From assembly GCA_947631195.1 (NCBI GenBank), contig CANRKK010000011.1:1-52435 (forward strand): a stretch of DNA of 52,435 bases. Reading direction: 5' to 3'. This document shows, piece by piece, positions 1-52,435 of this stretch. How positions within the stretch are numbered: the first letter of the stretch is position 1; each line of letters opens with the position of its first letter. Both the position numbers and the translations under genes were made by a program. The stretch is from an uncultured Clostridia bacterium (GTDB taxonomy: Bacteria > Bacillota > Clostridia > Christensenellales > Borkfalkiaceae). The notes beneath the pieces are model-generated. The model was given only the letters and a program-made list of their open reading frames with translations, did not search any database and was not told the DNA's origin.

Positions 1-870
1 CGAGCGAAGCGACGCTTTGCGCACCTTATAATAAATATTTCAAATAATAAGCCGCAAAATTTTTCGTGAGTTTGGGCAGCCAGCCGCCCTTGCCGCGATT
101 AATAAGGGCGCACATATTATATAATCGCGGCAATTCACCCCGCTCAGGCGCAAGTGTGCGCAAATTGTGTCTTGCGGCGCAGGGAAACCCTGCTTGCAAC
201 ATAATTATTTAATATAATAGCAACGTAAATTAAGGTTTGTCATTTCGCGCGAGGGCTTTGCCCGCTGCCCTGCCGAAGGTTCCCTTTGGGAAACGGCAGA
301 ACGATATGAGACCCACGCAGTGGGCGATTGAGTGAGAGTTCTCACACGGTGGCTGCTTTTGGTGCGTTAAAACGCACATAAAGCCATCGCTACGCTCGGG
401 CGGGGTTGGATAAGACGGCCACCCCCCTTGGCTCCCCTTAGTAAGGGGAGCTGTCACCGATAGGTGACTGAGGGGATTGTTTCAAGTTTGACGTGCGGCA
501 ATATAAATCAAGCGGTAACGCAATAAAGATACTATGCTCAAGCGTTACGCTTGCCCCCCCTCAGTCCGCTACGCGTCCAGCTCCCCCCACAATGGGGGCA
601 GCCAAGGTGGTTGTCCGCCGCCTGTAAGTTGTAAACGCGTTCGTAGCGTTCAGCGGAATGAATGGCTAACGAAAGTTGAGGTTGTAACGCACGTTTCGCC
701 CAAAAAAATAAAAAAATGCCCGCGCAGCTTATAATTCACATACCACGTTCATATTTAAAACGTCGCTGCGCGACAGATTCTTCGGCTATCCTCAGAATGA
801 CAGGAAGGAGGGCCCCGCGCAGGTTATAATTCACATACCCAAATTATTATAAAAACCCGCGGCGGAACGG
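1..870. repeat. Intergenic mosaic of structured short repeats
   Basis: I find no convincing gene here. The stretch is built from units seen again in other gaps of the window: an A element at 52-216; a unit with a CCCTTTGGG-AAACGGCAG core near 270-300; a C element at 426-480 (hairpins CTCCCC...GGGGAG and GTCACC-GATA-GGTGAC); a D element at about 480-710 with CAAGCG-TTA-CGCTTG and a conserved CAGCGGAATGAATGGCTAAC segment; and an E unit at 762-812 (GTCGCTGCGCGAC ... CAGAATGACAGG) that returns at 28389. The short open frames across it follow the repeat sequence rather than a protein. Confidence 0.8.
52..216 (+). repeat. Repeat element A, copy 1 (left end truncated)
   Basis: The copy carries the right arm of hairpin H1 (AAATTTTTCGTGAG), a perfect 10-bp hairpin H2 (TGCCGCGATT at 91-100 with AATCGCGGCA at 123-132) and hairpin H3 (GCAGGG-AAA-CCCTGC) followed by TTGCAACATAATTATTT. 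The H1 left arm is missing. Other copies lie at 23001, 25279, 27267, 27633, 28456 and 35063. Confidence 0.75.
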
Positions 871-873
871 CAA

Positions 874-911
874 TCAAAAAAAGCGGGGCGCGCTTTTTAA
901 GCGCGCCCCGC
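874..911 (-). terminator. Rho-independent terminator of the M23 gene
   Basis: A 13-bp perfect GC-rich stem (883-895 with 899-911, loop of three bases) is followed on the minus strand by a T run (A run 874-882 on plus). It lies 12 bp after the stop codon at 923. Confidence 0.9.
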
Positions 912-922
912 AAAATAATTTT

Positions 923-1597
923 TTATTTGGACGAGATGTGCAGATAGTCGTCGGGGTCCACGATTTTCCCCGCCTCAAAGACCTCAAAGTGCAGGTGCTC
1001 GCCGTCGGCGTTTTCCCTGCCGGAAGCTACGGCAACCGTGCCTATAACCTGTCCGCGGCTTACTTTTTGGCCGACCTTCAGGCTCTCCGCAGGATCCACA
1101 AACTTATACACCGTCTTGATGTTGTTCGCGTGTTCGATCTCGATGACGGCATAGTCGAGCTTGTCGTCCGTCACTACGGATACGACCGTGCCGTCCACCG
1201 CGGCGAGCACGTTGGTGCCTGCGGGAGCGCCGAAGTCCATCGCCTGGTGCAGCCTGTACCAATCCATCGTCTTGTCATAGCCAAACTCGTGCGCCTTTAT
1301 CAGCGTAACCGTTTCCACGGGCGGGATAAACTCGTACTGGGTGGAGGTGTCAACGGTGGGGTCGTCCTCCTTGTCGTCCCCGTCGTCGCCGTCCTTATCC
1401 TTGCCGTCGTCGGGGGGCGTGGGTTTGTTATCGCCCTGGTTGGTGCCGCTGTCAACGGTGGGGTTGGACGCGCTTCCCCTCACGCCGAAAATAATTCCTA
1501 CCGCAATGGCGGCAGCAATAAGTATGCATGCTGCTATCGTCAGCCAAAAGAGCAGTTTTTTCTTTTTAGTAGGTTTTGCAGTTGCGTTTTCGTTCAT
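923..1597 (-). CDS. M23 family metallopeptidase, SpoIIQ-like, membrane-anchored
   Basis: 224 residues. A lysine-rich N-terminus and one membrane segment (about residues 15-38) are followed by a low-complexity Asp/Gly/Pro linker (about 45-85) and a LytM/M23 domain (about 100-215). Zinc ligands are intact: H117 and D121 in HQAMD, and HxH at 201-203 in GEHLHFEV, so it should be an active peptidoglycan endopeptidase. This architecture is that of SpoIIQ, the forespore protein that pairs with SpoIIIAH; a general cell-wall hydrolase is the alternative. The ATG at 1597 was chosen because AAGGAG lies just upstream; a longer frame to 1645 has no such site. It follows the small secreted gene at 1653-2066 and ends at a strong terminator. 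Confidence 0.75.
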   Translation of the reverse strand: MNENATAKPTKKKKLLFWLTIAACILIAAAIAVGIIFGVRGSASNPTVDSGTNQGDNKPTPPDDGKDKDGDDGDDKEDDPTVDTSTQYEFIPPVETVTLIKAHEFGYDKTMDWYRLHQAMDFGAPAGTNVLAAVDGTVVSVVTDDKLDYAVIEIEHANNIKTVYKFVDPAESLKVGQKVSRGQVIGTVAVASGRENADGEHLHFEVFEAGKIVDPDDYLHISSK

Positions 1598-1624
1598 ATT
1601 TGTCTCCTTATTTACTTGTTTTTT

Positions 1625-1654
1625 TGATATTGCCAAATCCTGCAAGGATTATTC
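1625..1654 (-). promoter_or_regulatory. Possible forespore (sigma-F type) promoter for the M23 gene
   Basis: On the minus strand GAATA (1650-1654) and GGCAATATCA (1625-1634) are 15 bp apart, resembling the sigma-F pattern GYWTA-N15-GGNRANAMTW with two mismatches in the -10. It overlaps the end of the upstream gene. Inference only. Confidence 0.3.
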
Positions 1655-2066
1655 AGTATCCGCCGAAAATTATGGGCGTGCCGAGCTTTGCCGTATCGTT
1701 TTTAATGCATATCTGCAGGTTTACCGTATATCCCTTGATCCGCACCGAATAGGGCAGCGGGGCCGAGCAGTAGTAGTTTTCGGAATCTTCGCAGCTTTCG
1801 CAAAACAAAACTTTGCCCCCTATCCTTTTAAGATAGCTCTCCATGTCGAAGTCCTTGTATTCCGCGCTTTCGCCACACACGTTCAAAAGGAACAGCCTCT
1901 CCGCCTCGCAGTTAAAGGACGGCCTGTATTCTCTGCAGTCCGCCGAGGACGTCCCCACAAAAAACACGTGCGAGCCGCCGTCGGCAAAACACACTCTCGG
2001 CGGCAAAACGGCCAGCGCGCACAGCATTACCGCCGCGCCGATAAAGGTGGCAAACGCAAGTTTCAC
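1653..2066 (-). CDS. Small secreted protein of unknown function
   Basis: 137 residues from a GTG start at 2066, chosen because GGGAGGAG lies immediately upstream and a hydrophobic signal-like segment (about residues 4-25, ending near FADGG) then begins the protein. The frame is open further upstream, but that part is poor in start signals and overlaps yicC, which is transcribed the other way. The mature part has six cysteines (CREY, NCEA, NVCG, FCESC, YYCS), suggesting disulfides or metal binding, and a C-terminal segment with short beta-like strands. I do not recognise the family. It is probably co-transcribed with the M23 gene, which begins 55 bp downstream, so a role at the cell envelope or during sporulation is a guess from context. 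Confidence 0.55.
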   Translation of the reverse strand: MKLAFATFIGAAVMLCALAVLPPRVCFADGGSHVFFVGTSSADCREYRPSFNCEAERLFLLNVCGESAEYKDFDMESYLKRIGGKVLFCESCEDSENYYCSAPLPYSVRIKGYTVNLQICIKNDTAKLGTPIIFGGY

Positions 2067-2172
2067 GGCTCTCCTCCCACAAAAATTCGCTGTACAGGTT
2101 ATTGACCTGTTTTTTAAAATTAAACCGCCCGCAAATAAAGTTTTGCCGCCGCCCTTTTTGCTTTGAAAACGC

Positions 2173-2201
2173 TTGTAATTTATAAATTTTGTTGCTATAA
2201 T
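2173..2201 (+). promoter_or_regulatory. Sigma-A promoter of the yicC operon
   Basis: TTGTAA (2173-2178), 17-bp spacer, TATAAT (2196-2201). It should start transcription near 2208 and serve yicC-gmk-rpoZ. Confidence 0.75.
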
Positions 2202-2240
2202 GTTAGTACTTAAATTTTCGGTTTGCGGAGTCTTTACTTT

Positions 2241-3116
2241 ATGCTTAGTATGACAGGATACGGCAGAGGCGGATACAGCGCGGGCGGGCTGGAGCTCACC
2301 GTGGAGATAAAAACGGTAAACAACCGCTATCTCGACGTGGCAATAAAGTCCCCGAGGATATTCGCCGCGCACGAGGAGGCCATCCGCGGCGTCGTCCGCG
2401 AAAAGCTCACGCGCGGGCATGCGGACATATTTATAACCTTTTCCGACAAGCGCGAAAGCTGCAGGGAGCTGTGCCTCGACGAGGGGGCGGCAAGGGCGTA
2501 CGTAAACGCTGCGGCAAAGGTGGCGGAGCTCTTCCCCGAAATAACGAACGACGTTACGGTGACTTCCGTCTTGCGCTATCCCGAAGTTTTAAAGGCCGAC
2601 GACCCCGCCGAAGCGGACGGCCAGCTGATAGCCGCAATGACCGCCGCGCTGGAGAGCGCGCTTGAAAAACTCAACACGATGCGGCAAAACGAGGGCGAAA
2701 AGCTGAAAAATGACATGCTCTCGCGTATGCAGACCATCGAGCGGTTGGTGAACGAAATCAGGGAACGCGCCCCGCTGGTTGCGGAGGGATACAGGGTAAA
2801 GCTCGGCGCCAAGATCAAAAAGATTCTGGAGGGGGTCGAGGTTGACGAGGCCCGCATACTCACCGAGGCGGCGATATTTGCCGACAAGAGCAACATAGAC
2901 GAAGAGCTCACCCGTCTCGGCTCGCACATAGCGCAATTCAGACAGATCTGCGGCGATGAGATAGTGGGCAGAAAACTCGACTTTCTGGTGCAGGAATTCA
3001 ACAGGGAAACGAACACAATCTGTTCAAAATCGAACGATTTGGAAATAACCCGTTTGGGGCTCGCGCTCAAAAACGAAATCGAAAAGGTGCGGGAACAAGT
3101 TCAGAACGTGGAGTGA
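2241..3116 (+). CDS. yicC: YicC/YloC family endoribonuclease
   Basis: 291 residues. The N-terminus MLSMTGYGR and the closing segment with NRETNTICSKSND are hallmarks of the YicC/YloC family, recently shown to be endoribonucleases acting on mRNA and small RNA. The N-terminal YicC_N domain covers about residues 1-150 and the C-terminal DUF1732 helical domain about 205-291. The ATG at 2241 matches the family start; a TTG at 2223 in frame would add six residues and is less likely. yicC heads the run yicC-gmk-rpoZ-priA, the usual Firmicutes order, with gmk starting two bases after its stop codon. Confidence 0.93.
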   Translation: MLSMTGYGRGGYSAGGLELTVEIKTVNNRYLDVAIKSPRIFAAHEEAIRGVVREKLTRGHADIFITFSDKRESCRELCLDEGAARAYVNAAAKVAELFPEITNDVTVTSVLRYPEVLKADDPAEADGQLIAAMTAALESALEKLNTMRQNEGEKLKNDMLSRMQTIERLVNEIRERAPLVAEGYRVKLGAKIKKILEGVEVDEARILTEAAIFADKSNIDEELTRLGSHIAQFRQICGDEIVGRKLDFLVQEFNRETNTICSKSNDLEITRLGLALKNEIEKVREQVQNVE

Positions 3117-3118
3117 GT

Positions 3119-3679
3119 ATGCGCAATTTACTACTGATAATTTCCGGCCCTTCGGGCGTAGGCAAGGGCACCATCGTAAAAGAATTGATAAAGAGCGGCA
3201 AATACAGCCTTTCGGTATCCTGCACGACCCGCTCCCCGCGCGCGGGCGAAGTCGACGGCAGGGAATACTTTTTTATCACCCGTGAAAAATTTATGCAGAT
3301 GATAGCCGACGGCGGGTTTATCGAATACAACAACCACTTCGGCAACTACTACGGCACGCCCAAGGGCTTCGTGGACGAAAAACTCAAGACGGACGACGTC
3401 ATTTTGGAGATAGAGGTCAACGGCGCGCTCAAAGTAAAGACCACCCACCCCGAGGCAATACTGATAATGATTCTCCCGCCCGACAGGGACGAACTCCGCG
3501 CAAGGCTCGTGGGCAGAAACAGCGAGAGCGAGGAGAACATAGAGGAGAGATTGAAGAGAATGGACTACGAGGTCTCCCTCGAGGACAAGTACGACTACAT
3601 TGTAATCAACGACGATTTAGCCACCGCCGTAAAAAATATAGAAGAAATTATAGAACGCGAAAAGGAGCAGGAAATATGA
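3119..3679 (+). CDS. gmk: Guanylate kinase
   Basis: 186 residues, normal length. It phosphorylates GMP to GDP with ATP in the cytoplasm. The P-loop GPSGVGKGT is at residues 10-18, the GMP-binding segment SCTTRSPRAGEVDGREY follows at about 34-50, and the lid region is near RLVGRNSESEENI. The ATG at 3119 has GGAG five to six bases upstream; a GTG at 3113 inside the yicC end would add two residues. Its stop codon overlaps the rpoZ start (ATGA), so translation is probably coupled. Keeping GTP metabolism beside RNA polymerase omega is typical of Firmicutes. Confidence 0.97.
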   Translation: MRNLLLIISGPSGVGKGTIVKELIKSGKYSLSVSCTTRSPRAGEVDGREYFFITREKFMQMIADGGFIEYNNHFGNYYGTPKGFVDEKLKTDDVILEIEVNGALKVKTTHPEAILIMILPPDRDELRARLVGRNSESEENIEERLKRMDYEVSLEDKYDYIVINDDLATAVKNIEEIIEREKEQEI

Positions 3680-3894
3680 TAAACCAACCTTCTGTAGACA
3701 CATTGATAGAGCAGCTCAGCTCGGACGGCCAGCCCGTTTCCCGCTATGCGCTCTGCGTTGTGGTTGCAAAGCGTGCCCGCCAGATTATAGAGGCTACGCA
3801 GGGCATGGCCACATCGAGCACAGACGTCATAAAGGAAATAGCCATTGCCAGCCGCGAAATAGCGCAGGGCAAAATCAAATGCGTTAAAGACTGA
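3676..3894 (+). CDS. rpoZ: DNA-directed RNA polymerase omega subunit
   Basis: 72 residues. Omega binds and stabilises the beta-prime subunit of RNA polymerase. The family signature SRYALCVVVAKRARQI is at about residues 22-37, followed by the short helix with IKEIAIASREI. The start overlaps the gmk stop by four bases, and AAGGAG precedes it. The operon probably ends here or continues weakly into priA 111 bp downstream; I see no clear terminator in that gap. Confidence 0.93.
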   Translation: MINQPSVDTLIEQLSSDGQPVSRYALCVVVAKRARQIIEATQGMATSSTDVIKEIAIASREIAQGKIKCVKD

Positions 3895-4005
3895 AAAAAA
3901 GCCGCGAACGTCCGTTTTGCGGGAACGTGTTGAGTTTTTGGGCAAATTTTGCCTTATTTTGCACGCCTTCCGCACTCCCGTTTGGCGGTTTTTGTATTTT
4001 TTTAA

Positions 4006-6174
4006 ATGTACGCAAGCGTTATAGTAGACATAGCCCACAGCAGCGTGGACAAAATATTCGAGTATTCCTGCACGGACGAAGTAAAGGTCGGGTGCCGCGT
4101 AAAGGTGCCCTTCGGCGGCAGGATAATAGACGGGTTTGTAATAGGCACGGGGGAGGAATGTTCCGTCCCCCCGCAAAAGGTAAAGCCCGTATATTCGGTG
4201 TACGCCGAACCGCCCGCGCTCGTGGGGGAATGTTTCAGCCTTATGGAGCTGATATCCCTGCGCTACCGGGTGCCCAAGGCCGCGGCCCTCAGGCTGTTCG
4301 TGCCCTCGGAAATGAGGTTGGGCAAGGTGCACGAGGCGTATTATAACGTGGCGGCGCTTATAAACGGCGACATAGCCCTGCCCGCGTCGGCAAAAAAGCA
4401 GGCGCAGGTTTTGCAATATTTAAAGGAGCGCGGGGAGTGCGAACTCTCCGTTTTAGCCGAAAAATTCGGCAGGAACGCCGTCAATTCCCTCAGGGACAAG
4501 GGCGCGGTCGCAATCGAAAAGCGCCAAAAAAAGCGCAACCCGCTGTCTGGCGCGGAAAGCGACGTTCCCAAAACTCTCACCCCCGCCCAGAGCGCGGCGA
4601 TAGAAAACATAGAAAATTCAAACAAGCAGATACACCTCATACACGGGGTTACGGGCAGCGGCAAAACGGAGATATACCTCAACATCATCGCCCGCGCCAT
4701 AGCCTGCGGCAAAACGGCCATATTTTTGGTGCCCGAAATTTCACTCACCCCCCAGATGCTCGCCCAGTTGCGCGCGCGGTTCAAGGGGGAGGCGGCCATA
4801 TTACATTCGGGGCTGTCTGCGGGCGAACGGTTCGACGAGTGGTGGAGGCTGCGCTCGGGCGAGGCCAAAATAGCCGTCGGCGCAAGGAGCGCGATCTTCG
4901 CCCCGCTGGAAAATTTGGGGGCGATAATCATCGATGAGGAGCACGATTCCTCCTACGTTTCCGAGTCCGCGCCACGCTATTCCACGGTGGATATAGCCGC
5001 GTGGAGGGCCAAATACAACGATTGCAAACTGATATTGGGCAGCGCGACGCCCTCGGTGGAGAGCTATTTAAAGGCCACTGAGGGGGAATATAACCTCATC
5101 ACCCTCCCCGAAAGGATAAATAAGCGCCCCCTGCCCGAAATAATAATTGCCGACATGCGCAAGGAGGTCAGGCGGGGCAACAACTCGGCCTTTTCCGCGG
5201 CGCTCAGGGAGCAGCTTTCCCTCACTTTGGAGAGCGGCAACCAAGCGATAATCTTTTTAAACCGCCGCGGCTATTCCCAAACGGTTATTTGCCGCGACTG
5301 CGGATACGTTGCAAAGTGCCGCAACTGCGACGTGACTCTCACCTACCACAGCGACGAAAACGCCCTCAAGTGCCACTACTGCGGCGCGCGGTACAGGATG
5401 CTCGAAGCCTGCCCCGAGTGCGGCGGGCGGCACATAATCTACAGTGGCACGGGCACCCAGCGCGTCGTGGCGGGCTTAAAGGAGCTGTTCCCCGCGGCGC
5501 GGATTTTGCGGATGGACAACGACACGGTTTCGGGCAAGGACGGGCACTACAAGATACTCTCGGAGTTTGCCTCGCACAAGGCCGATATCCTCGTGGGCAC
5601 CCAGATGATAGCCAAGGGGCACGACTTCCCCGCGGTGACTCTCGTCGGCATACTCGACGCGGACATGAGCCTGCACTTTGCCGACTACAGGAGCGGCGAA
5701 CGCACTTTCCAGCTTATTACGCAGGTTTCGGGCAGGAGCGGCAGGGCGGGCGCCCCCGGCAAGGTGGTTTTGCAGACCTACTCCCCCGAAAATTACATTC
5801 TCCGCTACGCCACGGCATACAACTACACGGGCTTTTTTGAAAACGAAAAGGAGATACGCAAGGCCACAAACTTCCCCCCGTACGCGATAATCTGCAGAGT
5901 TATGGTAACATCGGAGGACGAGCAGGGCGCGCTTGCCGCGCTGAAAGAGGTGTACTTTGCCTGCGAGGAGCTTAAGGCGACGTATCCCGCGGAGTTTATA
6001 TTTTTAAACCGCATGCATTCCCCCATAAAGCGCATACAGGGCAAGCACCGCTTTCAGGTTTTGATGAGACTTAAAACGGGCAGGCTCTTGCCGCGAATAT
6101 ACGATATAGCCGTAAACAACACCTCCGCGAACGTGCTGTGTTACGTGGAGGAAAATCCCGGCAATCTTTCATAA
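4006..6174 (+). CDS. priA: Primosomal protein N' (replication restart helicase PriA)
   Basis: 722 residues. PriA recognises stalled forks and reloads the replicative helicase. The N-terminal 3'-DNA-binding domain covers about residues 1-100. The helicase core has Walker A GVTGSGKT (214-221) and DEEH (310-313). Eight zinc-binding cysteines fall in pairs at C429/C432, C438/C441, C456/C459 and C469/C472. The C-terminal motifs GTQMIAKGHDFP and SGRSGRAG complete it. No good ribosome binding site precedes the ATG (TTTTTTTAAATG), so initiation may be weak, but the start fits the family N-terminus. def follows after nine bases. Confidence 0.96.
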   Translation: MYASVIVDIAHSSVDKIFEYSCTDEVKVGCRVKVPFGGRIIDGFVIGTGEECSVPPQKVKPVYSVYAEPPALVGECFSLMELISLRYRVPKAAALRLFVPSEMRLGKVHEAYYNVAALINGDIALPASAKKQAQVLQYLKERGECELSVLAEKFGRNAVNSLRDKGAVAIEKRQKKRNPLSGAESDVPKTLTPAQSAAIENIENSNKQIHLIHGVTGSGKTEIYLNIIARAIACGKTAIFLVPEISLTPQMLAQLRARFKGEAAILHSGLSAGERFDEWWRLRSGEAKIAVGARSAIFAPLENLGAIIIDEEHDSSYVSESAPRYSTVDIAAWRAKYNDCKLILGSATPSVESYLKATEGEYNLITLPERINKRPLPEIIIADMRKEVRRGNNSAFSAALREQLSLTLESGNQAIIFLNRRGYSQTVICRDCGYVAKCRNCDVTLTYHSDENALKCHYCGARYRMLEACPECGGRHIIYSGTGTQRVVAGLKELFPAARILRMDNDTVSGKDGHYKILSEFASHKADILVGTQMIAKGHDFPAVTLVGILDADMSLHFADYRSGERTFQLITQVSGRSGRAGAPGKVVLQTYSPENYILRYATAYNYTGFFENEKEIRKATNFPPYAIICRVMVTSEDEQGALAALKEVYFACEELKATYPAEFIFLNRMHSPIKRIQGKHRFQVLMRLKTGRLLPRIYDIAVNNTSANVLCYVEENPGNLS

Positions 6175-6183
6175 GGAGTAATT

Positions 6184-6648
6184 ATGTCTTTAAGATACGT
6201 TGTGCAGACGGGCGATCCCGTCCTCCGCCAAAAGTGCGACCCCGTAAAAAATTTCAACGGGGAGCTTTGGGCGCTTTTGGACGATATGAAAACTACGGTG
6301 CGCGAAGAAAACGGGGCGGGGCTTGCCGCGCCTCAGGTGGGGGTTGCCCTGCGCGCGGTGGTTATCGACGTGGAGGAGGGCTATTTTGAGCTTGTAAATC
6401 CCGTCATAATTTCCGTCAAGGGCGAGCAGACGGGCCCCGAGGGCTGCCTTTCGGTAAAGGGCAAGCAGGGCACCGTTACGCGGCCGCTGAAAGTCAAGGC
6501 CGAATACCGCGACAGAAACGGCAAAAAGCACAAACTCACCGCCGAGGGCTTTTTCGCCCGCGCGGTTTGCCACGAGCTGGACCACCTCGACGGCATACTC
6601 TACACGGACATAGCCGAGGAGGTCTACGACCTCCCGCCCGAGGAGTGA
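6184..6648 (+). CDS. def: Peptide deformylase
   Basis: 154 residues. It removes the formyl group from new N-terminal methionines. All three active-site motifs are present: GAGLAAPQVG (44-53), EGCLS (86-90, metal ligand C88) and HELDH (130-134, two histidine ligands and the catalytic glutamate). ATAAGGAGTAATT before the ATG is a good ribosome binding site. It sits in the conserved priA-def-fmt cluster; fmt starts one base after its stop codon. Confidence 0.97.
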   Translation: MSLRYVVQTGDPVLRQKCDPVKNFNGELWALLDDMKTTVREENGAGLAAPQVGVALRAVVIDVEEGYFELVNPVIISVKGEQTGPEGCLSVKGKQGTVTRPLKVKAEYRDRNGKKHKLTAEGFFARAVCHELDHLDGILYTDIAEEVYDLPPEE

Positions 6649-6649
6649 T

Positions 6650-7564
6650 ATGAAGATAGTTTTTGCAGGTTCGCCCGAATTTGCCCTGCCCGCGCTCAAA
6701 GCGCTATATGAGGGGGGCAACGACATAACCGCCGTAATAACCCAGCCCGACAGGCCGACGGGCAGAAAGAGGGTTTTAACCCCCACGCCCGTAAAGAAGT
6801 ACGCGCTGGAAAAGGGCATAAAAGTCTATGATTTTGCGAAGATCCGAGACCATGCGGCGGAAGTTGCCGCCCTCGGCGCGGATATAATGATAACTTGCGC
6901 CTACGGACAGATTTTATCGAAGGATATATTGGGGTGTTTCCCCAAGGGCGTGTGGAATCTGCACGCCTCGCTTTTGCCCAAATATCGCGGCGCAAGCCCC
7001 ATTCAATCGGCCATATTGGGGGGTGAATCGCATACGGGCATAACAGTAATGAAAACCGAGCCCGCGCTCGATTCGGGCGACATATTGCTTGTCAAACGGT
7101 GCGAAGTGGGCGACAAAACATACGGTGAACTCTCGGAAGAGTTGTCAAGTCTTGCGGCGGAGGCGGCCGTGGAGGCCGTAAAGTATCTCAGCGAGGGCAA
7201 CGTGCAGCTCCTCATGCAGGACGAGGCGCAGGTCACCTTCTGCAAAAAGATAGAAAAAGAGGACTGCAGGCTGGATTTTGCCGAACCCGCCCAAACGGTT
7301 CTCAAAAAGATAAAGGCGTTCAGTCCGCAGCCCGCGGCATACTGTATTTTTAACGGTTCCCCCCTGAATATCCTCGATGCAACGCTTTTTGAGGGGAGCG
7401 GAAAGGCGGGCGAAGTGCTGTTTGCGGACAAGCGCGGAATAGCCGTGGCGTGCGGCGGCGGCGCGGTGCTTATCGCCGTGTTGCAGCCGTCGGGCGGAAA
7501 AGCGATGGCCTCCCGCGATTTTGTGAACGGCAGAAAAATAAAGGCGGGCGACGTACTTGGTTAA
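6650..7564 (+). CDS. fmt: Methionyl-tRNA formyltransferase
   Basis: 304 residues. It formylates initiator Met-tRNA using 10-formyltetrahydrofolate, the counterpart of the deformylase encoded next to it. The N-terminal Rossmann domain carries the catalytic residues N103, H105 (in NLHASLLPKYRG) and D141 (in DSGD), with the same spacing as N106/H108/D144 of E. coli. The C-terminal OB-like domain covers about residues 205-304. Its end overlaps the start of rsmB by eight bases. Confidence 0.96.
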   Translation: MKIVFAGSPEFALPALKALYEGGNDITAVITQPDRPTGRKRVLTPTPVKKYALEKGIKVYDFAKIRDHAAEVAALGADIMITCAYGQILSKDILGCFPKGVWNLHASLLPKYRGASPIQSAILGGESHTGITVMKTEPALDSGDILLVKRCEVGDKTYGELSEELSSLAAEAAVEAVKYLSEGNVQLLMQDEAQVTFCKKIEKEDCRLDFAEPAQTVLKKIKAFSPQPAAYCIFNGSPLNILDATLFEGSGKAGEVLFADKRGIAVACGGGAVLIAVLQPSGGKAMASRDFVNGRKIKAGDVLG

Positions 7565-8777
7565 CCCTCTCTACGACCCCTTTTTGATTCTCTGCAAGGT
7601 GTACAGGGAGGGGGCATATCTCAAACAGGCGATGGCCGCGGCGGCGGTGGAGCCCGCAAACAGGGCGCGCACGGTAAAAATTTGCTACGGCGTGCTCGAA
7701 AAGGACGTGTGGCTGGAGGCAGTGATTGCGGCCAACGCGCAAAAGCAGCCCAAACCCGCCGTCAAAATAATTTTAAAAACGGCCGTATATATGCTTGAAT
7801 TTATGGGCAAGCACGACTATATGGTGGTCGACTACGCGGTGGACCTCACAAAAAAATTGGGCAAGGGCGGAGCCGCGGGCTTCGTGAACGCCTTTTTGCG
7901 CTCCTATAAAATTCCCGACCCTCCCGGGGGCGCGGCCGAGCGGCTCGCGTTCGAAACGAGCTCCCCGCTGTGGCTGGCAAAGAGGATAAAGAGGAGCTAC
8001 AAGCAGGACGCCGCCCGGATTTTGTCCGCGCCGAGCCTCGGGGTTTGCGTGCGCTTTGTGCGCGGCGAAGAAAAATATCTGCAAAAGCCGCATATTGCAA
8101 CCCCTTTCGGGGGAGTTTATATATTTGATAATTTTGTGCGGGACGAGGAGTTTTTTGCGGGCGCCTACACCTTCCAATCGGTGGGTTCTGTGGCGATTGC
8201 CGCGGCAATATCCCCTTGCGAACGCATTTTGGACGCCTGCGCGGCGCCGGGCGGCAAGTCCGTTTTGCTTGCGCAAAAGTGCGGGGAAGTGGTCTCCTGC
8301 GATGTGCACGCGCACAGGGTGGAGCTGATAAAGTCCTACGCGGCGAGAATGGGAGCGACAAACGTTATGGCGGTGCAGGCGGACAGTTCGGTCTACAACC
8401 CCGGGTTTGCGGGCAAGTTCGGCGCCGTGCTCGTGGACGCCCCCTGTTCGGGCACGGGCGTGATAAACGAAAATCCCGACATAAAACTGTTCAGAAAGGA
8501 GAGCGACATAGCAGAACTCTGCGCGCTGCAGCTCAAAATTTTGAATAACTGCGCCCGATACGTTGCGGACGGCGGCTTTCTCTACTATTCCACGTGCTCC
8601 GTTTTGCCGGAGGAAAACGATTCGGTCGTCCGCGCCTTTTTGGAGCAAAATCCCCAATACGTGTTGAGTTTTCCCGAGTCCCCGCTCGGGCATATAACTA
8701 CAAAATACGGCCTGCAATTTTTGCCGCACCTCTCGCTGGGGGCAGGCTTTTTTTTGGCAGGGTTCACAAAAAAATGA
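7557..8777 (+). CDS. rsmB: 16S rRNA (cytosine-5)-methyltransferase RsmB
   Basis: 406 residues. It methylates C967 (E. coli numbering) of 16S rRNA. The N-terminal NusB-like RNA-binding domain spans about residues 1-130. The SAM-binding motif DACAAPGGKS is at 226-235, motif IV DAPCSG at 294-299 (C297) and motif VI STCS at 345-348 (C347, catalytic pair). The start is a TTG inside the fmt end, with AAGGCGGG upstream. The stop codon overlaps the rlmN start (ATGA). Confidence 0.93.
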   Translation: MVNPLYDPFLILCKVYREGAYLKQAMAAAAVEPANRARTVKICYGVLEKDVWLEAVIAANAQKQPKPAVKIILKTAVYMLEFMGKHDYMVVDYAVDLTKKLGKGGAAGFVNAFLRSYKIPDPPGGAAERLAFETSSPLWLAKRIKRSYKQDAARILSAPSLGVCVRFVRGEEKYLQKPHIATPFGGVYIFDNFVRDEEFFAGAYTFQSVGSVAIAAAISPCERILDACAAPGGKSVLLAQKCGEVVSCDVHAHRVELIKSYAARMGATNVMAVQADSSVYNPGFAGKFGAVLVDAPCSGTGVINENPDIKLFRKESDIAELCALQLKILNNCARYVADGGFLYYSTCSVLPEENDSVVRAFLEQNPQYVLSFPESPLGHITTKYGLQFLPHLSLGAGFFLAGFTKK

Positions 8778-9811
8778 AAAAGATACTGCAGGATTTGAGT
8801 TTTGAACAACTTAACGAGCTTGTTTCGGGGCTGGGCGCAAAGCCTTTCCGCGCAAAACAGCTCGCCGAGGGCCTTAAAAAGGGCAAAAAGATATCGGAGA
8901 TAAACATAGACCCCGCGCTCAAGCAGGCGCTTACCGCCGAATACGAGGACGAGCCCGTGCGGGTGGAAAAAGTCCTACGTTCGGCCGACGGCTCCGAAAA
9001 ATATCTTTTCCGCCTCGCCGACGGCAATATTATAGAGGGCGTGCTGATGAAGTATAAATACGGCAACACGCAGTGCGTCTCCACGCAGGTGGGCTGCCGC
9101 ATGGGCTGCAAGTTCTGCGCCAGCACGTTGGGCGGCCTCGTGCGCAACTTGACTTCGGGCGAGATACTTTCGCAGGTTTATGTTGTCAACGCCATGCACC
9201 AAAACGGCAGGGAGAGGGGCGTCACCAACATAGTGCTTATGGGCAGCGGCGAGCCGTTGGACAATTTCTGCGAAGTTTCTGCCTTTTTGAAAAACGTGAC
9301 GGCGGAGGACGGCATAAATATTTCGGCGCGCAATATATCGCTTTCAACCTGCGGGATTGTGCCCAAAATATACGAGCTCGCCGACCTCGGAATCCCCGTT
9401 AACCTCACCATATCCCTGCACCAAACCACCGACGAGGGCAGACGGCGCACCATGCCCGTCGCCAACAAATACACCATTGCGGAGATACTCGGAGCGTGCT
9501 CCTACTACTTTGAAAAGACGGGCAGAAGATATATATTCGAGTATTCCCTCATAGCGGGCGAAAACGCCGATAAAAAGCACGCGGAGGAGCTTATAGCCCT
9601 TCTCAAGGGCAGGCCCTGCCACGTGAATCTGATAAGGCTGAACGAAGTGAAGGAGCGCAGCCTCAAAGCCGCCGCCGACGCGCAGGCATACAAGTTTGCC
9701 GCCGTTTTGGAAAAAGGGGGCATTTCCGCCACCGTCCGCCGCTCGGTGGGCGCAGACATAGGCGGAGCCTGCGGGCAGCTCAGGGCGGGATATCTCGCCC
9801 AAGACGACTAA
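8774..9811 (+). CDS. rlmN: Radical SAM dual-specificity rRNA/tRNA methyltransferase RlmN
   Basis: 345 residues. It makes 2-methyladenosine at position 2503 of 23S rRNA and at A37 of some tRNAs. The radical SAM cluster ligands are C108-x3-C112-x2-C115 (GCRMGCKFC); C101 and C333 match the methyl-carrying and resolving cysteines of E. coli RlmN. MGSGEPLDN near residues 156-164 is the GEPL motif. The ATG at 8774 overlaps the rsmB stop; an open frame continues upstream but lies inside rsmB. In Bacillus the next genes are prpC, prkC and rsgA; here 55 bp of non-coding sequence leads to rpe. Confidence 0.96.
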   Translation: MKKILQDLSFEQLNELVSGLGAKPFRAKQLAEGLKKGKKISEINIDPALKQALTAEYEDEPVRVEKVLRSADGSEKYLFRLADGNIIEGVLMKYKYGNTQCVSTQVGCRMGCKFCASTLGGLVRNLTSGEILSQVYVVNAMHQNGRERGVTNIVLMGSGEPLDNFCEVSAFLKNVTAEDGINISARNISLSTCGIVPKIYELADLGIPVNLTISLHQTTDEGRRRTMPVANKYTIAEILGACSYYFEKTGRRYIFEYSLIAGENADKKHAEELIALLKGRPCHVNLIRLNEVKERSLKAAADAQAYKFAAVLEKGGISATVRRSVGADIGGACGQLRAGYLAQDD

Positions 9812-9866
9812 AAAACTCAACACATATGCGCAAAACAGCGCAAAAACACTCTGTGAGGTGATGGCT

Positions 9867-10532
9867 ATGCAAACGAAAATAGCGCCGTCCATACTTTCTG
9901 CGGATTTTTCCAAAATGGGCGAAGCGATAAAAATGCTCGAAAGCGCGGGCGCGGACATGATACACTGCGACGTCATGGACGGCAGCTTTGTGGAGCCGAT
10001 AACTTTCGGCGGGCAGATGGTAAGGGATATCCGTCCCCTGACAAAACTTCCGCTCGACTGCCACCTCATGGTGGAGCATCCCAAAACGCAGGTCGGTTTT
10101 TTCGCCGATGCGGGCGCGGACATAATAACCGTGCACTACAAGGCGTGCCGGAAGATTTCAAAAAGCTATCTTGCCGAAACTTTGGAACTAATCAAAAGCC
10201 GCGGGGTCAAGTGCGGCGTGGCGGTGAATCCCGACGTGCCCGTGGAGAAAGTCTTTGACCTGTTTCCCCTCTGCGACATGGTGCTGCTTATGTCCGTATT
10301 CCCCGGTTACGGCGGCCAGAAATTTATCCCCGAAGTGCTTGAAAAAATACGAAAGGCACGGGAATATGCCGCAACTATCGGGCGGGAGGAGACGGATATC
10401 GAGGTGGACGGCGGCGTAACTTTGGAAAACGCCGCGGCCATAAGGCGGGCGGGCGCAAACGTGCTTGTGGCGGGCTCCGCCGTGTTCCGCTCGGACGATC
10501 CCGCAAAAACTATCGGCGGTTTAAGGGGATGA
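9867..10532 (+). CDS. rpe: Ribulose-phosphate 3-epimerase
   Basis: 221 residues. It interconverts ribulose 5-phosphate and xylulose 5-phosphate in the pentose phosphate pathway. The (beta/alpha)8 barrel shows IAPSILSADF at the start, the metal-binding segment HCDVMDG, H-L-M-V in DCHLMVEHP, SVFPGYGGQKF in the phosphate loop, and EVDGGV near the C-terminus. The ATG at 9867 is preferred because GAGGTG lies six bases upstream; GTG 9858 and ATG 9861 are in frame. Its stop overlaps the thiN start (ATGA). Confidence 0.96.
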   Translation: MQTKIAPSILSADFSKMGEAIKMLESAGADMIHCDVMDGSFVEPITFGGQMVRDIRPLTKLPLDCHLMVEHPKTQVGFFADAGADIITVHYKACRKISKSYLAETLELIKSRGVKCGVAVNPDVPVEKVFDLFPLCDMVLLMSVFPGYGGQKFIPEVLEKIRKAREYAATIGREETDIEVDGGVTLENAAAIRRAGANVLVAGSAVFRSDDPAKTIGGLRG

Positions 10533-11131
10533 AGGGCATAATTTTGTTGAACGGCGACCCCTACGGCGGGGAAATAGACTGCTCAAACGCCGCGGTTTAC
10601 TGCTGCGACGGCGCTTACGGCTGGGCGAAGGGCAGGGTGAGGATAGATAAAAACGTGGGGGACTTCGACAGCCTCGGCTATATCCCCGACCCGCCCCCCG
10701 ACGAGATATATCCCTCCGAAAAAGATTATACGGACGGGGAGATCGCTCTTTTCAAGCTGCTGGACGCGGGCGCGGACGAAATTGAAATTTACGGCGGTGG
10801 CGGCGGACGGGAGGACCACTTTTTGGGCAACCTGCATCTGCTTTATTTGGCGCATATGCGGGGGGCAAAGTGTAAAATGATAACCGAAAGGTCGATAATT
10901 TTCCCCGCGACGGGCAAGATTTTTTTGGGCGGCTTTGCGGACAAAACGCTTTCGGTGTTACCTTTTGGCGGGGATTTGAATATAATGGATTTTAAGGGGC
11001 TCAAATACTCCTATCCCCGCCGCATATCCTACGGCGAGTGCCGCGGCATATCCAACATAGCGGAGGATAAGGACGCGTTTATCCGCGTCAAGGGGGTGGC
11101 CCTCATAATAGTAAACAGGGGGGAAGTATGA
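10529..11131 (+). CDS. thiN: Thiamine pyrophosphokinase
   Basis: 200 residues. It converts thiamine and ATP to thiamine pyrophosphate and AMP. Family motifs are CDGAYGW near residue 27, GDFDS (44-48), EKDYTDGE (64-71) and GGREDHFLGN (92-101). It lies between rpe and a spoVM-like micro-ORF as in Bacillus, and overlaps both neighbours by four bases, so translation of all three is probably coupled. Confidence 0.94.
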   Translation: MKGIILLNGDPYGGEIDCSNAAVYCCDGAYGWAKGRVRIDKNVGDFDSLGYIPDPPPDEIYPSEKDYTDGEIALFKLLDAGADEIEIYGGGGGREDHFLGNLHLLYLAHMRGAKCKMITERSIIFPATGKIFLGGFADKTLSVLPFGGDLNIMDFKGLKYSYPRRISYGECRGISNIAEDKDAFIRVKGVALIIVNRGEV

Positions 11132-11196
11132 CCATAATATGCGTAAAACCGCCCAGGCCCGTGCGCAAGATACTAAAAATTATCTGCCGCAAATGA
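11128..11196 (+). CDS. spoVM: SpoVM-like micropeptide (22 residues)
   Basis: This is a 22-codon gene starting inside the thiN stop (ATGA), with GGGGGGAAGT as ribosome binding site, and ending inside the start of the dipeptidase (ATGA). The peptide begins MTIICVKPPRPVRKIL and ends in CRK: a short cationic amphipathic helix. Aligned without gaps to B. subtilis SpoVM it keeps the hydrophobic residue at position 6, K7, P9 (needed for SpoVM localisation), a basic residue at 10, I15 and a basic residue at 17. Position is decisive: spoVM lies just after thiN in Bacillus. SpoVM recognises the convex forespore membrane and anchors SpoIVA for coat assembly, so this gene supports a spore-forming lifestyle. 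Confidence 0.75.
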   Translation: MTIICVKPPRPVRKILKIICRK

Positions 11197-12080
11197 GGGC
11201 GGATATGCACTGCGACTCGCTCACTTTAACGCGGCCGCTAACAGGGCAGGTCAGGCCGCAGGAGCTGTCGAAAGACGTTTTGCAGTGCTTTGCAATTTTC
11301 ACGAAAGACGATGACGCCGCGGCATATGCCGCGGCTAAAACATTATTTTACCGCGCTTTCGGCGGGCAGAAGTACGCCGCGATAAAAAGCTACGGCGATT
11401 TTTTGTCTGCGCGCGCGGAAGGCAAAATCCCCTGCGCCCTCACCTGCGAAAACATAGGCTTTACGGGCGGGGACTGCGGCCGGGTGCGCGAACTGCGGGC
11501 GGACGGCGTGATAATGGCCTCCCTCGTGTGGAATTATGAAAACGCGCTCGCCTATCCCAACGTGCGGGAGGGAGGCGGCAGAGAGGGCCGCGGGCTTAAA
11601 AAAAGGGGTAGGGAGGCGCTCGAAGCCCTCGACGCAAGCGGAATAATAGTGGATATTTCCCACCTGTCGGACGGCGGCGCGGAGGAAATTCTTAAAAACC
11701 GCGCCATTCCCGCGGTCGCCAGCCATTCCTGCGCGGACGGGGTGTGCCGCCACCCCCGCAATCTTACGGACGCCCAGCTCAAAATGCTCGCCGATTGCGG
11801 CGGGGTGGCGGGCGTAAACTTCTGCAAAAAGTTTTTGGGCGGGGAGGGGGGATATAAGCAAATCTCCGCGCACATAAAGCGCATCATAGCGGCGGCGGGC
11901 GAGGAAACGCCCGCTTTCGGCAGCGACTGGGACGGCGTTCCCGCGGGCGGAATAGACGTTTGCCCCCGTAATATGCCCGAACTAATGGAATTTTTGCATG
12001 ACGACGGGCTTAGCTATGCCGCGATAGAAAAAATCGCGTACAAAAATTTTTTGCGGGTTTTAAGGGAAGTGTGCAAATAA
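11193..12080 (+). CDS. Membrane dipeptidase, peptidase family M19 (renal dipeptidase type)
   Basis: 295 residues. It is a zinc dipeptidase that cleaves dipeptides, including some with a C-terminal D-residue. The metal site is visible: H6 and D8 in ADMHCD, the bridging glutamate in CENIGF, histidines in VDISHLSD and ASHSCADG, and GSDWDG near the C-terminus. The ATG at 11193 was chosen over 11139 because it overlaps the spoVM-like stop and places the DxHxD-type motif at the usual distance. There is no signal peptide, so it should be cytoplasmic despite the family name. It closes the housekeeping run. Confidence 0.9.
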   Translation: MRADMHCDSLTLTRPLTGQVRPQELSKDVLQCFAIFTKDDDAAAYAAAKTLFYRAFGGQKYAAIKSYGDFLSARAEGKIPCALTCENIGFTGGDCGRVRELRADGVIMASLVWNYENALAYPNVREGGGREGRGLKKRGREALEALDASGIIVDISHLSDGGAEEILKNRAIPAVASHSCADGVCRHPRNLTDAQLKMLADCGGVAGVNFCKKFLGGEGGYKQISAHIKRIIAAAGEETPAFGSDWDGVPAGGIDVCPRNMPELMEFLHDDGLSYAAIEKIAYKNFLRVLREVCK

Positions 12081-12089
12081 AAATTTTGC

Positions 12090-12118
12090 TTGATTTTTGC
12101 GGGCGCGTATGATAGAAT
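12090..12118 (+). promoter_or_regulatory. Promoter of the leucine-rich-repeat lipoprotein
   Basis: TTGATT (12090-12095), 17-bp spacer, TAGAAT (12113-12118). The expected start of transcription (about 12125) is only a few bases before the ATG at 12127, so the transcript would be leaderless or nearly so. No ribosome binding site is visible. Confidence 0.55.
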
Positions 12119-12126
12119 GGTTGCAT

Positions 12127-13182
12127 ATGAAAAAATCTGTGATTGCAATAATTGCGGCGGCGGCAACCGCCGCGCTGTCAATCCCTTTCCTTTCGGGCTG
12201 CTCCGCAAGCGTGGGATATATTTTAAAGACGGACGAAAACGGCGACGGATACTATTCCGTTAGCGTTGACGGCAACAAACTCGCCATGGGCGGCGAGCTG
12301 GCGATCCCCTCCGAATACAACGGCCTGCCCGTAAAGGAAATCGAGGAGAGCGCGTTCAGCAACACGGGCGTTACCAAAATCACCGTCCCCGCGAGCATAA
12401 CGAAAATCGGCAGCGCGGCCTTTGCCTACAACCGCGACTTAAAAGAGGTTGTGTTTGAAAGCGGCATCGCCCTCGGCTCGATAGCGTGGGGGCTTTTCGG
12501 CAACTGCCCCAACCTCGAATCGGTGACCATACCCGATTCGGTGACGACTATAGACGGCCTCGCCTTTTACGGCTGTTCGGGCCTCAAAGAAATAAATTTT
12601 TCACGGGGGTTGCAGCATATAAACGTGGGCGCTTTCGGCGACTGCGCGGCTTTGGCGGAGGTGGAGTTCCCCCAAAACCTTATTTCCATAGGCGCGATGG
12701 CCTTTTCCAACTGTACGGCCCTCAAATCGGTAATTTTGCCCGACAGCCTGCACCCCGTAACTTCGCCGGTTGTCGACGAGGACGGCAACGAGGTCAAGGA
12801 CGAAAACGGCAACGTACAAACGGAGACGACGCCCGCGGTGGGCCCCATAGCCTTCTTCGGCTGCACTTCTTTGGAGTTGGCCGTGCTGGGCGGCGGGATA
12901 ACCTCGGTGGAGGCGGGCACTTTCGGCAACTGCGTCTCGCTTAAAGACATATACCTGCCCAGGGCCCTCACCCAAATCGGCGGCATGTACTCCTCCGGCA
13001 ACACCTACTACGGCCACGCGTTTTATAACGTCGCGGGGCTCACAGTTCACTACGCGGGCACCGAGGAGGAATGGGGCGCGGTAAACATAGACGACTCCTA
13101 CTATACCTACGGCGACGGCAGGTCGGACAACTCCGCCATCATCGACGCCGAAAAGATTTTCAGTGACGTATATAAGGCGTAA
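12127..13182 (+). CDS. Surface lipoprotein with BspA-type leucine-rich repeats
   Basis: 351 residues. A signal peptide with lipobox L22-S-G-C25 anchors the protein outside the membrane. From about residue 55 onward there are LRR_5 repeats of the BspA/Treponema type (units such as IEESAFSNTGVTKITVP and IGSAAFAYNRDLKEVVF), commonly used for adhesion or binding. A low-complexity insert rich in Asp, Glu and Asn (about residues 215-240) interrupts the repeats. The ATG at 12127 directly precedes the charged and hydrophobic signal sequence; the upstream in-frame ATG at 12097 is not supported. Its ligand cannot be told from sequence. Confidence 0.85.
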   Translation: MKKSVIAIIAAAATAALSIPFLSGCSASVGYILKTDENGDGYYSVSVDGNKLAMGGELAIPSEYNGLPVKEIEESAFSNTGVTKITVPASITKIGSAAFAYNRDLKEVVFESGIALGSIAWGLFGNCPNLESVTIPDSVTTIDGLAFYGCSGLKEINFSRGLQHINVGAFGDCAALAEVEFPQNLISIGAMAFSNCTALKSVILPDSLHPVTSPVVDEDGNEVKDENGNVQTETTPAVGPIAFFGCTSLELAVLGGGITSVEAGTFGNCVSLKDIYLPRALTQIGGMYSSGNTYYGHAFYNVAGLTVHYAGTEEEWGAVNIDDSYYTYGDGRSDNSAIIDAEKIFSDVYKA

Positions 13183-13193
13183 AAGCCTTGCCC

Positions 13194-13229
13194 CCGCGCA
13201 TTGTCTACGGGCGTGCGCGGAAATTTTTT
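13194..13229 (+). terminator. Terminator after the LRR lipoprotein
   Basis: CCGCGCA (13194-13200) pairs with TGCGCGG (13214-13220), followed by AAA and a T run. Confidence 0.75.
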
Positions 13230-13241
13230 TTTAAATTTCCC

Positions 13242-13270
13242 TTGCAAAAAGGGCGGCGCGTATGTATAAT
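13242..13270 (+). promoter_or_regulatory. Sigma-A promoter of the SGNH lipoprotein
   Basis: TTGCAA (13242-13247), 17-bp spacer, TATAAT (13265-13270). The predicted transcript start (about 13276-13278) coincides with the first bases of the folded leader. Confidence 0.8.
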
Positions 13271-13275
13271 AACAA

Positions 13276-13342
13276 CCGACGGAAAAATTCAGTCCCCATG
13301 GGGACTATTTGCTGCAACACAGCAAATAAAAACTTCTGTCGG
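13276..13342 (+). promoter_or_regulatory. Folded 5' leader: three-way junction RNA
   Basis: CCGACGG (13276-13282) pairs with CTGTCGG (13336-13342, one G-U) and encloses two hairpins that sit end to end: AGTCCC-CATG-GGGACT (13291-13306) and ATTTGCTG-CAACA-CAGCAAAT (13307-13327). The two joining strands are both 8 nt and similar (AAAAATTC, AAAAACTT). It begins at the predicted transcript start and ends 17 bases before the AAGGAG of the next gene. I match it to no riboswitch I know. Confidence 0.7.
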
Positions 13343-13370
13343 ATAAAAAAATTTTTTTAAGGAGAGAAAA

Positions 13371-15236
13371 ATGAAGGCAAAAAGACTTTTGGCGGTATTC
13401 GCGGTGTTTATGATGTCGGCTGCGGTATTCGCGGCAGGTTGCGGCAACGGTGGCGGTAACGTAACACCCGGCGGATCGGGCGGAGAGCAGACTCAGCAGT
13501 ACACCGTTACCTTTAATCTCAACGGCGCGCCCGGCACGGCTCCGTCCTCCGTTACGGTTGACGAGGGCGGCAAGGTAAGCTCACCCGACGACCCCTCCTG
13601 GCCGGGTAACAACTTTAACGGTTGGTACACGCAAGCCGAGGGCGGCGAAAAGTGGGATTTCAATTCGGAGGTAACCGCAAATGTTACGCTCTACGCGCAT
13701 TGGACGGCAAACGGCGGACAACAAGGGGGCGGCCAGCAAGGCGGCGGGGAGGACACTCACACGAAATTAACAGGCAAAATCTATCTCGTGGGCGACTCCA
13801 CGGTATGTTCGTTTGACGACAACTACTATATCCCCAGATACGGTTACGGCACCCAGCTCTACAATTATATCGACTGCGACCCCGACCAGATAATAAACCT
13901 TGCCTATTCGGGCAGAAGCTCCAAGAGCTTTTTGACCGATTCGGGCGGCAACTATCAAAGGCTTGTAGACGAAATCGCGGAGGGCGATTACCTCATTATA
14001 GGTTTCGGCCATAACGACGAAAAGAGCGACGAGGCGGCCAGATTTACCGACCCCGTCCCCGATTATCAAACGGCTGCAAGTTCCAAGGGAGACGGGTTCC
14101 AATATACCCTGTACGAAAAATACGTTAAAGTTGCAACCGAAAAAGGCGCAACGCCCATTCTCTGCACGCCTATCGTAAGATACAGCGACAAGGGCGATTA
14201 CACGGGTTCGGTAATTCATAACACCGCAGACGGCGACTACGCGGAAGCAATCCGTAAATTGGGCAAAGATACCGACACGACGGTAATCGACCTTACGGCG
14301 ATAACCAAAGAGATTTACGAAAGCGACAACGCGGCTGCCGCAAAGTTCCACGCATACACCTCTTACCAAAGCGAAACGGACAAAACGCCTATCGGCAAGG
14401 ACAATACCCATATAAATTACTACGGCGCAAAAGTGGTTGCGTATAACCTTGCGCAGGCTTTGCTGAAAACGGATTGCCCCCTCAAAAACAGCGTTAAAAC
14501 CGATTCGGCGGCTCCTACCGAGGCGGCGGACTATCCCAACGCTATAAAAGCGGACTACGTAAAACCTCCCGTTTCGGCTTTCGATCCCGAGGCGAACGCG
14601 GGCAGACTCTTAAACGACGAGTTCTACAAGGGCGCGCTCGGCAATATCGGCGGCGATAAAGAGGGCGAATTTGCGATGGCGTATGCGGACGGCACATATA
14701 CTATCAACAACGCAGACAAAACGAACGGCAAATTCGAAAGCGCGGGCGACGGGTTTGCGTTCATTTTCAAGCAGGTAGCCAAGGACAGAAACTTCAAGCT
14801 CTCCGCCACCGCGACGGTTAAAGCTCTCACTGCAAAGAATCCCAACCAGGCGGGCTTCGGGCTTATGCTGCGCGACGACGTTTTGCTTGTGAATAAAAGC
14901 GGTGGCGTAGACGGAAAGACGGGCGTAACCTCTAACTTCCTTGCGGCGGGCGCGTTTGCGGACGGAACTACTATCTTCAGGCGCGAAAACGCGACGCTTT
15001 CAAAGGAAAGCTCAAAATCCGATGTCGGCGTCGACGCAGTTTTTGAAATCAGCATAGAGAGAATAGGCCAGACGGTAGTTCTTAAATTCGGCGAAGCCAC
15101 GAAGACGTTTACCGACTTCGACCTGTTTGCGGTAGACAACGACTATATGTATGTGGGCATGTTTGCAAACCGCGGTTTCCATGTTGAGTTTACGCAAGTG
15201 GTATTCGAGGACAAGGGAGAGGCGCAGGGCGCATAA
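13371..15236 (+). CDS. Secreted lipoprotein with SGNH/GDSL esterase domain (rhamnogalacturonan acetylesterase-like)
   Basis: 621 residues. The lipobox ends at C24. Residues about 44-112 form a Listeria-Bacteroides (InlB B-type) beta-grasp repeat (TVTFNLNG ... FNGWYT ... VTLYAHW), then a Gly/Gln linker. The hydrolase spans about 135-365: GDST (141-144, nucleophile S143), GRSS near 181, GHND (213-216) and D344/H347 in DNTHINYYG, so the catalytic triad is complete. Such enzymes deacetylate plant or microbial polysaccharides. Residues about 410-621 form a beta-rich domain, possibly carbohydrate-binding. AAGGAG precedes the ATG, and a folded leader and a strong terminator bracket the gene, so it is monocistronic. 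Confidence 0.85.
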   Translation: MKAKRLLAVFAVFMMSAAVFAAGCGNGGGNVTPGGSGGEQTQQYTVTFNLNGAPGTAPSSVTVDEGGKVSSPDDPSWPGNNFNGWYTQAEGGEKWDFNSEVTANVTLYAHWTANGGQQGGGQQGGGEDTHTKLTGKIYLVGDSTVCSFDDNYYIPRYGYGTQLYNYIDCDPDQIINLAYSGRSSKSFLTDSGGNYQRLVDEIAEGDYLIIGFGHNDEKSDEAARFTDPVPDYQTAASSKGDGFQYTLYEKYVKVATEKGATPILCTPIVRYSDKGDYTGSVIHNTADGDYAEAIRKLGKDTDTTVIDLTAITKEIYESDNAAAAKFHAYTSYQSETDKTPIGKDNTHINYYGAKVVAYNLAQALLKTDCPLKNSVKTDSAAPTEAADYPNAIKADYVKPPVSAFDPEANAGRLLNDEFYKGALGNIGGDKEGEFAMAYADGTYTINNADKTNGKFESAGDGFAFIFKQVAKDRNFKLSATATVKALTAKNPNQAGFGLMLRDDVLLVNKSGGVDGKTGVTSNFLAAGAFADGTTIFRRENATLSKESSKSDVGVDAVFEISIERIGQTVVLKFGEATKTFTDFDLFAVDNDYMYVGMFANRGFHVEFTQVVFEDKGEAQGA

Positions 15237-15259
15237 ACATAATCAATCAAAAAACAAGA

Positions 15260-15298
15260 GGGGCGGGGCCGAGAGGCCCCGCCCCGAATTTTTTTTTG
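15260..15298 (+). terminator. Terminator of the SGNH lipoprotein
   Basis: An 11-bp perfect stem GGGGCGGGGCC (15260-15270) / GGCCCCGCCCC (15275-15285), loop GAGA, then a T run. Confidence 0.95.
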
Positions 15299-15337
15299 CA
15301 AAAAAAATTTGCGGCGGGAGCAACTTGCTCCCGCCGC
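15291..15337 (-). terminator. Terminator of rpmB
   Basis: GCGGCGGGAGCAA (15311-15323) and its complement (15325-15337) form a near-perfect hairpin; on the minus strand AAATTTTTTT follows. It faces the plus-strand terminator at 15260. Confidence 0.9.
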
Positions 15338-15352
15338 TTTTATACTAAAAAT

Positions 15353-15535
15353 TTATGCTCTTTCAACCGTTTTAAGGCATCTTGCGCAAACGTAGCCGCT
15401 GGTCACCTTGCCGTTTACCACATAGGAAACCTTTTGAACGTTGGCCTTAAAGGTCCTTCTCGTCCTTCTCTTGGAGTGGCTGACGTTGTTACCGCTGGTC
15501 TGGCCCTTGCCGCATACTTCACAAACTCTCGACAT
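15353..15535 (-). CDS. rpmB: 50S ribosomal protein L28
   Basis: 60 residues. It is a zinc-containing form with C5/C8 and C50/C53. The core [11 protein letters not shown] is typical of L28. GGAGG precedes the ATG. It is transcribed opposite to asp23, the same arrangement as in Bacillus, where rpmB is inverted between spoVM and yloU. Here a dipeptidase and two lipoproteins separate it from the spoVM-like gene. Confidence 0.97.
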
Positions 15536-15599
15536 AATATATATACCTCCGTGGGATAAAACCGTTAAAAATAAAGCCGCTTTTTTTACGACCTTACTA

Positions 15600-15628
15600 A
15601 ATATAACACGGCTTTAAAAAAAAATCAA
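15600..15628 (-). promoter_or_regulatory. Promoter of rpmB
   Basis: On the minus strand TTGATT (15623-15628), 17-bp spacer, TATATT (15600-15605). TAAAGCCG near 15573 and CGGCTTTA at 15609-15616 form an inverted pair bracketing the -10, a possible binding site. Confidence 0.6.
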
Positions 15629-15699
15629 TCAAAAATTGCGGCAAAGTTTTATTTTTTTGTATTTTTCAAAATAATTTTTATATAAGTGATATACGAAAT

Positions 15700-15750
15700 C
15701 CCGATAATTGTCGGGAAATACTTGCAAAATGCTTAAAAATGGTATAAAAT
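15700..15750 (+). promoter_or_regulatory. Promoter of asp23 with upstream palindrome
   Basis: TTGCAA (15722-15727), 17-bp spacer, TAAAAT (15745-15750). Just upstream lies the 16-bp near-palindrome CCCGATAATTGTCGGG (15700-15715), which could be an operator or a hairpin. Confidence 0.55.
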
Positions 15751-15772
15751 AACAATCGGACGGTAAAAAGTT

Positions 15773-16123
15773 ATGTCGGTTAACACAAGCAACGTGTACG
15801 GTAAAATTTCAATATCCGATTCGGCCATCGCCAAGGTGGCTAAGAGCGCTACGCTCGAATGTTACGGAATAGTGGACACCGTTTCCCGCAACATCGGCGA
15901 CTCCATATCCGAACTGTTGAAGAGAAAGTCGGACGGAAAGGGAGTTAAGGTTGTGACCAACGGCGATAGAATTTTTATCGACGTAAACGTTATTATCAAG
16001 TACGGCGTGTCCATAAACGCCGTGGCTGAATCTTTAAAAGAAAGCATAAAATACAGGGTTGAGCACTTTACGGGCATGATAGTTGATACCGTAAACGTCA
16101 ACATTATCGGCGTCAAGCTGTAA
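15773..16123 (+). CDS. Asp23/Gls24 family envelope stress response protein
   Basis: 116 residues, the YloU-type small member of the Asp23 family. It shows GKISISDSAIAKVAKSATLECYG-like opening features and a C-terminal strand with VNVNIIGVKL. These proteins localise at the membrane and accompany the fatty acid kinase FakA in nearly all Firmicutes. The ribosome binding site is weak (GGTAAAAAGTT). fakA follows after 66 bp. Confidence 0.92.
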   Translation: MSVNTSNVYGKISISDSAIAKVAKSATLECYGIVDTVSRNIGDSISELLKRKSDGKGVKVVTNGDRIFIDVNVIIKYGVSINAVAESLKESIKYRVEHFTGMIVDTVNVNIIGVKL

Positions 16124-16189
16124 TATCGCACGGTCTTTTTTGGATTGTGCGAATTTTGCTGTATTTAAAACGGCAAAAAAAGGAGTACT

Positions 16190-17842
16190 ATGCAAAAAAC
16201 AATCAACAGCACCGAATTCCGCAAGATGGTTGCCTCCGGTGCCAGAATGCTTGAAATAAACAGGGCAAAAGTCGACGCCCTCAACGTGTTCCCCGTACCC
16301 GACGGAGACACGGGCACAAATATGTCCCTCACGCTGCAATCGGCGGTAAAGGAGATGAACGCCTGCACTTCCAACCGTTTTCAGGAAATCTGCGACGCCG
16401 TTTCCAAGGGCGCGCTGAAGGGCGCAAGGGGCAATTCGGGCGTTATATCCTCGCAGATTTTCCGCGGCATATGTTCGGTTATAAAGGACACAAAGGACGC
16501 GTTTGACACAAGAACTTTCGCCAAGGCCATGGAGGCGGGCACCAAAATTGCCTACGGCGCGGTGTCCATTCCCAAGGAGGGCACGATTTTAACGGTAGTG
16601 CGGCTGATGAGCGAATCGGCCGGCAAACTCGCGGGCAAGCACAAGGACTTCGTGGACTTTTTCAAGGCCCTCATCGAAGTGGGCGACGACGCGCTTGCAA
16701 AGACCCCCGAACTTCTCCCCGTTTTAAAAAAGGCGGGCGTAGTCGACTCGGGCGGGGTGGGCCTCATGCATATCATGCGCGGGTTCCTTGCCGCCATATC
16801 GGGCGAGGACCTCGGCGAAATCACCACCGAAGCGGCCGCCGACTCCAAAAAGAGCGACGAGGACCTGTTCGGCGACAATTCCGACATAATCAATCTCGAT
16901 TTGGGCGACATAGAGTTCGCCTACTGCACCGAATTTTTCGTAATCAACTTAAAGCAAATGACCACGCTTGCCGACATCGACAGGCTGAAAGAAAAGCTGA
17001 TGGAGATAGGGGACAGCGTTATCTGCATCGGCGATCTGGAACTTATAAAAGTGCACGTGCACACCAACAATCCCGGCCGCGCGCTCTCCTACGCGCTCGA
17101 ACTGGGCGAACTCGACAGGATAAAGATAGAGAACATGCTCGAGGAGAACCGCGCCCTCAAGGCCAAGCTCGAGGCGGAAAAGAAGGAGATGGGCATGCTC
17201 GCCATCTGCGCGGGCAAGGGGCTTGAAGAGATATTCAAGGACCTGCTCTGCGACAGGGTGATAGAGGGCGGCCAGACGATGAATCCCTCTGCGCAGGACA
17301 TAGCCGACGCCGTGCAGAAGATAAACGCCTCCAACGTGTTCGTATTCCCCAACAATTCCAACGTGATTCTGGCTGCCGAGCAGGCAAAGGCGCTCGTAAA
17401 CAAGCGCACTATCCACGTTATCCCCACCAAAAACGTGCCGCAGGGTTTTGCGGCGGCGCTCGCGTTTGACCCCGAGGCCTCCATTCCCGAAAACAAAACC
17501 AATATGACCCACGCGATAGACAACGTGGCTTCGGGCATGGTTACCCACGCCGTGCGCAACACCACTATGAACGGGTTTAAGCTGAAAGAGGGCGACATAA
17601 TCGGCCTCGACAACAAGCGCATACTCGCAAAGGGCGACGGCATAGCCGAGACCACCCTCAAACTGATAAAGGCCCTCAAGCGCGACGAGCACGAGATGAT
17701 CACCCTCTACTACGGCGAGGGCGTGTCCGAGGAGGAGGCAGGAGAGCTGGCGGGCAAAGTGGGCGAAGAATTTCCCGACTGCGACGTGGACTTCCACTTC
17801 GGCGGGCAGCCCGTGTATTACTACATGGTTTCGCTTGAATAA
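16190..17842 (+). CDS. fakA: Fatty acid kinase FakA (DAK2 domain, YloV)
   Basis: 550 residues. FakA phosphorylates fatty acids bound to FakB (DegV) proteins so they can enter phospholipid synthesis. The N-terminal ATP-binding DAK2/DhaL domain carries NVFPVPDGDTGTNM (metal-binding D38 and D40) and GARGNSGVISSQI near residues 78-90. The central segment and C-terminal domain (about 340-550, with FVFPNNSNVILAAEQ and VIPTKNVPQGFAA) fit the full-length family. AAAGGAG precedes the ATG. In Bacillus the serine dehydratase genes sdaAB-sdaAA lie between this gene and recG; they are absent here. Confidence 0.95.
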   Translation: MQKTINSTEFRKMVASGARMLEINRAKVDALNVFPVPDGDTGTNMSLTLQSAVKEMNACTSNRFQEICDAVSKGALKGARGNSGVISSQIFRGICSVIKDTKDAFDTRTFAKAMEAGTKIAYGAVSIPKEGTILTVVRLMSESAGKLAGKHKDFVDFFKALIEVGDDALAKTPELLPVLKKAGVVDSGGVGLMHIMRGFLAAISGEDLGEITTEAAADSKKSDEDLFGDNSDIINLDLGDIEFAYCTEFFVINLKQMTTLADIDRLKEKLMEIGDSVICIGDLELIKVHVHTNNPGRALSYALELGELDRIKIENMLEENRALKAKLEAEKKEMGMLAICAGKGLEEIFKDLLCDRVIEGGQTMNPSAQDIADAVQKINASNVFVFPNNSNVILAAEQAKALVNKRTIHVIPTKNVPQGFAAALAFDPEASIPENKTNMTHAIDNVASGMVTHAVRNTTMNGFKLKEGDIIGLDNKRILAKGDGIAETTLKLIKALKRDEHEMITLYYGEGVSEEEAGELAGKVGEEFPDCDVDFHFGGQPVYYYMVSLE

Positions 17843-17871
17843 TCTGCAACTTTTTTAAAAAAAGGGGACTA

Positions 17872-17914
17872 CAGTTTCAAAAGGCTTAACCGCTTTTTGG
17901 AACTGTTTGTTTTT
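17872..17914 (+). terminator. Hairpin with T tract between fakA and recG
   Basis: CAGTTTCAAAAGGC (17872-17885) pairs over 14 bp (two G-U) with GCTTTTTGGAACTG (17892-17905), loop TTAACC, followed by TTTGTTTTT. It looks like a terminator or attenuator ahead of recG, whose start codon lies five bases after it. Confidence 0.6.
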
Positions 17915-17918
17915 AGAT

Positions 17919-19925
17919 ATGCAACTTACGTCGCTTAAGTACATTTCCGACAAACGGGAAAAGGACTTAAACAAACTTAATATCTTCACGGCCGAGGATC
18001 TTCTGCGCCATTTCCCGCGGGACTATCTCGACCTGACGCACGTCACCCCCGTAAAGGACGCCTATCACAACGACGTCATTTTAACGGCGTGCGAAGTCGT
18101 GGGCGTGGAGTTCAACCGCTATACCAAGCGGCCGGTAGTAAAGGCGCTGTGCAGGCAGGGCAACTATATCTTTTCGGCGGTCTGGTTCAACCAGCCCTAC
18201 GTGGCGCAGAGGCTCGAAGCGGGCGAATATCTCTTTTACGGCAGGGTGCAAAACAAGTACGGCTTAGGCTGCCAGATGGTAAACCCGTCCTTCGAAAAGG
18301 CGGGGAAGAGCAGCCGTCTGCAGGGCATAATCCCCGTGTATTCCCTCTCGGGTTCGCTCACGCAGGGAGTGGTGCGGCAGGCGGTGCGGCAGGCCCTCGA
18401 AAAGGTGGATTGCCCCTCGTATATCCCCCAAACATTGCAAAAAAAATACGGCCTCGCGCCCCTCAAGGAGGCGTATGTAAAGGTCCACGCGCCGCGGTCC
18501 CAAAGCGACATAAAGAACGGCTCCGAGCGCATTGCGCTGGAGGAGTATTTTTTGCTGATCTCTGCCTTTAAAGTGATAAAGGGCGGGCGGGACGACGCGC
18601 GCATGAACAACTATTCCGTCACCCGCGCCGGGCTGGAGGACTTTATCTCCCGTTTCCCCTTCGAATTTACCGCGGGGCAGAAGCAGGCGGTTGAGGACGT
18701 CTACAACAACCTGCGCTCCCCGCACAAGATGAACAGGCTCCTGCAGGGGGACGTGGGCTGCGGCAAAACGGCGGTTGCCCTCGCGGGGATATTCATGGCG
18801 GTAAAGTCGGGATATCAGGCGGCTATGGTCGCTCCCACCGAGGTGCTCGCCCGCCAGAACGCCGCGCTGATACAAAAATATTTCCCCGAATACTCGGTGC
18901 GCGCGCTTACGGGCTCGACCCCCGCCGCCGAAAAGCGGGAGATTAAGCGGGGGCTTGCAACGGGCGGCGTAGACATAGTCTGCGGCACGCACGCCGTGAT
19001 GCAGGAGGACGTGCTGTTTAAAAATCTTTCTTTGGTCGTCTGCGACGAACAGCACCGCTTCGGCGTGGCGCAGCGCTCCTCGCTCTCCCAAAAGGGGGAC
19101 GGCTGCGACGTGCTGGTAATGAGCGCAACCCCCATTCCCCGCACGCTGTCGCTGATTTTTTACGGCGATCTCGACATAACCACCATAAAGGACAAGCCCA
19201 AATCGAGGCTGCCCGTCTCCACGTCGATAATCCCCGAAAGGAAGTACGCCGACATGTACCGCTACGTGGCGGAGCAGGCGCGGCAGGGGCTGCAGACCTA
19301 CTTCGTCTGCCCGAAGATAGAGGGCGACGAGGAGGGGACGGTGATGTCCGTCACCGAACTCTACGAGGATCTTCAAGGCAAGATGCCGGGCGTGCGCATA
19401 GCCCTTTTGCACGGCAAGATGAAGGACAAGCAAAAAAACGATATAATGCAGGCCTTCAAAAACAAGGAGTACGACTGCCTCGTTTCCACCACCGTCATAG
19501 AAGTCGGCGTGGACGTGCCCGACGCAACCACGATGATAATCTACAACGCCGAGCGGTTCGGGCTCTCCCAGCTGCACCAGCTCCGCGGCAGGGTAGGCAG
19601 AGGGGACAAAAAGAGCTATTGTTTCCTTCTGATGGGCGCCGACACCGACGAGGCCCGCGCGCGGTTGGGCGTTATAAAAAACAGCGCGGACGGCTTTGAA
19701 ATTGCCGAGGCCGACTTAAAACTTCGTGGCGGCGGCGACTTTATGGGCACGCGGCAATCGGGCAGGGTGCTCTCCGAAATAAAAAATTTAAAGTTCCCCG
19801 TAGAGACGATATTCATGGCGAAGGCGCTTTCGGACGAGGCCTTTTCGGGCGCGTTCGACGTAAAACTCCTCTCGCGTATAGCCGCCGAAAAGTACGAGAG
19901 CTTAAAAAATGTTATCCTCAACTGA
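17919..19925 (+). CDS. recG: ATP-dependent DNA helicase RecG
   Basis: 668 residues. RecG remodels stalled forks and Holliday junctions. The N-terminal wedge OB domain covers about residues 55-150. The helicase core has Walker A GDVGCGKT (277-284), DEQH (376-379), SATPIPRTL, and motif VI region LRGRVGRG; the C-terminal TRG segment with GGGDFMGTRQSG completes it. The ATG at 17919 is used; a TTG at 17907 would add four residues from inside the hairpin T tract. No strong ribosome binding site is visible. Confidence 0.95.
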   Translation: MQLTSLKYISDKREKDLNKLNIFTAEDLLRHFPRDYLDLTHVTPVKDAYHNDVILTACEVVGVEFNRYTKRPVVKALCRQGNYIFSAVWFNQPYVAQRLEAGEYLFYGRVQNKYGLGCQMVNPSFEKAGKSSRLQGIIPVYSLSGSLTQGVVRQAVRQALEKVDCPSYIPQTLQKKYGLAPLKEAYVKVHAPRSQSDIKNGSERIALEEYFLLISAFKVIKGGRDDARMNNYSVTRAGLEDFISRFPFEFTAGQKQAVEDVYNNLRSPHKMNRLLQGDVGCGKTAVALAGIFMAVKSGYQAAMVAPTEVLARQNAALIQKYFPEYSVRALTGSTPAAEKREIKRGLATGGVDIVCGTHAVMQEDVLFKNLSLVVCDEQHRFGVAQRSSLSQKGDGCDVLVMSATPIPRTLSLIFYGDLDITTIKDKPKSRLPVSTSIIPERKYADMYRYVAEQARQGLQTYFVCPKIEGDEEGTVMSVTELYEDLQGKMPGVRIALLHGKMKDKQKNDIMQAFKNKEYDCLVSTTVIEVGVDVPDATTMIIYNAERFGLSQLHQLRGRVGRGDKKSYCFLLMGADTDEARARLGVIKNSADGFEIAEADLKLRGGGDFMGTRQSGRVLSEIKNLKFPVETIFMAKALSDEAFSGAFDVKLLSRIAAEKYESLKNVILN

Positions 19926-19940
19926 AAAGGGAATACCTGC

Positions 19941-19974
19941 GCCGCGGGAGATTGCGCCCCGCGGCAATTTTTTT
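19941..19974 (+). terminator. Terminator of recG
   Basis: GCCGCGGG (19941-19948) pairs with CCCGCGGC (19958-19965), then AATTTTTTT. Confidence 0.9.
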
Positions 19975-20007
19975 GCAAAATTGTACTCTTCCCCGCATAA
20001 ACCCGTA

Positions 20008-20037
20008 TTGACTTTTGGCATGCTTTTATGTTAAACT
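20008..20037 (+). promoter_or_regulatory. Promoter of the GH13 gene
   Basis: TTGACT (20008-20013), 17-18 bp spacer, TTAAACT (20031-20037). Confidence 0.6.
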
Positions 20038-20072
20038 AAAATCAAATTCAGGCGTATGGAAGGACCACGTAT

Positions 20073-22139
20073 ATGATAAACAGAAACGCGCTGTTCAGCG
20101 ACGAAACCCGAAGATATAAGACACCTTACGAACCTGCTGCGGGCGACAGAGTGACCGTGCGCGTGAGAACGCTTGCAAACGACGCCTTAAAAGTCTGCGT
20201 TGTGATAAACGGCGTCAAGCACGAGATGAAGGTTATGACGCTCAAACAGCGGCGGGAAGTCGTGTCCGTCAGAAAGGACGTGTTTTTCGACTACTTCGAA
20301 TTTTCGTTCAAGTGCCCCGAGAAACAGGTTAAGTATCACTTTGAAATCTCCGACGAGGACGACGTCGTGTTCTATAACCGCCTCGGCTGCGTGGAGAACA
20401 CGCAGGAAGAGTATGAATTTTCCTTTGTGCCGGGTTTTAAAGTTCCCGACTGGGCCAAGGGCGCGGTGTTTTACCAGATTTTCCCCGACCGCTTTTGCAA
20501 CGGCGACCCCTCCAACGACGTGGAGGACAACGAATTTTATTACACGGGCGGGCACTCCAAACGCATAAGGGAATGGTACAAATTCCCCGACGAGCTGGAC
20601 GTGCGCTGCTTTTACGGCGGCGACCTGCAGGGCGTGATGCAAAAACTTGACTATCTGCAGGATTTGGGAGTGGAGGCAATCTACTTCAACCCGCTGTTTG
20701 TTTCCCCCTCCAACCACAAGTACGACACGCAGGACTACGACCATATCGACCCGCACCTCGCCGTGATAGAGGAGGACGTGGACCACAGGATGCAGCATTG
20801 GGAAAAGCACAACGGCTATGCCCCAAAATATATCATGCGCACCACCAGCCGCGTCAACCTCGAAAAGAGCAACGAGTATTTTATAAAGCTGGTGGAGGAA
20901 ATCCACCGCCGCGGCATGCGGGTGGTTATAGACGGCGTTTTCAACCACTGCGGTTCCTTCAACAAGTGGATGGACAGGGAGGGGATATACCTCAACAAGG
21001 AGGGCTACGAAAAGGGCGCGTTCCAATCGGCGAGGAGCCCTTACAGGAGTTATTTCAAGTTCAAAAAGCCGCACGAGGCTCACAGCGAATACGAGGGCTG
21101 GTGGGGCTACGAAACCCTGCCAAAGCTCAACTACGAACACAGCAAGGAGCTCGAGGACTATATCATAGGCACGGGCGGCAAGTGGGTGAGCGAGCCGTAC
21201 AACGTGGACGGCTGGCGGCTGGACGTCGCGGCCGATTTGGGGCACAGCGCGCGCTACAACCACAGATTCTGGAAAAAATTCCGCACCTGCGTGCGCGAGG
21301 CCAACCCCGAAGCCTTTGTCTTTGCCGAGCACTACGGCTCCCCCGAAAGCTGGTTCAACGGCAAGGAATGGGACTCGGTTATGAACTACGACGCCTTTAT
21401 GGAGCCCGTCACGTGGTTTTTGACGGGAATGGATAAACATTCCGAGTCGTTCGACTACGGCAAACTGTGGGACGGCAAGGCCTTTTTCGCCTCGATGTTC
21501 AAAAATATGTCCAAATTCCCCCGCCCCGCGCTGGATTCGGCCTTAAACCAGCTTTCCAACCACGACCATTCCCGCTTTTTAACGCGCACCAACAGCACGG
21601 TGGGAACGCTCCGCACAAAGGGCCCGCAGGAGGCGGGCTACAACATAGACAAGAGGATAATGGAGCTTGCCGTGCTCATACAGATGACGTGGCCCGGCTC
21701 CCCCGGAATATACTACGCCGACGAGGCGGGGCAGGTGGGCTGGACGGACCCCGACAGCCGCAGGACGTACCCTTGGGGCAGCGAGGACATGGAGCTCTTG
21801 CAGTTCCACAAGGAGGCAATCCGCCTGCGCAAAAAGATAAAGTGCCTCAAAATGGGCAGCATAAAGGAGCTGGACGCGGGCAACGGCTATATAATCTACG
21901 GCAGGTCCGACGAGGAGGAGTGCTGCATAGTGATAATAAACTGCTCGGACACGGAAATAAATTTAAACGCGCCCGTGTGGCAGCTTGGAGTTCCGCGGAA
22001 CGACGCGTATATGACCCGCAAGTTTTTCTGCGCGGACTGCAATCTCGATTTGACCGAAAAAAAGGCAAAAACCCAAAACGGGAGGCTGTTTTTGACGGTG
22101 CCGCCTAAGGCGGGCGGGGTGTACTACTACCAATTTTAA
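20073..22139 (+). CDS. Glycoside hydrolase family 13 alpha-glucan hydrolase (neopullulanase/cyclomaltodextrinase type)
   Basis: 688 residues, no signal peptide, so intracellular. An N-terminal beta-sandwich (about 20-120, CBM34-like) precedes the catalytic barrel. Conserved GH13 regions are present: DGVFNH with D287, GWRLDVAAD with nucleophile D384, FAEH with acid/base E419 and SNHDH with D498. The N-terminal domain plus the KYDTQDY segment fits enzymes that hydrolyse cyclodextrins, pullulan or maltodextrins. A C-terminal beta domain covers about 600-688. With glgB 1.1 kb downstream it points to glycogen or maltodextrin metabolism. Exact substrate specificity cannot be read from sequence. Confidence 0.88.
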   Translation: MINRNALFSDETRRYKTPYEPAAGDRVTVRVRTLANDALKVCVVINGVKHEMKVMTLKQRREVVSVRKDVFFDYFEFSFKCPEKQVKYHFEISDEDDVVFYNRLGCVENTQEEYEFSFVPGFKVPDWAKGAVFYQIFPDRFCNGDPSNDVEDNEFYYTGGHSKRIREWYKFPDELDVRCFYGGDLQGVMQKLDYLQDLGVEAIYFNPLFVSPSNHKYDTQDYDHIDPHLAVIEEDVDHRMQHWEKHNGYAPKYIMRTTSRVNLEKSNEYFIKLVEEIHRRGMRVVIDGVFNHCGSFNKWMDREGIYLNKEGYEKGAFQSARSPYRSYFKFKKPHEAHSEYEGWWGYETLPKLNYEHSKELEDYIIGTGGKWVSEPYNVDGWRLDVAADLGHSARYNHRFWKKFRTCVREANPEAFVFAEHYGSPESWFNGKEWDSVMNYDAFMEPVTWFLTGMDKHSESFDYGKLWDGKAFFASMFKNMSKFPRPALDSALNQLSNHDHSRFLTRTNSTVGTLRTKGPQEAGYNIDKRIMELAVLIQMTWPGSPGIYYADEAGQVGWTDPDSRRTYPWGSEDMELLQFHKEAIRLRKKIKCLKMGSIKELDAGNGYIIYGRSDEEECCIVIINCSDTEINLNAPVWQLGVPRNDAYMTRKFFCADCNLDLTEKKAKTQNGRLFLTVPPKAGGVYYYQF

Positions 22140-22432
22140 GCTGCCGCCAAGCGCGGATATACTTCGCATAACTTTGTTGCCTTTACGTTTTTGCTCAGTC
22201 ACGTACTTCTATGTACGCTCCTGTCGCAAAAGCCGCAGGCGCCTCGTTCTGCTCGTATCTGCGCGCTTGCAGACTTCGTAAATGCAGAGAGCGCCTTGCA
22301 TAACTCGCTTCTACCCACCGCTGAATTACAAAGCGGTGACTGCGTAAATACAGGGGTTCGCCTTGTCTTGCTCGTATCTGCGCGCTTGCAGACTTCGTAA
22401 AAACAACGCACCCTCCTTGGCTCCCTTTAGTA

Positions 22433-22556
22433 GGACGAGCGCGGATTTCTCAAAACAGCACAGTGCGCTGTTTTGCCGCGCGAGATGAGTGAGCGCATAC
22501 GTCCCGCGCGAACGGTGCCCGAACACGGCGTTGTCCTTACGCCGTGTGAGAAAGCT
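22433..22556 (+). repeat. Repeat element B, copy 1, inside a C element
   Basis: It begins GGACGAGCG and ends GAGAAAGCT. Hairpin 1 is CAAAACAGC (22451-22459) with GCTGTTTTG (22467-22475); hairpin 2 is ACACGGCGT (22523-22531) with ACGCCGTGT (22539-22547). The C element continues on both sides (CTCCCTTTAGTA before, ACTGAGGGGATTGT after). Confidence 0.8.
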
Positions 22557-23000
22557 GGCTGCGAAGCAGACTGAGGGGATTGTCACCTTAAATTTACATA
22601 CACATTAATAATTTTCCTTTTATATTTTGTCCCGCCCACCCCCCCAATATTGTTAAAAAATAGGATATAATACCGCAATTTTTAAATAAGTACCGCACCA
22701 ATTAAGCTTTGTCACCACTACCGTGGCTTCTTCCCCACGGGGGGAAGCTCCCGCGCAGCGGGTGATGGGAGGGGAAATAAAAAAAGCAACCGCCTCTCCC
22801 ACCCGTCACTTCGTGACACCCTCCCCCGTCGGCGACGGAAGAGGGCACGGGGAGAGCGGTGCCCCGCCGTCTGTATGTTGAAACGTTTTGTAGCGTTCAG
22901 CGGAATGTATGGCTAACGAAAGTTGAGGAACTAACGCTCGTTCCGCCCAAAAAAGCAACGTGACGTTGCATCCATATATTTATACTGCAATTACAAAGTG

Positions 23001-23270
23001 GCAACCGCACGAGAATTTTTGTGAACATTTCAAAATAATAAACGGCGCAAGCAAGCTACGCTTGCGCCCGCGCACACAATTTGCGCATACCTGCGCCTCT
23101 GCCGTTTCCCAAAGGGAACCCTCGGCAGGGCGTCGGGCAAAGCCCTCGCGCAGCGGGGTGAATGCCTGCGATTAAATAATCGTGGGCCCTTAAAAAATCG
23201 CAGGCAGAGGACGAGTAGTCCTAAAACTCACGAAAATTCGCAGGCACGGCCTGCCGAGAATTTTGTGAAC
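23001..23270 (-). repeat. Repeat element A, copy 2, inverted, upstream of glgB
   Basis: Read on the minus strand: H1 (GTTCACAAAATTC ... GAATTTTCGTGAG), H2 with 11-bp arms TGCCTGCGATT / AATCGCAGGCA, an inserted hairpin unit (CTGCCG ... CGGCAG), then H3 with arms GCAAGC / GCTTGC. The H1 end stops 16 bp before the glgB start codon, leaving room only for the GAGGAGG site. Confidence 0.75.
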
Positions 23271-23286
23271 TATTTGAGGAGGTTTT

Positions 23287-25278
23287 ATGGATAAATTTTT
23301 CGGAGATCTGGACAGATATCTGTTCCACCACGGCACGCACTACGAGCTGTATAACAAGATGGGCGCGCACCTGCGCGAAGTCGACGGCGTTCGGGGCGTT
23401 CAGTTTGTTTTATGGGCGCCGCACGCGCGCGCCGTATGCGTCGTGTCGGACGGCAACGGCTGGACGCCGTGGCGCGACGTCATGCAGAAGATGGACGACG
23501 AAATTTGGGAGCTGTTCGTCCCCGGCATGTGCGAGGGCGTAAAGTATAAATATCTCGTCGTCCGCGCCGACGGCAGCGAGGTCTACAAGATAGACCCCTA
23601 CGCTTTCCGCTCCGAACTCCGCCCCGCAAACGCCTCGATAGTGTGCGACGTAAACGGCTTCCAATGGGAGGACGACGGCTGGAAAAAGCAAAAGCACAAC
23701 GAAAACTTTTTGGAAAAGCCCATGTCGGTGTACGAGGTGCACCTCGGCAGTTGGAAAAAGGACCTCTCCAAGTGGGACGAGGACCAATATTTTGACTACC
23801 GCCGCCTTGCGCACGAACTCGCCGAATATATAACCTATATGGGCTACACGCACATAGAGCTGATGGGCATCTGCGAATACCCCTTCGACCCGTCGTGGGG
23901 CTATCAGGTGACGGGCTACTTCTCGCCCACGTCCCGCTACGGCACTCCCGAGGACTTCCAATACTTTGTAAACCACATGCACAAGTGCGGCATAGGCGTA
24001 ATTTTGGACTGGGTGCCCGCGCACTTCCCCAAAGACGACTTCGGCCTTGCCAACTTCGACGGCACGCCCCTGTACGAGTACGGCGACCCCCTGCGCGCCG
24101 AGTATCCCGAGTGGGGCACCAAGGCTTTCGATTTGGGCAAAAAGGAAGTCAGCAACTTCCTGATGGCCTCGGCGTTCTTCTGGGTGGACAAATACCATAT
24201 CGACGCCCTCCGCGTGGACGCCGTTGCGGCAATGTTCTATTCCAGCTTCGGCAGGGAGCAGTGGAGGCCCAATATCTACGGCGGCAACGAAAATTTAGAG
24301 AGCTTCGAGTTCTTCCGCCATTTGAACAGCATAATGCGGCAGCGCACCGACGCCTTCCTTATCGCCGAGGACAGCTCCATAATAGAGGGAGTAACCAAGC
24401 CCGCGGCAAAGGGCGGGTTCGGCTTCGGCTTAAAGTGGAATATGGGCTGGATGAACGACACCCTGACCTATATCAAAAAGGACCCCATATTCCGCCCCTA
24501 TCACCACTGGCTTTTGACGCACACGTTCGAGTATATCTTTAACGAAAACTACATGCTCGTGCTGTCCCACGACGAGGTGGTGTACGGCAAGGGCAGCATG
24601 TACAATAAATTCCCCGGCAACAAGATGGACAAGCTCGGCAGCTTAAAGGCCCTCTACACCATGATGATGGGCCACCCGGGCAAAAAATTGCTGTTCATGG
24701 GGCAGGACTTCGCGCAGATAAACGAGTGGAACTTCCGCACGGGGTTGGATTGGTATCTCGCCGACGACGAGGGCCACCGCGACGTGATGAACTGCTACCG
24801 CACCCTTCTGCATATCTACCGCGAACGCCCCGTTTTGCATAACGACTGCGGCGGACCCAAGACCTTCGAGTGGATAAATTCGGGCGACTTCAACCGCAAC
24901 ATCTTCACGTTCATAAGGCGCAACCCGTGGAACTACAACAACGCGCTGATATTCGTCATAAATTTTGCGCCCGTCGACAGGTGGGATATGGGCGTGGGCG
25001 CGCCGATTGCTGGCACGTACAAGCGGATATTCTCCACCTATCCCGACGGCAACCCGCTGGAAATCGAGGCCAAAGAGGAGCTCTGCGACGGCAGGCCCTT
25101 TAAACTCACGTTCGACTTGCGGCCCTTCGAGGCGGCCATCTTCGAGGTGCCCTACGTTGAGAGCACGCCCGAGGAGCAGAAGATCGAAAAGTCCGTCCGC
25201 CGCTCCATAAAGCTGAGGCACACTAAGGCGAAGAATGATAGTTCGCACGTGCCCCAAATCCCGCCGTATAAAGGGTAG
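23287..25278 (+). CDS. glgB: 1,4-alpha-glucan branching enzyme
   Basis: 663 residues. It makes alpha-1,6 branches in glycogen. A CBM48 domain (about 20-130) precedes the GH13 barrel. Catalytic residues are D311 (ALRVDAV), E361 (IAEDSS) and D429 (SHDE), with D241 in region I (DWVPAHF). GAGGAGG precedes the ATG. The last 20 or so residues (from about 643) are rich in Lys, Ser and Pro and look unlike the family core; the stop codon is followed with no gap by a repeat element, so the tail may have been altered by its insertion. No other glg synthesis gene is in the window. Confidence 0.94.
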   Translation: MDKFFGDLDRYLFHHGTHYELYNKMGAHLREVDGVRGVQFVLWAPHARAVCVVSDGNGWTPWRDVMQKMDDEIWELFVPGMCEGVKYKYLVVRADGSEVYKIDPYAFRSELRPANASIVCDVNGFQWEDDGWKKQKHNENFLEKPMSVYEVHLGSWKKDLSKWDEDQYFDYRRLAHELAEYITYMGYTHIELMGICEYPFDPSWGYQVTGYFSPTSRYGTPEDFQYFVNHMHKCGIGVILDWVPAHFPKDDFGLANFDGTPLYEYGDPLRAEYPEWGTKAFDLGKKEVSNFLMASAFFWVDKYHIDALRVDAVAAMFYSSFGREQWRPNIYGGNENLESFEFFRHLNSIMRQRTDAFLIAEDSSIIEGVTKPAAKGGFGFGLKWNMGWMNDTLTYIKKDPIFRPYHHWLLTHTFEYIFNENYMLVLSHDEVVYGKGSMYNKFPGNKMDKLGSLKALYTMMMGHPGKKLLFMGQDFAQINEWNFRTGLDWYLADDEGHRDVMNCYRTLLHIYRERPVLHNDCGGPKTFEWINSGDFNRNIFTFIRRNPWNYNNALIFVINFAPVDRWDMGVGAPIAGTYKRIFSTYPDGNPLEIEAKEELCDGRPFKLTFDLRPFEAAIFEVPYVESTPEEQKIEKSVRRSIKLRHTKAKNDSSHVPQIPPYKG

Positions 25279-25590
25279 TTCACAAAAATTTTCGTGCGGT
25301 TGCGCACACTCAAATTTTTCGTGATTTTTAGGGCTGCTCGCCCTCTTTGCGCTATAATTAAGGGCGCACATATGATATGATGGCGCAAATTCACCTCGCT
25401 CAGGCAAAAGTGTTTGCAAATTGGGACGAGCGAGGCATTTCATAGCACAGCACAGTGCGCTGTGCGTGCCGAAGCGAGATGAGTGAGCGCATACGTCCCG
25501 CGCGAACGGTGACCGAGCCAACGGTTTTTCCTTGCCGTTGGCGAGAGGGCTGGCGCAAAAGCGTGGTTTTGCTTGCAACATAATTATTTA
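25279..25590 (+). repeat. Repeat element A, copy 3, interrupted by B
   Basis: It starts with TTCAC directly after the glgB stop codon. H2 arms are TTTGCGCTAT / ATGGCGCAAA; B copy 2 is inserted between H2 and H3; H3 arms are GCAAAA (25555-25560) / TTTTGC (25567-25572), in place of GCAGGG / CCCTGC elsewhere. Confidence 0.8.
25424..25551 (+). repeat. Repeat element B, copy 2, inside A copy 3
   Basis: Hairpin 1 is GCACAGC (25445-25451) with GCTGTGC (25459-25465) around the same loop ACAGTGC as copy 1; hairpin 2 is GCCAACGG (25517-25524) with CCGTTGGC (25535-25542), quite different from copy 1 but still paired. Confidence 0.8.
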
Positions 25591-25762
25591 AAAAAAACGC
25601 AAAGCCCATTAAGCCGTGTCATTTTGTGCGAGCGAAGAGACGCCCTGCCGAGGGTTTCCCTTTGGGAAACGGCAGAGCGTGAGCGTAGCGGTAAGCGAAA
25701 TAATCCCCCCGTGGGCTGGTCGAGGTTTGATGAAACGGCTTTCCCCTTGGCTCCCTTTAGTA

Positions 25763-25888
25763 GGACGAGCGAGGCATTTCATAGCACAGCACAGTGCGCT
25801 GTGCGTGCCGAGCGAGATGAGTGAGCGCATACGTCCCGCGCGAACGGTGACCGAACACGGCGTTGTCCTTACGCCGTGTGAGAAAGCT
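25763..25888 (+). repeat. Repeat element B, copy 3, inside a C element
   Basis: Same ends as copy 1 (GGACGAGCG ... GAGAAAGCT). It interrupts a C element, which continues as GTCACC-GATA-GGTGAC-TGAGGGG. Hairpin 1 is of the GCACAGC type and hairpin 2 of the ACACGGCGT type. Confidence 0.8.
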
Positions 25889-26292
25889 GTCACCGATAGG
25901 TGACTGAGGGGATTGTCAATTCCCGGTTGATAAGCGATAATGTAAGTCAAGCGGTACGGTAATTAAGATACTCGGCTGCAGCGACACGCTGCTTTTGTCC
26001 CGCCCACCCCCCCAATAATGTTAAAAACGCCAATAAAGCGATAATGCAATAAAGATACTAAGCTCAAGCGGAACGCTTGCGGCGGGCCGAATGGCCCGCC
26101 GCCTGTTTGTTGCAAACGGTGTTGTAGCGTTCAGCGGAATGAATGGCTAACGCGTTTTGAGGCTGTAACGCTCGGTTCGCCCAAAAAAAATACGTTAAGA
26201 AACTGCGCTCAAGCGTTACGCCTGTTTGATTGGAGCACCCGCCGTTCTTCCGAAAAAATTTTTAAGAAACTGCGCTCAAGCGTTACGCTTGC

Positions 26293-26330
26293 TTGACCTT
26301 GTAAAAAATATGTAGTATAATTCCTACATA
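26293..26330 (+). promoter_or_regulatory. nadA promoter with palindrome over the -10
   Basis: TTGACC (26293-26298), 17-bp spacer, TATAAT (26316-26321). TATGTAG (26309-26315) and CTACATA (26324-26330) form a perfect 7-bp inverted repeat around the -10, a likely repressor site for control by NAD or nicotinate status (inference). Confidence 0.7.
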
Positions 26331-26346
26331 ATCGATAGGTATTATT

Positions 26347-27261
26347 ATGATAAAAGATATGCAGGCCGAAATTTTGCGGCTGAAAAAGGAACGCGACGTG
26401 TGCATTTTGGCTCACAGCTACATGTCCGAAGAGGTGTGCGAGGTGGCCGACTTCGTGGGCGACAGCTATGCTCTTGCGGTTAAGGCCAAAACCGCCCCGC
26501 AGTCAACCGTTCTGATGTGCGGCGTGCGGTTTATGGCGGAGACGGTCAAAATTCTCTCGCCGCAAAAAAAGGTGATTTTGTCCAACCCTTTGGCGGGCTG
26601 CCCGATGGCCGAGCAGATGGACAGGGACGTGATAGCCGAGGTTAAAAAAATGTACCCGGGCTATGCCGTCGTGGCGTACATCAACACCACTGCGGAGCTT
26701 AAAACCATAGCCGACTACTGCGTGACGAGCTCCAGCGCGCTCAAAATCTGCCGCGCCATTCCCGAAAAGAACATACTGTTTATTCCCGACATAAATTTGG
26801 GCACGTACATAAAAAACCAACTGCCCGAAAAGAATTTCAAGCTGCTTTCGGGCGGCTGCCCCACCCACGCGCGGATTGAAAAGAGCGACGTGCTCGCCGC
26901 GAAAAAACTGCACTCCGACGCGCTGTTTTTGGTGCACCCGGAGTGCCGTCCCGAGGTGGCGGAGCTCGCCGACTACGTCGGTTCCACGTCGGGGATAATG
27001 GACTTCGCTGAAAAGTCCGCCGCCAAAGAATTCATAATCGGCACCGAAAATTCCATCGTGCAGCACCTGCAATACAGGTGCCCCGCCAAAAAGTTTTATC
27101 CGCTCTCCAAGGACATGGTGTGCCACAACATGAAGCTCACCACCCTGCCCGAAGTCTACGCCTGTCTTACGGGCAACGGCGGCGAGGAGATAGAAATAAG
27201 CGAAGAGACGCGCGTTGCGGCGGCGGTGTGTATCGAGCGGATGATAGCATACGGCGGATAA
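26347..27261 (+). CDS. nadA: Quinolinate synthase
   Basis: 304 residues. NadA condenses iminoaspartate with dihydroxyacetone phosphate to quinolinate in NAD biosynthesis. The three [4Fe-4S] ligands are C85 (AGCPMA), C171 (GGCPTHA) and C259 (DMVCHNMK); AHSYMSEEV and MCGVRFMAE line the active site. nadB and nadC, usually adjacent in Clostridia, are not in this window. The gene is bracketed by repeat mosaics, with an A element starting five bases after the stop codon. Confidence 0.96.
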   Translation: MIKDMQAEILRLKKERDVCILAHSYMSEEVCEVADFVGDSYALAVKAKTAPQSTVLMCGVRFMAETVKILSPQKKVILSNPLAGCPMAEQMDRDVIAEVKKMYPGYAVVAYINTTAELKTIADYCVTSSSALKICRAIPEKNILFIPDINLGTYIKNQLPEKNFKLLSGGCPTHARIEKSDVLAAKKLHSDALFLVHPECRPEVAELADYVGSTSGIMDFAEKSAAKEFIIGTENSIVQHLQYRCPAKKFYPLSKDMVCHNMKLTTLPEVYACLTGNGGEEIEISEETRVAAAVCIERMIAYGG

Positions 27262-27266
27262 AAGGT

Positions 27267-27452
27267 TTCACAAAAATTTTCGTGTGGTTGCGCACACTCA
27301 AATTTTTCGTGAGTTTGTGGGGCTCTGCCCCACTTGCCGCGATTTTTAGGGCGCACATATTATATAATCGCGACAATTCACCCCGCTCAGGCAAAAGTGT
27401 TTGCAAATTGGGTCTTGCGGCGCAGGGGAACCCTGCTTGCAACGTAAATTAT
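27267..27452 (+). repeat. Repeat element A, copy 4 (most complete forward copy)
   Basis: It begins with TTCAC five bases after the nadA stop. H1, H2 (CCGCGATT ... AATCGCGAC, one mismatch) and H3 (GCAGGG-GAA-CCCTGC) are all present, followed by TTGCAACGTAAATTATTTT. This uninterrupted copy defines where B was inserted in copies 3 and 5. Confidence 0.8.
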
Positions 27453-27632
27453 TTTAAAAAATTTAACCGTCTGCAGGACTTCGTAAGGGCACCACTCCGT
27501 GGCTTCTTCCCCTTGGGGGGAAGCTCCCGCGTAGCGGGTGATGGGAGGGGATTGTTACCTTAAACTAAAATATCAAATAATTATTCCTTTTTAAATTTTG
27601 TCCCGCCCACCCCCCCAATATTGTTAACACAG

Positions 27633-27935
27633 TTCACAAAAATCTCGCGCCGTTGCGGGCGCTGCGATTTTTCGTGAGTTTGGGCGGCCAGCTTCTCACA
27701 CGGCGTAAGGGCAACGCCGTGTTCGGTCACCGCTCGCGCTTTGCGCTATACGCTCGCTCATCTCGCTCGGCACGCACAGCGCACTGTGCTGTGCTATGAA
27801 ATGCCTCACTCGTCCTTGCCGCCATTTTAAGGGCGCACATATTATATAATCGCGGCAATTCCCACTGCTGAGGCAAAAGTGTTTGCAAATTGGGTCTTGC
27901 TGCGCAGGGAAACCCTGCTTGCAACATAATTATTT
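27633..27935 (+). repeat. Repeat element A, copy 5, interrupted by B
   Basis: H1 here has arms AAAATC ... GATTTT with GCGCC / GGGCGC further in. B copy 4 is inserted, inverted, between H1 and H2. H2 is TTGCCGCCATT / AATCGCGGCAA (one mismatch). Confidence 0.75.
27690..27815 (-). repeat. Repeat element B, copy 4, inverted, inside A copy 5
   Basis: Plus-strand order is AGCTTCTCACACGGCGT ... CTCACTCGTCC. Compared with A copy 1 it lies between GGGCGGCCAGC and CCTTGCCGC, so the host element is interrupted cleanly. Confidence 0.8.
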
Positions 27936-28455
27936 TAAAAAAATTAACCGCCTGCAGACTTCGTAAGGGCACGCCTCCCCGTGGCTCCCTTTAGTAAGGG
28001 GAGCTGTCACCGATAGGTGACTGAGGGGATTGTCATTCAAGTTTTAAGTGCGGCAATTTCAATCAGGCGGTAACGCAATAAAGACACTATGCTCAAGCGT
28101 TATGCTTGCCCCCCTCAGTCCGCTGCGCGTCCAGCTCCCCCCACAACGTGGGGGCAGCCAAGATGGGATGGTGGTCGGCGACGGAAGAGGGCAAGGGAAA
28201 GCGGCGGCCCGCCGCATGTTTGTTGCAAACGGTATGTAGCGCTCAGCGGAATGTATGGCTAACGCTTTTTGAGGTTGTAACGCTCGTTTCGCCCAAAAAG
28301 CAACGTGACGTTGCATCCATGTATTTATACTGCAATTACGAAGTTGCAACCGCACGAAAATTATTGTGAACATTTTTAAAATAATAAAAGTCGCTGCGCG
28401 ACAGATTCTTCGTCGGGTTGCACCCGACTCAGAATGACAGGAGGGGGGAAGTCGC

Positions 28456-28668
28456 GCAACCGCACGAAAATTTTTGTGAACTAAAATAATAAACGGCGCA
28501 AGCAAGCTACGATTGCGCCAGCGCACCACATTTGCGCACACCTGCGCCTGAGCGAGGTGAATGCCTGCGATTATATAATCGCGGGCCCTTAATAAATCGC
28601 AGGCAGAGGAGCGGAGCTCCTAAAAATCACGAAAAAGCGCAGGCACGGCCTGCCGAGCTTTTTGTGAA
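28456..28668 (-). repeat. Repeat element A, copy 6, inverted, upstream of the Rrf2 gene
   Basis: H2 arms are TGCCTGCGATT (28562-28572) and AATCGCAGGCA (28595-28605), 11 bp perfect; H1 arms are GAAAAAGC / GCTTTTT, compared with GAAAATTC / GAATTTT in copy 2. The H1 end lies 13 bp before the start codon at 28682. Confidence 0.75.
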
Positions 28669-28681
28669 CGGAGAATTTTCT

Positions 28682-29080
28682 ATGATGATAACCACAAAGG
28701 GCAGGAATGCCTTAAAAGTAATGGTAGATTTGGCGCGGCACGAGGGCGAGGGCTACATATCCCTTGCCGATGTGGCCGCGCGCCAAAATGAAAGTTTAAA
28801 ATATCTCGAGGCTTCGGCAAAACAGCTGTCCGCCGCGGGGCTGGTGGTGTCCGCAAGGGGCAAAAACGGCGGCTACAAACTCGCCCGCCCCGCCACGGAC
28901 TACACTGCGGCCGAAATTCTACTTTCGGGCGAAGGCACCCTCGCGCCCGTCAGCTGCCTCGAAGCCGGTTCAGCGCCCTGCCAAAACGCAGGCACGTGCG
29001 CCACTTTGCCCCTGTTTAAAGAGTTGGACGAAGTGATTATGACCTTTTTAAAGTCCAAAAAGCTGAGCGATCTGATATAA
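28682..29080 (+). CDS. Rrf2 family transcriptional regulator, IscR-like
   Basis: 132 residues. A winged helix-turn-helix covers about residues 1-65. Three cysteines C92-x7-C100-x5-C106 correspond to the Fe-S ligands C92, C98 and C104 of E. coli IscR, so it probably senses Fe-S cluster status. It directly precedes iscS-iscU, and a perfect 9-bp inverted repeat overlaps the iscS promoter, so repression of the iscS-iscU genes is the natural role. CymR-like cysteine control is less likely because of the cysteine cluster. The ATG at 28682 is preferred: GGAG precedes it, and the longer frame runs into repeat sequence. Confidence 0.88.
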   Translation: MMITTKGRNALKVMVDLARHEGEGYISLADVAARQNESLKYLEASAKQLSAAGLVVSARGKNGGYKLARPATDYTAAEILLSGEGTLAPVSCLEAGSAPCQNAGTCATLPLFKELDEVIMTFLKSKKLSDLI

Positions 29081-29105
29081 TTTACGATTTTAAAAAATAC
29101 AGACT

Positions 29106-29142
29106 AATTCCTATTGACATTATAGGAATTTAAAATTATAAT
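29106..29142 (+). promoter_or_regulatory. iscS promoter with Rrf2-type operator
   Basis: Consensus promoter TTGACA (29114-29119), 17-bp spacer, TATAAT (29137-29142). A perfect inverted repeat AATTCCTAT (29106-29114) / ATAGGAATT (29122-29130) with a 7-bp centre covers the -35, as expected for repression by the Rrf2 protein encoded just upstream. Confidence 0.8.
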
Positions 29143-29172
29143 ATAGGCATACTTAAAAGAAGGGAAAAAATT

Positions 29173-30366
29173 TTGGCAAAGATTATCTACGCAGACAATG
29201 CGGCCACGACCGCGATGAGCGACAGGGCCATAGCGGCCATGACGCCCTATTTCAAAGAAGTTTACGGCAACCCGTCCTCGCTGCACACGGTGGGGCAGGT
29301 GGCCAAGGAGGCGCTCGACGCCGCGCGCGAACAAATGGCAAAGTGTTTGAATTGCGAGCCGAGGGAAATTTACTTCACTTCGGGCGGCAGCGAGGCGGAC
29401 AACCAGTGCATCCGTTCGGCGGCCTTGCAGGGCGCGAAAAAGGGCAAAAAACACATCATATCCACGGCGTTTGAGCACCACGCGGTGCTGCACACTCTGA
29501 AAAAGTTGGAGACCGAGGGCTTCGAGGTGACCTATCTCGACGTTCACGCCGACGGGCTTGTAACGGTGGAGGAGGTAAAGGCGGCAATCCGTCCCGACAC
29601 CGCGCTCGTCACGGTGATGTACGCCAACAACGAGGTGGGCACAATCCAGCCGATAGCCGAAATCGGCGCGGTCTGCCGCGAGGCCAAGGTTGTATTCCAC
29701 ACCGACGCGGTACAGGCGGTGGGCCACATTCCCGTGGACGTAAAGGCGGACAACATCGACATGCTCTCGCTTTCCGCCCACAAATTCCACGGACCCAAGG
29801 GCGTGGGCGCGCTCTACTGCAAAAAGGGACTGCCCCTTCTGACCTTCATCGAGGGCGGCGCGCAGGAGCGCGGCAAGCGTGCGGGCACCGAAAACCTTGC
29901 GGGAGTTGCGGGCATGGCGGCCGCGCTTGCGGAGGCGTGCGAAAATCTCCGTAAAAACGGGGAATACTTGACGCGTCTGCGCGAAAAACTGATAGACGGG
30001 CTGCTCAAAATCCCCCATTCCAAACTGAACGGCGACAGGAAAGCGCGGCTACCCGGCAACGTGAATATGTGCTTTGAGGGCATCGAGGGGGAGAGCCTTT
30101 TGCTGCTTTTGGACGCAAAGGGCATCTGCGCCTCGTCGGGGTCGGCGTGCACTTCGGGCTCTCTGGACCCCTCGCACGTGCTGCTTGCGCTGGGCCTCCC
30201 GCACGAAGTGGCGCACGGCTCGCTCCGCCTGTCCCTTTCCGAGGCGAACACCGAGGAGGACATAGACTACATCATAGCCGAAGTCCCCAAGGTTGTGGAA
30301 TATTTAAGGAGCATTTCCCCCGTCTGGGAGGACCTTGAAAAGGGCATACGCAGGCACTTAATTTAA
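29173..30366 (+). CDS. iscS: Cysteine desulfurase (IscS/NifS)
   Basis: 397 residues. A PLP enzyme that takes sulfur from cysteine for Fe-S clusters and thiolated tRNA. The PLP lysine is K204 ([10 protein letters not shown]); the persulfide cysteine is C326 in the mobile loop [11 protein letters not shown]103 stacks on PLP. The start is TTG at 29173 with GAAGGG upstream, and the encoded N-terminus [12 protein letters not shown] fits the family. iscU follows after 28 bp, so both form one unit under the Rrf2-type promoter. Confidence 0.95.
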
Positions 30367-30394
30367 ACTACGGACATAAAAAAGGAGAACATAT

Positions 30395-30835
30395 ATGGCA
30401 CTTTACAGCGAAAAAGTTATGGATCATTTCACCAATCCCCGCAACGTGGGCAAGATTGACGACGCCGACGGCATAGGGGAAGTGGGCAACGCCAAGTGCG
30501 GCGACATAATGAAGATATATCTGAAGATAGAAAACGATATAATAGTTGACGTAAAGTTCAACACGTTCGGCTGCGGCAGCGCGATAGCTTCCTCTTCCAT
30601 GGCGACCGAGATGATAAAGGGCAAGCCCCTCTCGCAGGCGCTGGAGCTTACTAACAAGGCCGTTGCCGAGGCGTTGGACGGCCTGCCCGCCCACAAGATG
30701 CACTGCTCGGTGCTGGCCGAGGAGGCAATCCGCGCGGCGATAAAGGACTATTACGACAGGCACGGCATCGCCTACGACAAATCGCAGTTCCCCGATCCCT
30801 CCGAGGAGGAAGAACACCCCCACGACGAGCAATAA
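30395..30835 (+). CDS. iscU: Fe-S cluster assembly scaffold IscU/NifU N-terminal type
   Basis: 146 residues. It receives sulfur from IscS and assembles [2Fe-2S] clusters. Ligands C35 (NAKCGD), C60 (FGCGSAIASSS) and C104 (KMHCSVLAEEA) with H103 are present. The C-terminus has an unusual Glu/His-rich tail (SEEEEHPHDEQ). AAAGGAG precedes the ATG. hscA/hscB and ferredoxin genes are not adjacent, so the system is the short Firmicutes/Clostridia type. Confidence 0.94.
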   Translation: MALYSEKVMDHFTNPRNVGKIDDADGIGEVGNAKCGDIMKIYLKIENDIIVDVKFNTFGCGSAIASSSMATEMIKGKPLSQALELTNKAVAEALDGLPAHKMHCSVLAEEAIRAAIKDYYDRHGIAYDKSQFPDPSEEEEHPHDEQ

Positions 30836-30863
30836 AAAGGGGACGTAGTTGCGTTATTACCAC

Positions 30864-30891
30864 TTGACTTGTAAAAAAGCCGTGATATAAT
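30864..30891 (+). promoter_or_regulatory. Promoter of the glycosyltransferase gene
   Basis: TTGACT (30864-30869), 16-bp spacer, TATAAT (30886-30891). Confidence 0.75.
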
Positions 30892-30924
30892 ATTATTGTT
30901 ATATTATATTCAGGGAGCGGTTAT

Positions 30925-32091
30925 ATGAAAAAACCGAGAGTATTATTTCCCTTTACGGAGGCGGGCCTGGGGCATATAGTGCCCTTGAGGAGCATAGCCG
31001 ACGAGTTTGAAAGGCTCTACGGCGACAAGGTAGAGGTGGTCCGTTGCAACTTTTTTACCGAAACCGACAACAAAAATCTTAAAATATTCGGCGAGCGGCT
31101 CTGCTCGCAGGTGCAAACGCAAAACAAGCACACGTCCTATGGATTTTTTTCCACGCTCAACATGGAATTCTGGCGCATACACCTCTCCACGTGGGCCACG
31201 ATGACCTTTTTGCGGATGGGCTCCAGGAGGCCGGGAATCAGGCTGATGGACAAATACGCGCCCGACCTTGTTTTCAGCACCCACTGGGCAACCAATTACT
31301 ACGCAAAGAAGTGCAAGTGCAAGCCCCTCACGGTTATGTATTGCCCCGATACGGACGTAAACCCGCTGTTCAGCTACGACGCGGACATAGTTATGGTTTC
31401 CACGCCCACGGGCTACAAAAAGGCGCTCAAAAAACACCCCATACGCTTCAACGAAAACAACTTGAAGCAGGTGCCTTTTCTTATCAGGGAGGAGGCCTAC
31501 AACGTTCCCGCAGACAAGCGCGCGCTGCGCTTAAAATTGGGGCTGGACCCCGACAAATTCACCGTGGTGCTTGCCGAGGGCGGCTACGGCATAGGCAAGA
31601 TGGAGGAGATCTGCAACATAGTTTTGCAGCGGGGGTTGCCCGTGAACCTCGTGCCCGTGTGCGGCCGCAACGCCGAACTTTATAAAAAATTCAGCGGCCT
31701 GAAGGGGCAGGGCGAAACCAACTTCCGCCCGATGGGAATGATAGACAACATGCTCGAAGTCGTCGCCTCGGCCGACGTCTTTTGCGGCAAGAGCGGGGCG
31801 AACATGTGCGCCGAAGTGTGCTTTTTCGGCGTCCCCATGATAATAACCAAATACGCCACCACGATAGAGGAAAAAATAGGCAGATACTACATAGAGTACG
31901 TCGGCAACGCGCTCAAAATATTCAAGCCGTCCCAGGTTGCAGACAAGCTGGAAGAGTTCATAAAGAACCCCGCGCTGCTCGAACCGTACAAGAGCGCGGC
32001 TGCGGCGCAACGGGTCAATTTCGGCGCCACGGAGAGCGCAAAACTCGTGTTCGGGCTGCTCTGCGAAAAGTTCCCCCAACTCAAGGAATAA
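30925..32091 (+). CDS. MGDG synthase-like family 28 glycosyltransferase (diacylglycerol glycosyltransferase type)
   Basis: 388 residues with a two-Rossmann GT-B fold. The N-terminal acceptor domain opens with LFPFTEAGLGHIVP, where GLGH matches the glycine-rich loop of MurG and MGDG synthases; the C-terminal sugar-nucleotide domain has FCGKSGANMCAEVCFFGVPMI-like features (about residues 288-310). Family members add glucose or galactose to diacylglycerol to make membrane glycolipids or lipoteichoic acid anchors; an undecaprenyl-linked acceptor is an alternative. GGGAGCGG precedes the ATG. It is unlinked to cell-wall genes here; the calcium ATPase follows after 60 bp. Confidence 0.75.
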   Translation: MKKPRVLFPFTEAGLGHIVPLRSIADEFERLYGDKVEVVRCNFFTETDNKNLKIFGERLCSQVQTQNKHTSYGFFSTLNMEFWRIHLSTWATMTFLRMGSRRPGIRLMDKYAPDLVFSTHWATNYYAKKCKCKPLTVMYCPDTDVNPLFSYDADIVMVSTPTGYKKALKKHPIRFNENNLKQVPFLIREEAYNVPADKRALRLKLGLDPDKFTVVLAEGGYGIGKMEEICNIVLQRGLPVNLVPVCGRNAELYKKFSGLKGQGETNFRPMGMIDNMLEVVASADVFCGKSGANMCAEVCFFGVPMIITKYATTIEEKIGRYYIEYVGNALKIFKPSQVADKLEEFIKNPALLEPYKSAAAAQRVNFGATESAKLVFGLLCEKFPQLKE

Positions 32092-32125
32092 CCCTTACGC
32101 GGCTATATCATAATAGAGGACAAAC

Positions 32126-32157
32126 CTGCATACTTTACTTTGAGGTAGAGTATGCAG
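32126..32157 (+). promoter_or_regulatory. Hairpin holding the start codon of the calcium ATPase
   Basis: CTGCATACT (32126-32134) pairs perfectly with AGTATGCAG (32149-32157). The start codon ATG (32152-32154) lies in the right arm and the ribosome binding site GAGG in the 14-base loop, so the fold should limit initiation. Confidence 0.6.
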
Positions 32158-34782
32158 AATTTTTGTTTTGAGGACGCGGAGAGCTGCCTGAAAAAGCTGA
32201 AAACAACCCGCGGCGGGCTGACTTCCGCCGAGGCCGCGGAGCGCGTCAAAGCGTACGGCAAAAACGCCATCGAGAACGGAAAGAGCGCGGGCGTGGTGCG
32301 GCTTTTCTTGTCGCAGTTTTCCGATTTTATGACTATCCTTTTGATTGTCGCGGCGGTCATATCGGGGATAATCGCGGCCGTAACCCGCGACAAATCCAAC
32401 CTCACCGACACGATTATAATTTTGGCGATCATATTTTTGAACGCGGCGGTGGGCACCGTGCAGCAATTCCGCGCGGACAGGGCCATAGAGAATTTAAAAA
32501 AGCTGTCTGCAAACACCTGCAGGGTGAGGCGGGGCGGCGCGGAAAGCGTCATTCCCTGCGCGGAGCTGACCGTGGGCGACATAGTGCTTTTGGAGGAGGG
32601 CAACGTGGTGCCCGCCGATTGCAGGATAATAGAGGAGCACGGCCTCAGGTGCGACGAGTCCGCGCTGACGGGCGAAAGCGTGGCCGTGGAAAAGAGCGCG
32701 GCGCGCATACGCGGCAACAAGGTCAGTTTGGGAGGCATGACAAACACGCTGTTCGGCTCCACGTTCGTCGTGGGCGGCAACTGCACGGCGGTGGTCACGG
32801 CGGTGGGTATGGGCACGGAAATGGGCAAAATAGCCGCCATGTTAAAGGACGAAAAGGCGGTCGCGACCCCCCTCGAAAAGAGCCTTTCCAAGCTCGGAAA
32901 AGCCATTACGTGTTTAGTTTTGGCCGTTACCGCGCTGATATTTATAATAGGCGTGGCCGTCCGCGGGGACAGCGTTATAGATAGCTTTATGACGGCCGTA
33001 TCCTTGGCCGTGGCCGCCATTCCCGAGGGCCTTCCCGCCGTCGTGACGATAATCATGTCCATGGGCGTGCAAAAGATGGCGGCGCGGCACGTCGTTATAA
33101 GGAAATTGAAGTCGGTGGAAACGTTGGGCTGCTGCAACGTCATTTGCACCGACAAGACGGGCACCCTCACCCAAAACAAGCTGAAAGTCGAGCAGGTGTT
33201 CGTCTTTCCCTCCCAAAGCGGGGAGTCCTCCAAAAAACTTCTCGCCTGCATGCGCGCCTGCGTGACGGTAAAGGGGCAGAGGGGGAACTATTTGGGCGAC
33301 CCCACCGAGATCGCCCTTATCAACTACGCCGACTCGCAAAATTTCAAATTCGGCTATAAAAAATCGGGCGAACTGCCCTTCACTTCCGAGCGCAAGATGA
33401 TGTCCTGCGCGGTGGAGGCGGAGGGCGAAAAGCTGCAGTTCACAAAGGGCGCGCCCGACTTTTTGATTGAAAAATGTGCATACGTGTTGAGTTTTTCGGG
33501 CGTGAGGCCGATAACCGCGGAGGACCGCGCCGAGATTTTGCGGCAAAACGACGAAATGACTACAAAAGCCCTCAGGGTGCTGGGCTTCGCTTACAGGCCC
33601 CTCGGCGGCGGGCTTAAAGAGAGCGGATTGATATTTATAGGGCTGGCGGGCATGTACGACGGCCTTAAAAAGGGCGTAAAGGAGGCGGTGGAGGAGTGCC
33701 GCACGGCGGGCATAAAGACCGTGATGATAACCGGCGACCACGTGCAGACGGCCCTGTCCATAGCCAAGACGCTTAATATAGCGCAGGACGCCGGGGAAGT
33801 GGTTACGGGCGAAACGCTGGACGGCCTCAGGGGCGAGGAGCGCGACAGGCGGATTTTGAACGCCGCGGTGTTTGCCCGCGTTTCCCCCAAGCACAAAAAT
33901 ATAATAGTCAAGTGCCTTAAAAAACACGGCCGCGTGGTGGCTATGACGGGCGACGGGATAAACGACGCCCCCGGCATAAAGAGCGCGGACATAGGCGTGT
34001 GCATGGGCGACGGCACCGACGTCACCAAAAACGCCTCGGACATGGTCATAACGGACAACAACTTTGCAACCATAGTGTGCGCCGTGCGTGAGGGCCGCAG
34101 AATCTCCCAAAACATAAAAAAGACGATACAGTTCTTTATTTCCACCAACCTTGCCGAAGTTCTGGCAATCTTTATAGCCTCCGTTTTCTTTTTTAAATTC
34201 GATTTTTTGCTCTCCACGCAGCTTTTGTGGCTCAACCTCATAACGGACAGCTTCCCCGTCCTCGCTCTCGGCGCGGAGAAGGAGGACCGCGGCATAATGA
34301 ACCGTCCGCCCGAACGTCCCGGCGAGGGCATATTTTCCAAAACGGCGGTGGCGGGAGTGGCCGCGGGAGGGGGATACATAACGGCGGTAACGGTGGGCGC
34401 GTTCGCCCTTTCGCTTGCGCTGTGGGGCAATGCCGTTGCAACCACCGTAACCTTTTTAACGCTCTCCTTTGCGGAGCTTTTCCACGCTTTCAACATCCGT
34501 TCGGAGCGTTCCTCGGCCTTTTTAGAAATGTTTTCCAACAAAATTCTGCTGGCCACCGTCGCCGCGGGGATTGCTATAAACGTCATTTTGTGCGCAACGC
34601 CCCTGTCCTCCGCGTTCGGGCTGGTCAACTTGGGCGCCGCGCAGTGGCTAACCGTGTTCGCCGCCTCGCTGTCGGTAATCCCCGCCATGGAACTGTATAA
34701 GTTAGTCCTCCGCAGCGTTTCCGCCAAAAAGGCCGCGCCCGTCCTCGGCTCCGCCCGCTTGCGGAAAACGACAGAACGATAG
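32152..34782 (+). CDS. Calcium-transporting P-type ATPase (P2A type)
   Basis: 876 residues. An ATP-driven Ca2+ exporter. Motifs: TGES (173-176), PEGLP in M4 (291-295), phosphorylation site D334 in CTDKTGTLT, KGAPD in the nucleotide domain, MITGDH, and TGDGINDAPGIKSADIG in the hinge. Site II calcium ligands known from SERCA are kept: the M4 glutamate (PEGLP), N and E in M5 (STNLAEV), N and D in M6 (LNLITDSFP). About ten membrane helices are expected. The start codon sits in a hairpin. It may be co-transcribed with the glycosyltransferase; the gene ends at a repeat region. Confidence 0.93.
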   Translation: MQNFCFEDAESCLKKLKTTRGGLTSAEAAERVKAYGKNAIENGKSAGVVRLFLSQFSDFMTILLIVAAVISGIIAAVTRDKSNLTDTIIILAIIFLNAAVGTVQQFRADRAIENLKKLSANTCRVRRGGAESVIPCAELTVGDIVLLEEGNVVPADCRIIEEHGLRCDESALTGESVAVEKSAARIRGNKVSLGGMTNTLFGSTFVVGGNCTAVVTAVGMGTEMGKIAAMLKDEKAVATPLEKSLSKLGKAITCLVLAVTALIFIIGVAVRGDSVIDSFMTAVSLAVAAIPEGLPAVVTIIMSMGVQKMAARHVVIRKLKSVETLGCCNVICTDKTGTLTQNKLKVEQVFVFPSQSGESSKKLLACMRACVTVKGQRGNYLGDPTEIALINYADSQNFKFGYKKSGELPFTSERKMMSCAVEAEGEKLQFTKGAPDFLIEKCAYVLSFSGVRPITAEDRAEILRQNDEMTTKALRVLGFAYRPLGGGLKESGLIFIGLAGMYDGLKKGVKEAVEECRTAGIKTVMITGDHVQTALSIAKTLNIAQDAGEVVTGETLDGLRGEERDRRILNAAVFARVSPKHKNIIVKCLKKHGRVVAMTGDGINDAPGIKSADIGVCMGDGTDVTKNASDMVITDNNFATIVCAVREGRRISQNIKKTIQFFISTNLAEVLAIFIASVFFFKFDFLLSTQLLWLNLITDSFPVLALGAEKEDRGIMNRPPERPGEGIFSKTAVAGVAAGGGYITAVTVGAFALSLALWGNAVATTVTFLTLSFAELFHAFNIRSERSSAFLEMFSNKILLATVAAGIAINVILCATPLSSAFGLVNLGAAQWLTVFAASLSVIPAMELYKLVLRSVSAKKAAPVLGSARLRKTTER

Positions 34783-35284
34783 GAATTGCATCGCAATTTA
34801 AAATAATTGCAAAGCAAGTTAAGCCGTGTCATTTTGAGCGTGAGCGAAGCGGTAAGCGAAATAATCCCCATGTGGGCTGGTCGAGGCTGTTTGGAATGGC
34901 AACCCAATCTTGCCCTCTTCCGTGTCAACGGGGGAGGGTGCCCTGAAAGGGCGGGTGGGAGAAGCGCAATACATATATTTATTTCTGGGCGAAACGAGCG
35001 TTACAACCTCAACTTGCGTTAGCCATACATTCCGCTGAGCGCTACAAACCGTTTCAAAAAGGTTCACAAAAAAGCAGACGTTCGACGATGTCTGCTTTTT
35101 TCGTGAGTTTGAGGGCTGCTCGCCCTCTTTGCGCCATAATTAAGGGCGCACCATAATATAATGGCGCAAATTCACCCCGCTCAGGCGCAAGTGTGCGCAA
35201 ATTGGGTGCGCCGGCGCAGGGAAACCCTGCTTGCGCCGTAAATTATTTTAGAATAATTATAATAAACATTAAAGTTCAACAAAC
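34783..35284. repeat. Repeat mosaic after the calcium ATPase
   Basis: No gene is visible. It holds a unit with GGTAAGCGAAATAATCCCC and GGGCTGGTCGAGG (also at 25695), an inverted D element (about 34985-35060, with GTTAGCCATACATTCCGCTG), and A copy 7. Confidence 0.8.
35063..35250 (+). repeat. Repeat element A, copy 7
   Basis: H1 has arms TCACAAAAAAGCAGAC / GTCTGCTTTTTTCGTGA, sharing only the outer bases with the other copies. H2 is TTTGCGCCAT (35128-35137) / ATGGCGCAAA (35161-35170), perfect. H3 is GCAGGG-AAA-CCCTGC with GCGC outer pairs. Confidence 0.8.
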
Positions 35285-35315
35285 AAAAAAGGGCGGAGGC
35301 CAAAAGCCTCCGCCC
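35285..35315 (-). terminator. Terminator of the zinc-ribbon gene
   Basis: GGGCGGAGGC (35291-35300) pairs with GCCTCCGCCC (35306-35315); on the minus strand a T run follows (A run 35285-35290). Confidence 0.9.
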
Positions 35316-35337
35316 CAAATGGAACATTTATATATCT

Positions 35338-35547
35338 TTATTTTTGTAACTTGTTATTTTTTAAATCCTGTTCAAGCAGTTTAAAAAAACCGTCCCTATC
35401 CTCCTGGGAGGCGTTTTCAAGAGCCTCGAAAAACTCGTCGATTTTTTTATCCAAATCCGTGTCGGAGTCTTTGGGTATTTTAGTTCCGCATTCGGGACAA
35501 AAATTCGCGTCGCCCACAGCCTTTTTACATTTCGGACAATCAGCCAT
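35338..35547 (-). CDS. Small zinc-ribbon protein
   Basis: 69 residues. An N-terminal zinc ribbon has C4-x2-C7 and C17-x2-C20 (CPKC ... CPEC), followed by an acidic helical tail (about 30-69). The ATG at 35547 was chosen because GGGGG lies upstream and the family starts there; the frame continues upstream without sense. A good promoter and terminator surround it, so it is a real single gene. Such ribbons often mediate protein or nucleic acid contacts; the function is unknown. Confidence 0.75.
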   Translation of the reverse strand: MADCPKCKKAVGDANFCPECGTKIPKDSDTDLDKKIDEFFEALENASQEDRDGFFKLLEQDLKNNKLQK

Positions 35548-35598
35548 ACAGTATTTCCCCCTAAAAAATTTATACAATTTAAGCCGTTCGGTATAATC

Positions 35599-35627
35599 AG
35601 TATAGCATATTTCAAAGTATAAAGCAA
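35599..35627 (-). promoter_or_regulatory. Promoter of the zinc-ribbon gene
   Basis: On the minus strand TTGCTT (35622-35627), 17-bp spacer, TATACT (35599-35604). Confidence 0.65.
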
Positions 35628-35647
35628 TGTTTTTATAAATAATTTTT

Positions 35648-35667
35648 CGCCGTTTCCGCAGAGCGGC
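35648..35667. repeat. Left copy of a 20-bp direct repeat flanking the AT-rich module
   Basis: CGCCGTTTCCGCAGAGCGGC occurs here and at 37165-37184, identical and in the same orientation, bracketing the HTH/lipoprotein/XRE genes. It can form a short GCCG/CGGC hairpin and resembles parts of the GCCGTTTCCC repeats elsewhere in the window. Confidence 0.7.
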
Positions 35668-35676
35668 GGTTCGCAC

Positions 35677-35707
35677 AAAAAATGACGGAGGCCCCAAAGT
35701 CTCCGTC
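35677..35707 (-). terminator. Terminator of the small HTH gene
   Basis: GACGGAG (35684-35690) pairs with CTCCGTC (35701-35707); on the minus strand ATTTTTT follows. Confidence 0.8.
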
Positions 35708-35758
35708 CGTTCTTGTTAGAGAGTAGCAGTAAAATAAATCGAATTTTTTATTAGAAAT

Positions 35759-35920
35759 TTACTTTACAAAAGGATTAGGATAGTCTTTCGGGATATGATA
35801 AGGACTGCCTTTTTTATCTTGCGTTATCCTTTTATCGCTCGTTTTTCTACACCAATCCGCAACTTTTCTTTGGGATACGCCCCAAAGTTCAGCAGCTTCT
35901 TTTGTTCCCATATCTGCCAT
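35759..35920 (-). CDS. Small helix-turn-helix protein (excisionase/MerR-like)
   Basis: 53 residues. The opening MGTKEAAELWGVSQRKVADW is a typical HTH_17/MerR-type helix-turn-helix, followed by a basic wing (KTSDKRITQDKKGSPYHIP). AAAGGAGAGG precedes the ATG. It starts 17 bp after the lipoprotein stop and ends 52 bp before a terminator, so it is probably the second gene of that transcript. It resembles excisionase-type or plasmid-type small DNA-binding proteins; no integrase is nearby. The second ATG, three codons in, is an alternative start. Confidence 0.7.
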   Translation of the reverse strand: MADMGTKEAAELWGVSQRKVADWCRKTSDKRITQDKKGSPYHIPKDYPNPFVK

Positions 35921-35937
35921 ATCCCTCTCCTTTTTAC

Positions 35938-36807
35938 TTATATTGTAGTAATTGCAATGCTTATTGATTGAGTTGTATTTTTTATTTCGATTGTTTTACC
36001 CTCCGACATGCGAGAGGACAGTGACATCGCAAGAGAAGAATAAGAATTCATATTTGTGTTTGGTTTAGTTTTATTTTTTAAGTCTTGTAATGTTTGATAT
36101 AGAGTATCACCGAATATGTGCTTTATTACTTTTTCTCCGTCTTCTGTTAAGTTCCTTATATCGCTTCGAGTCTGTATATCATATTCCACAACATTTGATT
36201 GTGCAATTACTCTATACTTACCCACAGGGATATCGTTAAAAGTTTTCTTCCCGTCCGTGTCCGTTTTCCCTAAATAAATTCCATATGAACTAAAATCATG
36301 GTCGTCATATATCGTGAAATCGTCAGGAAAACTTTGCAAATTTTCAGGTATTATAACTATGCGTGCGTTTTTATCGGCAAGTGTAGATGCGTTATAACCA
36401 TTTCTGTAAGTAACATCAATTGTTAAATTACCTAATTCCTGTTTGACTGTAACGGTACAGGAAGCAACTAGATTGTTTTGAGTTTTAGCTTGAATCAGCG
36501 CTGTACCGTTTGCAATAGCGGTAACATTACCTGTCGTGTCTACGGAAGCAATGGCTGTATTTACTGAAAGCCATTCGACTTTATTATTATCATTTAGTGG
36601 AGAAACAGTGGCATAAAGCTGATGGCTTTCTCCTATCGACATAGTAATATTGGTTTCAGAAAGAGTAATACTTGTTGGTTCAATATTGTTGTTTGTGTTG
36701 TTGTTTGTGTTGTTGTCTGCTTTGTTGCACGCCGATAATAAAAAAATGGCAGTAATGCAGACAAAACATAACAGTAAAATTAATTGTTTAAATTTTGTTT
36801 TTTTCAT
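35938..36807 (-). CDS. Lipoprotein with bacterial Ig-like (BIG2) domain
   Basis: 289 residues. Signal peptide with lipobox ending at C27 (FLLSAC), an Asn/Thr-rich spacer (about 30-42), a BIG2 domain (about 42-122, SITLSETNITMSIGE ... TVTVK), then a beta-rich part (about 125-215, resembling a peptidase-associated Ig-like fold) and a helical C-terminus of unknown type. The ATG at 36807 follows AAAGGAG; the upstream frame to 36870 crosses the operator region. Base composition is clearly more AT-rich than the surrounding genes, suggesting transfer. It is divergent from an XRE regulator and probably controlled by it. Confidence 0.8.
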   Translation of the reverse strand: MKKTKFKQLILLLCFVCITAIFLLSACNKADNNTNNNTNNNIEPTSITLSETNITMSIGESHQLYATVSPLNDNNKVEWLSVNTAIASVDTTGNVTAIANGTALIQAKTQNNLVASCTVTVKQELGNLTIDVTYRNGYNASTLADKNARIVIIPENLQSFPDDFTIYDDHDFSSYGIYLGKTDTDGKKTFNDIPVGKYRVIAQSNVVEYDIQTRSDIRNLTEDGEKVIKHIFGDTLYQTLQDLKNKTKPNTNMNSYSSLAMSLSSRMSEGKTIEIKNTTQSISIAITTI

Positions 36808-36840
36808 AATGTTGCTCCTTTGAATAAAAGATTCATCATT

Positions 36841-36892
36841 ATCATACACTAACCGACAGTTAGTTGTCAAGTAAAATCTAACTGATAGTTAT
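36841..36892. promoter_or_regulatory. Divergent control region with two CTAAC-N5-GTTA operators
   Basis: Minus-strand promoter TTGACA (36865-36870), 18-bp spacer, TATGAT (36841-36846). Two similar inverted sites, CTAACCGACAGTTAG (36849-36863) and CTAACTGATAGTTAT (36878-36892), have centres 29 bp apart; the first fills the spacer of that promoter. They are likely binding sites of the XRE protein encoded at 36916. Confidence 0.7.
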
Positions 36893-36915
36893 AAAATTTC
36901 AATAGGGAGGTTATT

Positions 36916-37119
36916 ATGGATTTAATAAAACAAAGATTGAGCCAGGAACTTAAAGCAAGTAACCTTACTACTATTGAAATTGCAAGAAGGGTGGGTATCT
37001 CCCCCGAAATGGTTACGCAGTATTCAACTACAAAAAAATTGCCTAAGCTGGATACTTTTGCGCGTATATGCAAGGAACTTGATTTATCTGCAAATTATAT
37101 TTTAGGGCTTGAAGATTAA
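36916..37119 (+). CDS. XRE family (Cro/CI-type) transcriptional regulator
   Basis: 67 residues, a single helix-turn-helix domain with TTIEIARRVGISPEMVTQYSTT as its core (about 18-40). It is preceded by AGGGAGG. It has no ligand or dimerisation domain beyond the C-terminal helix (LDLSANYILGLED), like small phage or element repressors. It is AT-rich like the divergent lipoprotein gene, and probably regulates both itself and that gene through the two sites in between. Confidence 0.88.
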   Translation: MDLIKQRLSQELKASNLTTIEIARRVGISPEMVTQYSTTKKLPKLDTFARICKELDLSANYILGLED

Positions 37120-37150
37120 AAGACGGACATTGATTTAACGTCCGTCTTTT
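37118..37150. terminator. Bidirectional terminator
   Basis: AAAAGACGGAC (37118-37128) and GTCCGTCTTTT (37140-37150) form an 11-bp hairpin with T runs in both directions, serving the XRE gene (plus) and the metallo-beta-lactamase gene (minus). Confidence 0.92.
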
Positions 37151-37164
37151 AAATGACGATAGTC

Positions 37165-37184
37165 CGCCGTTTCCGCAGAGCGGC
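37165..37184. repeat. Right copy of the 20-bp direct repeat
   Basis: Identical to 35648-35667; it lies between the bidirectional terminator and the end of the metallo-beta-lactamase gene. Confidence 0.7.
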
Positions 37185-37193
37185 AGGGAAAGG

Positions 37194-38399
37194 CTACACT
37201 GTTATGCTTTCCCCGTCCTGCAGCACATGCACGGCCCCGTCCGTTCCAAGGCTGTAAAACGCCTCGGGATATTCGGAATGTATGGGAATTATTGTCTTTG
37301 CCCCAGTTATGGCGCACACCCGACGTATTTGGTCTGCGCTTGCGTGGCCCGAAGTGTGCAGATATCTCAGGCTGCTGCCGTTTGCAACCGCCTCGTTTAC
37401 AAAGGAACTTTTATATTCGTCATAGGCGGGGTGGGACTTGTTCAGATAGCCCGTCCACATGGAATAGATAAGGACGTTGTCTGAAAAGGCGTTTAAAGCC
37501 TGCCTGGTTATGCGGTTTGTGCGGCCTATAAAGCAAAAGCCGCGCTCCGCCATCGCGCCGTGCAGATTTTTGCCGTACGCATAAACTTTACCGCGCCCGA
37601 AATCATAAAAAGAGGACTTGGCGTTTTGCGAAACGACGCGCAAAATCTTCGATTGGTAGTCGTCCTCGCACACGATAAACATTCGGTTTTCGGCTGCGGC
37701 CGCCCAAAAGAATTCGGCAATCGTGTCGATATTCGTCGAACTGCAAAGCACAAAAACGCTCTTGTTGTCATGCAAAATTTTTTGGGCCCGCTGCCCGAGC
37801 TGTCTCTCCGTCAAAATTGTTTCGCCGCGGCGGCTCATCATTGTTCCCTCAATAATGAGTGCGTCTATATCCCGCGCATATTTTTTGAACACTTCGGGCA
37901 TTTTTCGTCCGCGCGCGCCGTGCATGCGAAAATCGCCCGTATGCAGCGCCCGCTTGCCCCCCGATTCAACCAAAAACATATAGGCGTCGAACGCAGAGTG
38001 ATCTATGGCGTACGGCGTTATTTTCATGTCGGCTATACAAATGGGTTTGCCCGCTTCGTAGGTTTTAAAAGTTTCTACGCGCCCGAAATCCGTCCCGTTT
38101 TGTGCGTGAGCCGCCCGCTGCACAAGCGAGTATATCCGTTTGGCCGCGCTCCCCATATATATGGGCACGGACGGCAAAATCCTGTTATACATTCCCGCAT
38201 GGTCGCCGTGATAGTGGGTGATAAACACGCCCCCGCACTGCGCATTTCCGCAGGTTACGCCCTCTATTTCAAGCGGGGCGTTCCCGTCAAAAGGAGGCAA
38301 TTCTTCGCCCGCGTCTATTATTATCCGCGCGTCCTCAGTTTTTATTTCTGTAACGCAGCCGCCTATCCTGTGCGTCCCCCTGTAAATTTTAATCTGCAT
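37194..38399 (-). CDS. Metallo-beta-lactamase/beta-CASP nuclease, RNase J-like
   Basis: 401 residues. Metal site HYHGDH (62-67), H134 and D156 in HTGDFR. Beta-CASP features follow: acidic residue in IIEGT (E184, motif A), H348/H352 in HTSGHAS (motif B) and H374 in IPIHSE (motif C region). These mark enzymes that act on nucleic acid, such as RNase J and CPSF73, rather than small molecules. It is shorter than RNase J (about 555 residues) and lacks its C-terminal domain. The start codon lies one base after the stop of a PD-(D/E)XK nuclease gene, so the two form an operon and probably work together. Confidence 0.85.
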   Translation of the reverse strand: MQIKIYRGTHRIGGCVTEIKTEDARIIIDAGEELPPFDGNAPLEIEGVTCGNAQCGGVFITHYHGDHAGMYNRILPSVPIYMGSAAKRIYSLVQRAAHAQNGTDFGRVETFKTYEAGKPICIADMKITPYAIDHSAFDAYMFLVESGGKRALHTGDFRMHGARGRKMPEVFKKYARDIDALIIEGTMMSRRGETILTERQLGQRAQKILHDNKSVFVLCSSTNIDTIAEFFWAAAAENRMFIVCEDDYQSKILRVVSQNAKSSFYDFGRGKVYAYGKNLHGAMAERGFCFIGRTNRITRQALNAFSDNVLIYSMWTGYLNKSHPAYDEYKSSFVNEAVANGSSLRYLHTSGHASADQIRRVCAITGAKTIIPIHSEYPEAFYSLGTDGAVHVLQDGESITV

Positions 38400-38400
38400 G

Positions 38401-39195
38401 TCAGCGCAAAGCCTCCCAGATTTCCCGCAGGGAGGGTTCGCCCGCCGTCCACATCACGTTCCCCCTGCCGAGGCTATTTTCGATTATATCGATTGTGCGG
38501 ACTGCGTTTACGTCCGTTTGATAGACGAGCAGTTTTACGGGCTCCGCTATGCTCAACGGGGGCTTGAACTCCGTGCCGAACAGCCTGTTTACTATATCCG
38601 TATAGCGGCAGTACTGTTCAACTATCGTGCCGCGTTGCGCGGCAACGGAGGAGGTGTAGCTCTTCACCTGTCCGATAACTTCGGGAGTGCGGCCCTCCGC
38701 GCATTTAACGCGCCTGTCCGAAAATACTTTGCCCTCCGCAAACATCAGCTCGCGTGTGATGGTGTTAAACAGCAGCAGGTCGCATTTTTGTACGTCCCGT
38801 CCGTTTAAATTTACCTCTATATCCAGCACAACTACGTCCGAACCCTGCCCTGCGCCGTAGGTGTGGCGGTATAGACCGTCCAAAAGCCGCCTTTCGGCCG
38901 CTCCGCCCTTTTGGTTGGTGAATTTGTTTGCGTTTTCGGCTTTGGCCCTTTCGTATGGGTCGGCAATTTCCGCGCCGCGGCTATATATGGAGTAGCGGGG
39001 GTCGCGCACAAACCTGCCGTTTGCAAATTTGTACAGCCGCCCGCCCTTGTAATAAAAGTGGAGCTCGTTCATGCGGACGGCCGGGAAAACTTCGCCCGCC
39101 AACACGTCCGCCTTTAACCGCCCGAACAGTTCCGCGTTTTGCCCGGTGGTCATCCGTTTGATTTTGTCGTCCCCGAATTTTCTTAAAAATCCCAT
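38401..39195 (-). CDS. Predicted PD-(D/E)XK nuclease (RecB/Cas4-like core)
   Basis: 264 residues, family not recognised by name. The fold signature is complete: E101 in the first helix, D139 (KCDLLLFN), E154-G-K156 (MFAEGK) and Q176-x3-Y180 (GQVKSY), the QxxxY motif of RecB and Cas4 nucleases. No Cas4-type cysteine cluster, no helicase domain and no signal peptide are visible. The ATG at 39195 follows GGAGGGG; the upstream frame runs into the tRNA and is not used. It is transcribed with the beta-CASP gene. A role in defence or DNA/RNA repair is inferred from the pairing of two nucleases beside a tRNA gene. Confidence 0.65.
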   Translation of the reverse strand: MGFLRKFGDDKIKRMTTGQNAELFGRLKADVLAGEVFPAVRMNELHFYYKGGRLYKFANGRFVRDPRYSIYSRGAEIADPYERAKAENANKFTNQKGGAAERRLLDGLYRHTYGAGQGSDVVVLDIEVNLNGRDVQKCDLLLFNTITRELMFAEGKVFSDRRVKCAEGRTPEVIGQVKSYTSSVAAQRGTIVEQYCRYTDIVNRLFGTEFKPPLSIAEPVKLLVYQTDVNAVRTIDIIENSLGRGNVMWTAGEPSLREIWEALR

Positions 39196-39258
39196 AACGT
39201 CCCCTCCGTATTGCCGTTTATATTCAATATGATGGTAACTTATTTCAATCAAAAAGTC

Positions 39259-39290
39259 AACAGACGGAGGCAAAAGCGCCTCCGTCTGTT
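39259..39290 (-). terminator. Terminator of tRNA-Ala(GGC)
   Basis: A 13-bp perfect stem (39259-39271 with 39278-39290) just after the tRNA CCA end; on the minus strand it is followed by GACTTTTT. The -35 of the nuclease gene may overlap its T-rich end. Confidence 0.8.
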
Positions 39291-39293
39291 CTG

Positions 39294-39369
<76 letters not shown>

Positions 39370-39498
39370 AAGTATAGATAAAATATTAAGTTTTCCGTTT
39401 CAAACGAGTGAATGTCATTGCGGCTTGTCGTAGGAACTCCTCCAAGCCGAATGCAGTTTTGGCGGCAAGCGCCAAACGTCGCCCTTCGGGCTCGCGCA

Positions 39499-39524
39499 AG
39501 CGCTACCAACTGCGCTACAACCCC
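39499..39524 (-). pseudogene. 5' fragment of a tRNA gene
   Basis: On the minus strand GGGGTTGTAGCGCAGTTGG-TAGCGC gives an acceptor 5' strand and a complete D arm (GCGC-AGTTGGTA-GCGC), then turns into hairpin-rich sequence (TTGCGCGAGCCCGAAGGGC) with no anticodon or T arm. Confidence 0.6.
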
Positions 39525-39612
39525 ATATGCATTAAATTTTATATTTTTGAACTGCGCAAAAGCAAGTTAAGTGCAAGCGCAATAAAGAAACTGAGGTCAA
39601 GCGTTACGCTTG

Positions 39613-39630
39613 CAACTGAGCTATATCCCC
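39613..39630 (-). pseudogene. 18-nt 5' fragment identical to tRNA-Ala(GGC)
   Basis: GGGGATATAGCTCAGTTG on the minus strand equals the first 18 nt of the intact tRNA at 39294-39369, then switches in the D loop to the repeat hairpin CAAGCGTAACGCTTG. Confidence 0.7.
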
Positions 39631-39980
39631 AAAATGTCAAAACGTATTAAGTTTTTTGCAAATTTTTTCAGTTTAATGGGCGGCTGTTTTGTCATTAAAT
39701 GCAATTTATGCGCCTCGACCAAGCGGACCGCCTATCACCAACGTACCATATTGTACCACATTAAAACGTTCAAGTCAATAGCGGAGGGGTAAATTTTTCA
39801 GAAGCGCGCAGGGTATTTTTATTTTGCGCCTTAGCGTATTCGGCGCGGCGAAAAAATACAAAAACCGCATAATCGGGCGCGGCAGGTATGCTTTTATGTT
39901 ATGATACTCATATGCAATCGGTATTTTACAAAACGGGCGGCGCGTGCTACCATAAATCTATAAACGCGTAGGAGGACGCT

Positions 39981-40511
39981 ATGAATATCTGGCACGACAT
40001 TGACGAAACAAGGATAACGGAAAACAAGTTCGAGGCGCTTGTGGAGATACCCAAGGGCAGCAAAACCAAGTACGAGCTCGACAAAGAGACGGGGCTTTTA
40101 AGGCTGGACAGAGTTTTATACACCTCAACCGTCTACCCTGCAAACTACGGGTTTATCCCGCGCACTCTGGCCGACGACGGCGACCCTTTGGACGTGCTGG
40201 TGCTGTGCAACGAGCCTATATTTTCGATGACGTTGGTCACCTGTTCGCCGATAGGCGTCATAAAAATGGTGGACGGCGGGGAAATGGACGAAAAGATTAT
40301 CGCCGTGCCCCTCAACGACCCGAATTACAAGCATTTTTACGATATCAAGGAATTGCCCCGCCACATTTTCGATGAAATGATGCACTTTTTCGAGGTGTAT
40401 AAGATGCTCGAACACAAGCAGACGACCGTCAAGGAAATCTGCCACAAGTACGACGCGTTGGAGATAATCCGCAAGTGCATCGGAATGTATAGGGAAAAAT
40501 ACGGCAAATAA
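39981..40511 (+). CDS. ppa: Inorganic pyrophosphatase, family I
   Basis: 176 residues. It hydrolyses pyrophosphate to phosphate with Mg2+. The signature DDGDPLDVLVL holds metal-binding D66, D68 and D71; the substrate-binding E22 and K29 region (VEIPKGSKTKYE), YPANYGFIP and the D/K pair near KIIAVPLNDP are present. TAGGAGG precedes the ATG. Most Clostridia use family II or membrane enzymes, but soluble family I forms are also common. It converges with the lysR gene and stands alone. Confidence 0.95.
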   Translation: MNIWHDIDETRITENKFEALVEIPKGSKTKYELDKETGLLRLDRVLYTSTVYPANYGFIPRTLADDGDPLDVLVLCNEPIFSMTLVTCSPIGVIKMVDGGEMDEKIIAVPLNDPNYKHFYDIKELPRHIFDEMMHFFEVYKMLEHKQTTVKEICHKYDALEIIRKCIGMYREKYGK

Positions 40512-40528
40512 AACAGGCGCAGCAAAGG

Positions 40529-41419
40529 CTATTTTTTCAACTCCGAATTTATCATGCGCACAAGCTCTCTCGACGCGCTCGTAAGCGGGTGGTGGGGGTC
40601 GGTGATAAGGCAGATATGCCTTGCGGGCAATTCGTTGGTGAGGTTTACTTTAAATATCTCCCCGCGCCCTATCGCCTCCTCGGCCATGCTCTGCGGCACA
40701 AACCCGAGTCCGAAGTCGTGCCGCACCATCTGCACGATGAGGTGCGCGCTGTCGGGCTCTATCTCGGGGGTGAACGCCAAATTGTGTTCCGCAAAAATAT
40801 TGTCTATAAATTCCCTCAGCTGCATGCCCTCCTCGAGGCAAATCAGCGGATACTTGGATAAATCTTCAAGCGAAAGAGTTTTCCCCCTCAGCTTTGAAAA
40901 GCGGTTGCCCGCAATCAAAATATCGTTGAACTTACTTATTTTTACAATCGAAAACTGTTTGCTTATTTTAAACGGCGTCGTCACGAAGGACATATCCACG
41001 ATGCCGTTTTTCAGTTTTTCTATGGCCTTGTCGGAGGAGCTTGTGGTGATTTTGAATTTGACTTTGGGGTGCTTTTCGCGGAAGTCGTTCAAAATGTCGA
41101 ACAGATATCCGTACAGCGCCGTAATGGTGGAGCCGATATAAATCGTGCCGCCTTCGGTGCTCACCGAGCCCATCACCTCGTCTTCGGCTTTCAATAGTTG
41201 GGAATAGGCTATGCTTGCGTATTCGTACAGGATTTTGCCCTCCTGCGTAAACTCCACGCCCGACTTGGTGCGGACGAGCAACCTGCAGCCCAATTCCTGT
41301 TCTAAATTTTGTATCGCGCGGGAAACGGCGGGCTGGCTGGAATACAGTTCCGCCGCCGCTTTGGTTATGTTTTTGTGCTTTCCCACATAGTAAAATATCT
41401 TACAGTATTCGTAATTCAT
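40529..41419 (-). CDS. LysR family transcriptional regulator
   Basis: 296 residues, full length. N-terminal winged helix-turn-helix (about 1-60; NITKAAAELYSSQPAVSRAIQNLE) and a substrate-binding-like effector domain (about 90-296). It is divergent from the malic enzyme gene, and the 150-bp gap contains a perfect 10-bp inverted repeat, so it most probably controls malic enzyme in response to a C4 acid or related metabolite (inference). GGACC upstream is a weak ribosome binding site. Confidence 0.9.
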   Translation of the reverse strand: MNYEYCKIFYYVGKHKNITKAAAELYSSQPAVSRAIQNLEQELGCRLLVRTKSGVEFTQEGKILYEYASIAYSQLLKAEDEVMGSVSTEGGTIYIGSTITALYGYLFDILNDFREKHPKVKFKITTSSSDKAIEKLKNGIVDMSFVTTPFKISKQFSIVKISKFNDILIAGNRFSKLRGKTLSLEDLSKYPLICLEEGMQLREFIDNIFAEHNLAFTPEIEPDSAHLIVQMVRHDFGLGFVPQSMAEEAIGRGEIFKVNLTNELPARHICLITDPHHPLTSASRELVRMINSELKK

Positions 41420-41474
41420 AGGTCCTCCCCGCAGTTATGCATTTTTGTTATGGGTAGTATGACATATTATCATT

Positions 41475-41506
41475 TTACATTATAACAAAAGCGTTGTATA
41501 ATGTAA
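41475..41506. promoter_or_regulatory. Symmetric overlapping divergent promoters and LysR site
   Basis: TTACATTATA (41475-41484), 12 bp, TATAATGTAA (41497-41506), a perfect inverted repeat. Read in either direction it gives TTACAT, 16-bp spacer, TATAAT: each arm holds the -35 of one promoter and the -10 of the other. The centre contains T-N11-A sites typical of LysR proteins. Confidence 0.75.
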
Positions 41507-41568
41507 ACACTGAAAGCAAATAAAATATTTTGAAATTTATTATCATTTTTATACGGAGGTATCTGATA

Positions 41569-42750
41569 ATGGATTATAGAGCGGAATCACTTAAAAAACA
41601 CGGGGAATGGAGGGGCAAGATAGAGACCAAAGTTAGGGTTCCCGTCTGCAGCCGCGAGGACTTGTCGCTTGCCTACACGCCGGGCGTTGCCGAGCCCTGC
41701 ATGGCCATACACGAGGACGTTGAAAAGAGTTTCGATCTGACCCGCCGCTGGAACACGGTGCCCGTCATCACGGACGGAACGGCGGTTTTGGGTTTGGGCA
41801 ATATCGGCCCCGAGGCGGGCATGCCCGTAATGGAGGGCAAGTGCGCGCTCTTCAAGGAATTCGGCGACGTGGACGCTTTCCCCATCTGCATAGGGTCGAG
41901 AGATACCGAGGATATCATAAAGACCATAAAACTTATAGCGGGCTCCTTCGGCGGAATAAATTTGGAGGACATCTCCGCTCCCCGCTGTTTTGAAATAGAG
42001 ACCCGCCTCAAACAGGAGCTGGATATACCCGTCTTTCACGACGACCAGCACGGCACGGCGATAGTCACTGCGGCCGCGCTGTTAAACGCGCTGAAATTGG
42101 CGGACAAAAAGATAGACCAAATCAAAGTCGTAATAAACGGCCCCGGGTCGGCGGGGATAGCGATAGCAAAATTCCTTTTGGCGTTCGGCGTAAAGGATAT
42201 CAAGATGTGCGGCCCCAACGGACTTCTGTGCGACGGCGACAACATTGAAAACCCCGCAAAGAGGGAGATCGCCAAACTTACCAACCTTTCCAAAATGCAC
42301 GGCACGCTTGCCGACGGACTGAAGGGCGCGGACGTTCTCATCGGCGTTTCGGTTGCTAACTGCGTAACCAAGGAGATGGTTGCCTCGATGGCCGAAAAGT
42401 CCATAGTATTCGTGTGCGCAAATCCCGTTCCCGAAATCAACCCCGACGACGCAAAGGAAGCGGGCGCGTACATAGTGGGCACGGGCTCGTCCGAGTACGC
42501 AAACCAGATAAACAACGTGCTCGTGTTCCCCGGGCTGTTCCGCGGCGCGCTGGACGTAAGGGCAAACACCGTAAATTTGGAGATGATGATGGCCGCGGCG
42601 AGGGGCATTGCAAGTTGCGTGTCCGACAGCGAGCTCTCCCGCGAGTACATATTGCCCAAGGCGTGGGATAAGCGCGCGCACGAGGCCGTTGCAAAGGCGG
42701 TCGCCGAGGCGGCAATAAACACGGGCGTCTCCAAATTATACAAAAAATAA
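41569..42750 (+). CDS. NAD(P)-dependent malic enzyme
   Basis: 393 residues, the short bacterial type. It decarboxylates malate to pyruvate. Motifs: SLAYTPGVAEPC with catalytic Y36, GKCALFKEF with K91, metal ligands E133/D134 (LEDIS) and D158 (HDDQHGTA), nucleotide-binding GPGSAG (191-196). The ATG at 41569 has GGAGG upstream; the longer TTG frame to 41530 is unlikely. NAD versus NADP preference cannot be settled by eye. A malolactic function is unlikely given the length. Confidence 0.95.
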   Translation: MDYRAESLKKHGEWRGKIETKVRVPVCSREDLSLAYTPGVAEPCMAIHEDVEKSFDLTRRWNTVPVITDGTAVLGLGNIGPEAGMPVMEGKCALFKEFGDVDAFPICIGSRDTEDIIKTIKLIAGSFGGINLEDISAPRCFEIETRLKQELDIPVFHDDQHGTAIVTAAALLNALKLADKKIDQIKVVINGPGSAGIAIAKFLLAFGVKDIKMCGPNGLLCDGDNIENPAKREIAKLTNLSKMHGTLADGLKGADVLIGVSVANCVTKEMVASMAEKSIVFVCANPVPEINPDDAKEAGAYIVGTGSSEYANQINNVLVFPGLFRGALDVRANTVNLEMMMAAARGIASCVSDSELSREYILPKAWDKRAHEAVAKAVAEAAINTGVSKLYKK

Positions 42751-42806
42751 AGACGAACAAATCTCAAAAATCCCGCGAAAATTTTTATACCGCGGATATA
42801 AAAAGA

Positions 42807-42832
42807 GCAGAGCGCATGCATATGCGCTCTGC
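42807..42832. other. Perfect 11-bp hairpin between malic enzyme and the next lipoprotein
   Basis: GCAGAGCGCAT (42807-42817), loop GCAT, ATGCGCTCTGC (42822-42832). On plus no T run follows; on minus CTTTTTAT follows. It may end malic enzyme transcription weakly or lie in the leader of the gene at 42849. Confidence 0.55.
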
Positions 42833-42848
42833 CTGAAACATTGCTATT

Positions 42849-43997
42849 ATGAAAAATTTTAAAAAAATTACAGTCGTCATACTTTCCGCGGCGCTCCTGT
42901 GCGCCGTCCTGCTGTCCGCCTGCACAAAGGACGAAGGATTGCCTTATTGGAATCTTTCTTCAACCGTCGCCGCCCGCTTTTCGGATAACGGCAACTATGG
43001 GTTTATTCTTACGGTGGAAGGAAGCGGCGAAGTGAGGGACTACCCGTCGGTTAAGGACGCCCCGTGGTACGCAAAATCGGGCAGGGTCACCGAAATAATT
43101 ATCGGCGGGGGCATTACCTATATAGGCGACAACGCCTTTGCGCAGACGGCGGTAAAGACCGTAACTTTGCCCGCAAGCGTCACGGCGATAGGCAGAAACG
43201 TGTTCCCCGAAAACTGCATAGTGTATTCAAATTCCCGCGTGGAGGCCGCCGACGGCAGGCAGATAATTCCCGCCGGGGAGGCGGAGCCCCAAAGCTATAA
43301 GATACTTTTTATAGGCAACAGCTACACCTATTATAACGACATGCCCGAAAAGATCTTTGCTCCCCTCGCGCGCGCGGCGGGCGCGGACGTGACCGTCGAA
43401 AGCATAACCACGGGCGCGCAAAACATGAGCAACTGGGCAAACCCCGCCCACGAAGACGGGGCAAGGGTGGAGGCGGCTTTGACGGCGGCAAACGACTACG
43501 ATATCGTCGTGTTGCAGGAGCAAAGTTTCAGGCCGCTGAGCAACTACAGCGGATTCTTGTCGGGCGTTCAGACTCTCGCGGCAAGGATAAGGGCAACGCA
43601 GACCGACTGCAAGGTGTTTTTGTACGAAACGTGGGGCAATCCCGCCCGCGCGGGCGACTACGGCGGCACCGTTCCCGCAATGGAAGCAAAGCTGCGCACG
43701 GCTTACGAAAACGCGGCGGCGGAAGCGGGCGCAAGCGTGTCCTACGTCGGCAAGGCTTTCACTTACGTTTACGAAACGTATAATCTTGCAAGCGAGGGCA
43801 AATCTTCGCCCATGTGGCTGTATCGGGAGGACGACACCCACCCCTTATACATGGGGTCCTATCTCGCCGCGTGCGTGCATATGGCCTCGCTGCTGGGTAT
43901 CGACCCCGAAACGGTTGACTACGACGGGGATTTAAACGCCCAAACGGCCGCAACCTTAAAGGAAGTTGCGCACCGCACGGTGTTTGGCGATAAATAG
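42849..43997 (+). CDS. Lipoprotein with short LRR segment and SGNH-type hydrolase domain
   Basis: 382 residues. Lipobox ends at C25 (LLSAC). Residues about 75-130 form a BspA-like LRR segment (ITYIGDNAFAQTAVKTVTLP). The hydrolase (about 150-382) has GNSYT (156-160, nucleophile S158), VLQEQSFRPL in place of the usual third block, and EDDTHP with D328 and H331, so the catalytic residues are present. It resembles the DUF4886 branch of SGNH hydrolases; the substrate is probably an acylated glycan (inference). It starts a plus-strand group of surface genes. The ribosome binding site is weak. Confidence 0.78.
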   Translation: MKNFKKITVVILSAALLCAVLLSACTKDEGLPYWNLSSTVAARFSDNGNYGFILTVEGSGEVRDYPSVKDAPWYAKSGRVTEIIIGGGITYIGDNAFAQTAVKTVTLPASVTAIGRNVFPENCIVYSNSRVEAADGRQIIPAGEAEPQSYKILFIGNSYTYYNDMPEKIFAPLARAAGADVTVESITTGAQNMSNWANPAHEDGARVEAALTAANDYDIVVLQEQSFRPLSNYSGFLSGVQTLAARIRATQTDCKVFLYETWGNPARAGDYGGTVPAMEAKLRTAYENAAAEAGASVSYVGKAFTYVYETYNLASEGKSSPMWLYREDDTHPLYMGSYLAACVHMASLLGIDPETVDYDGDLNAQTAATLKEVAHRTVFGDK

Positions 43998-44051
43998 GGA
44001 ATAACGTCTTATATTTAAGACCGAAATTATAAATTTGATGAGGAGGATAAA

Positions 44052-45806
44052 ATGAAAAAGCACATTGTAGCCGTATTATTGGTGATAGTAATGTGTATCG
44101 CGGCGGTTTCGGGCTGTTCGTTTATGAAGTCCTTTGAGCGCGACGTTCAGGTGACGCTTATGGTCAACGGCGAAAACCGCGGCGTATATACCGTGAACAT
44201 TTTCAACAATGCGGTTGTGGAAGCGCCGTCGGCGGCAGACGCGCCGCAGGGCACAAAATTCTACGGCTGGACGGCACAGGAAAACTGGGAAGAGCTGGAT
44301 AGGGACCAGATTGTGATCGCGGGCAACGCGGGGCTCATCCGCTACGACGACGTAAAGGACTACGTCAAGGGCGACGGGTGGAGCGTTACTCTGTACGCCG
44401 CTTTCCTTCCGCCTATTCCCAGGGATTTGGTAGTGGCGTGGTATTCCAAAACCGCTACGAGCGGCCTTACCGAAGAGTACATGGCCACATTCACCGCGGA
44501 TATGTACGCTTTCCTTGAAACAAGGGACTATAACCCCGAAGAAATGGATATCGTAATCCGCGCGTACGACGGAAACGTCGGCCCGTCCTGCACAAACATC
44601 TTGTCCGACGGCGACGTGAACATAATGGTCGGCTGGGGAGGAAATTCCAATTTGAACTCAACAGGCGGCATGGAAGGTAAGTATATCGATAATAATGCGG
44701 TTGCTTCTTTGGGTTCAAAGGATAACCGCTATGCTGCAAGGCTGGACGACAAATACCTCACAAGACTGGTGTACACGTGGATTTTGAACACCTACGGCGG
44801 GCAGCAGCTCGAATATCCCGAACCGGGCGAAGTAATTCCCGAGCCTGAACCCGAGCCCGAACCCGAGCCCGAGCCCTCCGATTTGCCCACGTACACCGTC
44901 GGCGCAGATGAACAGTTCACGTTAAATATCGCTTGGTATGCAAAGACAGGTACTTCCGGCATAGCTCAGACGGATATGGACAGTTTAAAGACCAAGCTGG
45001 AAGCCGACCTCCAGACTATGGGTTTCACCCTTGCAAATATCACGCTCACAATCACAGGCTATGAAGGCGATGTCGCCGAGTCGTGCGCGGCAATCAAGGC
45101 GGCAGGAAACGTAGATATTATGGTGGGCTGGAGTGGAAACAGTAATTTAAGCGATAAAGCCGGATGGGTCGAAGGAACGGACTTCCTTAAAAACGTCGGC
45201 GGAGTAAAAGTAGGTAGCACTGCGCGTTATGTTGCAAAACTTAACGAAAACTTCCTTACAAACGTTGTATTTGCATGGATACAGAACACCTACGGTACAG
45301 CCGTCGATTATCCCGAGGGCTACGGCTGGGAGCCTTCTACACCGGAACCCGAACCCACCGACGAAGTCAAACTTGTGATAGGTTGGTATTCAAAGACTTC
45401 AACTTCCGGTTTGACCGAAGAAATTATGAATAACTTCAAGGCCGCATTAAATACTTATCTCACTTCGCAGGGATACGACCTTACAAAAGTGACGATTGAT
45501 ATACGCGACATTGGCAGCGGCGGTGTTGCCGACGTCGGTGCAGCCGTAAACGCTGCGGGCGATTACGATATGATTTTCGGCTTGGGCGTAAATATAACTT
45601 CCCAAGGTAAAATCGCTGTAAAAGATGGCTATCGTTTGGACAATGTTCTTATGGGCAGTGCAAATAAACGCACAATAGCAATCACCGAAAGCTCAAAAAA
45701 TAGCGACTTGGCCATAACCGTATACAATTGGCTCAAAGGCGAAAACAGCGACGGTTGGTTGTACACTGAAGACGCCAAAGAAGTCGGCATATATATGGCG
45801 GCATAA
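44052..45806 (+). CDS. Lipoprotein with three tandem copies of an unrecognised domain
   Basis: 584 residues. Lipobox ends at C22 (AVSGC). A beta-grasp segment of the Listeria-Bacteroides type (about 33-118, FYGWT ... VTLYAAF) is followed by three repeats of about 125 residues (about 126-249, 290-415, 440-565), each opening like VAWYSKTATSGLTEE and holding a DIMVGWGGNSNL-type centre, joined by Glu-Pro linkers (EPEPEPEPEP). Repeats 2 and 3 use more AT-rich codons than repeat 1. The repeat resembles a small alpha/beta binding module, but I cannot name it. GAGGAGG precedes the ATG. The next gene starts 12 bp after its stop, so the two are co-transcribed. Confidence 0.8.
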   Translation: MKKHIVAVLLVIVMCIAAVSGCSFMKSFERDVQVTLMVNGENRGVYTVNIFNNAVVEAPSAADAPQGTKFYGWTAQENWEELDRDQIVIAGNAGLIRYDDVKDYVKGDGWSVTLYAAFLPPIPRDLVVAWYSKTATSGLTEEYMATFTADMYAFLETRDYNPEEMDIVIRAYDGNVGPSCTNILSDGDVNIMVGWGGNSNLNSTGGMEGKYIDNNAVASLGSKDNRYAARLDDKYLTRLVYTWILNTYGGQQLEYPEPGEVIPEPEPEPEPEPEPSDLPTYTVGADEQFTLNIAWYAKTGTSGIAQTDMDSLKTKLEADLQTMGFTLANITLTITGYEGDVAESCAAIKAAGNVDIMVGWSGNSNLSDKAGWVEGTDFLKNVGGVKVGSTARYVAKLNENFLTNVVFAWIQNTYGTAVDYPEGYGWEPSTPEPEPTDEVKLVIGWYSKTSTSGLTEEIMNNFKAALNTYLTSQGYDLTKVTIDIRDIGSGGVADVGAAVNAAGDYDMIFGLGVNITSQGKIAVKDGYRLDNVLMGSANKRTIAITESSKNSDLAITVYNWLKGENSDGWLYTEDAKEVGIYMAA

Positions 45807-45818
45807 AGGGGGTAAAAT

Positions 45819-48260
45819 ATGTACTTAAAGAGTAAACTTTTAAAGGCTGCGGCCATATGCCTGTACGTTTTTACGGCGCTATGGTTCGTGGCGGCGGCGT
45901 GCTTCTACGCACTGGGAAATTATTGGTATATAGGCTTTGCGATATTTGCTCTCATAAGCCTCTACGACGGGTTTGTCATAACCTCCGTAAGGGAAAAGAT
46001 GACGGCGGTCAAACTTGAAAAGGGCGAACAAATCAAGCTGCTGGTCTGCTGGATTTTAAGTATCGTCTGCCTGCCCGCGTTCGTTTTGTGCTGCATAGCG
46101 TACTTCCGCAATACCGAGGACGAACTTGTGGTAATAAGGCAAAACATCGCGCCCGAAAAGCCTGCAAAAACGGCAAAAAAGACTCCTTTTTACAGGACGA
46201 AGAGCTTTATAACGATGTGCGTTGCGTTCGGCATGATTATCGTTGCAAGTTTTTCGGCAATGTGCTTTGAAACGACGGGCTTTTCGGTAAAGGTTTCCGA
46301 TTTCACCCTGACGAGCGACATGACCCACTACTATAACAACGGCGAGATAAACGGCGAGGCGTACACCTTCGACGGCGACACAACCTATTCGGTTACAATG
46401 TACGTTCCCAAAACGGCGACGGAAGAAAATCCCGCGCCCGTAGTGTTCGTTCTCCCCGGGTTCACCCGCACCAAGGCGACGATGTCGCAGTACGCAATCG
46501 AGCTTTCAAGGCGGGGAGCGGTGGTATTCACCTCCGACCCGGGCGGACAGGGCGGCACGAACGAGCCCTCCACGTCGGGCGCGAACGGCCTCGAGTATCT
46601 CGTCCAATACGTCTACAACAACACCGACGACTTCAAATTCTGCGATAAAACCCGCTTCGGCGCGGTCGGCCACTCGGCGGGCGGCGGCAACGTGGTAACT
46701 CTCGCTTCGGACATGGCGGGAACGAGCTTCGAGACGAGCGTGATAAAATCTGCATACGTATCGGGATATATCAAACTTTCGTCCATCAACAAATATGCCA
46801 AACTTAACTGCAACGCCGCGCTTTCATACGCATACTACGACGAGGGCTCCTTCCGCTACCAGTCGGATATAGAGTCCTTCGAAGTGGCGAGCCTGCGCTT
46901 TATCAACGAAGTGAGCGGCAAAGACAACGGCTATACGTCCGTTGCGTTCGACCACGGCTACGGCGATATGTCAAACGGCACCTACAGAATAGTTCACCGC
47001 GAAAACATAAACCACTGCTTTGAAATGTACGACGGCGTAAGTATAGCCAACACTGTAGACTTCTTCAACGAGACTTTGAATATGGGTTCGGATATCGGCG
47101 GCGGCTCGCAGGTTTGGTTCGGCAAGGAATTTTCAAACGGCATCGCGCTTGCGGCGGCGTTCACCTTTGTGATAGCCCTGTGCGCCGTGCTTATGAATAC
47201 CCCCGTGTTCCGTTCCCTCAAAGCTAAAAAGGCTGAGGAAACTTCGGACGACGAAATCAGGGAAGTTGTGCAGGAAGAGGAGAGCGGTAGCGCCCCCTTG
47301 AACACCGTGCAGGGCCGCGCGGCGGGATTGGTAAGGGAAAAGAAAACGGTCGCGCACAAGGTGATTTTCTGGACGTGCATGATAGTGACGGCCATCATCG
47401 CCTGCCTCGACTATATCCCGCTTGCAAATCTCTCCATAGAGATCTTCCCCACGGGAAATTCGGCAAGCGTATATACATACGTGTTCCCCGCAAGAATGGT
47501 CAACGCGATCCTTCTGTGGGCGGCGATAAACGGCGCGATAGGCCTTGTGATATTCTTCGGCACTACGCTTTTGGAAAACCTGTACGAATATATCATGTTC
47601 AAGGTAAAGGGAATCCAACCCGCGTACGATTGGGATAAATTCAAGGCGATAAAAATCACGGGCTACGGCGATTTGGACAAGGGCAATAAGAAAAGCGTTC
47701 TGCGCTACGTCGGCAGAGTTTTACTCAACGTGGGCAAGGCTATTTTGCTGGCGCTTGTAATGTTCGGGGCGTTCTATTTGCTCGTGCATCTAAGCTATTG
47801 GATATTCCACCAGGATTTCAGGTTTATGCTTGTATCCGCCGCGCCGATAAACGCAAGAATGTTTGTAACCGCGCTTGAATACTGGCCGATAATCTTCGTG
47901 TTCTACATCTCCAACTCGATCCGCGTGAATTGCAGCATCGGCAGGGAAGGCTGGAAGGAGTGGAAGGTGCTCCTCGTGGGTGCGCTTGCAAACAGTCTGG
48001 GCCTTGCGTTCATCCTGCTCATAAACTACGTATGTTTCTTCACTACGGGCTCCCCGTTCTACGGATATTGGGGCAACAACACGGAAGTTTGGCTGTACGT
48101 GAACATGGTGTTTGCGCTGGTGGTAATGATGTTCATTCTGCCCATATTCAACAGGTTGATATACAGAATTACGGGAAACGTATGGACAGGCGCAATCGTT
48201 TGGTGTATGATATTCGTGATGATGACGATATCGGCTTCCGTATCCTACATTCCCATGTAA
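45819..48260 (+). CDS. Polytopic membrane protein with an extracytoplasmic alpha/beta hydrolase domain
   Basis: 813 residues. About four membrane helices (residues 8-28, 36-56, 74-95, 130-150) precede an alpha/beta hydrolase (about 185-410): oxyanion region FVLPGF, nucleophile elbow GHSAGGG with S286, and a likely catalytic histidine in INHCFE (H399). Then come about seven to eight further helices (from about 435 to 811) with a charged loop near 470-510. An esterase embedded in such a large membrane protein is unusual; it may transfer or remove acyl groups on surface polymers or lipids (inference). It is co-transcribed with the three-repeat lipoprotein. GGGGG precedes the ATG. Confidence 0.78.
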   Translation: MYLKSKLLKAAAICLYVFTALWFVAAACFYALGNYWYIGFAIFALISLYDGFVITSVREKMTAVKLEKGEQIKLLVCWILSIVCLPAFVLCCIAYFRNTEDELVVIRQNIAPEKPAKTAKKTPFYRTKSFITMCVAFGMIIVASFSAMCFETTGFSVKVSDFTLTSDMTHYYNNGEINGEAYTFDGDTTYSVTMYVPKTATEENPAPVVFVLPGFTRTKATMSQYAIELSRRGAVVFTSDPGGQGGTNEPSTSGANGLEYLVQYVYNNTDDFKFCDKTRFGAVGHSAGGGNVVTLASDMAGTSFETSVIKSAYVSGYIKLSSINKYAKLNCNAALSYAYYDEGSFRYQSDIESFEVASLRFINEVSGKDNGYTSVAFDHGYGDMSNGTYRIVHRENINHCFEMYDGVSIANTVDFFNETLNMGSDIGGGSQVWFGKEFSNGIALAAAFTFVIALCAVLMNTPVFRSLKAKKAEETSDDEIREVVQEEESGSAPLNTVQGRAAGLVREKKTVAHKVIFWTCMIVTAIIACLDYIPLANLSIEIFPTGNSASVYTYVFPARMVNAILLWAAINGAIGLVIFFGTTLLENLYEYIMFKVKGIQPAYDWDKFKAIKITGYGDLDKGNKKSVLRYVGRVLLNVGKAILLALVMFGAFYLLVHLSYWIFHQDFRFMLVSAAPINARMFVTALEYWPIIFVFYISNSIRVNCSIGREGWKEWKVLLVGALANSLGLAFILLINYVCFFTTGSPFYGYWGNNTEVWLYVNMVFALVVMMFILPIFNRLIYRITGNVWTGAIVWCMIFVMMTISASVSYIPM

Positions 48261-48288
48261 GGTTATCGTAAGTATATTTAACTGTGTG

Positions 48289-48323
48289 CGGGGCTGTTTT
48301 TACGGGAACGGCCCCGTAATTTT
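48289..48323 (+). terminator. Terminator of the membrane hydrolase operon
   Basis: CGGGGCTGTT (48289-48298) pairs over 10 bp (one G-U) with AACGGCCCCG (48307-48316), followed by TAATTTT. Confidence 0.8.
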
Positions 48324-48371
48324 AAGCCGGTTTCGGGCAAAAATAATAATAAGAAATAAAGGGAGGTCATT

Positions 48372-49172
48372 ATGGGATTTTTAACAGGTAAAACGGCAAT
48401 AGTTACGGGCGCGGGGCGCGCGGCGTTAAGCGACGGGCGTTGCGGCTCGATAGGCTACGGAATAGCAACCGCCTACGCTAAAGAGGGTGCAAACCTCGTC
48501 ATCACGGGCAGGAACGTCAAAAAACTTGCCGACGCGAAAGAGGAGCTGGAGCGGCTCTACGGCGTAAAGGTGCTCACCGTCGCCGCAGACGTCAACGCGG
48601 GCGCGGACAACGAGGCGGTCGTGCAGAGCGTGGTTGACCAAACGGTAAAGACGTTCGGGCGGATAGACGTGCTTATAAACAACGCGCAGGCTTCGGCCTC
48701 GGGAGTGCCGCTGGCGGGGCACACAAAGGAACAGTTTGATCTGGCTGTATATTCGGGGCTGTACGCAACGTTCTACTATATGAAAGCGTGCTATCCGTAT
48801 CTTAAACAGACGAAGGGCTCGGTGATAAATTTTGCTTCGGGCGCGGGGCTTTTCGGCAACTTCGGGCAGTGCGCGTACGCCGCTGCGAAGGAGGGCATAC
48901 GCGGACTCACCCGCGTGGCGGCAACCGAATGGGCGCCCGACGGAATAAACGTCAACATAATCTGCCCGCTTGCATGGACGGCGCAGCTCGAAAAATTCCA
49001 ACAGGACTACCCCGAAGCGTACAAGGCAAACGTCCACACTCCCCCCGCGGGGCACTTCGGCGACGCGGAGCTGGAAATTGGCCGCGTGTGCGTGCAGCTG
49101 GCCTCGCCCGACTTCAAGTATATGACGGGCGAAACCATAACCTTAGAGGGCGGCTTAGGCTTAAGGCCGTAA
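48372..49172 (+). CDS. Short-chain dehydrogenase/reductase
   Basis: 266 residues. Catalytic S (NFASGAG), Y-x3-K in YAAAKEG and NNAQ in place of NNAG are present. The nucleotide loop is odd: TGAGRAALSDGRCGSIGYG carries an insertion of several residues within the usual TGxxxGxG, somewhat like enoyl-ACP reductase-type loops. The C-terminus EGGLGLRP ends the fold normally. GGGAGG precedes the ATG. It has its own transcription unit between two terminators. Substrate is unknown. Confidence 0.88.
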   Translation: MGFLTGKTAIVTGAGRAALSDGRCGSIGYGIATAYAKEGANLVITGRNVKKLADAKEELERLYGVKVLTVAADVNAGADNEAVVQSVVDQTVKTFGRIDVLINNAQASASGVPLAGHTKEQFDLAVYSGLYATFYYMKACYPYLKQTKGSVINFASGAGLFGNFGQCAYAAAKEGIRGLTRVAATEWAPDGINVNIICPLAWTAQLEKFQQDYPEAYKANVHTPPAGHFGDAELEIGRVCVQLASPDFKYMTGETITLEGGLGLRP

Positions 49173-49194
49173 AAGCAAAAAAAGAGAAAACTAA

Positions 49195-49220
49195 AAGGCA
49201 AGCCTTGTCAGGCTTGCCTT
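49195..49220. terminator. Bidirectional terminator between SDR and histidine kinase genes
   Basis: AAGGCAAGCCT (49195-49205), loop TGTC, AGGCTTGCCTT (49210-49220), an 11-bp perfect stem between convergent genes. Confidence 0.85.
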
Positions 49221-49246
49221 ATTTAATGGGGGGCAAATACCGCGCC

Positions 49247-51259
49247 TTAAGCCGGCGGCAGGGTTGCGGTAAAAACCGTCAGATTATCCCTGCGCTCGTA
49301 CGTCAATTCCCCGTGCATAGTCTCAACCGCGTTTTTTGCCAAAAACAGGCCGAGGCCCGAATTGCTTTCCGAAGGGCTGCCCGACACGAACGGGTCAAAT
49401 ACGTTTTTGTCGGTCGTAATTCCCTGTCCGTCGTCCGTTATTTCAAGGCGGCATATTCCCTTGCGCTTTGTTGCGGTCACGGACAAATGCGAACAGTACG
49501 AGTGTTCTATTGCGTTCAATACAAGATTGAGTATCACGCTTTCCAAAGCAATTTTTTTGGCGTACACGTTCAACGTTTCGGGCGCCGTAACCGTGAGGAT
49601 AATTCCGTTCGCCTCGCAGTCGGGTCGTAAATCGTTCGTTACACTTTGCACAATCTCGCCAAGATTTACCACTTCGGACTGCTCCGCAACGTAGTTTTGC
49701 TTGCCGTACTTTCCCAAATCGGCAAAGTCCTTTTTCAGTTCGGCGTTTTTTTGCAGCAGATAATCCACTTTTGAAAGCAGTTCGGGGGCGGTCAGGTTCT
49801 GGCGCAAGTCGGTCAAAGACTCGTTCATTCCGACAACGGCCCTTTTCATGTCGTGGCTGACGTACAGCAATATTTTATCCCGTTCGGCAAGGACGTTCTG
49901 CAAACTCTGCGTCTGCCGCTCAACTTCCCGTTCCAGATTGGTCGTAAGATAGCGATTGTGTATTTCGGCAGAGATAAATTCCCGCAGTCCCAACACAAAC
50001 GTTATGCCAAGCTCCACTATATACAGCCAAAACGCGGGGGAAAACGTGATGAACGGAATGGACTGAAGCGCAAACAATGCCATAACGGTTGAAACTCCCG
50101 TGACTACGGTGTTCAAACGCAGCCCCACGGGATTATTTTTATATACGTCCCGTACGGTAAATGCAAACACAACGACAATGCAGATAAACGCCAAAGCCAT
50201 ATATGTGTAACATACTGCCGAATATGCTGATACGCTCGTGCAAAAAGACGATACAAACGCCAACACCGTTGCGACGGCTGCGATTGCGCTCGTCGGATAT
50301 AAGACGGGTATTTTCCCGACTTTTTTGGGAAGATACAGCGCAGAGGCAAACAGCAGAAATCCCACCGAAAACCGCCGTATCGCCGAAAATAAATACGGAA
50401 CGGTCGTAAAACCGAATAGCGCGTACGTTGAAAACAACGCCGAAAAAATCCCCGCGGCAAATAATAGTTGCGGAACGAAGGGGAAGGAGCGCTTTAAAAT
50501 GCAAATCAAAACGAACATAAAAAAGGTAGTCGCCCCGATTATCGCCCCGACCAAAAGTATAGAGCGGTTCCTGTTTACGACATTGCGGACTGCCGAGTCC
50601 TCGCCGATTAAAACGGGGCCCAAAAATCCCACAAAGTTGTCGTTGTCCGATTCATAATGTATCGTCACTTTACATTCTATCGAATACTTACCGTTCGAAG
50701 AGATAGGGATATCTATAAACATCGGCTTTGTTGCCGTTTGGTGCGAAACGGAATCGTCAAATTCGGAGGGCGCTGAGTAATTGGTATAGTAGTTGATATT
50801 ATATCTGTCGATCGAGCCGATATACTCTTCGTTTTCGTACTGCACGAACACGCTGCACGCGGAGAATATGGGAGGGAGGTACATCGTCAGGTGCCAGTTG
50901 CCGTCGGGCTTCAAAAGACGGTCCAAACTTTCGCGGTTTGACCATTCTTCCGCCGTCAGGGTGTCTATATAAAAGCGGTACGTCCCCCGTCTTGCGGGCT
51001 TCGAGCCGTCGTTTTCACCGGAGACGGTTTCATTTTGTCCCGCAAAGTCGTTGGGGAGATAGTTGACTGCCGTCATTTCCATAACGCCTTTTACATCAAA
51101 AATAGAGACGGTGTTTACGGAAGAGCCCGAAATATCTTTTTTCCGGATAGGCGTATCTTCTACGGCGTTACCTGCCGTAAAAAGCAAAATAAGCGAAAAC
51201 GCCGCGCACAAAAGAAACACACCTACCAAAACAAGGACGTTTACTATATTTTTCTTCAT
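49247..51259 (-). CDS. Sensor histidine kinase with extracytoplasmic domain and multi-helix membrane domain
   Basis: 670 residues. One N-terminal membrane helix (about 8-28), an extracytoplasmic beta-rich domain (about 30-245), then about seven helices (about 255-440), an arrangement like 7TMR-DISM receptors. A coiled segment leads to a HisKA-type H box (YVSHDMKRAVVG) and an ATPase domain with N box LNLVLNAIEHS, G1 DDGQGI and G2 GLGLFLAKN. The ATG at 51259 overlaps the response regulator stop and has GGGGGA upstream; the longer frame lies inside that gene. The likely input is a surface or small-molecule ligand; the neighbouring surface genes could be targets (inference). Confidence 0.9.
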   Translation of the reverse strand: MKKNIVNVLVLVGVFLLCAAFSLILLFTAGNAVEDTPIRKKDISGSSVNTVSIFDVKGVMEMTAVNYLPNDFAGQNETVSGENDGSKPARRGTYRFYIDTLTAEEWSNRESLDRLLKPDGNWHLTMYLPPIFSACSVFVQYENEEYIGSIDRYNINYYTNYSAPSEFDDSVSHQTATKPMFIDIPISSNGKYSIECKVTIHYESDNDNFVGFLGPVLIGEDSAVRNVVNRNRSILLVGAIIGATTFFMFVLICILKRSFPFVPQLLFAAGIFSALFSTYALFGFTTVPYLFSAIRRFSVGFLLFASALYLPKKVGKIPVLYPTSAIAAVATVLAFVSSFCTSVSAYSAVCYTYMALAFICIVVVFAFTVRDVYKNNPVGLRLNTVVTGVSTVMALFALQSIPFITFSPAFWLYIVELGITFVLGLREFISAEIHNRYLTTNLEREVERQTQSLQNVLAERDKILLYVSHDMKRAVVGMNESLTDLRQNLTAPELLSKVDYLLQKNAELKKDFADLGKYGKQNYVAEQSEVVNLGEIVQSVTNDLRPDCEANGIILTVTAPETLNVYAKKIALESVILNLVLNAIEHSYCSHLSVTATKRKGICRLEITDDGQGITTDKNVFDPFVSGSPSESNSGLGLFLAKNAVETMHGELTYERRDNLTVFTATLPPA

Positions 51260-51936
51260 AGCGCTTCCCCCGTAAAGCAGTATCCCTTGTTGAATTCGGT
51301 GCGGATTATATCGCTCGAGGGTATGGCGGCTTTCAGTTTTCTGCGGAGGGACGACAGGTGGGTGCGTATCGTCGTGGTGTGCAGGCTCGGCGCGCACCAG
51401 ATGTTTTCATAAATCTCGTCTGCGGTAAAGTATCTGCCGCGGTTTTTCACCAAAAACAACAGGATATTGAATTCGGACGGAGTAAGCAAAACGGGCATGT
51501 TTTTATATTTTACGGTACGCGCGTTGGCGTCCACGGAAAACGCGCCGAAAGTTGCCACCGCGTCGGCTTTCGGCAAAAGCCGCATAGCGATGTGCGTCTC
51601 CAGAAGGCGCATGGAACAGGGCTTTACCACATAGTCGGCCGCGCCCGAGGTAAGTCCCGTAAAAATCGTGTCCTCGCCGTCCAAAGAGGACAAAATAATC
51701 ACGGGAGGCAATTCGGGGAACACTTTAAAAAGTTCCGTTCCCATGCTGTTTTTGAGTATCAAATCCAGAATAACGGCGTCTATGTCGCCTGTTTTTGCCA
51801 AAATATCAACGGCTTCTTCCACGTCCGACGCCGTATAAACGGTGTTCGCGGGCGAAAAGTAGGCGGTCATTTCGCTTTTTAATTTTTCGTCGTCCTCTAC
51901 AAACAACAGATTTCTTTCGCAAACGGTATAATTCAT
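51256..51936 (-). CDS. OmpR/PhoB family response regulator
   Basis: 226 residues. Receiver domain with acidic pair D15/D16 (FVEDDEK), phosphoacceptor D58 (VILDLIL), S84 region and K105 (YVVKP); C-terminal winged helix (about 135-226) with LTPSEFNILLFL and TTTIRTHLSSLRRKL. The ATG at 51936 follows GGGAG; the frame upstream is not supported. Its stop codon overlaps the kinase start, so the two are translated together and form one two-component system. Confidence 0.94.
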   Translation of the reverse strand: MNYTVCERNLLFVEDDEKLKSEMTAYFSPANTVYTASDVEEAVDILAKTGDIDAVILDLILKNSMGTELFKVFPELPPVIILSSLDGEDTIFTGLTSGAADYVVKPCSMRLLETHIAMRLLPKADAVATFGAFSVDANARTVKYKNMPVLLTPSEFNILLFLVKNRGRYFTADEIYENIWCAPSLHTTTIRTHLSSLRRKLKAAIPSSDIIRTEFNKGYCFTGEAL

Positions 51937-51952
51937 ATACACTCCCGTAGCT

Positions 51953-51981
51953 ATTATAACAAATAAAAAAGCTCCGCGCAA
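51953..51981 (-). promoter_or_regulatory. Promoter of the two-component operon
   Basis: On the minus strand TTGCGC (51976-51981), 17-bp spacer, TATAAT (51953-51958). Confidence 0.65.
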
Positions 51982-52074
51982 GCCGGAAAATAATATCTCC
52001 GCCCAACGCTCCCGTTAAGAATTGTTAATGTTATAATTTTCCCGCCTTTCGCCATTTATTATGCCCCCTCGGAC

Positions 52075-52321
52075 AAAAAAACCGGCAGACGCATGTGATA
52101 GTCTGCCGTTTCCCGCAGGCGGGTTCTCACACGGCGTAAGGAACAACGCCGTGTTCGGTCATCGCTCGCGCCTTGCATTATGCGCTCACTCATCTCGCGC
52201 GGCAAAACAGTGGGTGTCCACTGTTTTGAAAACTCCGCGCTCGTCCTCCGGCAGGGCTTCGCAAACTTCGTTTGCTCGCGCGGATTCTCACGCGGCTTCG
52301 CCGTTTCGAATCACAATCAAA
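52075..52321. repeat. Repeat region before tRNA-Ala(CGC)
   Basis: No gene is visible. It has a GCCGTTTCCCGCAGGCGGG unit, B copy 5 (inverted), and a short stretch with TTCGCAAACTTCGTTTGC (a hairpin) and GGATTCTCACGCGGCTTCGCC up to the tRNA terminator. Confidence 0.7.
52133..52256 (-). repeat. Repeat element B, copy 5, inverted
   Basis: Plus-strand order TTCTCACACGGCGT ... CGCTCGTCC. Hairpin 2 (ACACGGCGT / ACGCCGTGT) is kept; hairpin 1 is a new version, AAAACAGTGG / CCACTGTTTT with loop GTGT. Confidence 0.8.
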
Positions 52322-52362
52322 AAAAATCGTCGGGCGGAAAAAACTTCCGCCCGACGATTTTT
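52322..52362 (-). terminator. Terminator of tRNA-Ala(CGC)
   Basis: ATCGTCGGGCGGAA (52326-52339) pairs with TTCCGCCCGACGAT (52345-52358), extended by A/T pairs; on the minus strand it directly follows the CCA end and runs into T residues. Confidence 0.9.
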
Positions 52363-52435
52363 GGTGGAGATAGTCGGATTCGAACCGGCGACCTATGCGT
52401 TGCGAACGCATCGCTCTACCAACTGAGCCATATCC
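52362..52435 (-). tRNA. tRNA-Ala (anticodon CGC), cut by the window edge
   Basis: 74 nt are present with encoded CCA (52362-52364); about two bases of the 5' end lie beyond the window. Anticodon arm ATGCG-TTCGCAA-CGCAT reads anticodon CGC. D arm and T arm match the GGC isoacceptor at 39294. Confidence 0.93.

Follow-up and report, generated by a model that had tools for sequence, protein, structure and literature searches.

Pneumococcal BOX, RUP, and SPRITE elements and other bacterial MITEs are modular, intergenic, nonautonomous, and rich in stem-loops. The double-hairpin elements of fungal mitochondria are short and mobile, and changes in their arms are compensated. Integron attC sites are recognized by their enzyme as folded single-stranded DNA. 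The ends of IS200/IS605 elements are described in the same terms, as folded single-stranded DNA that an enzyme recognizes (PMC6006769). That source gives REPs a length of 21 to 65 nt and, for most of them, a GTAG/GTGG guide, which some classes lack (PMC6006769).

We analyzed a 52,435-nt stretch of DNA (contig CANRKK010000011.1; here, the window) from an uncultured clostridial bacterium of the family Borkfalkiaceae. It holds seven copies of a repeat element of about 191 bp. We consider it somewhat more likely than not that the element is a miniature, nonautonomous, REPIN/MITE-like mobile DNA that is selected for its folded single-stranded form.

Copies in the window and beyond

A covariance model was built from 27 copies of the own genome. 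It found all seven repeats that a first-pass annotation had listed in the window (Table 1). The seven loci are real, and the two copies that had been given at 23001 and 28456 lie on the minus strand. The H1, H2, and H3 arm sequences quoted in the annotation are present; it had described three hairpins, and we found five. The minus-strand copy near glgB contains about 50 nt of extra sequence within lk. In the copy that follows glgB, a repeat of a second family (family B) is nested in H3 at about 25424-25551, and a remnant of H3 resumes at about 25552.

Table 1. Copies of the element in the window and parts of the reference copy
Feature	Position	Strand	Remarks
Copy	28..216	+	CM 174.4 bits; H1 outer 5' part missing or replaced
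Copy	23027..23269	-	CM 162.3 bits; 5' end 17 nt from glgB start codon
Copy	25279..25594	+	Begins directly past glgB stop codon; CM match 25279-25446
Reference full-length copy	27267..27460	+	CM 210.8 bits; 5' end 5 nt past nadA stop codon
H1 of reference copy	27268..27312	+	Foot TCAC/GTGA with C27308 unpaired; A/T tracts; inner stem variable
A2 of reference copy	27317..27333	+	Hairpin; 5' arm purine-rich
H2 of reference copy	27334..27376	+	11-bp stem; conserved loop of about 19 nt (AGGGCGCACATATTATAT)
lk of reference copy	27377..27391	+	Single strand 3' of H2 (TTCACCCCGCTCAGG); proposed third strand
H2b of reference copy	27391..27404	+	GCAAA/TTTGC arms
H3 of reference copy	27415..27442	+	Outer TTGC/GCAA helix, inner GCAGGG/CCCTGC helix
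Copy	27633..27941	+	CM 176.3 bits; A2 split by family-B repeat at about 27693-27815
Copy	28478..28668	-	CM 185.2 bits; lower bound 28478 or 28481, depending on model run; 5' end adjoins ribosome-binding site of a gene that we take to be Rrf2/IscR-like
Copy	35063..35254	+	CM 204.3 bits; full-length; H1 allele GCAGAC/GTCTGC

The 2.34-Mb genome gave at least 78 covariance-model matches, a lower bound because 150 of 1,373 first-look candidates were scored. Fifty-six of these exceeded 100 bits. The element was present in 33 of the 36 other sampled genomes of the genus and, at the family level, in 5 of 18 sampled genera. Candidatus Coproplasma was among the named matches listed. Copies are spread genome-wide and are not confined to this locus. 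No ORF of at least 100 aa overlapped 28 of 39 copies. The other 11 overlapped a mechanically called ORF, and we take these ORFs to be spurious or overextended at the start.

At the gathering score of Rfam 15, the window matched only two tRNAs, and a copy with its flanks (27250-27480) had no match at an E value of ≤1. This agrees with the earlier remark that no described family was recognized in the repeat. A blastn search of phage and plasmid collections with one copy as the query gave no match to the element. No exact match to a 22-nt motif of the element was found in viral contigs. On the basis of these searches, spread on a phage or plasmid was rejected. In the literature, nothing describing it was recognized by title or abstract start.

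Fold and covariation

The fold contains five hairpins (H1, A2, H2, H2b, and H3) and six helices, two of which, outer and inner, belong to H3. The linkers between hairpins are unpaired and conserved. The arms are nearly perfect palindromes that change in blocks. H2b carries GCGCA/TGCGC arms in 24 of 27 aligned copies, and the outer H3 helix is GCGC/GCGC or GTGC/GCAC in other copies. The purine fraction of the A2 5' arm is 0.86 (alignment A6). Of 66 copies whose 5' end is intact, 56 fitted the search expression, and 55 of these 56 retain the unpaired C of H1. DNA folding of two copies gave z scores of -4.2 and -6.0.

The 27 full-length copies of the own genome were aligned with MAFFT, blind to structure. 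Standard pairs filled 94.1% of 1,155 cells; both sides had changed in 152 cells and one side in 2. The covariation score was 0.328, with a shuffle mean of 0.107, and none of 500 shuffles reached it. When the partner was slid by 1 to 3 columns, which keeps relatedness, the score was 0.040 to 0.076. The number of further pair types in this alignment was not above that in shuffles (25 versus 28.4). The outer H3 helix was only 63.9% paired because two allele groups are one base out of register. Broken H2 stems were found at L037 12038-12232 (several mismatches), at L038 9948-10125 (one), and at 27773-27941 of the window, in the copy that begins at 27633 (one).

In alignments fitted to the model, the covariation score was 0.527 for 25 copies drawn from 22 further genomes of this genus (shuffle, 0.160) and 0.571 for 21 copies from three other genera (shuffle, 0.150). 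The joint change of the arms, first reported for the window, therefore holds in the own genome, the genus, and three other genera. The arms still pair, and covariation supports the earlier proposal that selection acts on structure, be it of RNA or of single-stranded DNA.

Insertion sites and exchange of hairpins

We compared 243 adjacent gene pairs common to the own genome and the relative G016, covering 613 kb of the former and 1.04 Mb of the latter. The element lay in both genomes at 3 pairs, in the own genome only at 16, and in G016 only at 1, which shows that copies are mobile. A further presence/absence site (L039; 1,216 versus 57 bp) lies outside these pairs. For the nadA-rrf2 junction, 30 loci were examined, including the own, and 14 were measured. 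The junction is 4 to 6 nt wide in 6 of the 14 and contains about 1.4 kb of repeats in the own genome. In relatives, we found arrays in which 3 and 4 copies directly adjoin one another. The flanks at empty sites are too diverged for a target-site duplication to be read.

Copies occur in both orientations relative to genes. A conserved gene lay within 25 nt of 23 of 56 5' ends and of 0 of 42 3' ends. Seventeen 5' ends lay 1 to 18 nt past a stop codon (16 of them at 1 to 10 nt), and 6 lay 13 to 25 nt ahead of a start. Where a conserved gene is close, the 5' end thus faces it, at stops and starts alike, and there is therefore no fixed transcription direction. A lagging-strand bias was not evident, and both orientations occur on one contig.

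At the insertions common to both genomes, hairpins had changed in place, with differences of whole hairpins at such a site. In one of these three insertions, H2 is broken in G016. Several hairpins assort nearly freely among copies. Part of the compensation is therefore block exchange and not independent mutation, and the exchange between copies probably occurs by gene conversion. Such frequent arm changes by swapping of entire hairpins had not been noted in the first-pass annotation, and neither had the A2-lk coupling described next.

Coupling between A2 and lk

The best two couplings outside helix pairs and neighbors join A2 to lk (60-111, z of 11.6, rank 20; 50-111, z of 10.2, rank 23). The register is parallel: consecutive A2 base pairs covary with lk positions 2 to 5 (27380-27383), and the coupling matrix shows a parallel diagonal. 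This register is also enriched in other genera. Parsing of 192 element sequences left out 62 and kept 99 distinct ones. In a register test against shuffles with 95 copies, which amount to 52 distinct combinations, the parallel register had a z of 6.4; one antiparallel register was also above the shuffles (z of 4.1).

Read on the top strand, with the own-genome table (A4) left out for a 3' arm one column out of register, the third-strand code is G-C with C and A-T with T at several layers, including in other genera. It is imperfect, with A-T facing A at layer 2 and C-G facing A at layer 4. In one insertion common to both genomes, lk is altered at layer 4 and A2 is the same. The coupling fits base triples, from which we infer a triple helix. 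The DNA fold had proposed that lk pairs with a GGGTG strand 3' of H2b; this pairing showed no covariation (z of ≤1.4) and was rejected.

DNA or RNA

Compensation between arms is commonly taken as a sign of RNA, and the first-pass annotation offered a structured RNA beside a REP/MITE-like mobile element. The element would then be transcribed, and the folded RNA (terminator-antiterminator, riboswitch-like, or mobile noncoding RNA) would carry a pyrimidine third strand. Such molecules typically combine conserved linkers that stay unpaired with stems that covary and a tertiary coupling, as the element does. RNA forms C+.G-C and U.A-U triples well, and the code above matches the pyrimidine motif. 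H1 with its flanking A/T tracts resembles a bidirectional terminator in the own genome.

The pair composition argues against RNA. A tRNA set gave only 13 usable molecules (G-T, 4.5%), and RNase P RNA was therefore taken as the control, with 28 of 29 loci used and one truncated locus left out. G-U pairs filled 0.65% of paired cells in 103 distinct element copies versus 8.97% in the 28 RNase P RNAs of the genus, the two differing in divergence (mean identity of 63 to 65% in the element sets and 83% in the RNase P set). A-C cells were not rarer than G-T cells in the element, so there is no G-T excess. If the RNA were the other strand, the wobble share would be 2.8% (fitted alignment) or 0.58% (refolded), both below that of RNase P. 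The ratio of two-sided to one-sided changes was 926:14 in the element versus 375:106 in RNase P RNA. Transition-type changes made up 58% of changed pairs in RNase P RNA and 47% in the element, which does not discriminate clearly. The lack of a fixed transcription direction and of an Rfam match also speaks against RNA, and some relatives have a short or interrupted T tract at H1. We consider a structured RNA unlikely. The scarcity of G-U, the lack of a G-T excess, and the two gene-relative orientations favor DNA, and the fold probably acts as such. Of the two earlier suggestions, the mobile element is supported, and the data favor DNA over RNA.

A plain MITE without a functional fold is quite improbable. 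In that case, intrastrand template switching at quasi-palindromes would keep the arms complementary, which suits near-perfect palindromic arms, block changes, and very rare one-sided states. It would be expected to invert loops sometimes, but we found 37 A2 loops in the forward form and none among the six inverted forms searched, the inverses of two rare forms being left out. It also cannot yield the A2-lk coupling because lk lies outside the hairpin and the parallel sense is wrong for copying, and it does not account for the kept, bulged C of H1.

A host gene-end element, with H1 as a bidirectional terminator or insulator and the remainder as a passenger, is still less probable: it would suit the placement of 5' ends near stops and starts, the solo H1-like hairpin at the nadA-rrf2 junction of G241, and the H1-like half ahead of glgB in G016, but insertions split junctions that in many relatives are a few nucleotides wide, where a terminator would harm expression, H2, H2b, H3, and the A2-lk contact are conserved too, and the terminator-only view of H1 is weakened because T tracts are lost in some relatives.

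Candidate mobilizing enzymes

The Y1 domain PF01797 was unmatched at an E value of ≤1e-5 in the own genome (G000) and in the high-copy genomes G002, G006, and G015. It was matched in 6 of 24 other genus genomes searched, and its control was positive in 5 of 14. The Y1 transposase does not track copy number, and mobilization by an IS200/IS605 or RAYT enzyme was rejected for these four high-copy genomes. Mobilization by a reverse transcriptase was also rejected; PF00078 gave no match in 7 of the 8 high-copy genomes but did match in 4 of 5 genomes with zero element matches. A search for Y2 transposases gave 0 of 13, yet the controls gave no match either. Among 148 ORFs of at least 130 aa within 1.5 kb of copies, 39 had no G016 match; in the first 60 residues of these 39, no multicopy transposase was recognized.

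Proposed mechanism

For the mobile DNA that we favor, the selected feature would be the fold of one strand while it is single stranded, in replication, transfer, or excision. The folded strand would consist of five hairpins with a bulged H1 foot, and over a short stretch lk would form base triples with A2. Acting in trans, a recombinase or replication factor may recognize this strand and place new copies of the element at gene junctions; the enzyme presumably reads the fold. Copies would then accumulate, host nested repeats, and build tandem arrays. Whole hairpins would be exchanged by recombination within the conserved linkers, and the arms would change together because of this exchange.

A more specific proposal is tentative and less likely than not. 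In it, the single-stranded form combines the five hairpins with an intramolecular triple helix, lk lying in the A2 groove; covariation keeps this form across genera, and the mobilizer, which recognizes it as folded DNA, is none of the known single-stranded DNA transposases. Should the parallel coupling of A2 and lk prove to be a triple helix, it would be a natural DNA fold with comparative support, in an element that spreads among gut bacteria. Here, G-U pairs are scarce next to those of RNase P RNA from this genus, which suggests DNA as the folded molecule. The folded strand also offers a route to the mobilizer, through what binds or cuts it.

Comparison with known systems

The fungal mitochondrial double-hairpin elements differ in being organellar and in having two hairpins. 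Compared by description with BOX, RUP, and SPRITE, the present element has freely varying stems, kept linkers, and no terminal inverted repeats that we could see; its 5' TTCACAAAAA is not the inverted repeat of its 3' TTATTTTAAAA. The boxes of integron attC sites were not recognized in it by eye. In contrast to IS200/IS605, no Y1 gene tracks its copy number.

The element is not a canonical REP. No GTAG/GTGG was seen as a conserved hairpin foot by inspection of alignments A1 and A2, although some alleles of H1 and of A2 contain GTGG. It differs from REP/REPIN-RAYT systems in its length of about 191 nt, its five hairpins, its candidate tertiary contact, and the lack of a Y1 match in four high-copy genomes. 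It is like them in being extragenic, in its many copies, and in having a folded single strand as the proposed mobile form.

Architecture and copies of the element

The first-pass annotation had claimed seven copies in the window and recognized no described family. All seven copies were confirmed, and Rfam likewise gave zero family matches to the element. The genome is 2.34 Mb in 81 contigs and 97.6% complete, and the window is its contig C11. A covariance model made from 27 copies gave at least 78 matches in this genome at E<=0.01, at least 56 with >100 bits; 150 of 1,373 candidates were scored, so match counts are lower bounds.

The hairpin loops of the element host nested copies of other repeats. 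A second hairpin-rich family, of about 125 bp, is often nested in these loops and also lies beside the element. It had at least 45 genome matches, two of them to flanking element only (40 of 116 candidates scored). The palindrome GGCTCCCCTTAGTAAGGGGAGCTGTCACCGATAGGTGACTGAGGGGATTGT and other families (TTCAGCGGAATG...GGCTAACG and GTCCCGCCCACCCCCCCAATATTGTTAA) occupy much of the same intergenic clusters. Several copies carry another nested family in the H1 tip, an insert of about 60 nt starting with CGCGAGCGAAGCGACGCTTTGCGCACC or a near form.

Parts of the element, listed 5' to 3', and coordinates of associated features
Feature	Coordinates	Sequence or remark
H1		5'-most hairpin; TTCACAAAAA...TTTTTCGTGA; single unpaired C close to foot
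A2		After H1; 5' arm purine-rich, e.g., GTGGGGC/GCCCCAC
H2		After A2; 11-bp stem; loop ~19 nt, conserved
lk		Single strand after H2; TTC[A/C]C...GCTCAGG
H2b		After lk; GCGCA/TGCGC or GCAAA/TTTGC
Linker		Between H2b and H3; AAATTGGGT
H3, outer helix		TTGC/GCAA, GCGC/GCGC or GTGC/GCAC
H3, inner helix		GCAGGG/CCCTGC, GCAAGC/GCTTGC, GCAAAA/TTTTGC
3' end		...ATTATTTTAAAA
H1-like right halves	Window about 22999-23026, 28350-28371, 28456-28481	Remaining element absent
Second-family repeats	Window 27693-27815, 25424-25551, 25763-25889, 22433-22562	
Palindromic repeat	Window 424-480, 25860-25916, 27977-28033	GGCTCCCCTTAGTAAGGGGAGCTGTCACCGATAGGTGACTGAGGGGATTGT
Copies with H1-tip insert	L042 1810-2061, L044 8241-8489, L052 499-752	Locus handles
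Shared insertion	L042 1810-2061; G016 C2:85232-85422	Identical flanks
nadA-rrf2 repeats	Window 27262-28682	~1.4 kb
Solo hairpin, G241	L239 about 2420-2466	H1-like

Covariation and exchange or co-change of hairpins

The hairpin arms had been said to change together between copies, and this was borne out in the own genome, in genus relatives, and in three other genera. In a structure-blind alignment from the own genome, 18 of 43 pairs had two-sided changes, with 152 two-sided and 2 one-sided cells. The covariation score was 0.328, which none of 500 shuffles reached; slid registers, which keep relatedness, gave 0.040 to 0.076. The count of further pair types in this genome was no higher than in shuffles. 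Alignments fitted to the model gave two-sided changes in 38 of 43 pairs for genus relatives (25 copies, 22 genomes; score 0.527 versus 0.160 for shuffles) and in 36 of 43 for the other genera (21 copies, of which a single genus supplied 19; 0.571 versus 0.150 for shuffles).

Each hairpin occurs as a small set of discrete alleles (n = 34 to 56 copies in the association tests). Several assort freely: H1 and A2 (P = 0.61), H1 and inner H3 (P = 0.59), and A2 and outer H3 (P = 0.24). Associations at P = 0.0005 each link H1-H2, A2-H2, H2-lk, A2-lk, and outer-inner H3; those of H2-outer H3 (P = 0.013) and H2-H2b (P = 0.022) are weak.

Some insertions are common to the own genome (G000) and a relative's (G016). 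At the L042 insertion, H3, H2b, and H1 each differ in both arms at once; A2 and the H2 stem are identical, and lk differs at layer 4 and beyond. At a second, H2 is TGGCTGCGAT/ATCGCAGCCA versus TGCCTGCGAT/ATCGCAGGCA. Whole hairpins have thus been exchanged or co-changed in place. A third shows that breakage happens too: in the G016 copy, A2 is interrupted by a nested repeat and H2 is broken. Hairpin flipping as the source of the arm changes is opposed by the A2 loops, 37 of which match forward forms and 0 any of the six inverted forms searched.

Candidate tertiary contact between A2 and lk

A2-lk is the strongest allele association, despite H2 lying between them. All column pairs were scanned by APC-corrected mutual information. 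Helix pairs rank first, and the best two couplings outside helices and neighbors are both between A2 and lk: 60-111 at rank 20 and 50-111 at rank 23. Further ranks are 62-109 at 33, 48-109 at 66, and 16-27 inside the H1 tip at 32. In the A2-lk matrix, the signal runs mainly along parallel diagonals. Along one arm, z is 6.2 (48-109), 3.9 (49-110), 10.2 (50-111), and 2.4 (51-112); along the other, it is 8.0 (62-109), 4.8 (61-110), 11.6 (60-111), and 3.6 (59-112). Off the diagonal, columns 49, 61, and 63 reach z up to 3.8 with 108 or 110. Haplotype linkage is a poorer account of this coupling, because it would spread more evenly over the off-diagonal cells. In the same matrix, lk against the strand after H2b gave z <=1.4.

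A second parse, by text search and independent of the model alignment, covered 52 distinct A2/lk combinations. Here, z was 15.5 (layer 4), 6.8 (layer 2), and 4.0 (layer 5); close to the tip, off-diagonal cells reached 5.3 and 4.8. Under a code that sets C against G and T against A, parallel register zero had 154 matches out of 229 (z 6.4), and one antiparallel register was likewise above shuffles (127/229, z 4.1). In other genera (21 copies outside the model, 19 distinct combinations), register zero gave 84 of 123 matches (z 3.9; 0/1,000 shuffles). One of these copies has GAGAGACAAC opposite CACTCTTTCC. Registers -2 (z 3.4) and -1 (z 2.6) score as well, a result that runs of G permit; no antiparallel register scores in these genera (z <=1.3).

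Purines make up 0.86 of the A2 5' arm and 0.19 of lk. A Hoogsteen third strand has this geometry, running parallel to a purine arm and complementary to it, and triads of the kind seen are canonical or tolerated. The triads fit a top-strand pyrimidine motif or a bottom-strand purine motif, with exceptions in each, so the triads do not fix strand and polymer.

DNA or RNA

Across 103 distinct copies aligned to the model, paired cells were 0.65% G-T and 2.8% A-C, falling to 0.31% and 0.58% when the fold was recomputed from the alignment itself. In the RNase P RNA of the genus (28 genomes), the shares were 8.97% G-T and 0.51% A-C. Two-sided to one-sided changes were 926:14 in the element versus 375:106 in RNase P RNA, a less diverged set. 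The wobble tolerance and G-T excess expected of same-strand RNA are seen in RNase P, and neither is seen in the element. Read from the opposite strand, the element would have 2.8% or 0.58% wobble, below RNase P either way.

A nearby conserved gene (an ORF matching the fetched part of G016, its start set by the first start codon) faces the 5' end of the element. Such a gene lies within 25 nt of 23 of 56 5' ends and 0 of 42 3' ends. Seventeen of these 5' ends follow stops (1 to 18 nt) and six precede starts (13 to 25 nt). An exception is a relative, G005, where a 3' end adjoins the nadA stop.

Distribution and mobility

The element is present in 33 of 36 other sampled genomes of the genus and in 0 of 24 genomes of other families within the order. 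Sampling across the family gave 45 positive genomes among 151, spread over 5 of 18 genera (the own genus is one of the 5). Among the matches listed for a 22-nt motif are named records of Candidatus Coproplasma species as well as of unnamed Clostridia MAGs. With one copy as blastn query, phage and plasmid collections gave no match, and viral contigs contained no exact match to a 22-nt motif.

The fetched portions of G000 and G016 share 243 adjacent orthologous gene pairs; the element lies in both at 3, in G000 only at 16, and in G016 only at 1. The nadA-rrf2 gap, measured at 14 of 30 loci, is 4 to 6 nt in 6 and <=63 nt in 12; at 10 unmeasured loci, the next gene's ATG is visible within about 10 nt in the printed sequence. 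At the own junction, the repeats are flush with the stop and RBS, and in G016 a reverse-oriented copy adjoins the same RBS. In a third genome, G241, a solo H1-like hairpin occupies this site, as might be left by the collapse of a cluster flanked by inverted copies (compare solo LTRs). Two other relatives, G027 and G203, carry arrays of three and four copies set end to end.

Comparison with known systems

PF01797 (Y1) had no match in G000 or three relatives (G002, G006, and G015), each with at least 38 element matches. RT had no match in seven of eight high-copy genomes. A search for Y2 transposase gave no hit (0 of 13), and its controls were silent as well. Of the ORFs near copies (148 at distances up to 1.5 kb), the 39 without a G016 match were inspected by eye. 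They included one transposase, single copy within the fetched DNA, which we take to be IS30-like.

By presumed way of working, REPINs would be the nearest kind. REPINs are short, extragenic, and mobile, with single-stranded DNA hairpins that carry compensatory changes (PMC3116915, PMC6006769, PMC2267715). The element falls outside the REPIN class, since neither the Y1 transposase (in the four genomes above) nor a conserved guide tetranucleotide was found. It would hence be a novel form of miniature mobile DNA. Its candidate triple-helix fold is the most interesting part.
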